Shown here piece after piece: positions 1 to 35,389 of a stretch of 35,389 bases of DNA; position 1 is the first letter of the stretch, and every line of letters begins with the position of its first letter. Below the pieces are notes generated by a model, which searched no databases, had not been told where the DNA came from, and was given only the letters and a program-made list of their open reading frames with translations. The stretch spans positions 41,404 through 76,792 of the forward strand of contig NZ_JAAFZU010000043.1 of the NCBI RefSeq assembly GCF_018263905.1, written 5' to 3'. A program made the translations under genes and the position numbers. Origin of the DNA: Loktanella sp. SALINAS62 (GTDB lineage Bacteria > Pseudomonadota > Alphaproteobacteria > Rhodobacterales > Rhodobacteraceae).

Positions 1-1481
1 GAAAAGCGCCGGGGCTTGGTCAGGCGGATATGGCTGAGATGCCGCGGCAGCACGAAATAGCTTTCGATCAACGACGCGGTCAGAACGAAGATCACCACTG
101 CCGCGACTGGCTGGAGAAAGCTGCCGGACGAGCCGGGCAGAAACAAAAGCGGCGTGAAGGCGCAGATCGTCGTCGTCACCGCGAAGAAGACAGGTCGCCA
201 GACCCGCAGCGCGGCACGTTCCGCAGCTCCCTTCGCCTCTCCTTCCTCAAGCTCCACGAAAGTGTTCTCACCCACGACGATGGCATCATCGACCACGATC
301 CCAAGTGCCAGGATGAACCCGAAGAGTGACAGCTGGTTAATCGTTGTTCCGAAAAACGGCATCGGCGCGAAGGCACCGACGAATGCCACCGCGACCCCTG
401 CCGCGACCCAGGCCGCGACCCGCAGATCCAGAAAGATCATCAGCAAGGCGAGGATCAGCGCTAGCCCGATGGCCGCGTTCTTGGCAAGCAGGTCAATGCG
501 CTCCCGCAAGGTCGCGGCCTCGTTGCGCCAGACGGTCGCCTCGACACCGGGGGGCAACCGCGGGCGAAATTCCTCCTCTAGATAGGCCAGGGTCGCGTCG
601 GCCACGGCCAGAACCTGTTCCGATCCCGCACGGTTGACCGAGACGAAAACCGCAGGTTCGCCCGACACCGTGGCGGTAAGGTCGGCGTCTCCCAGCGTCT
701 CACGGATCACGGCAATATCGCCCAAGCGCACCTGTCCCCCCGAAGGCGAGATGAACAGCATCTTCTCGCGCAGCGCGTCCGCGGTCACGGCCTTGCCTAT
801 GGTGCGGATCTGGACGTCGCTTTCGCCGGTATCGATGGCACCGCCCGACAGATCGAGACTCTGCGCCGAAATCAGATTGCCCAGCTCAACCAGTCCGATG
901 CCATAGGCGCGCAAACTGGCGCGATCGACGGCGATCTCGATCAGATCGACTGGCACCCCCAAAAGCGAGACCTGGCTTACAGCCTCCTGCTCCGTCAGCC
1001 CGTCGCGCGCCAGTTGCGCCAGCGACTTGAGCGTTTTGATGTCGACCGGACCGGAAATGGCGAACTGAATGGCCAGCTCCGTCGGATCTACTTCCACGAT
1101 CCGGGGGCTCTCGGCGGCATCCGGAAACGTCGTGATACGCGCCACTTCGGTCTCGATGTCGTTCTTGACGGTCTGCGGATCGGCACCGCCGACTAGGTCG
1201 GCCGTCACGACACCCACACCGGATTGTGCTGAACCCGACAGCTTGCGCACCCCTTCCAGCCCTTCAAGCCGCTCTTCGATAGGCACAAGGATCGCGTCCG
1301 CCACCTCTGTCGGCGTGGCGCCCGGATACGCAACCGTCACGGTGACGGCGCCGGTGGCGATTTCGGGAAACGTGCGCACCGTCGTCGTCAGCGCTGCGGC
1401 GATGCCCGCCGCCACGAGGGCCGCCATCAACAGATTGGCTGCGACCGGGTTGCGCAAAAACCAGCGTATCGCACCGGTCAT
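1..1481 (-). CDS. RND-family efflux permease, N-terminal part (runs off window)
   Basis: Inner-membrane proton-driven transporter of the AcrB/MexF type, expected to work with the adaptor encoded just upstream. About 493 residues are visible. They begin MTGAIRWFLRNPVAANLL, with a first membrane helix, then a long periplasmic porter region, then several helices. One helix carries the GIVVDDAIVVGEN motif, matching the family's transmembrane-4 aspartate pair used in proton relay. The start ATG at 1481 overlaps the adaptor's stop codon (ATGA), so translation is probably coupled. The C-terminal half lies beyond position 1. The family call is secure from the motif and topology; the substrate cannot be read from the sequence. 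The order adaptor then permease is standard for RND operons, but no outer-membrane channel gene is visible here. Confidence 0.93.
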   Translation of the reverse strand, partial: MTGAIRWFLRNPVAANLLMAALVAAGIAAALTTTVRTFPEIATGAVTVTVAYPGATPTEVADAILVPIEERLEGLEGVRKLSGSAQSGVGVVTADLVGGADPQTVKNDIETEVARITTFPDAAESPRIVEVDPTELAIQFAISGPVDIKTLKSLAQLARDGLTEQEAVSQVSLLGVPVDLIEIAVDRASLRAYGIGLVELGNLISAQSLDLSGGAIDTGESDVQIRTIGKAVTADALREKMLFISPSGGQVRLGDIAVIRETLGDADLTATVSGEPAVFVSVNRAGSEQVLAVADATLAYLEEEFRPRLPPGVEATVWRNEAATLRERIDLLAKNAAIGLALILALLMIFLDLRVAAWVAAGVAVAFVGAFAPMPFFGTTINQLSLFGFILALGIVVDDAIVVGENTFVELEEGEAKGAAERAALRVWRPVFFAVTTTICAFTPLLFLPGSSGSFLQPVAAVVIFVLTASLIESYFVLPRHLSHIRLTKPRRF

Positions 1482-2836
1482 TCCGCGTCCTCCGTCTGGC
1501 CCGCGGTGCGCACCGCGATGCCGTCCGCAGCCCCGGTCAGGTCACTGACCATCACCAGATCGCCCGGCTGCAACGACCCTTCGACGACCACGCTGGTCTC
1601 CGCACGCCGTAAAACTTCCACGTCGATGCCGCGCAGCGTCGCGGACTGGTCCTGCGCCCCCGTCTCGACCCGCCATATCCTGTCGTTACCCTTCAGCGCG
1701 CGCGCAGGAACCGCGACTGCACGCCGCCGCGAAAGGTCAAGCGGGATCTTCAGCTTCAGAAGTTCACCGACGAAAAGCGCCCTGCCGCCGACGACCGAAG
1801 GCTCGAACGGCCTTTCGATCTGCACGATCAGCGGCACCGTGCGCGTCGCGGATTCGATGCTTCCGCCCACCCTCGTCACGACACCGTAGGCCAACGGCTC
1901 GGTCTCGCCGGGATTGGTCGCCGCGCTTACGGCACGGATCTCGACGCGCCCCCCGACGGCACGTGACGCCTCGCCTAGAAGGCGCAGATCGGCAGGCGTC
2001 AGGCCGAAATCCACCTCGGCCGCTGCGGCTGCAACCAGTCGGCCCAGCTCCTGACCCCGTGCGGCAAGGTCGCCCTCATTCGCCGTCGCCGCCGTCACAA
2101 GCGCGTCGAAGGGCGCGCGCACTTCCGCATCATCCAGCCGGGTGCGCGCGGTGACCAGACCTGCGCGCGCGGCCGTTAGGTTGGCTTGTGCCGATGCCGT
2201 GTCGACGATGGCACTTTGCAGCCGCGCCTCCGACGCAAAGCCCTTCCCTTCAAGTTGTCTTTGCCGATCCCTCTCGACGCGCGCCTCCGCCAAGGCCGCC
2301 TCGGCCCGCGCGATTGCGGCCTCCGCCTCGCTCACGGCAGCCTGCAACTGCTCGGTTTCAAGCCGCAGCAGAAACTCGCCCGCCGATACGAAATTGCCAC
2401 GCCGGAAGGCATCCGCCACGTCGGCGATGCGTCCGTTGATCTCGGACGAAACCGTGACTTCGGACATCGGGCGCAGAAATCCCGTTTGCTGCAGCGACGT
2501 CCGCCCCGGAGCTGCGACACGTGCAGTCTCGATCAACGGCGGCGGAGGGGTCTCGCTGGTCGGCGCGTCCTGCGCCGCGATCAGGGTGGCCATCGTCCCG
2601 GCCCCAAGCGCAAGCGCCGCTAGCCCGCCCAGCAGCCAGGGCCAGCGGCGACCCGATCCTGCGTCCTCGTCTTCGGGGTCGGACGTACGGCCCGGCTGTG
2701 GCGACAGGGCCGGGCCCTGAGCGTCCCTAGATGCGTCGTGCATCTCGTCAGAGGTGTCATCGGCATCACGCATGCCCGAGCCCGTCTTGTCCGAGGCGCT
2801 CGCATGGCCCGCGCCGCTACCCACAGCCTCACCCAT
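1478..2836 (-). CDS. RND efflux periplasmic adaptor (HlyD/AcrA family)
   Basis: Membrane-fusion protein linking the RND pump to an outer-membrane channel. About 452 residues from the chosen ATG at 2836, which overlaps the end of the fasciclin/PRC gene by 8 bases. In-frame starts further upstream (2863, 3013) lie deeper inside that gene and are less likely. The first ~60 residues are hydrophilic and acidic and precede a single hydrophobic anchor (WPWLLGGLAALALGAG), so the long cytoplasmic tail is unusual. Next come a lipoyl/barrel-sandwich half (VSSEINGRIADV), a helical hairpin rich in Ala/Glu (EAEAAIARAEAALAEARVE), the returning half (VRAPFDALV) and a C-terminal beta domain ending PGDLVMVSDLTGAADG. 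It overlaps the permease by four bases. Family assignment is strong. Confidence 0.92.
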   Translation of the reverse strand: MGEAVGSGAGHASASDKTGSGMRDADDTSDEMHDASRDAQGPALSPQPGRTSDPEDEDAGSGRRWPWLLGGLAALALGAGTMATLIAAQDAPTSETPPPPLIETARVAAPGRTSLQQTGFLRPMSEVTVSSEINGRIADVADAFRRGNFVSAGEFLLRLETEQLQAAVSEAEAAIARAEAALAEARVERDRQRQLEGKGFASEARLQSAIVDTASAQANLTAARAGLVTARTRLDDAEVRAPFDALVTAATANEGDLAARGQELGRLVAAAAAEVDFGLTPADLRLLGEASRAVGGRVEIRAVSAATNPGETEPLAYGVVTRVGGSIESATRTVPLIVQIERPFEPSVVGGRALFVGELLKLKIPLDLSRRRAVAVPARALKGNDRIWRVETGAQDQSATLRGIDVEVLRRAETSVVVEGSLQPGDLVMVSDLTGAADGIAVRTAGQTEDAE

Positions 2837-4127
2837 CGCCGCTTTGCTCGCCGCCGTGCGCATCCTTGACGATGATCGATCCGTCAAGCGGATCAATCGA
2901 GATTTCGGTAATGGCGACACGCTTGGTCTTGGGCGGCGCGCCCACGCCGATTTCGGACAGCGGCAGGAACCCGTCAGGCTCTGCATATACAAGGGTCTGC
3001 GCCTGCGCACCATCCAGATGGATCATCACGTCGACCACTTCACCCAGGCTGTCGCCACTTGCCGAACGCACGGGCTGACCCAGCAGTTCGGCCAGCGAGA
3101 TGATCTTCGAGGACAGCTCAATCCCGCTTTCGGTATCATCAGAGCTGGCCGTCGACGTGGCGGGACCGGCCGCCTGCGGCTCCGATACCTCCCGCTCGGC
3201 CGCCTCGGGCTCTGCTGACCTTCCAGGGCTGTTCTGCTCGGGCAAAACGACGATATTTTCCGGAGTTTCCGGCGCGATTTTGTCGATGTCCGCACCTTCG
3301 GTGTCACCCGTACCCGTGCTCTCGTTCTCGCCATCGTCGTTCTCGCCATCATAGATAAAAACCGTCGCCCCGGCGTCCTGCCTCGCACTCGTCACGTCAT
3401 CTTCCGGCCCCGGTCTGACCTCGTCACCCGTGCCGCTCTCCGGCTCCGGCACGATGCCCGTGGTCTGCCCGTCATCGGCAGCCGCGACCTGCTCGGCAAA
3501 GCTACCGTCGGTCGCCGAGCTGTCCAGGGCGGTCGTCTCTTCCGCCGCCGCACTTTCGGCCACCGCCAGCATCTCGCCGACCATCGGTGGCAACAGAACC
3601 CGATCGATCCCGTGCAGTACCCCATCATCAATCGCAATATCACTGACCCGAACGCGCGCATCCGTTGCAGTTCCGGCAGCGAGCGCCGCATCCACGGCAC
3701 CTACGTCATCTGAAGGCGAAGGCCGCAAGGTCAGCGCCCCTGCGGTGAAGCTGACCACGAGCCTCGCGTCCTCGTAGAGCGGCTGCATCTCGACCGGCAG
3801 GTTGTCGGCGGCATAGGCGCCCGAAGGCACAATATGCATCGCGACGATCGCTTCCATCACATCCGCCGCCTCGGAGCTTTGCAGCCGCGCGACCAGCGCA
3901 TCGGGCAACCGGCGGAATGCCTCGTCCGTTGGTGCAAATACCGTGCCCCCTCCGGCTATTGCAAACTCCTGTGCAAGATCCGTGTCAGAGAGCGCTTCGC
4001 CAAACATCGAAAATCGGCTGTCATCGGCCAGATACGAGGGCAAGGATTGCGCAAGCGTCAGAGCGGGAAAACAAGCGAATGTAAGAACAGTCGCGATAAA
4101 GCACGTCGGGATAGGTTTTTTCTGCAT
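2829..4127 (-). CDS. Secreted fasciclin (FAS1) and PRC-barrel domain protein
   Basis: A 432-residue exported protein. Residues 1-26 form a signal peptide (hydrophobic run ending LTLAQ). Residues ~30-165 match a FAS1/fasciclin domain, with the family pattern TVFAPTDEAFRRLP followed by MHIVPSG and, near the end, GVLHGIDRVLLPP. Residues ~165-335 are an acidic, low-complexity Asp/Glu/Ser/Thr linker. Residues ~340-425 resemble a PRC-barrel (LGQPVRSASGDSLGEVVDVM). FAS1 domains are adhesion or cell-surface modules; PRC-barrels are small beta domains also found in RNA processing and photosynthetic proteins. It is the first gene of the efflux cluster and overlaps the adaptor. No Shine-Dalgarno is visible: a hairpin plus five T sits directly before the ATG. 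A perfect TATAAT is on the minus strand at 4264-4259, without a good -35. Confidence 0.85.
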   Translation of the reverse strand: MQKKPIPTCFIATVLTFACFPALTLAQSLPSYLADDSRFSMFGEALSDTDLAQEFAIAGGGTVFAPTDEAFRRLPDALVARLQSSEAADVMEAIVAMHIVPSGAYAADNLPVEMQPLYEDARLVVSFTAGALTLRPSPSDDVGAVDAALAAGTATDARVRVSDIAIDDGVLHGIDRVLLPPMVGEMLAVAESAAAEETTALDSSATDGSFAEQVAAADDGQTTGIVPEPESGTGDEVRPGPEDDVTSARQDAGATVFIYDGENDDGENESTGTGDTEGADIDKIAPETPENIVVLPEQNSPGRSAEPEAAEREVSEPQAAGPATSTASSDDTESGIELSSKIISLAELLGQPVRSASGDSLGEVVDVMIHLDGAQAQTLVYAEPDGFLPLSEIGVGAPPKTKRVAITEISIDPLDGSIIVKDAHGGEQSGDG

Positions 4128-4129
4128 GC

Positions 4130-4160
4130 AAAAAGAACCACCGGCGCGTCCCGCTGGTTC
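4130..4160 (-). terminator. Terminator-like hairpin directly before the fasciclin gene start
   Basis: On the minus strand an imperfect stem (GAACCA paired with TGGTTC, extended inward by CG pairs) is followed by five T and then, two bases later, by the ATG at 4127. It has the form of an intrinsic terminator or attenuator but sits where a ribosome-binding site would be expected. It may be the terminator of a gene lost in rearrangement, or a leader element controlling the efflux cluster. Confidence 0.45.
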
Positions 4161-4259
4161 CCCGGGATCCGCCGCGCAGAAAGCCTATTTTACAAAGCTA
4201 TCGCACTTTTGCGACATTTTGCCGCGATCACATCGAGCCTGACTGCGCGATCGTCTATA

Positions 4260-4694
4260 TTATACAGTATTCATAGTCACTTTCGGCCCGAAGCATGAGC
4301 GTAATTGGGCTGCCTCTGTTCCGCCACCGCACTGAACCTTCGGAAACTGGCAAAGATCTTTCCTGCACCGCAGAAACCGCAAAACGCCTGACCGGCGCAG
4401 GTTCTCACTGGTACCAGAATTCGTCACCATCAGGCCAGCGCCGCGCGAGCTTTTCATCAGGATGTCGCCGACGTCGACACCGTCGATCCTGATCGTCGCC
4501 AGTCGACGGTTCCCGGTGCCATCAATCCCGAAGGTCTCGATGGTCCATGCGTGGCCGTTCAACAAAGCCTGCAATCGCGACGTCGCAGCTTCAGCAAGAG
4601 CGGATGACGCATAAGCGGCACTTGTAGCAAGTAAGCTCACGGTGGTGAGGCCAATGAGCAGGTGGCGTGGGCGGCCCGTGATCTCGGCCTTCAC
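4260..4694 (-). pseudogene. Truncated secreted staphylococcal-nuclease-like protein
   Basis: A 144-residue frame starting at GTG 4694, whose first bases overlap the stop of the H-NS-like gene (GTGA). Residues 1-35 look like a signal peptide. Residues ~42-85 resemble the second half of a thermonuclease (SNase) domain: LQALLNG, then an NRRLATIRIDGVDVGDIL segment like the family's GR-LA-V-VDG-DVG-L pattern. The first half of the domain, with its catalytic Arg and Glu, is absent. The segment after residue ~95 shows no similarity that I recognise, so the frame probably continues past a break. I infer a decayed or recombined nuclease gene. It could still be expressed as a small exported protein through coupling to the upstream gene. 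Confidence 0.5.
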
Positions 4695-5020
4695 GACGCA
4701 GGCGAGATCAGGAATTCATCTTTGGTGTGCCCGTTCTCAATGGCCTCTTTCATCCAGTCAGGCTGACGGCCACGGCCGGTCCACGTCTGATCGGAGTTCT
4801 CGGGGTGACGATACTTCGGTGGTGACGCTGCTTTGGTTTTCTTGATCGACGCACCGGTCAGTTCCGCGAGGGTAAATCCGTGTTCACGGGCAACGGCCTC
4901 TGCGGCTGTCAGCGCCTCTTTGCGCTGCTTCTGCTCATAGCCATCGATGGCTTTTCCGACATCTTTCTGCGGCTTCTTGAGGTCATCCAGCGACATGCTG
5001 TTAAGGTCGATGCGGCTCAC
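4691..5020 (-). CDS. H-NS family (HvrA-like) DNA-binding protein
   Basis: Small nucleoid protein of about 109 residues. The N-terminal half is a charged helical oligomerisation region (DVGKAIDGYEQKQRKEALTA). The C-terminus carries the H-NS DNA-binding signature TWTGRGRQPDWMKEAIENG (about residues 79-97), with the GRGRQP loop that inserts into AT-rich minor grooves. Proteins of this type regulate or silence horizontally acquired DNA. I chose the GTG at 5020 (VSRIDLNSMS) because family members begin this way; ATG at 4996 is an alternative. Longer in-frame extensions read into a decayed DUF2231 gene on the other strand and are not part of this protein. The upstream junction at ~5020-5043 is therefore a recombination boundary, and the native promoter may be gone. 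Confidence 0.85.
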   Translation of the reverse strand: MSRIDLNSMSLDDLKKPQKDVGKAIDGYEQKQRKEALTAAEAVAREHGFTLAELTGASIKKTKAASPPKYRHPENSDQTWTGRGRQPDWMKEAIENGHTKDEFLISPAS

Positions 5021-5042
5021 AAACGGGAGGGCTGCCGCGTAG

Positions 5043-5390
5043 CCGATCCAGAACGCGCTGCACGGGACATGGCTGGGCCACCCGCTCCACCCGGCGCTGC
5101 CCATGGGTGGCTGGACGCTGGCGGTGGCGCTCGAAACGGCTGGGGTGTTGGGGATCACGCGCGATCTGCTCACCAGGGCGCGGGCGGCAGACATCGCGCT
5201 GAGCGCAGGTGTGATCGCAGCCGCCGCAACCGGCCTTGCCGACATGCGCCAGATCCACGGCCGTGACTGACGCACCGGTCTTGTGCATGCGGCCCTGAAC
5301 TCGACCGCGCTTTCCCTGAACGTCACGTCGCTGGTGCTGCGCCGCCGTGGTCGCGGCGGCGCCGGTCGCGCGTTGAATGGAGAGCACCGC
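5043..5390 (+). pseudogene. Remnant of a DUF2231 membrane-protein gene
   Basis: The plus-strand frame at 5043 reads ALHGTWLGHPLHPALP, the characteristic start of DUF2231 membrane proteins. It continues through two hydrophobic helices (ADIALSAGVIAAAATGLAD) to an in-frame TGA at 5268-5270. The same frame then resumes as TGLVHAALNSTALSLNVTS, again typical of the family. There is no start codon (a TAG lies at 5040), and the C-terminal part fades after ~5390. The gene is truncated at both ends and interrupted by a nonsense codon, so it is not functional. It is opposite in strand to, and abuts, the H-NS-like gene. Confidence 0.75.
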
Positions 5391-5441
5391 GGTTCTCAAT
5401 GGCGACAAGAACGTTGAATTCACTCGGAACCTGCTCAGAGA

Positions 5442-5467
5442 GGAACCTTTTTCCGACATCATAGGTT
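5442..5467 (+). promoter_or_regulatory. Candidate EcfG-type (general stress) promoter
   Basis: GGAAC at 5442-5446 and GGTT at 5464-5467 are separated by 17 bases. The alphaproteobacterial EcfG consensus is GGAAC-N16/17-CGTT, so there is one mismatch. It lies 20-45 bases before the possible starts of the HWE kinase gene. The motif is short and could occur by chance. Confidence 0.4.
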
Positions 5468-5487
5468 GAAACCCATCGAAATCTTCA

Positions 5488-6639
5488 ATGTCGAACGGTC
5501 GGCGGCGCGCCATGCGAACAACTTTAGAACTTCAACGTGCTGCACTTGCCGATTTCGGCTTGTTCGCCTTTCGATGTAACGACATCGATGATTTGCTTCA
5601 CCGTGCCACCGAACTGGTCTCATCCGCGATAGATGTGCCCCTTGTGAAGGTGCTCGAGCATTTTCCAGAGCGTGGTGAGATGCTCTTGCGCAGCGGCGTG
5701 AATTGGCAAGCGGGTGTCGTCGGCCAGGAAACCTTTGGAGACCATGAGAAGTCGCCAGGTGGCTATGCTCTGAGATCCGACACGCCCGTGGTTTCTCCGG
5801 ATCTGGATGCGGAAAATCGGTTTGAAACGCCCGACGTGCTACGGCGCCACGGCGTGAGAAGCATGGTGAACGTCATCATCGCCGGCGAAGGCGACCCATT
5901 TGGCATTCTGGAGGTTGATTCCCAAGAACTGCGCGAGTTCAGCGACGACGACGTGGCTTTCCTGCGCACTTACGCAAACCTTCTTGCTGCAGCCATCGAG
6001 CGGGTGAGATCGCACAGAGAACTGGAGCGTGCTGCCAGAGAGCAAGGTGTTCTGGCAAGAGAGTTGGGGCACCGCGTCAGAAATTTGTTTGGCCTTGTTC
6101 AAGCACTCGCGTCTCAGACATCGGTCACTGGCCGCACAGCTGCAGAATTTCGCGACGCCTATATTGATCGGCTCCAAGCTTTGTCGACTGCTGAAGGACT
6201 CGTATTCGAAAACGCTGACGAGCTTGCCGATCCGCTGGAGCTTGCGCATGAAATTCTTGCGCCGCATAGGCAGGACGATCCTGACAGGATCACGATCGAG
6301 GGGACTTCGGTTGGATTATCGTCGCGGCAGGCTCGCATGTTTGGCTTGGCTCTGCACGAACTTGCGACGAATGCAGCAAAATACGGAGCCCTTTCCGTCG
6401 CCGGTGGGAAAATACATCTCGAATGGCATCTTTCGGGTGCTGAAAGGGGTGCAGAGCGGCTGTCGATGATGTGGCAGGAGGCAGACGGCCCCGAGATCAC
6501 CCCGCCACAGCGAAAGGGCTTCGGCACCCGTTTACTGGAGGATGTCGTTGCACATGAACTGAACGGCGAGGCCGAGCTTTCATATAAGACGTGTGGCCTG
6601 CAATATCGCCTTAAATTTCCAGTGGACGTAGAACAATGA
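5488..6639 (+). CDS. GAF-domain HWE-family sensor histidine kinase
   Basis: Cytoplasmic sensor kinase of 383 residues without membrane segments. Residues ~25-170 form a GAF domain, a small-ligand or light/redox sensor. Residues ~178-260 hold the HWE dimerisation/phosphoacceptor region with RELGHRVRNLFGLVQAL; His195 is the likely phosphorylation site. The ATPase part has the HWE hallmarks: HELATNAAKYGAL (His290-Glu291, N-box), MMWQEADGP (Trp-x-Glu, ~328-335) and GFGTRLLE (G-box, 344-351). The start is uncertain between ATG 5488 and ATG 5512; neither has a strong Shine-Dalgarno. It is followed with ATGA overlap by a single-domain response regulator, its probable partner. An EcfG-like promoter lies just upstream. 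HWE kinases often feed the general stress response, which fits but is inference. Confidence 0.93.
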   Translation: MSNGRRRAMRTTLELQRAALADFGLFAFRCNDIDDLLHRATELVSSAIDVPLVKVLEHFPERGEMLLRSGVNWQAGVVGQETFGDHEKSPGGYALRSDTPVVSPDLDAENRFETPDVLRRHGVRSMVNVIIAGEGDPFGILEVDSQELREFSDDDVAFLRTYANLLAAAIERVRSHRELERAAREQGVLARELGHRVRNLFGLVQALASQTSVTGRTAAEFRDAYIDRLQALSTAEGLVFENADELADPLELAHEILAPHRQDDPDRITIEGTSVGLSSRQARMFGLALHELATNAAKYGALSVAGGKIHLEWHLSGAERGAERLSMMWQEADGPEITPPQRKGFGTRLLEDVVAHELNGEAELSYKTCGLQYRLKFPVDVEQ

Positions 6640-7013
6640 CGACCAGCAATCCGCCTCATAGCTTTGCCGGTCGACGGATACTTGTGGTTGAAGACGAACG
6701 GCTGATCGCGCTCGATGTCCGCGACATTCTCGAAAAATTTGGCTGCGTGGTGCTTGGTCCCGTCGCGACTGTTGATGCAGCGCTTCAGCTGATAAACGAC
6801 GAAAATCCGGAAGCCGCTGTCCTGGACGTGCAACTGAACGGTGAAACTTCCGAGCCTGTCGCACATGCCTTGCGTTTGGAAAATCGCCCCTTCCTCGTTT
6901 TGACGGCTTACAGTCGCAGACATCTGACCGGCGCGTTGGAGGATGCTCCTCTGCTGAATAAACCGGTCGATGAAAGGAAACTGCGGGCTAGTTTATCTGA
7001 TCTGTTTTCTTGA
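6636..7013 (+). CDS. Single-domain response regulator
   Basis: A 125-residue CheY-like receiver with no output domain. The acidic pair Glu19-Asp20 (VVEDERLIA), the phosphoacceptor Asp64 (AAVLDVQLNGE), Thr90 (VLTAY) and Lys109 (LLNKPV) are all present, so it should be phosphorylatable. The ATG overlaps the stop of the HWE kinase (ATGA), implying co-translation and that the kinase is its partner. The VVEDE-LIA-DV-D sequence and GPVATVDAAL are typical of receivers paired with HWE/HisKA_2 kinases. With no output domain it presumably acts by protein contact or as a phosphate sink. Confidence 0.92.
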   Translation: MTTSNPPHSFAGRRILVVEDERLIALDVRDILEKFGCVVLGPVATVDAALQLINDENPEAAVLDVQLNGETSEPVAHALRLENRPFLVLTAYSRRHLTGALEDAPLLNKPVDERKLRASLSDLFS

Positions 7014-7514
7014 CATGAGGGCGTCATCCGCGACAGCGGCTTGACATTGGTCGCTTTCCGTTCGACTGATGAGAACAAATAGCGAGCATTTGGAACGACG
7101 GATGCCTGTCTATCCGATCACCGCCCCCGTGCCAGCGGAGGGCCGCCTCGTCCCCTTGCAACGCAGCTTCGCCAAACCGGCCACTGGTGCATCGTGCAGC
7201 ATCTTGCGATGTGTCATGCGGATGATGCTTGAGAACACCCACCAGTTCCCTAAAGACTTGTGGCCTTCGCGGGGCCGATCAAGGCAAGCGCCCCGTTGAT
7301 CTTGTAGTTACCCACAAGTTCGGTGCGACGAATTGATTCACCTATGAAACTTGGTCTTGTCCCAGAGAAACCGATCATGATTCGTCAGGTGGCACCAAAT
7401 GATTGAGGTGCGGACATGGGACAGAATTGGGTGGGAACGGAAAGGGTGGCCCTTTGGCTTATAAATGTTCCGAGCGAGCCTTCCGCACCTACTTCAGGGC
7501 ATCATTGAGCTAAA
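7014..7514. other. Gene-free interval between the response regulator and DUF6328 gene
   Basis: About 500 bases without a convincing gene. Short open frames here lack recognisable similarity and consistent codon structure. Around 7352-7422 an inverted pair TTGTCCCA / TGGGACA brackets about 55 bases, possibly an operator or transposon scar; I cannot assign it. Confidence 0.4.
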
Positions 7515-7958
7515 ATGGCTGACAACGAAGAAAGCGACGGGCGAGAGAAATATCAGGAACTGCTTCAGGAATTGCGCACGATCATTCCGGGAGCACAGGT
7601 TCTGTTTGCCTTCTTGCTCACCGTGCCGTTTGCAGCCCGGTTCGAGGAGGTTGATCATCTTGGGAAGCTCGTCTTTACGGTATCGTTGCTGACGGTCGCA
7701 TCCGCGACGATTCTGTTTATGGCGCCAGCCGCTTACTATCGCCTGACTGATCACCGGGACCGACCTGGCCGGCTACACTTTGGAGTTAAGACCGCACTTT
7801 CGGGCCTATTTTTGATCGCCGTGTCGATAACATGCTCCACCTTTGTCGTCGTTCGTTTTCGTTTCGAAAGCACTATTGCCGGATCTTTGACCGCTGTTGC
7901 CGTTGCGGCATTTGCGATGACGTTCTGGGGCATTCTACCGCTTGCGAAGCGGCCTTAA
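7515..7958 (+). CDS. DUF6328 family four-helix membrane protein
   Basis: A 147-residue inner-membrane protein. The N-terminus, KYQELLQELRTIIPGAQVLFAF, has the signature of DUF6328: a short amphipathic helix followed by a first membrane segment (LFAFLLTVPFAARF). Further hydrophobic helices lie at roughly 50-72 (LVFTVSLLTVASATILFMA), 91-112 and 118-140. Function is unknown; the family occurs widely in actinobacteria and proteobacteria as a small stand-alone gene. It begins about 500 bases after the two-component pair, so joint transcription is not implied. The downstream gene is convergent. Confidence 0.8.
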   Translation: MADNEESDGREKYQELLQELRTIIPGAQVLFAFLLTVPFAARFEEVDHLGKLVFTVSLLTVASATILFMAPAAYYRLTDHRDRPGRLHFGVKTALSGLFLIAVSITCSTFVVVRFRFESTIAGSLTAVAVAAFAMTFWGILPLAKRP

Positions 7959-8008
7959 GAATACGGGTAGTGGAGCGGATGCAAATCAGCACATATTGAG
8001 GCAGGGTC

Positions 8009-10102
8009 TCATCCGTCGACCGCCCTTGCTGCCATGGCGGCGAGCCAACCGGGCAGCAGCGGCTTCAACGTGTTCTGGATGTGGTCATCTGCTCTGCCTT
8101 CCTTGATCAGCTTCAGGATTTTCTGATCATCCTTTGAGAGCGCCCGCTTTGGCCAAGCGGCTGCGATAGTGCTTGCCAGGGCAAAACCAGCGAGCCAGTC
8201 TTTGAATTGGTGTGCCGCGCGTTTCCTCAGGCCCGACCCAATGTCCCCGTCGAAGACGACGATTTGAATATCACCGTACCGCAGCATGATGATGTCGAGC
8301 ACGCGCTGTACTTTGTTGTCACCGGGAAACTCGATGCCACCCAAAAGTGGCGGCAGCCATTCTGTTGGCGTCACGAACCGCGGCGCCACGATGACTGCCG
8401 TCAAATAACCATCAATCAGATCCGGACTGAGCGGGGTTTTGCGCAGCAGGCGCTCCAGCTCGCCTTTCGATTCGGGCGCGATGTCAGGACCCACGTCGTC
8501 GTCGGTTTCCGGATCGTCCAGTGAGGAAACGCCTTCTGGGCCCAGCCCTTGACTATCCTGTTCTGCAACATCCAGCGTCAGAGCGACGATCATCTCGAAG
8601 ATCGGTATCTTTTTGAGTGCCCGGCCGGTGTCCAGAGCATGCGCGACGGCCGCAAAGACAAGCCACGCATCGCCACCATCATGGCGCAGAATTGCCGCCG
8701 ACCTTGAAAAGAGCGATGACCAGAAGCCGCGTTGCGATTCCAAATGCGCCCAGACCACCTGCGTGGCCTGACGCTCGGTCCTGACCTCCTCCAAAGCTGA
8801 CGAGAGTTCCGCATCGCTGACAAACCAGCTCGAAGATATTTCGTGGTCCCGCACCCAAGAGATGCTGCGGCCAATAAGTTTTCCACGTTTGGCCGGAGAT
8901 AAATCGGCCAACTGGGGGTCCGGATCTGCGATATTGGCTGCCGTCGCAGAGGCGATATCGGATGGTGAGATGTCGCGGAGTCCCAGCATCTCTGCCACAT
9001 CCAGAAAGCCCGGTGCGGGGGGCACGTCTGCAGCGAGACCCTCGGCAAGTGCCGCGGCCAGTGCTTCAGAAAGATAATTCACCGGCACCACATGCATCGG
9101 CATCGACCCTTCGATTTCAGCGAGCGTGCGCCGCTGATCGCTGGCACTGCTGCAGGGGATGGCATAGGCGTCCTTGATGCCGTGACCCGTCTTGAGCAGA
9201 AGTGCCGCAATGCATTTTTTGCTGCCGCAACTGACGCTCGCCAGGATGCTCTGACTGCCGGTGCCGTCGGGCAATGACGACACCAGTCGATGAAGTGTCC
9301 ATGACCGGGGGGCAGACCCACCAGAGGGTTCGCGCCGCAGCGCTTCCTTGATCCCCCGATCCAGGATCGTCTTGGTCTCCGGATCTGGGATCCACTTGCG
9401 CAGTTGGATCAGATCGGAGAGCACCCCTGCATCCACGCCGCCCGCCTGCGCAAGGTCGGCAAACCCTTGGGCCGCTGCGGTGCGCATCCCGCCGACCGGA
9501 TCGAGCAGAAAATACCGTCCCACCGAAACCAGCTTTGAAATTCCCTGAGCAATCATTTCGTTCACAAAGTGGGCCGCTGCGGGCCTTGGCATCGCCCCTA
9601 AGGCTTCCCGCAAGACCATGTAAGCCGGATAGCCCGTGACATTGTCCGGGATCAGATCACGCATCAAATCTGCAATATCGGGCATGTCCATGGTCGCGAT
9701 GTCTGCATCATCGCCGGCGACGTCGGAACTAAACCGGATCCCATCGGGCGGCTCCAAACCGGCATCGATAAACGCCCGGCACAGTCCCATCTTTTGTCGG
9801 TTGTCAAAACTGTGCGATGCCGCTTTCGTATCAAGCCATCCATCGACCAGCGAAAAGATGCCCTGCGCGTCCTTTTCGCGGTTTTCGCGGTTCATGCGCA
9901 TGGCAGCGAGAACAGCACTGAAGAGCGCGAGCAGATCGTCGGGTAGCTCCCGCTCGTCATCCATTAGCGTGAGCATGCCAGACACCGCATGACGATTTGA
10001 CGCAATGCGCGGCGCCCAAAAGTCAGCCCACCGATAAATCAGGTGGTCATCCCCCTGTCCGGGCCGTTCTGCGATACACGCTTGAAGTATATTCTGTCGC
10101 AT
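8009..10102 (-). CDS. Uncharacterised 697-residue protein with UPF0149-like C-terminus
   Basis: A large, soluble, mostly helical protein. No signal peptide or membrane helix is visible. I do not recognise the first ~540 residues; they look like helical-repeat material. Residues ~550-690 resemble the UPF0149/YecA fold: TPLSPDLIDGYLTAVIVAPR followed by PTEWLPPLLGG, then FKDWLAGFALA, close to the family pattern of a DG(F/Y)LTA helix, a WLP segment and a W-GF helix. The Cys-rich SEC-C zinc motif of YecA is absent. An acidic stretch (SSLDDPETDDDVGPD) lies just before this domain. The gene stands alone, convergent with the DUF6328 gene. Coding character is supported by length and uniform composition. 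Function unknown; a plasmid- or phage-linked role is only a guess. Confidence 0.75.
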   Translation of the reverse strand: MRQNILQACIAERPGQGDDHLIYRWADFWAPRIASNRHAVSGMLTLMDDERELPDDLLALFSAVLAAMRMNRENREKDAQGIFSLVDGWLDTKAASHSFDNRQKMGLCRAFIDAGLEPPDGIRFSSDVAGDDADIATMDMPDIADLMRDLIPDNVTGYPAYMVLREALGAMPRPAAAHFVNEMIAQGISKLVSVGRYFLLDPVGGMRTAAAQGFADLAQAGGVDAGVLSDLIQLRKWIPDPETKTILDRGIKEALRREPSGGSAPRSWTLHRLVSSLPDGTGSQSILASVSCGSKKCIAALLLKTGHGIKDAYAIPCSSASDQRRTLAEIEGSMPMHVVPVNYLSEALAAALAEGLAADVPPAPGFLDVAEMLGLRDISPSDIASATAANIADPDPQLADLSPAKRGKLIGRSISWVRDHEISSSWFVSDAELSSALEEVRTERQATQVVWAHLESQRGFWSSLFSRSAAILRHDGGDAWLVFAAVAHALDTGRALKKIPIFEMIVALTLDVAEQDSQGLGPEGVSSLDDPETDDDVGPDIAPESKGELERLLRKTPLSPDLIDGYLTAVIVAPRFVTPTEWLPPLLGGIEFPGDNKVQRVLDIIMLRYGDIQIVVFDGDIGSGLRKRAAHQFKDWLAGFALASTIAAAWPKRALSKDDQKILKLIKEGRADDHIQNTLKPLLPGWLAAMAARAVDG

Positions 10103-10203
10103 GCCGGTGATCTTATCGATTTCGGAGGCCGGATAAAGGCCCGGATTTTAGGTTCCGACAAAGCCATGCCCATGCGCCCGCGGCCAATGTGAAGACATGA
10201 ATA

Positions 10204-10437
10204 GTGACCATCACCCCCGACACAAAAACACTGGAGTCGATCTGTCCTCCTTTTCGCAGCGCATCTCCAGACGACTTGTACGCGAGGCGCGATCGCAGAC
10301 CACCACCGGTCCTACCGAAGACGGTGATAAGCGTTTACGTCCTCCAGTACTGGTATGGCTTGACTGATACGACGGTCGACCGGACGTTTTTCAGACGCAA
10401 AACAGTTTATCGCTTCGTCGATCGCGTTGGGCGATGA
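10204..10437 (+). pseudogene. Possible transposase remnant (IS5-like N-terminus)
   Basis: A short frame ends VLQYWYGLTDTTVDRTFF then RFVDRVGR. This is reminiscent of the N-terminal region of IS5-family transposases, where a hydrophobic-WY-LSD motif is followed by RRFVG. The rest of the transposase is absent and no inverted repeats were found. It lies in a gene-free gap between two minus-strand genes. Low certainty; it may be chance resemblance. Confidence 0.25.
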
Positions 10438-10457
10438 CCGCAGCCGAAGGACCCGGA

Positions 10458-12467
10458 TCAGGCGGCTTTCGGACCGCCTTCTTGTCTCAACTGGTTTTGG
10501 GCGCTGTTCATTGTATCAACCAACGCAGCTTGCGCTGCTGCCCCCAGCTTCCCCTTTGGTTTTGCTTTTGCGGGCGCCTTTTCACGCCGGCGTTGTGGAA
10601 CGGTTGTTTTCGGTTCACGCGCTTTCGTCATGTTCACATCGCGTTGTTCAATCTCAACCTTCTGCGCCTCTGACGCCTTTGTCGCGCGTTCCCGAACCTC
10701 CGTCATGGTCATGGCACGGCGCTTCGGATCGTCGGCTTCAGGGTAAGGGTAGACGGTCTTATCCTGAGCTTCGTAGATCGCTCGGATCTGCTTTGACTCA
10801 TAGTATTTGATGCGGTCGCCCAAAATCGGGTTCTGGCTATCGGGAACAATCAAAATCTTGTTGGGGTCCATCTGCCGGATTTCCTGCTTCGTCAGAAGCG
10901 GGCGCTTTTCCGTGCCGGTCGTGACACCGCCACCGCCAAAGCCGACAGTCTTGACCTCTTTCTGACGGTTCTTGGTTGATCCAGTTCGATCCCCGAGCAG
11001 GGTTTCAATTTCACTGGCCGTGCGGTCTTCCTTGGGCGCAAGATAGAGTTTGACCTGACAGGCGCTTTCGATCGCCTGCACTTCCTCCGGGGTGTATGGA
11101 ACGGACAGAAGGCCGGGAACCGACTGAGTGACGATTGCGAACCGTCCACCGTGACCAGCCGTTTGTTTCATGGCCTGGACGACAAGGGGCATGTGGCCCA
11201 ACTGGTCAAACTCGTCCAACAATATGAACACTGGAAAAGGCTCGTCGGACTCCGGCTTTGACGAACGCAGGAATGAAATAAGGTCTGCAAAGAAAAGCCG
11301 GATCAGGGAATTGAGGTCCTTCACATCGTCGGACAGCACTTCCAGATAGATCGACATTGGCGTGCGACGCATCTCCCTGAAGTCAAAATCGCTTGTGCGT
11401 GTGACGCGCTCCACTTTGGGGTTCGCCCACTGCGACAGGCCCGCCGTGCTCAAGATAGAGATAAAGCTCTGCGAGATTTTTGCGTCGAGCGATGCCGTGT
11501 AGTTGAGTTGGCGTGCTGCGGGCGGATATTGGCACTCCTTTGCCGCTTCCAGCAGGCGTTCGGCAGAGGATTTGCCAATATCGGCCCCCTCGCCCGTCCC
11601 AAAAATGATCCGGTAGATTTCGCCCATCGTCGCGTTGCCACGTTGTACGGCAAGGATGCCTGCGGAGATGAACAGCAGGATCGAACCATCCAGCCAGTCC
11701 TGATTGCCGTCTGATTGCAGAAAAAGATGCGCAACCCGACCAATCGCCGTCCAAAGCTCTTCCATGTTTTCAATATCAGCGACACCGGCCAAGGGATTGT
11801 AATTGTGCGTCGGGTGCTTGAAGTCGAACGGGGCGAACCGGAAAACTTTGTCGCCGAGCTGTGCACGCGCTCTTGACGTCTCGACCCACAGCTCGCCTTT
11901 CACATCGAGCGCGACCATCGAACCGGGGAATGTCAGCGCGTTCGGGATAACGAAACCCACGCCCTTACCGCTGCGCGTCGGCGCGACCAGCAGGATGTTG
12001 CTGACAGTGCTATAGAGTGCCGCGATGTAGCGGACACGGCGTGTGTTCAGAGACTTGTTCTTCTCGGGGTCGGTGTTGTTGGCCTTGATGTTGATCGGTC
12101 GATCCGGGTGCTGTGCCGGGGGGGCGATATGCTCACCGAGGACAAAACCTGCGCCCGGATCGTTCAGCATCCGGTTCTTGCGGACGCTCGATTTGGACTG
12201 AAACCGTCTGTCGCCGTAGTTGACAAGGCGGTCCTCGGCGACCGTCACAAGCGCTATGAGCAGAAAAAATGCGACGACGGCCAGCACGATCAAATGGCCG
12301 GTCAGGTATGGCTGTTGCATCAACATGCCGGACATGAGCGTTTTGGTGTGCAGCATGAGGTCGGTTGCCAAAATGTCTCGCCCTAAGGCGATGGTCAAAA
12401 ACACGCTGGCAATACCGGATCCTGCGACAAGACCGCAGATAACTGCGATCAGACAGGCGACGGTCAT
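10458..12467 (-). CDS. virD4: Type IV secretion coupling protein (VirD4/TraG family)
   Basis: Inner-membrane ATPase that brings the relaxase-DNA complex to the type IV secretion channel. About 669 residues from ATG 12467, two bases after the relaxase stop. Two N-terminal membrane segments (MTVACLIAVICGLVAGS and LIVLAVVAFFLLIALV) anchor it. The Walker A motif is APTRSGKG (about 162-169) and the Walker B region is FILLDEFDQLG. The typical TraG/VirD4 segments GSMVALDVKGELW and GGRFAIVTQSVPGL are present. The C-terminal ~80 residues are Lys/Ala/Pro-rich and basic, longer than the catalytic core needs and perhaps a substrate-docking tail. It is third in the mobC-relaxase-virD4 operon. No virB genes are visible, so the channel is encoded elsewhere. 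Confidence 0.95.
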   Translation of the reverse strand: MTVACLIAVICGLVAGSGIASVFLTIALGRDILATDLMLHTKTLMSGMLMQQPYLTGHLIVLAVVAFFLLIALVTVAEDRLVNYGDRRFQSKSSVRKNRMLNDPGAGFVLGEHIAPPAQHPDRPINIKANNTDPEKNKSLNTRRVRYIAALYSTVSNILLVAPTRSGKGVGFVIPNALTFPGSMVALDVKGELWVETSRARAQLGDKVFRFAPFDFKHPTHNYNPLAGVADIENMEELWTAIGRVAHLFLQSDGNQDWLDGSILLFISAGILAVQRGNATMGEIYRIIFGTGEGADIGKSSAERLLEAAKECQYPPAARQLNYTASLDAKISQSFISILSTAGLSQWANPKVERVTRTSDFDFREMRRTPMSIYLEVLSDDVKDLNSLIRLFFADLISFLRSSKPESDEPFPVFILLDEFDQLGHMPLVVQAMKQTAGHGGRFAIVTQSVPGLLSVPYTPEEVQAIESACQVKLYLAPKEDRTASEIETLLGDRTGSTKNRQKEVKTVGFGGGGVTTGTEKRPLLTKQEIRQMDPNKILIVPDSQNPILGDRIKYYESKQIRAIYEAQDKTVYPYPEADDPKRRAMTMTEVRERATKASEAQKVEIEQRDVNMTKAREPKTTVPQRRREKAPAKAKPKGKLGAAAQAALVDTMNSAQNQLRQEGGPKAA

Positions 12468-12469
12468 TT

Positions 12470-14848
12470 TCACATCGAAAGCCCCCGCGACCGCGCACAA
12501 TTCGGATCGACGGCCTCAAGACCGGCTTCAATCTCGTCCAGCGCCAAGCCCACATCGACAGACTTTGCGCTCTTCAGAAGCTCCCTCGCTGCGAGCCGCT
12601 GGTTGGCGGGCGTATCGACGTATTGAGAGAGTGCATCCATCTTGCCGGATGCCACTTCCTTCATGGCCCCCCTGCCCTCCAAGGCCACAAATGCGATCAG
12701 CATTTGTCTGCCGGCTGCACTGTCCGCCAGATCGGCGCGGCCTGTCGTTGCCGCGGTGTTGGCCACGTCCTGCATGACGCGGGCCACGCCGTCACGATCA
12801 TAGACCTTGCTGTCAGCGATGATCGCTTTTTCGACCTTGCCAAGATCCATCTGCCAGTCGCGGTAGCGGCCAGCGGCGACTTCGTAGTTCTCTGATACCA
12901 TCCGAGACTCGACGGCCTTCGCGCCGAATTTGCTTTCAATTTGCAGGACGCGGCCTGCGGCCTCCTGCCGTATCATCGCTTCGTTTTGTTCGCGGGATTG
13001 CTCGGGCCTCAAAACCTGCCGATCATCCTCGGCTGAACCAAAATCGTTGGTCGCAACGGCCATCATTGCGGCTTTAATGTCTTTGCCGTGCCGTGCAAAA
13101 ATCTCCGCCGCAACAGCATCGTAAGCCTGCTCCTGCTCTTTCGTGAGATCGCCGCGCTGCTTTGCCGTCGCAAGGTCGATCAACTCGTTTCCAAGCTGAT
13201 CAAGCGCACGTTCTTTGCCGGGCTGACCTTTCGCTGTTTCCGCTTGAGAGAGCGCAATCTGCATCCCCTCAAAACGATCAAGCGGGGTCGAAACTCCATC
13301 CTCCACGACGAGAGTGGTTGCCTCTTCAATGCGGCGGGACGCATCATCAAAGGCTTTCATGTCGCGTGGCGGCGATGGCATAGCGGCGGCAATCGCGGCT
13401 ATGTCGCCCCGTTCCATGCGGGCGTTTTCGACGGGATCGCCAATCGCATTGATAAGACGCTCTTGCACCGCAAGTGGGTCGAGACCCATCTGGGCACCTT
13501 TCTGGACGTAGGCTTTCATCTCCTTTGGGATTTCTGCGAGCGTGTGGTTGTGCATTTCCGCATAGGCGTCAGCCAAGGCGGGCATAACGAGATTGAATTT
13601 GTCAGGCACTTCCCCGGTCACGAGGTAGGAATCCAGCACATTTTCGTTGACGAACTCTCGCAGCAGATCGGCGTTTTCTTCTGTAACATAAAGGGCTGCG
13701 CGGGCTTCCAAAGCGCTCGTGTCTGGAATGAGATACGACGACGGCGTTTCTTTGAAAGCGTGCCAGATCGTGTCTTCCGTCAGGTCCGGGGTCACGTCCG
13801 TTTCGATGATGTTCAAAGCTGTGTCGATCTTTGACATGACCGACGCACGGCGGTTTTCCGGCAAAGCGTCAATGGCGTCTTTGTTCTGCTCGGCCCAGCC
13901 GATCAAAGACGTGCGTATGTCCTCGCGGGCGGCGGTGACATCAAGGTCAATGTCCATCATCTGTCCTTTCGGGACCTCATTGCCTGCGAATAGGGCTGCT
14001 GCTGAAATATACGCACGCTTCGCAATCATCGGTGCGCCAATGGTCTCGGCAAATTCTGCCAAGGTGGTGTAAAGTTCTGCGGTGTCCCGCATATCCTGCC
14101 TGCGCCATTCAGAGGTCAGACTGCTTTTGACTTCGGGGGTTGCGAGTGTGCGGCCTTCGCGGGCGGCAAAGACCGCGGCACTCGTGATCGGTGCGCCATA
14201 AAGGCCGCGGTCGGCACGCGTCAGGCTTTCCAGCCGCAGGCCGTAAGTGTCTGCAATGTCGGTCATGCGATCCCGCATCATCTGCGGATTGAAAATCCCT
14301 TCGGAGGATATGGAAAACCAGGTCCCATGTTCGCCACGATTATTCAGAACGACATGAACGTGAGGATTGGCGGTGTCCGTGTGCAGGGCCGCAACGTATT
14401 CCCAAGTCTCCGCGATATGCGTCTGATCCTCGAACATTTCGGCGCACCATTGTTGCGCGATCACGAAGGCAGCGTCCTGGGACACGTCGTCGGGGAACGA
14501 CAGCACCATGTGGCTCGTATGACCATTGCGGGGGCGACCCTTCCAGTTTTGCGCCCATGCACTCATCATCTGATCGAGGTCAGCCTGGTCAAAAGCGCAC
14601 TTGTCGATGCTGACGCCGGGTGCGAAGCCGAAGATGCCCTTGGCCTTACCATTCACATAAGCCAGCTGTCCCGCCAGTTGCTTTTGATGCTGAACGCCAG
14701 CGCCGGGGATGCGCTTGACGAAGGCGCTGCCGGTCGAGGTCAGGCTTTTCCAGACACGATTGCCACGCGACTTCGCACCGCCAACGGACGTATGGCCCGC
14801 ACTGCGCCGCGCCCGGATCATGATATCATCGTAGAACCCGCCGCTCAC
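12470..14848 (-). CDS. VirD2-like (MOBP) conjugative relaxase
   Basis: DNA-nicking transesterase of 792 residues that starts conjugative transfer at oriT. Motif I contains LAYVNGKAKGIFG with Tyr64 the likely nucleophile, in the position of VirD2's catalytic Tyr. Motif II is GHTSHMVLSFPDD (~109-121). Motif III is HTDTANPHVHVVLNN, with the metal-binding His156, His163 and His165. These match VirD2 and other MOBP relaxases closely. The C-terminal ~500 residues are helical and unlike VirD2's short tail; I recognise no helicase or primase motif in them. The start ATG 14848 overlaps the MobC-like stop (ATGA). The predicted nic site lies just beyond the operon at 15438/15439. Confidence 0.93.
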   Translation of the reverse strand: MSGGFYDDIMIRARRSAGHTSVGGAKSRGNRVWKSLTSTGSAFVKRIPGAGVQHQKQLAGQLAYVNGKAKGIFGFAPGVSIDKCAFDQADLDQMMSAWAQNWKGRPRNGHTSHMVLSFPDDVSQDAAFVIAQQWCAEMFEDQTHIAETWEYVAALHTDTANPHVHVVLNNRGEHGTWFSISSEGIFNPQMMRDRMTDIADTYGLRLESLTRADRGLYGAPITSAAVFAAREGRTLATPEVKSSLTSEWRRQDMRDTAELYTTLAEFAETIGAPMIAKRAYISAAALFAGNEVPKGQMMDIDLDVTAAREDIRTSLIGWAEQNKDAIDALPENRRASVMSKIDTALNIIETDVTPDLTEDTIWHAFKETPSSYLIPDTSALEARAALYVTEENADLLREFVNENVLDSYLVTGEVPDKFNLVMPALADAYAEMHNHTLAEIPKEMKAYVQKGAQMGLDPLAVQERLINAIGDPVENARMERGDIAAIAAAMPSPPRDMKAFDDASRRIEEATTLVVEDGVSTPLDRFEGMQIALSQAETAKGQPGKERALDQLGNELIDLATAKQRGDLTKEQEQAYDAVAAEIFARHGKDIKAAMMAVATNDFGSAEDDRQVLRPEQSREQNEAMIRQEAAGRVLQIESKFGAKAVESRMVSENYEVAAGRYRDWQMDLGKVEKAIIADSKVYDRDGVARVMQDVANTAATTGRADLADSAAGRQMLIAFVALEGRGAMKEVASGKMDALSQYVDTPANQRLAARELLKSAKSVDVGLALDEIEAGLEAVDPNCARSRGLSM

Positions 14849-15393
14849 AGGCGTTCTCCCGCGTGCAGTGCGTTCCTGCCTTGCTGTCGCACCTCGCTGA
14901 AGCCGTCAGAAATCAGCCTATCGACGACGGTGTAGGTATGCCGAACCGTCGCCAGAAACTGCCTATCCTCTGGCGACAGCTTGGCCCCACCCCTCAATGC
15001 CGACCGGTTCATTGCGTAGGTAAGCTGATTGAGGTTGCGACCCTGCGCACGCAACTCGCGTCTCGCCTCGGTCAGATCTAGTATTTCATGGCGACGCAGC
15101 TCCAGGAAACCCGTCGCGGAGCGCACCAATGAACGCAAGGCGGCGGTTCGCGAAGGCAATCCCGCATCCACAACGAAGACGTCCAACGCCCGCAATTCGA
15201 CGTCAGACAGGCGGAATGTGATGTTGTGGGAAGCACGATCCGGCTTCGCATGGCCGTGACCCCGATCCTTTCGCAAAGCGTAGATCGTGGAAATGTGGAC
15301 ACCAAATTTCGCAGCAACTGCCTTCGGGGCAGCGCCCTCTAAAAGCATGTTCGACGCCGCGATCTTGTCCGTGGTCTTGAACGATTTCGGCAT
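14845..15393 (-). CDS. MobC-like mobilisation accessory protein (HTH plus RHH)
   Basis: A 182-residue DNA-binding protein, probably the relaxosome accessory factor that recruits the relaxase to oriT. Residues ~5-42 look like a helix-turn-helix (NMLLEGAAPKAVAAKFGV then STIYALRK). Residues ~57-95 look like a ribbon-helix-helix (HNITFRLSDVELRALDVF then SRTAALRSLVR). Residues ~118-132 hold the NLNQLTYAMNRSA motif typical of MobC families. It is first in the mobilisation operon and overlaps the relaxase by four bases. It starts about 45 bases from the predicted nic, so it likely binds its own promoter region and represses itself. The combination of two DNA-binding modules is a little unusual. Confidence 0.82.
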   Translation of the reverse strand: MPKSFKTTDKIAASNMLLEGAAPKAVAAKFGVHISTIYALRKDRGHGHAKPDRASHNITFRLSDVELRALDVFVVDAGLPSRTAALRSLVRSATGFLELRRHEILDLTEARRELRAQGRNLNQLTYAMNRSALRGGAKLSPEDRQFLATVRHTYTVVDRLISDGFSEVRQQGRNALHAGERL

Positions 15394-15830
15394 TTCGAAA
15401 GCCCTAAAACGAAACTGTCTTGCAAGCTACATATCCTGCTACCTCTTCCCTAACATTATAGGTTATGACTCACAACTATAACAATGCCACATATCTATAA
15501 TGTTAGTCCGTTTGAGCGACCCGCAGGGACGCGACGGAGCGCCCACCGGGGTAGCGACGGAACTCCGAAGGGGTGACCGTCCCGAAGGGGCGAAAATTTC
15601 CACAGAGGCCCCAGCACGGGCCTCTCATTGCGAAGTCCGATCTTGCCCTGTGTGTGCAACCCCCTGCCCTACTCGCGTTCCTCATGGCTCCTCAGCGAGC
15701 GGAAACGACGTTTCGGTCCAACACCTCCGGCGGCATCGCAATAATCTCGATTTGCCGGTGCGCCTGGCGTTGCTGCGAGAACCAAGTCCATCCGTGCTGC
15801 ACAAGGCCTGGGGCGCCAGTTTCTAGGCAG
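15394..15830. other. oriT: Predicted origin of transfer (oriT) region
   Basis: Non-coding interval between mobC and the VirC1-like gene. It contains: ATATCCTGCT at 15431-15440, close to the T-DNA border and RP4-type nic core (ATCCTG|C), with predicted cleavage at 15438/15439 on the plus strand; a perfect 12-bp inverted repeat (CTAACATTATAG, 15450-15461, with CTATAATGTTAG, 15495-15506); four small CCC-N3-GGG-type hairpins at 15520, 15542, 15564 and 15581; and an 8-bp perfect stem AGAGGCCC/GGGCCTCT at 15604-15625. Cleavage in this orientation sends the relaxase operon in last, as in known conjugative plasmids. Confidence 0.75.
15450..15506. repeat. Perfect 12-bp inverted repeat beside the nic site
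   Basis: CTAACATTATAG at 15450-15461 and its exact complement CTATAATGTTAG at 15495-15506, separated by 33 AT-rich bases. It begins 11 bases 3' of the predicted nic. It is likely a binding site for the MobC-like protein or another relaxosome component. Confidence 0.75.
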
Positions 15831-16022
15831 CAGGTCAGAGGCGGCAGGACGGAGGCTCGAGGTTTTGGGTCAGCGGTCAGAGGTTAGAGGTCAGAAGCAA
15901 TAGACGGCGGGATTGAGGTACCAGACGGTAGGCCGAAGGTCGTATACAATAGAATTGAGGTTGCGGGTTACAACCTATAGCCAATAGATATCAGGTTGTA
16001 GGTGACAGGTTTCAGGCTGCAC
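15813..16022. repeat. Tract of thirty contiguous 7-bp units (consensus GTnnnAG)
   Basis: Read in steps of seven from 15813, the sequence divides into thirty units with no insertion or deletion. Twenty-two of thirty end in AG and twenty-two of thirty begin with G; examples are GTCAGAG, GTTAGAG, GTTGTAG and GTTTCAG. The units are diverged from each other, so the tract does not look like simple slippage. TAG/TGA triplets fall in all frames, so it is not coding. It ends 46 bases before the VirC1/ParA-like start and begins ~370 bases from nic. By form it is an iterated protein-binding array (centromere or transfer enhancer). Confidence 0.8.
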
Positions 16023-16068
16023 GTTACCACCTAGGACGTGCATCGGCCCCGACATTGAGGACACCAAA

Positions 16069-16770
16069 ATGAAGATCATTACTTTCGCTTCGACCAAAGG
16101 TGGCGTTGGCAAGTCCACGACAGCAGCCCTCATTGCGGACAGCTTCTTGCGGAGCGGTCAAACCGTCCAGATCATTGACTTCGACAATCAGGCCAGTGTT
16201 ACAAACTGGGCGATCCCTGTTTGCGCACGCAACGAAGGCATTGATATAATCGAGTTTGATATACCGCACGAAGCGACAGTGGCGGAGTGCTACAACACGA
16301 TGCTGGACCGGCTTCAAGATGACGTTGATTGGGTCATTATTGACACGAAGGGCGGAGAGGATGCAAAGCAGATGGCAGCTCTTGCAATCTGCGACCGCGT
16401 ATTCTCGCCGTGTGGCCCCGAAAAGAACGAAGTAACCGGCGTTGAAAAGACATTGGCCTACTTCAAAATCGCCCTCGAAGCGACGGGCGATAATGATACT
16501 GACCCCAAAGACCTTCTCACTGTCATCTATCAGAAAGAAGGCCAATTTCCGAACGCTCAGATGCTTGCTTACGAAGAACTGATTCATGGTCATTACGGCG
16601 CGATCAAAGGGCTGCATCGATCAAGCGCGATCAAATCGTTTATTGGTGACGATATGACCAGCGACGAGGCAATTGATGCAGCGGAATCTGACGGTCGAAG
16701 CTTTGAGGCGATCAAAAAAATACAGAAGGCCGCAGATGATTTGGCCGCTCTTATCACGGGAGAATTTTAA
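16069..16770 (+). CDS. ParA/VirC1-like ATPase
   Basis: A 233-residue deviant-Walker ATPase without an N-terminal DNA-binding domain, as in VirC1 and small ParA proteins. The Walker A motif is STKGGVGKSTTAAL (residues ~8-21). IIDFDNQASVTNW matches motif A' and VDWVIIDTKGG matches Walker B. VirC1 binds the overdrive sequence beside T-DNA borders and stimulates relaxosome assembly; ParA proteins move plasmids. Its position beside a VirD2-like relaxase and oriT favours the VirC1-like role. A Shine-Dalgarno (GAGG) sits about eight bases before the ATG. It overlaps the next gene by one base (TAATG). A second ParA-type protein (RepA) is encoded in the repABC operon, so this one is probably not the main segregation ATPase. 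Confidence 0.85.
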   Translation: MKIITFASTKGGVGKSTTAALIADSFLRSGQTVQIIDFDNQASVTNWAIPVCARNEGIDIIEFDIPHEATVAECYNTMLDRLQDDVDWVIIDTKGGEDAKQMAALAICDRVFSPCGPEKNEVTGVEKTLAYFKIALEATGDNDTDPKDLLTVIYQKEGQFPNAQMLAYEELIHGHYGAIKGLHRSSAIKSFIGDDMTSDEAIDAAESDGRSFEAIKKIQKAADDLAALITGEF

Positions 16771-17255
16771 TGGCCGTTGAACGCAAGCCCCGCCAGAAGA
16801 TGCCTGTTCCGGGGCTCACTGACCGAGACCGGGCTTCCATTGCAACGACAGCGAAGGCTAACGGCCTCGGTAAGGCTGAAGCTGACACGTCACAATCAGA
16901 GCCGACGCCGGTTCTAAGCAAAGCGCCTCCAGCTCACACAAAGCCCGATCACACGTCAAAGGCGGCACCTGCGGAACACCAGTATTCGGACGAAACAGTG
17001 AACTTCGCTCCAACAAACACTCCGCAGACCCCGGTTCGCAAGCCTGAACCAGCCGCGGTTGCCGCTGACCTCAAGCAACTGCGGGTGACCGTGGCTCATT
17101 CGAGCGACCTCGCGCTAGCCATACACGACAAATTATTAAGCCTGAGCCCCGATGCTCAAAAGTTCGCAAGCTCTGCGATTTTGCTGCGTGAATTCCTGCG
17201 TGAGCATGACGAAGAACTGGCGAAGATCTTCCGCAAGACGAACGGCCTTCAATAG
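16770..17255 (+). CDS. Uncharacterised partner of the VirC1/ParA-like ATPase
   Basis: A 161-residue protein translated through a TAATG overlap with the ATPase gene. I do not recognise a family. Residues 1-~90 are rich in Pro, Thr, Ala, Lys and Gln and look disordered. Residues ~95-161 look helical (DLALAIHDKLLSLSPDAQKF and LLREFLREHDEELAKIF). By position it corresponds to the second component of ParA-type cassettes, which usually binds the centromere and stimulates the ATPase, often through a disordered tail. No clear helix-turn-helix or ribbon-helix-helix is visible, so DNA binding is inference. Confidence 0.7.
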   Translation: MAVERKPRQKMPVPGLTDRDRASIATTAKANGLGKAEADTSQSEPTPVLSKAPPAHTKPDHTSKAAPAEHQYSDETVNFAPTNTPQTPVRKPEPAAVAADLKQLRVTVAHSSDLALAIHDKLLSLSPDAQKFASSAILLREFLREHDEELAKIFRKTNGLQ

Positions 17256-17534
17256 ACCGCATCGTTTCATGGTCTTCCGACAGCCATGTCGTCAGGCCGG
17301 GCGACAGCAATCGCCCGTGCCTTTGGTGTGCGCAATCCAGAGCCTTTGCTCCTTAGCCACGCGGATATCGACCCATGCTGCCAGTTCGATCCTAGCCCGG
17401 CTTCTTTGCCGCTCCCCTCCCTTCTTTCGGTGGCTACTCTGCCGTTGCGGCCCGTTCTAGGAGCGGAGGATGCGCCGCCGCTCGTCGTCCAAATGACACG
17501 GTCACAAGCAGCGCAGGATGGCCCCGCGATACAA

Positions 17535-18842
17535 TGGGGCAGGATACGAAGCGCCACCATATTTCTGCCAAATAGCACCCGCCTTTTCGCCCTGACCGGC
17601 TTTCTGCCGACGGGCGTCGTGCTTTTGATGGTCGCCTTCGAATATACGGGCCAGTCGGGCTTTGCCATGGCAGCCTCGGTCCTTGGGGTGGCGGCGGTGG
17701 CCATCTTCAGCCGTGGCGTCAAGGCATCCCGCGTCGCATTCGTCTTCACTGCCGTGGCTCTGGTCGTCTGGGACGCCCTGACCCGCGCGAACTGGGGCAC
17801 CGCCACCGTGGCCGCGACCCAACGGGGTGCCATGGTCCGCCCTGACCGCGATCCGCAATGCGACGATGACCGTACGCGAGATCGTGAAATGCGGTCGGTT
17901 TCTGGCCCGCCAGCGCGCCGGATTGCGCTATACCACGCTGACGATCGGCGGGCACTTCGCATTGATCCTGATCCTCGGCTCGATCCCGCTGCTGGGCACG
18001 TGGCCACCGAAATCGGGTCGCACTACAAGAATCCGGAGATCACCCGCCAGCGCACCTGTCGCATGATGATCGCCATCTAGCGCGGTTTAGCCTCCACCCT
18101 CTGCTGGTCGCCGCTGGGATTTTTCATGATCATCGCGGTCGTGCCCGGTGCAAGCTGGTGCGCCGCTGCCCTGCCCGGCACCGCCAGCGCGCTGATGATG
18201 ATAGTCATCGGCTGGGGTCTAGACGCGACGTATAAGACCCGGCGTCCCATCCGCAGGAAACGGAACACTGGCTGATCCGGCTGCGCCCGCTGTTGCTGCT
18301 GCTGACATTTGTGATGGCAGGCGTGGCGCTGCTGCACTTCGCGGCCGTCATGTCCCTTGTGCCGGTCGGGGCGTTTGACTTGATCGCGATCAGGACCCGC
18401 AAATTGCCCGGCTACCGTGGAGAGATGGTTGCTGTTCATGGCAAGCTTCATCGGCAATCTGGGGGCCTACCTGCTGGTGCCGCTGGTAGAGGCATAAGTG
18501 CTGGACCTGACGACGTTGCCACCATGGGTGATCGTCGTGGCCATTGTCTGGATCATTCTGATTACCGTCCAGCTGGGCACGAACCCGATCCTCGCGGTTT
18601 TCTTGTTGGTCCCGATCCTGCCGGCACCAGAGGTCATGCGCACCCCCCCACGGCACTGGTATCGCGATCACCAGTAGCGGGGCCCTGAGCGCCGCGACAT
18701 CCCCCTTCACCGCCTCCGTGATGCTGGTGGGGCCTCGCTGGCGGGTTGTCGCTCCTGCCCGCGGGTCTGGGCCGGAACGGAGTGTATATCCTCGTGGCCG
18801 GCACCGTTTTGATTTGCTGATCGCTGCTGCTGACTGTGCTTT
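17535..18842 (+). pseudogene. Decayed polytopic membrane-protein gene
   Basis: Successive plus-strand frames together read as one large hydrophobic protein. Segments are FLPNSTRLFALTGFLPTGVV and VAFVFTAVALVVWDALTRAN (frame from 17286), then TAIRNATMTVREIVKCGRFL and YTTLTIGGHFALILILGSI (frame from 17827), RGLASTLCWSPLGFFMIIAV (~18078), LLLLLTFVMAGVALLHFAAV (frame from 18293) and VIVVAIVWIILITVQLGTNP (~18530). At least three frame changes and several stops intervene, so it cannot make an intact product. I recognise it as a conserved multi-pass membrane protein of Rhodobacterales without a known role. The 5' limit is uncertain because the first segment sits in a frame open back to 17286. Confidence 0.7.
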
Positions 18843-18934
18843 AAATCTGTAAGCTTTCATACCGCTAAATCACGATTTTTCACTGTCAGTGACATGCCTG
18901 GCATCAACGCAAGTGGGCCAATTTCTCTGCGATG

Positions 18935-18962
18935 TGTATCAAACATTTTTTTGATGCACACA
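18935..18962. promoter_or_regulatory. Operator-like dyad, copy 1
   Basis: TGTATCAAA-N6-TTTGATGCA (18935-18958), arms matching at 8 of 9 positions, followed by CACA. It recurs 68 bases downstream with the same spacing and flank. It lies in the upstream region of the GSU2403-type gene and is probably a transcription-factor site. Confidence 0.6.
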
Positions 18963-19002
18963 GCGCCAGTATGCTTTATGGCTTACAGCTTAAGCACGGA
19001 TA

Positions 19003-19030
19003 TGCATCAAAAAGCTGTTTGCTGCACACA
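19003..19030. promoter_or_regulatory. Operator-like dyad, copy 2
   Basis: TGCATCAAA-N6-TTTGCTGCA (19003-19026), followed by CACA. It has the same 9-6-9 architecture as copy 1, with substitutions at only a few arm positions. It ends about 20 bases before the start of the downstream gene, a position where binding would block transcription or translation initiation. Confidence 0.6.
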
Positions 19031-19050
19031 ATCGCGGATGGGACTTTCAG

Positions 19051-20082
19051 ATGGTCGACCTTCACATCACTTCGCTGTCTCGCAGTGCACAGGTCGCCTA
19101 TCAGGATCTGTTGCGCCTGCATCTGGAAGAGACGGCCTCGGGCCTGATCGGATCCGTCGAGGCACGTCACCGCAACGGGCGGACATATCTGTATGACCGC
19201 TTCCGGATCGGGACCCAAATGAAATCTCACTATCTTGGCGAGGATACGCCCGAACTGCGGGACCGGCTTGCCTCGGCTGCGCGGTTGAAAGCCGAGGCCG
19301 AAGAACGGTCGAAAAGCATGGGCCGATTGGCAAGACTGTTGCGTGCCGAAGGGATGATCACTACCGACAGAGAGACCGGATCACTGCTGCTGGCCTTTGC
19401 GCGCGCGGGGGTATTTCGCCTTGGTGGCACGCTGGTCGGCACCGCAGCTTATAGTCTGTTTCAGGGCGAGTTGGGTGTCCGCTTTGACACCGATGATCTG
19501 GCGCAAACGGGTGACATCGATTTTGCGAGCTTTGAACGACTGTCCGTCTCACTTGGCGACCGGGTCGAGGAGGATCCGGGTGACATCCTAAAGACCCTGA
19601 AATTTGATCCGGTCCCGGGCGTATTTGACCGTCAGATATGGAAATGGCGGCAAAGCAGCGGTGCGGCGATGGTCGAATTTCTGACGCCGGCTTTCGGCGA
19701 AGAGGTCGTCAAGCCGCTGCCGGCGCTTGGGGTTTCTGCGCAGGCGCTGCACTACCTCAATTATCTCATCGCCAATCCCATCCACGCTGTCGCACTCTAT
19801 CGTTCTGGCGTCCTGATTCAGATTCCGCGTCCCGAACGGTTTGCGATCCACAAGTTGATCGTGGCAGACCGGCGATCCGGCGGGCCGGATCAGGGCAAGT
19901 CTGTAAAGGATCGCGGACAGGCCGCCTTTCTAGTTACTTTGCTCGCCCAGGACAGACCCGACGACCTCGCCGATGCCTATTCGGACGCTTTGTCCCGCGG
20001 GCCGCGGTGGCGGCACCGGTTGACATCGAGTCTCAGCAAAATGCCTGAGACTCGCGATATCCTGTCCACTTTGGTTAAATAG
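19051..20082 (+). CDS. GSU2403-family nucleotidyltransferase-fold protein
   Basis: A soluble protein of 343 residues, the usual length for the family. The N-terminal ~110 residues are charged and helical (LKAEAEERSKSMGRLARLL). The nucleotidyltransferase core follows: FRLGGTLVGTAAYSLFQGEL (Gly-rich helix), then TGDIDFASFERL with the Asp-x-Asp metal site, and EFLTPAFGEEV as a later strand. The C-terminal part (ERFAIHKLIVADRR) is also typical. Substrate is unknown; relatives are minimal nucleotidyltransferases, some in mobile contexts. It stands alone between a decayed gene and repC, behind two matching operator-like dyads. No strong Shine-Dalgarno is visible. Confidence 0.8.
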   Translation: MVDLHITSLSRSAQVAYQDLLRLHLEETASGLIGSVEARHRNGRTYLYDRFRIGTQMKSHYLGEDTPELRDRLASAARLKAEAEERSKSMGRLARLLRAEGMITTDRETGSLLLAFARAGVFRLGGTLVGTAAYSLFQGELGVRFDTDDLAQTGDIDFASFERLSVSLGDRVEEDPGDILKTLKFDPVPGVFDRQIWKWRQSSGAAMVEFLTPAFGEEVVKPLPALGVSAQALHYLNYLIANPIHAVALYRSGVLIQIPRPERFAIHKLIVADRRSGGPDQGKSVKDRGQAAFLVTLLAQDRPDDLADAYSDALSRGPRWRHRLTSSLSKMPETRDILSTLVK

Positions 20083-20152
20083 AACGCTAGATTGACCGTT
20101 AAGCGGCGGGTATTTCCCGATGCGCGCTGATGCTGATATGCCAAGGCAGAAC

Positions 20153-20174
20153 AAAATTGTCAGCTGACAATTTT
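20153..20174. promoter_or_regulatory. parS: parS partition site 1 (perfect 22-bp palindrome)
   Basis: AAAATTGTCAG followed by its exact complement CTGACAATTTT. The core ATTGTCAGCTGACAAT matches the repABC parS pattern of a 16-bp palindrome centred on GC with CAGCTG inside. It lies just downstream of repC and is the expected RepB binding site. Confidence 0.85.
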
Positions 20175-20196
20175 CGGACGTCGGCTAGTGAACAGC

Positions 20197-21279
20197 CTAA
20201 AAAGCGTGGTGATGCGTGGACCGATTGTCAGCTGACAATTTTCCAGCACGACGCAGGACCACGGCCTGAAGCATTGGTCGCACATCGAACCCACCTGCCC
20301 GTCCTTGTTGGGTCAAGCGACGCAGATACGCTCCGGGGCTGTCTATCTCGCGCAGTCTCTCTAGAATGCATAATATGGCAACGCTCGCTGCATTCTGACC
20401 CAATGTCCGTTGCGCTGCGATCATGACCGGTGGATCAATCCCGATCATCGGTGCAATCCGACTGGCAACGTCGTGCAACTCCTGCCAACTGCGCACCGTG
20501 GCTGGGAAATAGCACCTGTATTCTGTGCAAGTCTCTGTCACCTCAAGTAGCGATGTCCCCTGATCGTGACCTTCAGAGTCAAGGTTATATTTTGTTTTAG
20601 TATGTATGTGCCGCTCATACTGATTGTCGGCGCCGCTCATTTTATCGGCGTCGCAGGCCGTGTTGGCCGGTGTTAGCCGATCGCGTAGAGCATCTGCGAT
20701 GCTGGTCAGCTCCGCCAGCGGGGTCTTGCGCCTTAACAGCCGACGTGCGGTCTCGGTCAAGTTATCTGGACCAGACTCGTCGATGACGGCTTGCCGCAGC
20801 GCGATGACAGTCTGGCGGGCCACTGCAATCTCCTCGGCCTGCATCCGATGTTCGGCAGCGGCTTGCGTGATCTGTTCAGCTGCACGGGCAAGGGGCGAGA
20901 GGTCGAACCCGAAGGCCAGCGCGATCCGCTGACCGATCCGCCGTGCAAAACGTTTGTGATTTGGACTGTCGCGCCGGTCGACAACGCCAAGCTCGACCAA
21001 CTGGGCCAAGTGACGGCGCAGTGTGCTTTCGGGCATGCCGTTCAGCCGGTCCGAAAGGGTGCGATTGGCGGGAAAAACGATGGCGTCGTGCGGCTGTGCC
21101 GAAATCTGACGGCCCGGATGAAAGGTCATCAGCGCCTTGAGCACGCCAAGTGTGCGGTGCGAAAGGCCGAACGTCGACGCCGCCTCTGTCAGGGCCGACA
21201 GGATGTCCCATTTATCGACCGTCGTCGCGGGGCGAGGCTGCGCCTGACCACTGCTAGCGAAAAGCGTGGGTGATGTCAT
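20197..21279 (-). CDS. repC: RepC replication initiator of the repABC operon
   Basis: Plasmid replication initiator of 360 residues. The N-terminal winged-helix region is typical: WDILSALTEAASTFGLSHRT, LGVLKALMTFHPG, FPANRTLSDRLNGMPESTLR. A helical middle follows, then a polar linker (DKMSGADNQYERHIHTKTKY) and the C-terminal domain (LGQNAASVAILCILERLREI). In repABC plasmids RepC acts at an origin within its own gene; an AT-rich patch at ~20575-20635 encodes the linker and is the likely origin. It is separated from repB by 136 bases holding an antisense RNA. A parS site is embedded in its last codons. Confidence 0.95.
   Translation of the reverse strand: MTSPTLFASSGQAQPRPATTVDKWDILSALTEAASTFGLSHRTLGVLKALMTFHPGRQISAQPHDAIVFPANRTLSDRLNGMPESTLRRHLAQLVELGVVDRRDSPNHKRFARRIGQRIALAFGFDLSPLARAAEQITQAAAEHRMQAEEIAVARQTVIALRQAVIDESGPDNLTETARRLLRRKTPLAELTSIADALRDRLTPANTACDADKMSGADNQYERHIHTKTKYNLDSEGHDQGTSLLEVTETCTEYRCYFPATVRSWQELHDVASRIAPMIGIDPPVMIAAQRTLGQNAASVAILCILERLREIDSPGAYLRRLTQQGRAGGFDVRPMLQAVVLRRAGKLSADNRSTHHHAF
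20224..20239. promoter_or_regulatory. parS: parS partition site 2, inside the 3' end of repC
   Basis: Perfect 16-bp palindrome ATTGTCAGCTGACAAT, same core as site 1, with centres 68 bases apart. It lies inside the repC coding sequence, where the minus strand reads it as the residues KLSADN near the RepC C-terminus. Confidence 0.85.
20574..20635. other. oriV: AT-rich segment in repC, probable replication origin
   Basis: A sharply AT-rich stretch (including TTATATTTTGTTTTAGTATG) within an otherwise GC-rich repC. In studied repABC plasmids oriV lies within repC in such a region. Position and composition support this; iterons were not seen. Confidence 0.5.
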
Positions 21280-21329
21280 GTCATGTTCACGATGGACGTA
21301 AAAATTCAGGCCCCGCCCGGCGGGCAGAG

Positions 21330-21358
21330 TTGACAGATCGGGAAGTGCTAGCTATCTC
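21330..21358 (+). promoter_or_regulatory. Promoter of the repABC antisense RNA
   Basis: A perfect -35 TTGACA at 21330-21335, a 17-base spacer and TATCTC at 21353-21358. It points against repC and gives a transcript starting near 21365. Confidence 0.75.
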
Positions 21359-21364
21359 CATAGT

Positions 21365-21416
21365 GCGAGTATTGAGAAGGGCCTTCCGGGTATATGCCTG
21401 GGGGGCTTTTTCTTTT
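21365..21416 (+). ncRNA. Counter-transcribed RNA controlling repC
   Basis: About 50 nt from the predicted start to the end of an intrinsic terminator. It is antisense to the repB-repC leader. In repABC plasmids such an RNA (inc-alpha) represses RepC synthesis and determines copy number and incompatibility. Size, place and orientation all match; the exact start is predicted. Confidence 0.75.
21381..21416 (+). terminator. Intrinsic terminator of the antisense RNA
   Basis: A stem of about ten pairs (GCCTTCCGGG with CCTGGGGGGC, including G-T pairs) around the loop TATATG, followed by TTTTTCTTTT at 21407-21416. Confidence 0.75.
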
Positions 21417-22393
21417 CAGGTCTGGTCTCGTGCCTCCGTTGATGTTGCGTTGCCTTCGGAACGATCGCTGGTCCAGCGATCGTGAAGCTCGTTCAGCAGG
21501 GCCTCTGCCTGTGTCGCTAGCCAGTCGTCGAAACCGGTTGCGGGGATCGTCAGCGTCAGACCCTTTGTGCCCTTGCGCAGCTGCGCGATCACCGTCCCGT
21601 CGGGGGCGGCAATGGCTTGCGGGGCAGGGCGGTCGGACTTCGTGGCCAGTGTCTTCATCTCGGCCCGTTGAAAGACTTCTTCGAACCGCGCATCGGAATT
21701 CAGACCAGTGAAGTCGGGGCGTCCGGTCACGGTGATGGCGCGGGATTTCGCCGCCGGGTCCTCGAACAGGGCGGCCAGCGCCATCCAGCGATCGCGGCCG
21801 ATGCTGGGTGCGGCGCCGATGACCCGCAGAAAGGGCAGATCGAATGCCGTGCCGACCTTTAGCATGCGGCTGACCATCGGCAGGTCCATCGACAGCGCCG
21901 CAGCGATTGTCTGCCGGTCGAAATCGGCCGCCTGCATCTGTGCGGCAAAGCTGGCCTTTTCGATGAAGCTTAGGTCCTTTCGGGCGGTATTCTCCTGCCC
22001 CTGCGCCAGCACCAGCGCGTGATCGTCCAATTGCCGGACCATAGCCTTAACGGTCATGTTCAGCGCCTTAAGCGCGCGTAGCCGACGGCGGCCATACACG
22101 ATCTCGAACCGGCCCTGTTTCGTAGAGTGGGGGCGCAGCAGCACAGGCACCTGCTGACCATAGGTCGAAAGGCTCTCCTGTAGCGCGTCCTGATCGGCGT
22201 CCTGCAATGTCAGCCGGTCTTCCAGTCCAGCATCGTCGATCAGGGCCGGGTCGATGTCCTGAACGGCACTTTCCTGCAGCTTCGTCAGGGACGACTGCAA
22301 TGCGCCGACAGCCCCTTGTGGGGCCCGGCGCGGTGTCCGTTGTGTCTCGGTCCGGGCGGGTGATCCGCCCATCAGGATGCCTTTGCGTGCCAT
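21416..22393 (-). CDS. repB: RepB partition protein (ParB family)
   Basis: Centromere-binding protein of about 325 residues. The ParB N-terminal domain contains GQQVPVLLRPH and VYGRRRLRALKALN (the GxRRxRA box). A helix-turn-helix follows (FDRQTIAAALSMDLPMVSRMLK). The C-terminal ~100 residues would dimerise. I chose ATG 22393, which overlaps the RepA stop as TAATG and begins MARKGILMG, typical of RepB; ATG 22405 is an in-frame alternative. It should bind the two parS palindromes at 20153 and 20224. Confidence 0.95.
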   Translation of the reverse strand: MARKGILMGGSPARTETQRTPRRAPQGAVGALQSSLTKLQESAVQDIDPALIDDAGLEDRLTLQDADQDALQESLSTYGQQVPVLLRPHSTKQGRFEIVYGRRRLRALKALNMTVKAMVRQLDDHALVLAQGQENTARKDLSFIEKASFAAQMQAADFDRQTIAAALSMDLPMVSRMLKVGTAFDLPFLRVIGAAPSIGRDRWMALAALFEDPAAKSRAITVTGRPDFTGLNSDARFEEVFQRAEMKTLATKSDRPAPQAIAAPDGTVIAQLRKGTKGLTLTIPATGFDDWLATQAEALLNELHDRWTSDRSEGNATSTEARDQT

Positions 22394-23568
22394 TATCTGC
22401 CCCATGCTTTCTGGATCAGCATTTCGATCTCGTCATTCACTAGATTAAGTGAATCGACCGCACGGTCGTAGGTGTTGCGGTGAAACTGGGTCCGGTCCAC
22501 CTCATACACGGTCTGGTGCGTCAGGCCCGCGTCAGAAATCGCGGTCGATTTCAGCATCGGTGCGACCATGACTTCATCCCCGAACAACTGCCGGAGAAAG
22601 GCCACGACCTGCTGCTGGGGGCCGTCGTTGGGTTCGTACCGATTGATCAGAAAGCGCAGGAAGTCGAACTCCATCTTGGCCCCGGCTTGCGAGACGACAT
22701 CGAGCAGGTCAGCGCTCATCTGCAGGAACTGCGACATGGAGGCCACGTCGAGCATGTTAGGCACGATGGTGATCAGCAGGCCGGTCGAGGCGCAGAGCGC
22801 TGACAGCGTGAGGTAGCCCAGCTGTGGCGGGCAGTCGAAGACGATGACGTCGTAATCCGCCTCGACGTCCCGCAGGACGGTGGCCAGCCGGGCAAAGAAC
22901 GGCGGTTGCGCGTTGGCCATCAGCGCACGAGGCGTTTCGTGTTCGAATTCTTGCAACAGCAGACCGGCAGGGGCCAGGTCGATGCCGGTAAAGAATGTCG
23001 GCTGAATGATGCTACGGAAGGGCAGGGGGTCTTCGTAGCGGATCGCGTCGTAAACCGTTCCGGTTTCAAGGAAATCGACTTCTGGCCGAAAGCCGAACAG
23101 GGTAGTGAGGGATGCCTGCGGGTCGATATCGACGCACAGCACGCGGTAGCCTTTCAGGGCTAACCGCTGGGCGGTGTGGATCGTACTGGTGGTCTTGCCA
23201 CTGCCACCCTTGAAGTTCAGGAACGACAGTACTTGCACATTGTCACCGGGCCGCCGACCCTTGGCATAGGTGCCTGGTTTCTTGGCACCTGCCTCGAGAG
23301 TGGTGCGGATATCCAGCAGATCTTGTGCGGAATAGTGACGCCGCCCCCCGGCAGAGGTATCGACCTCTGGCGCGCGGCCTTCGAAATGCAGCTTGCGCAG
23401 AAAGCTGGCCGAGATATTGAGGAGTTCAGCCGCCTCTGAGGCGGAAAAGTGGCGCAAATCCTTGGTGGCGTTCGGGGCGAAGACCTTTTCCATGTGATCC
23501 TGCAACGCCGCCGAAAGTTGTTCGGCGTTCTCGCGGATGCGCGTGCTGATCTGGAATGTTTCGCTCAC
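22393..23568 (-). CDS. repA: RepA partition ATPase (ParA family)
   Basis: Partition ATPase and autorepressor of the repABC operon, about 391 residues. The N-terminal helix-turn-helix (HFSASEAAELLNISASFLRK) is typical of RepA. Next come Walker A (FLNFKGGSGKTTSTIH), A' (CVDIDPQASLTTLFG) and Walker B (VIVFDCPPQLGYLTL). I prefer the GTG at 23568, which follows AAGGA by seven bases and gives a typical N-terminus (VSETFQISTRIRENA). The GTG at 23643 would add 25 basic residues unlike the family. A possible promoter (TTGCCA, 18 bases, TATAGA) lies at ~23660-23690 on the minus strand. Confidence 0.94.
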   Translation of the reverse strand: MSETFQISTRIRENAEQLSAALQDHMEKVFAPNATKDLRHFSASEAAELLNISASFLRKLHFEGRAPEVDTSAGGRRHYSAQDLLDIRTTLEAGAKKPGTYAKGRRPGDNVQVLSFLNFKGGSGKTTSTIHTAQRLALKGYRVLCVDIDPQASLTTLFGFRPEVDFLETGTVYDAIRYEDPLPFRSIIQPTFFTGIDLAPAGLLLQEFEHETPRALMANAQPPFFARLATVLRDVEADYDVIVFDCPPQLGYLTLSALCASTGLLITIVPNMLDVASMSQFLQMSADLLDVVSQAGAKMEFDFLRFLINRYEPNDGPQQQVVAFLRQLFGDEVMVAPMLKSTAISDAGLTHQTVYEVDRTQFHRNTYDRAVDSLNLVNDEIEMLIQKAWGR

Positions 23569-23643
23569 CTGTTCGTCCTTGCCCGCCGGCTTGACTGCCG
23601 GTCTGTATAGTTTGTCGAGTAACGCTTTTTTGCGATAGCGCAC

Positions 23644-23927
23644 TCTTTAACGTTCTATAGACGACAAATCTGGAAGTTGGCAATCTTTTCTAGCGGCTGT
23701 GTGATGGAATGACCGCACGACATCTGGTGGGTCCGCTGAGGCAGTTCGACAAATGAGCACCAACCTGAAATGAATTCAATAACTTAAGACACGCCCTGCA
23801 AGTTTACCGTAGGCTGAGAGTATGTGGTTGCGTAAGCGACAGGTTTCTCAGTGATCCGATCCGAAAAGGCTCTATGCAGGCAAAATTGCCTTTGAAAGAC
23901 CTTGTTCCAAGAGCGTTCAGAATCATG
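23644..23927. other. Upstream region of repABC
   Basis: About 280 bases between repA and a decayed htpX gene. It should contain the RepA-repressed promoter. The short plus-strand frame at 23874 reads through the opposite strand of the htpX remnant and is not a gene. No parS-like palindrome was seen here. Confidence 0.5.
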
Positions 23928-24620
23928 TCAGTTTCCGGCGGCGGTCATCAGCTCAACGGGCTTGGACGTCCGCCCCATTTGACCCTGGGCATCGTGCTCG
24001 GCATGGCGGCGGCGACGCGGGAGGGGGTCTTGCGACCCAGCGCCATCTGCCGCAGGGCGCGCAACGCGGTTTTTCCTTCGCGGGATGGATCGAAAATAGC
24101 TTGTCGCGGCCGTGGGCGTGCAGGGGATTGATGATGAACATGTGGGCGGTGGTGGGATAACTTTGTGCCGCGCCGTTGTCGATTCGTGCGGCACCTTGCT
24201 GGGTCCGCTCCAGCGAAGAGGCAGGCCACATGGGGGTTGCCACAGATATTGGCCTCGATCCGGTCGGCCTCGCTTTCGCGCAACCGGCTGATCGCCGTCT
24301 GCACGAGGGCGGCGGCGAGGGGTACGAGGATCATCATGGCGATGGTGCTGACGATCCCAAGCCGCTCGCGCGAGTCACCGAAGAACAGCGCGAAATTCGC
24401 CAGCATCGAGATCGCACCGGTGAATGTCGCGGTCACGGTCCTGATCGCCGTGTCATGGTTGCGGATATGCGCCAACTTATGCGCCACGACGGCGGCGACC
24501 TTTTCGCGGGTCAGGCTTTGCAACAGGCCTGCGGTCACGGTCACGGTCACGGCTGCGTTGGCCGGATTGCGGCAGGTACCAAAGGTGAACGGTTTCGCCA
24601 AGTTCGCGCAAAACTCGACC
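23928..24620 (-). pseudogene. Inactive htpX-like membrane metalloprotease
   Basis: Remnant of a zinc metalloprotease of the HtpX/M48B family. The frame begins within the conserved [13 protein letters not shown] segment, so the N-terminal membrane helices are missing. The zinc motif reads [11 protein letters not shown]; HtpX has HELAH, so the catalytic Glu is replaced by Lys. The next segments are well conserved ([33 protein letters not shown]). After this the similarity changes frame to [19 protein letters not shown] and [19 protein letters not shown] (frame from 24243), then changes again. Truncation, loss of the catalytic residue and frameshifts all indicate a dead gene. Confidence 0.85.
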
Positions 24621-24830
24621 CACTGAACGTTAAGCCAATCACCTAGATTGCGAGGGTTATCTATAGTGGTGCGCTCGCAGCGTCATTCGATGAAGTCATC
24701 GCCGGCCCATAAAAATAACACGGCTGTCGAATGTATCCCTCTTGGCGGGGGACCCGCCGAAAGAAAAAGGCGGGGCAGGGGGGCGGGCGCAGCTCGTCGC
24801 CCTGCCGCGTCACCCTAGCAACACAAGCAA
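24621..24830. other. Gene-free interval between htpX remnant and ardC terminator
   Basis: About 200 bases of GC-rich sequence with homopolymer runs. I see no gene or clear regulatory site in it. Confidence 0.4.
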
Positions 24831-24858
24831 CAAAAAACCCCGACCATTTAGGCCGGGG
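24831..24858 (-). terminator. Intrinsic terminator of ardC
   Basis: On the minus strand CCCCGGCC-TAAAT-GGTCGGGG forms a strong stem followed by six T, 33 bases past the ardC stop. Confidence 0.85.
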
Positions 24859-24890
24859 CTCAAGATGGTGCAGACTGTCAGGATATAGGT

Positions 24891-25811
24891 TCACGCGGCG
24901 GCGCGGTCGTCCTCTGCGATGGTCTCGGCGTCGGCTGCTGCCAGCACAAAATCCACGGCCTTTTGTGCTTCGGCTGCGGCCTTGAAAATCAGCCCCTTGT
25001 CGGATTTCAGCGCTTCAAGCCACCCTTCAATATATGCTGCGCTTTGGTCAAATTCCGGCTCTACGCCAAGGCGCACGTCCAACAGGCAAGCGCCAATCTC
25101 TGCCACAAGCTCCTCGAACGCATAAGCCGCCTTGTTGCCAAACTTCTTGATCCGGTCCAGCCGCTTTTCCGCGCCAGTCCAGTGCGTGATTTCATGGGCC
25201 AGAACGCCATAGTAGCGGGCGGCATTGGTGAAAGTGCCAACGGGCGGCATGTGAACCTGATCCGCCGCGGGGCGATAGTAGGCGCGGGGGTCTGTGGTGC
25301 TGACAATATCAGCCCCGATGCTGCCGAAAAATGCCTCGAGGGCTGGGTCGGCTTCGGTGCCAAGGTCGCGGGCGGGATCGGGCTGAACGTAGTATTCAGC
25401 GGGCAAGCCCTCGATCTGATCCGCGTTAAAGACGTTGTTCGCCTTCGCAAAGCCGATGCGGGCCTTGCTCTCGCCTTCGGTGCTGCCGTCGCTCTGTCCG
25501 TCGTCCTTCTGCTCGAAGGTGCCATAGAAAACGCTGCGGGCGCATTTCTCGCCCTTCTTCACGGTGCCGCCAAGCTGCTGCGCCTGTTTAAAAGTCATCC
25601 AGCGTTCGGACGCATAACCGTGCTCGGATGCGACAGCCCACAACATGAGGACGTTGATGCCGCGATAGCCTTCGCCATTGTGACGTACGGGAAGACAAGC
25701 GCCACCTGGACCACCTGTCCACGGCTTGCGCCACGGCGGGGTGCCTGCCTCGATCTGTGCGATGATTGTGTCGGTGACGTGCTGGTGAATGTCCAAACGC
25801 TCTTTAGCCAT
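24891..25811 (-). CDS. ardC: ArdC-like antirestriction protein
   Basis: A 306-residue protein of the ArdC family (N-terminal ssDNA-binding domain plus zincin-like metallopeptidase domain), known to protect incoming plasmid DNA from restriction. The N-terminal domain has IIAQIEAGTPPWRKPWTGG and YRGINVLMLW. The C-terminal domain has the zinc motif HEITH (residues 206-210, in LAHEITHWTGAEKRL) and a downstream EELVAEIGACLL that supplies the third ligand. AAAGGA lies seven bases before the ATG. The 0.5-kb upstream region is nearly identical to that of the DUF3768 gene at 33 kb. An intrinsic terminator follows. If the predicted oriT is right, the gene is in the leading part of the plasmid with the transferred strand as template, suitable for early expression. 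Confidence 0.93.
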   Translation of the reverse strand: MAKERLDIHQHVTDTIIAQIEAGTPPWRKPWTGGPGGACLPVRHNGEGYRGINVLMLWAVASEHGYASERWMTFKQAQQLGGTVKKGEKCARSVFYGTFEQKDDGQSDGSTEGESKARIGFAKANNVFNADQIEGLPAEYYVQPDPARDLGTEADPALEAFFGSIGADIVSTTDPRAYYRPAADQVHMPPVGTFTNAARYYGVLAHEITHWTGAEKRLDRIKKFGNKAAYAFEELVAEIGACLLDVRLGVEPEFDQSAAYIEGWLEALKSDKGLIFKAAAEAQKAVDFVLAAADAETIAEDDRAAA

Positions 25812-25818
25812 TTTTTCA

Positions 25819-26319
25819 GTCCTTTATGAAGGTGCCGCGTTTCCGGTCTGGTGCCGATACTCGGGCGAGGGGTCAGGCGAGGAAGTGCTGTGCACGTCCC
25901 TCTCCTGAAACCTTGCCTCCCGGCGAGGGCAGGGGGGGAACCGCCGCAATGGGAAAATCAAGCGGACAAGGGGGTGGTGCGGCCCGCAGCCGAATGCGAG
26001 GACACGGCCCCGCAGGACGCGCAGTATTTTACTGTTGCAGTGGGGGACCGGCGGTCCCCTTCTTTCTTTCTTTTCTTGGCGGCGCAGCGGCGTTCGGCGC
26101 AGTCCGAACCCCGCGCCGCGCCCCAGCGATCGTCACCCGCAAGGGCGCATCGGCACGGACCAGGACGACCATGGCCGAAGGTTTGCGCACTGGCTCGGAG
26201 AGACAGGGCGTAAGCCATTCGGACAGGGAGGATGGGCCGGGACGTTGCGGGCGAAAGCCGGTCTGCCGGCTGGAGCCTAGAGCGCGGTGACACGTCCAAA
26301 GGACGGGGCAGGGGCCATG
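25819..26319. repeat. 0.5-kb direct repeat, copy 1 (ardC upstream cassette)
   Basis: About 500 bases nearly identical, in the same orientation, to 33055-33558. One end coincides with the Shine-Dalgarno of ardC (GTCCTTT on the plus strand); the other ends in GGGGCCATG at a plus-strand start codon. It contains a perfect stem CAGTA-TTT-TACTG (26022-26034) and GGGGACC-GGC-GGTCCCC (26043-26059), followed on the plus strand by a T/C-rich run. It probably carries the ardC promoter. Confidence 0.9.
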
Positions 26320-26787
26320 TTCATCACGCTTTCAGATTCACGGATCAATGATTTCGTGGTAGAAAACCAAGAACGCAGAAAGTGCAGAAAGAGGCTGTCG
26401 ATGTTGAAGAAAGACCTCCGAATCCGCATGGATCAATGGATCGTTCAAGCACGTCTGGCTGGCGGCTTGGATGATGAAACCGACGTTGAGGATGCCTTGC
26501 AAAGCGCAGCTCTCGCTTTCGGATCGACGGATCTTGTTGCTCGTGCAAAAGGAACAAGAAAGTGGATGGAAACAGGGACGCAGATATTGAGCGCGTTCAT
26601 GGTCGCCGCAGCCTACACGCCGACTGGAAGCGCAAGGGCGCTGCTGGGCAGTCCCGATGAAACGCAACGCATCCTTGCGAAACTCGCAAAGAATGAGAAC
26701 GCTGGGGAGTTGAAAGCCCAACTGCAATGGGCTGCGAGCCTGGACCCGAAAGTGTTCGCCGCCGCGTTGGTGGCACTGGCGCTTTGA
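26317..26787 (+). CDS. Small protein of unknown function
   Basis: About 156 residues from the ATG at 26317, which lies exactly at the end of the 0.5-kb repeat; an in-frame ATG at 26401 is an alternative start. No family is recognised. The sequence is charged and helical at the N-terminus (LSMLKKDLRIRMDQWIVQAR), then acidic (DDETDVEDALQSAALAFG), and ends in a helical AKNENAGELKAQLQWAASL segment. No membrane helix or signal peptide. It may be cargo gained after the repeat duplicated, since copy 2 of the repeat is followed by unrelated sequence. Coding status is probable but not certain. Confidence 0.5.
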   Translation: MFITLSDSRINDFVVENQERRKCRKRLSMLKKDLRIRMDQWIVQARLAGGLDDETDVEDALQSAALAFGSTDLVARAKGTRKWMETGTQILSAFMVAAAYTPTGSARALLGSPDETQRILAKLAKNENAGELKAQLQWAASLDPKVFAAALVALAL

Positions 26788-26970
26788 TCTGCGCGGTTCG
26801 GGCAACTGGCGCAACCTGGGCCACAGGAACAGAGAAGTGGTGCCGGGGGCGCGGTAGCGCCTCGGCGGCACGCCCGCGCCTCGCGCGGCCGTTTTTGCTA
26901 TGACCTTGGGCAGGGCCGGTCGAATCTGACGGCCTACCATTGCTTGGAATGTTCGCTATGTGTTCTCGGC

Positions 26971-27189
26971 ATGACTGACTTAGTGCAAATCCCAGATCAC
27001 ACCCTTTGGCTTGAATATACCTGCGGCAATGTCGTGCCGGTGCGGGTGGCCGCTGCGATGGAAAAGAACCTTCAGACCGTGGCGCAGGTTAAACGGGTGG
27101 CGCGATGTGCAAAGTGCGCGGCGCGGGTCAAGTTGGACGCTTACGGGCTGCGCATCGCTTGGTCACTTGCCAAGGATCGACAAGACTAG
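26971..27189 (+). CDS. Small putative zinc-ribbon protein
   Basis: About 72 residues from ATG 26971 (MTDLVQIPDHTLWLEY); an in-frame ATG lies at 26944. A single Cys in EYTCGNV and a CAKCAAR pair near the C-terminus resemble small alphaproteobacterial proteins with a one-zinc ribbon, usually encoded singly on plasmids or in phage-like regions. One Cys of a normal CxxC pair is missing in the first half, so zinc binding may be lost. It converges with the next gene and overlaps its end by a few bases. Function unknown. Confidence 0.5.
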   Translation: MTDLVQIPDHTLWLEYTCGNVVPVRVAAAMEKNLQTVAQVKRVARCAKCAARVKLDAYGLRIAWSLAKDRQD

Positions 27190-27443
27190 GCGCGGTCCGG
27201 ATGGTAGGGAAAGCCTTCGTCAACGAACTGCGTTGCGGCGGCGTCCTCGTCGGCGTCACAGTCGGGAAATTGCGGGTAAGGGTAAGCGGGGCCGTAGGCC
27301 ACGCCGTCACTTTCAAAGAAACCAAGATAGCCCGCCAGCCAAGCGCGGTGGATCTCGGATCGCGCGATGAACCGGCGCAGCCAGCGCGGCGCTGGTTGCC
27401 GGGCATAACCATGCAGATACGCGCGGTGATAGATCGAGGTCAT
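27186..27443 (-). CDS. Small uncharacterised protein
   Basis: About 85 residues from ATG 27443, preceded by GGAG about ten bases upstream. Tyr- and Arg-rich N-terminus (MTSIYHRAYLHGYARQP), a segment IHRAWLAGYLGF loosely like small RMF-type proteins, and an acidic, Pro-rich C-terminus. I do not recognise a family. It ends over the stop of the convergent zinc-ribbon gene. It may be co-transcribed with the gene upstream, 66 bases away. Confidence 0.5.
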   Translation of the reverse strand: MTSIYHRAYLHGYARQPAPRWLRRFIARSEIHRAWLAGYLGFFESDGVAYGPAYPYPQFPDCDADEDAAATQFVDEGFPYHPDRA

Positions 27444-27509
27444 GGCGTCTGGCTCCATCGGATCAGAAAAGGGCGGGGCCTGCCGCAAGGGACGGCCCAA
27501 CCTTGGCGG

Positions 27510-28022
27510 TCACTTGCGGCGCGACACAACGCCGTCCGGTGTGAAGCCGTCAAAGCTGGCGTCGGTCTCTCGGGACATGCGGCCGCCGTCGGCGGACACG
27601 GTAATTTTGGTGTCGGGTGTGAACCGGAAAATCTCGCCAGTCCCTTCAAGATGGGTCTTTTGAAAGTCCCGTTCGACCATAACGCTGCCGTCGGGATCGA
27701 CGCGGATCATTGCACCATCGACTCTTATCTGAATCTGATGCTCATCAATAATGACGCCTGACCAGCCCAGCTCGCGGTCGCGCCTGACCACGATCTTGTC
27801 AGAGTGCATCTTGATCTGAACGTCGGCGCCGTTGTCGTCTGCGGCACGCATGACGACGACGGCCTCCTGATCCTCAGGCTTCGCCAGCAGGCGCGCAAAT
27901 GCCTCCTTCGGACGCCAGAAAAAGGGTGCATCCCGCTTGGTCTGGTTCTTGTTCTTATGGAAGGCAATCAACAGCTCGGCGGACTGCCAGACCGCTTGAA
28001 CGGACGTGGAAACAAGGGACAT
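27510..28022 (-). CDS. Uncharacterised beta-rich protein
   Basis: About 170 residues from ATG 28022, chosen because AAGG lies eight bases upstream; the longer frame to 28085 would start at TTG. The N-terminal ~55 residues are helical, and the rest alternates short strands with Asp/Gly turns (IKMHSDKIVVRRDRELGWSG, IRVDGAMIRVDPDGSVMVE), as in a repeated beta-sheet or beta-helix. No recognised domain. It precedes the 85-residue gene. A perfect hairpin (28096-28123) lies in its leader. Confidence 0.6.
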   Translation of the reverse strand: MSLVSTSVQAVWQSAELLIAFHKNKNQTKRDAPFFWRPKEAFARLLAKPEDQEAVVVMRAADDNGADVQIKMHSDKIVVRRDRELGWSGVIIDEHQIQIRVDGAMIRVDPDGSVMVERDFQKTHLEGTGEIFRFTPDTKITVSADGGRMSRETDASFDGFTPDGVVSRRK

Positions 28023-28095
28023 AGCTGCGGCCTTTTTGGCTGAATTACCTAGGTTGAATCTAGCACAGAGCTTGATTTCACTCAATAAAATAGGG

Positions 28096-28123
28096 GATCT
28101 AAGGCGATTTAACGCCTTAGATC
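28096..28123. repeat. Perfect 11-bp stem hairpin
   Basis: GATCTAAGGCG-N6-CGCCTTAGATC, exact complement. It lies between a methyltransferase remnant and the next minus-strand gene. No proper T run follows on either strand, so it is either a weak terminator or a protein-binding site. Confidence 0.6.
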
Positions 28124-28139
28124 GTGGTCTGTTTTAGCC

Positions 28140-28430
28140 TTATCCGGGGACGTGTTTCACGCAAAATCCGGTCGGGATATTCGTGCCGCTTTCCGCAAAA
28201 CTGCCAACGGGCAGATCGTGCCATTCGCCTACGGTGTTGCCGTGGTCAAAGTAGGCGCTGGCGGGCAGGATGCACACCAGACGGCCACCGGTCCGCTTGT
28301 AGTGCTGGCCATAAAAGGGTGAATTCATCAGGACCACATCAAACCGCGGATCGGGTGCGACCTGTAGAAAATTGGCGGTCATAACGTGGTGGCCCTGGGC
28401 CAACCGTTTAGGTTCTGAACGGGGTTATTT
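28140..28430 (-). pseudogene. Remnant of a plasmid DNA methyltransferase
   Basis: The fragment reads HHVMTANFLQVAPDPRFDVV, LMNSPFYGQHY, GGRLVCILPASAYFDHGN and SFAESGTNIPTGF. These match the SAM-dependent methyltransferase core common on alphaproteobacterial plasmids. The catalytic motif IV (normally NPPF) is NSPF. About 15 residues between FYGQHY and GGRLVC appear deleted. The N-terminal part of the domain is absent and the frame has no good start (only TTG at 28403). Non-functional. Confidence 0.65.
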
Positions 28431-28517
28431 GAAAGCGTCAGTCGGGTTGGTTTGAGCGTTTGCCATAAACAAGCGTTTTTGACGCTCCCGACCAACTATG
28501 CACAAAGCGCTGCATGC

Positions 28518-28886
28518 TTAGCTGCGGTTGGAACGTTCTTCTTTTTCGCGTTGCTCCCGTTCCTCTCGCGCCCGACGCTTAATTTCGTAGCTACGGGTCT
28601 GCCATTCGTCGCTTAGTCGCGCAAAGTATCGTCCTCCAAAGTACATGACGGGCCACGACATGACAGCCGCAACATGTATAGGAAGACCTATACCCATCAT
28701 GATCACGAGTGCGACGCCAGCGACCCAAACACCATTCGCCATTTCCGCGCAGAACTCTACAAAGCGCGTCAACCAGTCAGGCCAACCATACGTTATGAAA
28801 GGGGCTAGCATGACGCCAAAGCCGACGACTAAGAACGGCACAAAATAGATTAAATACTGATCCAAACTCTGCTTCCTCTCCGGCAT
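28518..28886 (-). CDS. Small membrane protein of unknown function
   Basis: About 122 residues from ATG 28886, which follows GAGGGGG. Two to three membrane segments are visible (YLIYFVPFLVVGFGVMLAPF, VWVAGVALVIMMGIGLPIHV and a weaker one). The C-terminal ~35 residues are strongly charged (RRAREEREQREKEERSN) and probably cytoplasmic. No family recognised. It lies beside the low-GC gene at 29023 on the same strand, possibly as part of one accessory unit. Confidence 0.6.
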   Translation of the reverse strand: MPERKQSLDQYLIYFVPFLVVGFGVMLAPFITYGWPDWLTRFVEFCAEMANGVWVAGVALVIMMGIGLPIHVAAVMSWPVMYFGGRYFARLSDEWQTRSYEIKRRAREEREQREKEERSNRS

Positions 28887-29022
28887 CAGCCCCCTCACAA
28901 CGTATGGCTTTCAAAACCCACTGTTTGTGGCGCGGTAATGGGTCCGCCGCCCCAGCCACTGCATTTTTACTCGGACGACGACGCATGGGCGAAAATATGT
29001 AATAAAGGTGCGCCTCAGTATC

Positions 29023-29655
29023 CTAAAAAATGCTAGTAATTAAGCTGATTATACCCGTCGCTACTAGATTTCCTGCTGCGCCTTCAGCGGCTGATTTTAT
29101 AGCCTGCAAGGCCCCTCGTGTTTTCATCTGAGATGGCTCAGCCTTTGCAGATTCCTGTTCTAGGGTGGTTAATTTCACTTCGATGATTTGGCGCTGTCCA
29201 TCGGGAAGCTGACCTAATACAGGAGTGACTTCATCTACGAATTTTTTAAGCTGCGTTGATGAAATCGTTGTGATCTTGTTTTGCGAATTGTCCGTAGATT
29301 GAACGTTTATTTTTGAGTGATCGCCGTGCTGCGTATTGTTGATGTTGTTGTTGGTGTTGGTGATGTTATGGATGATCGTGGCTTGGTTTGTCGGACTGCC
29401 GCTACGACGCACTTTGATCTGGGCATGTGAATCCATGCCCATGATCTTATGGTCGTAGTGAGAGTAGTTTTCCACGATGAAGTCGTCAGAAAGTCCGTTA
29501 TTGAGCTTTCGGAGCAAATGATCGCCGATTTCGATAGGGATAGTTTCATCGGTTATGATGATAAGTTTTGATTGAACGTGCGCAGGGATGTTTTCAATCA
29601 CTGTGCCATCAGGTTTAACCAAGGTTACCAGACTGTCTATTAGATCTTTCACCAT
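29023..29655 (-). CDS. Low-GC Asn-rich protein of unknown function (possible defence cargo)
   Basis: A 210-residue protein visibly richer in A+T than its neighbours, which suggests recent transfer. Residues ~1-85 (VKPDGTVIENIPAHVQSKL, DETIPIEIGDHLLRKLNNGL) resemble a short domain I have seen at the N-terminus of uncharacterised proteins, not named. Residues ~93-130 are a polar Asn/Thr/Gln/His stretch (HNITNTNNNINNTQHGDHSK), like the amyloid-type or beta-solenoid linkers of some abortive-infection proteins. Then come a helical region (KKFVDEVTPVLGQLPDGQRQ) and a hydrophobic C-terminus (LVATGIISLITSIF) that may insert in a membrane. That order would suit an effector-type protein, but this is inference. 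Confidence 0.65.
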   Translation of the reverse strand: MVKDLIDSLVTLVKPDGTVIENIPAHVQSKLIIITDETIPIEIGDHLLRKLNNGLSDDFIVENYSHYDHKIMGMDSHAQIKVRRSGSPTNQATIIHNITNTNNNINNTQHGDHSKINVQSTDNSQNKITTISSTQLKKFVDEVTPVLGQLPDGQRQIIEVKLTTLEQESAKAEPSQMKTRGALQAIKSAAEGAAGNLVATGIISLITSIF

Positions 29656-30225
29656 GTTAGCTTCTTTCGGGTTTGAGGGCTTTAGCGCACTGCTTAGTGT
29701 ATGATAAAGCTAACTGTCATGCAAAACGCAGCATCAGACACGTTGGTGTTCTTAGCGGGCACTCACGGCCTATCAAAACCGACCGTTTGTTGCACGGTTT
29801 GCCAAACTGGAAGTTGGAGCATCTGCGGCGAAGGTCAGCTTCGTTCACGTCCGCTCACCTGACCTTGAACGGCACCGCGCCCACAGTCCGGTTTAGGTCA
29901 TAAGTGCTTGACGATTCGGTCAGAATTGGCACTGCTCACTGACAGGATTCAGAAAATTGGTGACGTTGAGTCAAAGATGCACGGCATTCGACGGCAAAGC
30001 CAAGGGGCCACTGTGAGCGAAAGCTGGTTCGCAGAAGGCAGGCTGAGCGAATTGCTGCGGGATGCCGGGATGCTGAAAAAGTAGGATCGCAGGTCCGTTC
30101 TTTTTCAGCGGCAACGCACCGCGGCTGCGGGTGCCGCGCGCACAGCGCAGGGCCTTTCGGGGCAGGGCGTCGTCCTGGCCCGGAGGGGCATTATTCCACC
30201 TCTGCCGGAAGTGCGTGGGGAACAG
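29656..30225. other. Interval without an intact gene
   Basis: About 570 bases. A plus-strand frame ending in TAG at 30082-30084 reads coding-like at its end (ESWFAEGRLSELLRDAGMLK) but has no start, so it may be the tail of a lost gene. A perfect inverted repeat GCTGAAAAAG / CTTTTTCAGC (30072-30081 and 30100-30109) overlaps this end. I could not identify the family. Confidence 0.35.
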
Positions 30226-30251
30226 AAAAAGGCCCCGCGCGATGCGGGGCC
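30226..30251 (-). terminator. Intrinsic terminator of the DUF3768/ParB-like operon
   Basis: On the minus strand GGCCCCGCA-TCG-CGCGGGGCC (30251-30231) is a strong hairpin followed by TTTTT (30230-30226), about 100 bases past the last gene of the operon. Confidence 0.85.
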
Positions 30252-30354
30252 AGGTAGTTCCTCACCACAAGGAAAGTCTGAAACTCTGGGTCAACGGTGG
30301 CAGGTTGGGCGGGCCGGTTCAACCGCTATCGGCGGTCTTGCACCGGCCACGACC

Positions 30355-30672
30355 CTACGGAAAATCTGGGTTCAACACGTCGTAGCTGTCCGCAACGCGG
30401 CGCAATGCTTCGTCGCCCTTCAACTCGTCCAGCATCGTCAAAAGGCTGTCTTTCGCCTCCTTCAAGGTGACTGCTTTTCCGAACCGGCACACTTGGTCGA
30501 ACGTGCTGATTGACCGGCCAGTGCGGGGGTGGTCGGCGTTGTAGCCTCCGCGTGTCTTGTAAAGCGCCACGGCGACGGCTGGCTGACCGGCGCGGGCAAA
30601 GGTGACGATATGGCCCTTGCGGGTGACTGGCGAGCCGTTCCGCATGGCGAGGGTGTAGGTCTTGAGTGACAT
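30355..30672 (-). CDS. Small uncharacterised plasmid protein
   Basis: A 105-residue soluble protein, third gene of the DUF3768/ParB-like operon and 57 bases after the ParB-like gene. The N-terminal half is basic (MRNGSPVTRKGHIVTFARAG) with GGYNADHPRTGRSISTFDQV following; the C-terminal half is helical and acidic (EAKDSLLTMLDELKGDEALR). No family recognised. Operon position suggests a function linked to the ParB-like protein. Confidence 0.65.
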   Translation of the reverse strand: MSLKTYTLAMRNGSPVTRKGHIVTFARAGQPAVAVALYKTRGGYNADHPRTGRSISTFDQVCRFGKAVTLKEAKDSLLTMLDELKGDEALRRVADSYDVLNPDFP

Positions 30673-30729
30673 GATCTGTCTCCGGTCGGGATGGGTGGGG
30701 CAGGGCGCTTGCGCGCCCTGCGGCGTTGG

Positions 30730-32577
30730 TCAGGCCATACCTTCGGGAAGCCATGCGTTGATCCGGTCGATCTGATCTTCCGACAGGCCAAGGGCTGTGC
30801 GTGTCGCCGGGTTCGCAAACAGGCTTTCCAGTTTTTCGGCCTTCTCGCCCTTCTTCAACTTCTCGAACGTGGTCACGGTGGGATGGTCTGCGGCCAATCC
30901 CAGCAGGTCGCTCCACAGATCATTGAGGTAAGCGCCGTTCACGCGACCAAAGAAATTCTCGGCGGTCGGTGTGAAGGTGTCGCGGGTGCGCTTGCTCGTC
31001 AGCTTGTCAATCATCGCGCCAAGGTCAGGGCTGCTGATGGTCAGGTGCGCGACCAGATAACGGTTTAACAGGTCCATGATTTTTGCACCGCCCCGCTTGC
31101 GAAACTTGGCAAACTCGGCGGCATGGTCGCGGTTGAACGGGCTGTGGTCGTCGGTGTCCGCAACGGTCAGGCGCTTGTCCAGCACATAGCCGGTTTCGGT
31201 GGTCGGGACGTTCGGCACGTCGTCAGTGCGGACGCCAAAGGCGCGGTCGTATCCTATTTTCCCGCAAAGCTGGAAGGCCAGAAGGTGAAGCGCCAGTTTC
31301 GGGTCGTCCAACATCGCGTTCTGCCGTGCGCCTGTGCCGATCCGGTCCAGATCGCCGCGCAAGGTGTCCGAGATTGGCGACTTGGGGGCATCCTCTTTCA
31401 CGGCATGGCGCGACGGCTGCAAGATACCTGCTTCGACCGCTGCGGCCTTGTCCTCGGCCCGGATGAAACCGGCCTCGACCTTCACGCTGCCGTCGTTGGT
31501 GACATAGATCACGACACCGCTTGTGGCCCGCTGCTCGTCGGTAAAGTCGCCGTCCATCTTGGTCTGCAAGGCGTCCAGCTCAGTTGTGCCTTCTTCGTCC
31601 AGTGCATCGCCGTTCGCCAGTTCTGCCAGTGCGTCGCAACGCTCGGCCTCGGCCTCGGTCAGTTCGCCTTCGACGGGATAGACCTTGCCGAATTTGCGGT
31701 CCTGATCGAATCGATAGCTGATGTAACCATCGGTGATCGCCTCGGCCCATTTCCAGCCATGCGCGGCGGAGTAGTCGGCGGCGGTCTGGGTCAGCTTGGC
31801 GGCGAAAACCTCGTCCAGAATGGCGGGGTCGTCGAAGGTGGTCACGTCGGCAAACAGGTCGCCACCAATGCGGCCTCCTGCGGCCCTGTAGTCTGCCTCT
31901 CCGACAAACAGGGCGCGGCGGTCGGTTCCTTTGACACTGCCGGGCTTCAAGCGGGTCTTGATGGTGTAGTCGTTCAACCCGCCGTAGCCTTTGGCGATTT
32001 GCTCCACGTGAAGGGCCAGCACCTCCAAAGTCAGGGCCTCGTCGTCGCTGATCGTGAACGCGGCGGCTTGGGACAGGCTCATGCTGCCGTCCCGCAAAGC
32101 GTCCAGCACCGGGGCGGGCAGATTAGACAGCGCCAAGCGGCGGTAAACATGCTTCTCGGTGACGCCATAGGCGACGGCAATGTCTGCGACCTTCACGCCG
32201 CGCTTTTCCATCACGCCAAAGTTTCGGATTTCGTCTGCGGGGTGCAAGTCCTCGCGCTGCGCGTTCTCGCTCGTCGCCCAAAACTCGGCGGTTGCCTGAT
32301 CGGGGGCCATGCGGACGGTGACAATCTGAAACCGGGGGTCGTCCTGCAAGAGTGCCAAGGCGCGATAGCGGCGTCCACCTGCCACAATGCCGACTTTTCC
32401 AGTCGCATCGCGCAAGCCTGCCGGGTTCTGAATGAGGCCAAGCTGGCGCACGTTCGCGGCCAGTCGTTCAATGGCTTCATCGTTCACAACGCTGCGGGGG
32501 TTGATGTCGGACAGATAGAGGTCAGCGAAGGGGATTTGCTCGTCAGTCGCTGCGGTGATCTGGGTCTGGGTGGTCAT
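30730..32577 (-). CDS. Large ParB-like (KorB/YubM-type) protein
   Basis: A 615-residue protein with a ParB N-terminal domain at about 15-110: LYLSDINPRSVVNDEAIERL, the GGRRYRALALL box, and ATSENAQREDLHPADEI (the family's ENxxRxDL-PxE helix). A helix-turn-helix follows (VKVADIAVAYGVTEKHVYRR). The remaining ~400 residues are acidic and helical, unlike a partition ParB, and resemble the large ParB-like proteins of the leading regions of conjugative plasmids. It is not the partition partner of RepA (RepB is). A Shine-Dalgarno (AAGGAT) precedes the ATG. Operon order: DUF3768, this gene, small protein. Confidence 0.88.
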   Translation of the reverse strand: MTTQTQITAATDEQIPFADLYLSDINPRSVVNDEAIERLAANVRQLGLIQNPAGLRDATGKVGIVAGGRRYRALALLQDDPRFQIVTVRMAPDQATAEFWATSENAQREDLHPADEIRNFGVMEKRGVKVADIAVAYGVTEKHVYRRLALSNLPAPVLDALRDGSMSLSQAAAFTISDDEALTLEVLALHVEQIAKGYGGLNDYTIKTRLKPGSVKGTDRRALFVGEADYRAAGGRIGGDLFADVTTFDDPAILDEVFAAKLTQTAADYSAAHGWKWAEAITDGYISYRFDQDRKFGKVYPVEGELTEAEAERCDALAELANGDALDEEGTTELDALQTKMDGDFTDEQRATSGVVIYVTNDGSVKVEAGFIRAEDKAAAVEAGILQPSRHAVKEDAPKSPISDTLRGDLDRIGTGARQNAMLDDPKLALHLLAFQLCGKIGYDRAFGVRTDDVPNVPTTETGYVLDKRLTVADTDDHSPFNRDHAAEFAKFRKRGGAKIMDLLNRYLVAHLTISSPDLGAMIDKLTSKRTRDTFTPTAENFFGRVNGAYLNDLWSDLLGLAADHPTVTTFEKLKKGEKAEKLESLFANPATRTALGLSEDQIDRINAWLPEGMA

Positions 32578-32651
32578 GAGTTTGATCCTTGATCTGTGGG
32601 GAAGGGAGGGGGGGCCGCACCTGGTGGGCGCGGCTGGCCGCGTGGGCGGCT

Positions 32652-33047
32652 TTAGTATTCGTGGCGCTGCATGACGGTCAGGACGCGGCGGGTCGCGGCA
32701 GTGTCCTCGGGGGTCTCGCTGCCGTAGGTGTAGTCGGTGTCGTAGAGGTCGATCTTCCAGAACAACTTGACGGCCTCGCCAACGGCGGTGATTTCAAACG
32801 CGCCAAAGGTGTGATCGCCGTATGGGTCGTTGTCCTCGGTGAAGGTGTCGAAGGTCTGCACGACCCGCATGATCTGCACCTGTGCGCCTGCGGACAGGCT
32901 TGCCACGCCGCGCGTCACGACGATCTGACCGGGAACGGTGAAGTCTGCGCCCCATGTCTTGCGGAAACGGTCATTCTGCTCTGCGATCTTGGCGGCGCGA
33001 TCAATCTCGGCCTGTTCTTCTGCCGGCAGGGTAGTTTGGTCGTTCAT
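32652..33047 (-). CDS. DUF3768 family protein
   Basis: About 131 residues from ATG 33047, which follows AAAGGA by eight bases. The family pattern is clear: FRKTWGADFTVPGQIVVTRG, VVQTFDTFTEDNDPYGDH, FGAFEI, then FWKIDLYDTDYTYGSETPED and RVLTVMQRHEY. Function is unknown; the family occurs on alphaproteobacterial plasmids, often beside ParB-like and ArdC genes. It is the first gene of the operon and starts right after copy 2 of the 0.5-kb repeat. Confidence 0.85.
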   Translation of the reverse strand: MNDQTTLPAEEQAEIDRAAKIAEQNDRFRKTWGADFTVPGQIVVTRGVASLSAGAQVQIMRVVQTFDTFTEDNDPYGDHTFGAFEITAVGEAVKLFWKIDLYDTDYTYGSETPEDTAATRRVLTVMQRHEY

Positions 33048-33054
33048 AGCTTTG

Positions 33055-33558
33055 GTCCTTTGTGGTGGTGCCACGTTTCCGGTCTGGTGCCGAAAATCGG
33101 GCGAGGGGTCAGACGAGGAAGCGCTTCAGCGCGCCCCTTTTCTGAAACCTTGCTTCCCGGCGAGGGCAGGGGGGGAACCGCCGCAATGGGAAAATCAAGC
33201 GGACAAGGGAGTGGTGCGGTCCGCAGCGCATAGCGCGAGGACACGGCCCCGCAGGACGCACAGTATTTTACTGTTGCGGTGGGGGACCGGCGGTCCCCTT
33301 CTTTCTTTCTTTTCTTGGCGGTGCAGCGGCGTTCGGCGCAGTCCGAACCCCGCGCCGCGCCCCAGCGATCGTCACCCGCAAGGGCGCATCGGCACGGACC
33401 AGGACGACCATGGCCGAAGGCCCGCACACTGGCTCGGAGAGACAGGGCGCGGGCCATACGGACAGGGAGGATGGGCCGGGACGTTGCGGGCGGAAGCCGG
33501 TCTGCCGGCTGGAGCCTAGAGCGCGGTGACACGCCCAAAGGGCGGAGCAGGGGCCATG
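33055..33558. repeat. 0.5-kb direct repeat, copy 2 (DUF3768 operon upstream cassette)
   Basis: Matches 25819-26319 over its whole length with a three-base net difference and scattered substitutions. One end coincides with the Shine-Dalgarno of the DUF3768 gene, the other with GGGGCCATG. The stems CAGTA-TTT-TACTG (33261-33273) and GGGGACC-GGC-GGTCCCC (33282-33298) are identical to copy 1. Likely the promoter-leader region of the operon. Confidence 0.9.
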
Positions 33559-33705
33559 ACATGTGTCGCAGTCACCATTCGCAAAACGTGAGTCCTTGGA
33601 TTTGCGCCAATCAAGTAGGGTTTCGTTGGCCTGCGATAATATTTTGCGAATTGCTTACTAATCAGGCTGTCTGGAAAGTGCCACTCGCCTCGACTAGTAA
33701 GCGGC

Positions 33706-34464
33706 ATGACTTATGCTGATATCATCCTACTGTCTGGTTCCGGTCTTTTGGCCGGTGCCATCAATGCACTCGCCGGGGGCGGGACAATTTTCACGTTCTC
33801 TGCACTCGTCGCGGTAGGACTGCCCGCTGTGACAGCAAATGCCACTAGCGCCGTTTCTGTCCTGCCCGGACAGATTGCATCGACCACAGCCTACCGTCGC
33901 GAAATCGTTGCGTCGTTTCGCCGGCTTCTGCCGTTTTCGATCATCTCAGCCATTGGCGGCGTTGCGGGTAGCCTTTTGCTGCTGAATACCGATGAAGGCG
34001 CGTTCCGTGCTCTCGTGCCATTCCTGATTCTGTTCGCGACCATCCTCTTTATGTCAGCCCCGTACATCGCAACGTTCGGTGAGAAGTTGGCTGCCTGCCG
34101 GACAACTGACGGAGTCGGTCCTTTCGCAACGGCCCTGCAGGGTCTGGTTGCCGTTTATGGTGGCTATTTCGGGGCTGGGATGGGGATCATGATGCTGGCC
34201 TCTCTTTCTCTCACGGAAGGCCGCGATTTTCACGCCTTGAATGCAGCGAAAAACTGGCTTGCCTGCATCATGCAGGGTTTGGCCGTCGTGGTGTTCATCC
34301 TGTCAGGTGCCGTGGACTACAGCGCCGTTGTTATCGTCGCGTCGGCAAGCATTTTGGGTGGATGGGGCAGCGTCGTCGTCGGACGTCTTGTGCCCCAGCG
34401 TGTGATCCGTTGGTTTGTCATTGCCACGGGTCTAGCTCTCAGCAGCTGGTACTTCATCCAATAG
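33706..34464 (+). CDS. TauE/SafE (TSUP) family membrane permease
   Basis: A 252-residue inner-membrane protein with about eight hydrophobic helices, the usual size for the family. The first repeat has LLAGAINALAGGGTIFTFSA and GLPAVTANATSAVSVLPGQI, the second has GYFGAGMGIMMLASLSL and ALNAAKNWLACIMQGLA. These are the duplicated Gly-rich and N-x-T/K-N segments of TSUP proteins, which export sulfite or related small organosulfur anions. The exact substrate is not evident. It is followed on the same strand by a gene for another small membrane protein (HPP) and is divergent from the DUF3768 operon. No close regulator is visible. Confidence 0.9.
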   Translation: MTYADIILLSGSGLLAGAINALAGGGTIFTFSALVAVGLPAVTANATSAVSVLPGQIASTTAYRREIVASFRRLLPFSIISAIGGVAGSLLLLNTDEGAFRALVPFLILFATILFMSAPYIATFGEKLAACRTTDGVGPFATALQGLVAVYGGYFGAGMGIMMLASLSLTEGRDFHALNAAKNWLACIMQGLAVVVFILSGAVDYSAVVIVASASILGGWGSVVVGRLVPQRVIRWFVIATGLALSSWYFIQ

Positions 34465-34579
34465 TTCAACTGCGTAAGGTCAATTTCGAAGCACCTAACA
34501 AGCCAACACGAAAGGCCGTGATCTGCTTCATCTTCGTTCATTCGGGCCTGCCGTCGCGCACATCTCGCCTGTCGAGGCC

Positions 34580-35164
34580 ATGCGCGCGGGGCTGGGAGCC
34601 TTCATCGGCTTGTCTCTCGCGGGGGCATTTGTTCTGTCCCCGACCATCGATCTGAACCTGGGACTTTACCTCGTTGCTCCGTTTGGCGCTTCATCTGTGT
34701 TGTTGTTCGCTGTGCCGAACAGTCCGCTTGCACAGCCTTGGTCCGCCATCGTGGGCAATGTGGTCGCTGCCCTGATCGCTGTCGCTGTCTGCATGGTGAT
34801 AGCTGATCCGATCTTGCGCATCGCGTTGGCGGTGGGCCTTGCGATCACAGGCACCAGTCTGTGTCGGGCGCTGCATCCTCCGGCCGGTGCCGTCGCGATG
34901 ACCGCCGCCATGAGCCCGGACGCTGTTCGCGAGCTCGGTTTTCTGTTCGCCCTCATGCCGATCGGGATCGGCACGCTGCTTCTGGTGGTGATCGCGATTA
35001 TCTATGGTCGCGTGACCGGACGGCACTACCCGTTCCGACAGTTCGAGGTTGCCAATAGCTACGGCACCCAGGACCGGGAACCAATGGAACGTCTGGGGCT
35101 GTCAGAAAGTGAGCTCACCGATATCCTCGATCGTTACGAGCAGTCCTTTAATCTTGGTGTGTGA
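34580..35164 (+). pseudogene. HPP-family membrane protein, truncated by an IS3-type insertion
   Basis: The reading frame gives 194 residues with four membrane helices and the HPP hallmark ALHPPAGAVAMTAAM. Family-like residues precede the ATG (LHLRSFGPAVAHISPVEAM) without a good start codon, so the true start is unclear. The C-terminal tail LGLSESELTDILDRYEQSFN normally leads to further residues (often CBS domains). Here the frame stops three codons later at a TGA formed by the first bases of an insertion sequence whose end is at 35162. The core may still fold, but the gene is cut. HPP proteins include nitrite transporters of organelles and cyanobacteria; the role here is unknown. Confidence 0.8.
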
Positions 35165-35389
35165 ACCGCGCCGGGTTTGCCGGAGGCTCCAACTGATGAG
35201 TAGGATGGAGCATCATGAACAAGACAACCAACAAATATACACGTGAAGTGCGCGAACGTGCCGTGCGGATGGTTTTGAATGGCGAAGGGCAGCATGACAG
35301 CCGCTGGTCTGCGATCCTGTCGATTTCTGCGAAGATCGGCTGTGCGCCGCAAACGCTGAATGAATGGGTGAAGAAGGTCGAGATCGACA
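35162..35389 (+). mobile_element. IS3-family insertion sequence, left end (runs off window)
   Basis: The left inverted repeat begins TGAACCGCGCCGGGTTTGCC, the terminal sequence of many IS3-family elements. An orfA reading frame follows at 35215. The right end and orfB lie outside the window. The element interrupts the HPP gene. Confidence 0.88.
35215..35389 (+). CDS. IS3-family transposase OrfA (partial)
   Basis: The first 58 residues are visible ([20 protein letters not shown] and onward). They form the helix-turn-helix DNA-binding part of IS3 Orf[20 protein letters not shown] is the recognition helix region. GGAG lies four bases before the ATG. OrfB, with the DDE catalytic residues, would follow beyond the window through a frameshift. 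Confidence 0.9.

Follow-up and report, generated by a model that had tools for sequence, protein, structure and literature searches.

A phased array of heptads between oriT and a small ParA gene in a Loktanella mobilisation module, a candidate overdrive- or centromere-like platform

The described systems closest to the locus reported here are the VirC1/VirC2-overdrive system of Agrobacterium, the stbABC operon of plasmid R388 and the heptad centromere of plasmid pSM19035. To our knowledge, it is not settled what VirC1 and VirC2 recognise, nor how a ParA-type motor links oriT to the secretion channel. VirC1 is reported to bind overdrive and enhance nicking (PMC4285021), VirC2 has a ribbon-helix-helix fold according to a title cited in PMC11351099, and a minimal overdrive of 24 bp is used in vectors (PMC13277942). 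For R388, direct repeats are described around the promoter of the stb operon, which has roles in transfer and in stability; StbA binds direct repeats beside oriT, and deletion of the ParA-like stbB abolished conjugation (PMC3098194). As regards pSM19035, at least four contiguous heptads are needed (PMC9499535).

The window studied here is a stretch of 35,389 nucleotides from Loktanella sp. SALINAS62. At positions 15813-16022 of its plus strand there are 210 bases that read directly as 30 in-phase heptads without a single indel, with a consensus of about GYTRYAG. The original prediction had counted 22 of 30 units starting with G and 22 of 30 ending in AG, and direct reading agreed with both figures; position 6 is A in 26/30 units and position 7 is G in 26/30. 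It had also proposed that autocorrelation should peak at 7 and its multiples, above the level of shuffled sequence, and this was found. Identity within the array was 0.44-0.50 at lags 7, 14, 21, 28, 35 and 42 and 0.19-0.27 at the other lags up to 42. The period-7 information amounted to 4.49 bits, compared with a mean of 0.82 for 500 shuffles (z 22.8), and mean identity over lags 7-35 was 0.463, the highest value among 2000 dinucleotide shuffles being 0.330. When periods 2-24 were scanned, 7 and its multiples 14 and 21 alone stood out in the array, which also ranked first among the 210-bp stretches of the window for periods 4-21; the 7-bp signal of the best 140-bp stretch was 0.366 outside the array and 0.487 inside it. 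The heptad array is thereby confirmed as a real feature, and a profile fit widens it to 15803-16026, that is, 32 units. However, a higher order in which three units make 21 bp was not confirmed, as no 21-bp super-period was found in the five arrays tested (p 0.22, 0.13, 0.10, 0.11 and 0.96). Super-periods of two, four and five units were also tested and were unsupported.

The array is part of a mobilisation module. Ahead of it, on the plus strand, lies a nic-like motif of the MOBP type, CATATCCTGCTACC (15430-15443), whose putative cleavage site (15438^15439) is about 374 bp from the array; the MOBP core ATCCTG is quoted in a paper dealing with VirC1 and VirD2 of H. pylori (PMC3772185). If nic is cut as in other MOBP systems, the array and parA would lie in the leading region. 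The motif is adjoined by a perfect 12-bp inverted repeat with arms at 15450-15461 and 15495-15506. The minus strand encodes a VirD1/MobC/NikA-like relaxosome protein of 182 aa (14845-15393), divergent from parA, a VirD2-like relaxase of 792 aa (12470-14848) and a VirD4-type coupling protein (10458-12500). The family matches of the 182-aa protein are below the curated cut-offs (NCBIfam VirD1 E 0.0011, 18.9 bits vs a cut-off of 173; NikA-like and MobC weaker or similar). The relaxase and the coupling protein exceed the Pfam cut-offs (Relaxase, 48.9 bits; T4SS-DNA_transf, 233 bits), and the top NCBIfam match of the relaxase is VirD2 (1.1e-18, below cut-off). The order of the module is VirD4-, VirD2- and VirD1-like genes, nic motif, inverted repeat, array, small ParA gene and partner gene. 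The window also contains a complete repABC (20197-23643) as a separate replication module on the minus strand, made of repC (20197-21279), repB for a ParB-type partition protein (21416-22405) and a gene for a repA-type ParA ATPase (22393-23643). Next to the VirD4 gene, the window encodes a UPF0149-domain protein of 697 aa (8009-10102) that recurs at this place in each of the other four loci of the genus group (82-85% identity over the available part), and one such protein is annotated near a Gemmobacter relaxase. An ArdC-type antirestriction protein with a zincin-like domain is encoded at 24891-25811 and is 95% identical in loci L033 and L034.

A ParA search of 101 genomes yielded three further genomes of the genus group, namely G003, G006, with two copies on one contig, and G001. 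The four other loci have a period-7 array at the same place (z 9.7-13.7 with the window included; 0/200 shuffles) and keep the order VirD4-relaxase-VirD1-parA-partner with repC and repB beyond, and repB and repC adjoin all five modules of the group; repA was observed at three of the four, the stretch of G001 stopping short of it. ParA is 93-95% identical to that of the window at three relative loci and 49-50% at G001, where period 7 is kept with another unit, about GCGCSAT. Phase had been expected to persist in homologous plasmids. As to the period, all four relatives agree with this, but the G003 array contains a single one-base phase slip, its first units being offset by one base.

Among the four close loci the columns at the unit junctions are kept and the middle of the unit changes, the invariant columns in registers 1-7 being 18, 17, 7, 9, 5, 18 and 19 of 27 each. 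Altogether, 93/189 columns are invariant in the array vs 291/406 in the rest of the intergenic region. This unequal conservation of the seven registers points to selection. The earlier proposal that strictly phased, diverged units reflect selection on spacing gains support from it, and from the maintenance of phase with unit turnover in the four relatives and in the 49 linked loci described below. The arrays of the window and of the two G006 copies (G006a and G006b) differ by a 21-bp block. Indels between homologues in multiples of seven were considered and rejected; no claim is made on them because gap sizes are mixed between the relatives' arrays and the alignment of self-similar DNA is unreliable.

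The VirD1-like protein, relaxase, VirD4 protein, ParA and partner of the three close relatives are 83-96% identical to those of the window, whereas RepC is 25-27%, RepB 34-36% and RepA 36-49% identical. Therefore, the array travels with the transfer genes rather than with the replicon. The G006 contig (C4, 456 kb) has two array-bearing mobilisation modules, L033 at about 28 kb and L034 at about 171 kb, and two rep gene sets, so that it resembles a fusion of two plasmids. Just downstream of the first parA-partner pair, L034 contains the remnant of a second pair (8062-9244) in which the parA copy aligns only from residue 16 (42% identical) and is followed by a partner-like frame (31%). In L036, a parA N-terminal fragment with an internal stop (6348-6569) also lies downstream of the first pair.

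The same layout was found on other plasmids and genomes. A search for VirC1 (PF07015) covered 394 family genomes, with close to one for each genus; 52 of these genomes had matches at 1e-12, and 30 of the best 31 matches were obtained as loci. Locus L102, where no P-loop ORF was found, was dropped before the counts. Within these best 31 matches, an array was present upstream of parA in 29/29 loci with a P-loop ORF (z 6.8-26.4; 0/60 shuffles), with period 7 in 26, 8 in two and 9 in one, and the fetched flank included a VirD1/MobC-like ORF in 27 of the 30 loci. The arrays of the family comprise 21-56 units. In addition, eight PLSDB plasmids were hand-picked from relaxase and VirD1-like hits. Seven have a small ParA divergent from a VirD1/MobC-like gene; the remaining one, L072, has no ParA annotated at the locus and stayed outside the scoring. 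These seven and three further PLSDB plasmids all bear arrays (10/10; z 5.2-18.9; 0/200 shuffles), L070 and L071 giving 4/8/12-bp signals with no clean 8-bp one and L073 an 8-bp signal nearly equalled by those of 4 and 12. A ParB_N match is present on 10/10 PLSDB plasmids, in a ParB-size frame (322-372 aa) on eight, one of them below cut-off; W02 and W07 have it only within longer frames (617 and 675 aa), which are not necessarily partition proteins.

The class-wide search covered 385 genomes, 21 of which matched and gave 27 loci. Both VirD1/MobC-linked loci have period 8 (L107, z 4.6; L120, z 4.9), and the 25 unlinked ones include nine arrays at z of at least 4.5, two of them with period 7. 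Two of 54 general ParA loci show a clear VirD1/MobC-like match, both with period 8; at z of at least 4.5 the other 52 gave no period-7 array and nine arrays of other periods, two of which are the same place. L058 and L120 are likewise the same place and were counted once. The weak VirD1/MobC-like matches at L009 and L018 (E 1e-4 and 8e-4), with signals of period 8 and 9 (z 4.2 and 4.0), were put with the unlinked 52. For a held-out set of 20 lower-scoring VirC1 matches, the prediction was recorded ahead of scoring; these were fetched from 31 remaining matches, of which four were already covered by other searches and seven were left out. Arrays were found in the four VirD1/MobC-linked loci of this set (7, 7, 7 and 8 bp; z 6.2-13.4). 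Among its 16 unlinked loci, period 7 exceeded z 4.5 in three (L139, L141, L142) and reached z 4.1 in L138, 5- or 10-bp arrays were present in six and nothing clear was seen in the other six. The held-out result therefore indicates that the array is regular with VirD1-linked ParAs and that heptads are not confined to them, L112 and L124 being, with the four loci just named, cases of heptads beside small ParAs whose fetched flank is without a VirD1/MobC-like gene.

Phased arrays were thus present in 49/49 examined VirD1/MobC-linked small-ParA loci, L009 and L018 being outside this number, with period 7 in 37, 8 in nine, 9 in one and 4/8/12 in two; they do not represent 49 independent cases, because many are close relatives and a plasmid is possibly in both collections. 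A nic-like motif was plausibly placed within 800 bp upstream of parA in 18 of the 44 loci searched. Upstream arrays of period 5/10, 6 or 11 were seen at small-ParA loci whose fetched flank is without a VirD1/MobC-like gene (L143, L145, L148, L150, L152, L153, L044, L045, L049, L062, L110 and L117).

In one large group of these arrays a single G recurs in each unit. In L095, L101, L103, L104 and L135 it is present in 53/53 units, at 7-bp steps along 371 bp in which the other positions are variable; elsewhere in that group the figures are 51/51 in L100 and 43/43 in L085, L096 and L098, and in the Gemmobacter plasmid L069 it is 40/40. The window array is looser than the 53-unit group, with the key G in 28/32 units. 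Over 1064 aligned unit pairs between homologues of the 53-unit group, the key G showed 6 substitutions vs 224-421 at the other six registers, a contrast that is descriptive because the base was picked as the most informative and the pairs are not independent. If such a G stays in phase 53 times and hardly anything else is fixed, DNA would here be recognised, to an extreme degree, through register and not through sequence.

The presence of a VirC1/ParA-like ATPase beside the array, as originally proposed, was corroborated. The gene at 16069-16770 (plus strand) encodes a small ParA-like ATPase of 233 aa with some VirC1 similarity (PF07015, 27.1 bits for a cut-off of 24, residues 1-112 only), and VirD1-like and VirD2-like genes adjoin. 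Its Walker motif occupies residues 10-16 and it has no N-terminal DNA-binding domain. In NCBIfam, ParA_partition (71.9 bits) scored above VirC1 (32.1 bits, cut-off 313), both far under cut-off. Matches to this ParA in PLSDB were all below 60% identity. From a first tree 12 near-duplicates were removed; the final one contained 64 rows, 31 linked and 33 hand-picked, and those left out included long-branch L097, L041, L009, L020, L030 and RepA. This tree unites the 28 other VirD1-linked ParAs in one clade (100/96) and puts the window group outside it on a long branch, the nearest rows of the window ParA beyond its own group being, by path and with weak support, two unlinked period-7 loci. The position outside the VirC1-module clade would agree with convergence of the window ParA, but this was not supported, since the AU test did not reject the joining of both groups in one clade (p 0.097). 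Along the linked rows, period 7 vs 8/9 needs at least three changes (of the 4/8/12 rows L070 and L071, L070 was entered as 8).

The partner gene (16770-17255, plus strand), whose start overlaps the parA stop, encodes a protein of 161 aa with conserved N and C ends and a variable middle, which is the candidate binder of the array. It gave no match in Pfam, NCBIfam, PDB sequences or the profile of the relatives' partners. Its model contained helices only (pLDDT 62 overall), and a fold search with this poor model gave no match. Its own profile matched three of the 394 family genomes: that of the window, G003 and a third whose weak match is probably spurious. In PLSDB, neither the DNA nor the partner found a match, and the viral contigs searched gave no useful one. 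The relatives' partners are variable in their N-terminal part according to the alignment. An AlphaFold2 model of the L087 partner built from 23 sequences predicts two ribbon-helix-helix units in one chain (pLDDT 92-97 over blocks 91-200), the first with a strand at 90-97 and helices at 101-109 and 114-126, the second with a strand at 151-158 and helices at 159-169 and 177-205. Foldseek returned no hit for this model at E 0.001; VirC2 (2rh3) was third (E 0.24) with the highest probability among the PDB hits (0.60), and chains of the F-plasmid relaxosome were also among the hits. The L074 partner matched NCBIfam VirC2 (6.5e-6, below cut-off). Such an asymmetric tandem unit, if the model is right, would suit arrays of one orientation.

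On balance, we consider it fairly probable that the array is an overdrive- or centromere-like platform beside oriT which loads the VirC1-like ParA. It would act in cis, in the leading region of oriT, as one half of a ParA-type positioning complex reserved for the mobilisation module. A DNA-binding protein from the parA operon, most likely the partner, would coat the heptads cooperatively with one protomer per 7 bp, few bases being read in each unit and neighbours holding the register. The coated array would then load and stimulate the small ParA, which might help the VirD1/VirD2-like relaxosome to assemble or take its position and to reach the VirD4-type coupling protein. The same complex likely autoregulates parA. 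The VirD1-like protein could be the binder instead; the operon of the partner is the likelier source because arrays occur where the fetched flank has no VirD1/MobC-like gene. In favour of the platform are strict phase with turnover of units, the array staying with the transfer genes in the three close relatives, phased arrays in all 49 VirD1/MobC-linked loci examined, a separate repABC, the tandem model of L087 and the precedents of VirC1/overdrive and R388 stb. Against it stand the unmatched and poorly modelled partner of the window, the position of its ParA outside the VirC1-module clade and the higher NCBIfam score of this ParA as ParA_partition than as VirC1, the unlinked heptad arrays and the low count of nic-like motifs (18/44).

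The unlinked arrays bear on another reading, that of a second plasmid partition centromere in which the plasmid is segregated by means of the small ParA, its partner and the heptads, and oriT is nearby only by chance or for historical reasons. The order array-parA-partner is that of known heptad centromeres. Moreover, unlinked small ParAs have arrays (z of at least 4.5, periods 5-12) in 9/52, 9/25 and 9/16 loci; seven such loci have partners of 97-149 aa, most of them with an end that looks ribbon-helix-helix-like by eye, and the weakly supported nearest outside rows of the window ParA are two such loci of period 7. However, repB and repC adjoin each of the five modules of the genus group, module and replicon genes have been exchanged independently, and no examined VirD1/MobC-linked locus was without an array. 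We regard this reading as doubtful, although it is kept as the main rival because R388 StbA serves stability and transfer at once.

The position of the array within the shared intergenic region upstream of parA would also suit an operator, where binding of the partner or the VirD1-like protein to the heptads would serve solely to repress parA and the mobilisation genes or to set the timing of their transcription; autoregulation is frequent among such partition proteins. Nevertheless, an operator needs far fewer than the 20-56 units, covering about 140-450 bp, that are present in linked loci of the family and genus, and no promoter-like site was detected on the plus strand in or next to the array by a scan that may not suit this host, so that a purely regulatory array seems improbable. 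Units all in one orientation relative to parA could likewise belong to a transcribed leader bound as RNA through regular NAG triplets, or be neutral remnants of a tandem repeat. But relatives keep the period and not the AG triplet, and neutral decay is disfavoured because of the G in phase in 53/53 units and its few substitutions relative to the other registers; we find both hardly credible.

If the platform is the right reading, it may extend further. Tentatively, a conjugative centromere could be general among alphaproteobacterial VirD1/VirD2-type modules, in the form of a long array with units of 7 or 8 bp, in many cases with one invariant G in each unit, on which a VirC2-like protein of tandem ribbon-helix-helix type would form a coat and load VirC1. 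The overdrive of Agrobacterium would then be a short displaced derivative, and the Loktanella-group module would have reached the same design via a different ParA lineage and partner. A long, recognisable array beside oriT in many genera can be used directly in assays of binding, ATPase activity and mating, can help to show in raw sequence which side of oriT is leading, and brings heptad centromeres, R388 stb repeats and overdrive into a single scheme open to testing.

These parallels make the original proposal of a new class of centromere or transfer enhancer too strong. The window resembles R388 stbABC, where a ParA-like StbB and a DNA-binding StbA lie beside oriT, but the R388 repeats are two sets of five of 9 bp with 2-bp spacing and those here are some 30 unspaced units of 7 bp. 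With pSM19035 parS it shares contiguous 7-bp units with a ParA, read there by the ribbon-helix-helix ParB (omega). The pSM19035 unit is WATCACW, that of the window about GYTRYAG, and the profile of the window partner has no PDB sequence match; unlike that of pSM19035, the array adjoins oriT, and its plasmid is already equipped with repABC. The native pSM19035 fragment studied has seven units of mixed orientation (PMC9499535), in contrast to 30 of one orientation. Like type Ib ParABS, the window has a small ParA, an overlapping partner gene and repeats upstream. With the Agrobacterium system it has in common VirD1-, VirD2-, VirD4- and VirC1-like proteins and a cis element near the nic motif, whereas no similarity of the partner to VirC2 was found with Pfam, NCBIfam or the relatives' partner profile. 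Overdrive, moreover, lies to the right of the T-DNA right border (PMC4285021), and the 210-bp array lies between oriT and parA. Other sources deal with Paracoccus plasmids (PMC3832669), with Par and oriT of NAH7 (PMC12421886) and with roseobacter conjugation (PMC4886583), PMC4949242 being further literature cited. In the accessible parts of the open-access literature no description was found of a heptad array between oriT and a VirC1-like gene, which is weak support for novelty because most subscription papers lay outside the search. Beside the described systems, what looks new is the long diverging array as a regular feature of VirD1/VirD2/VirC1-type modules.
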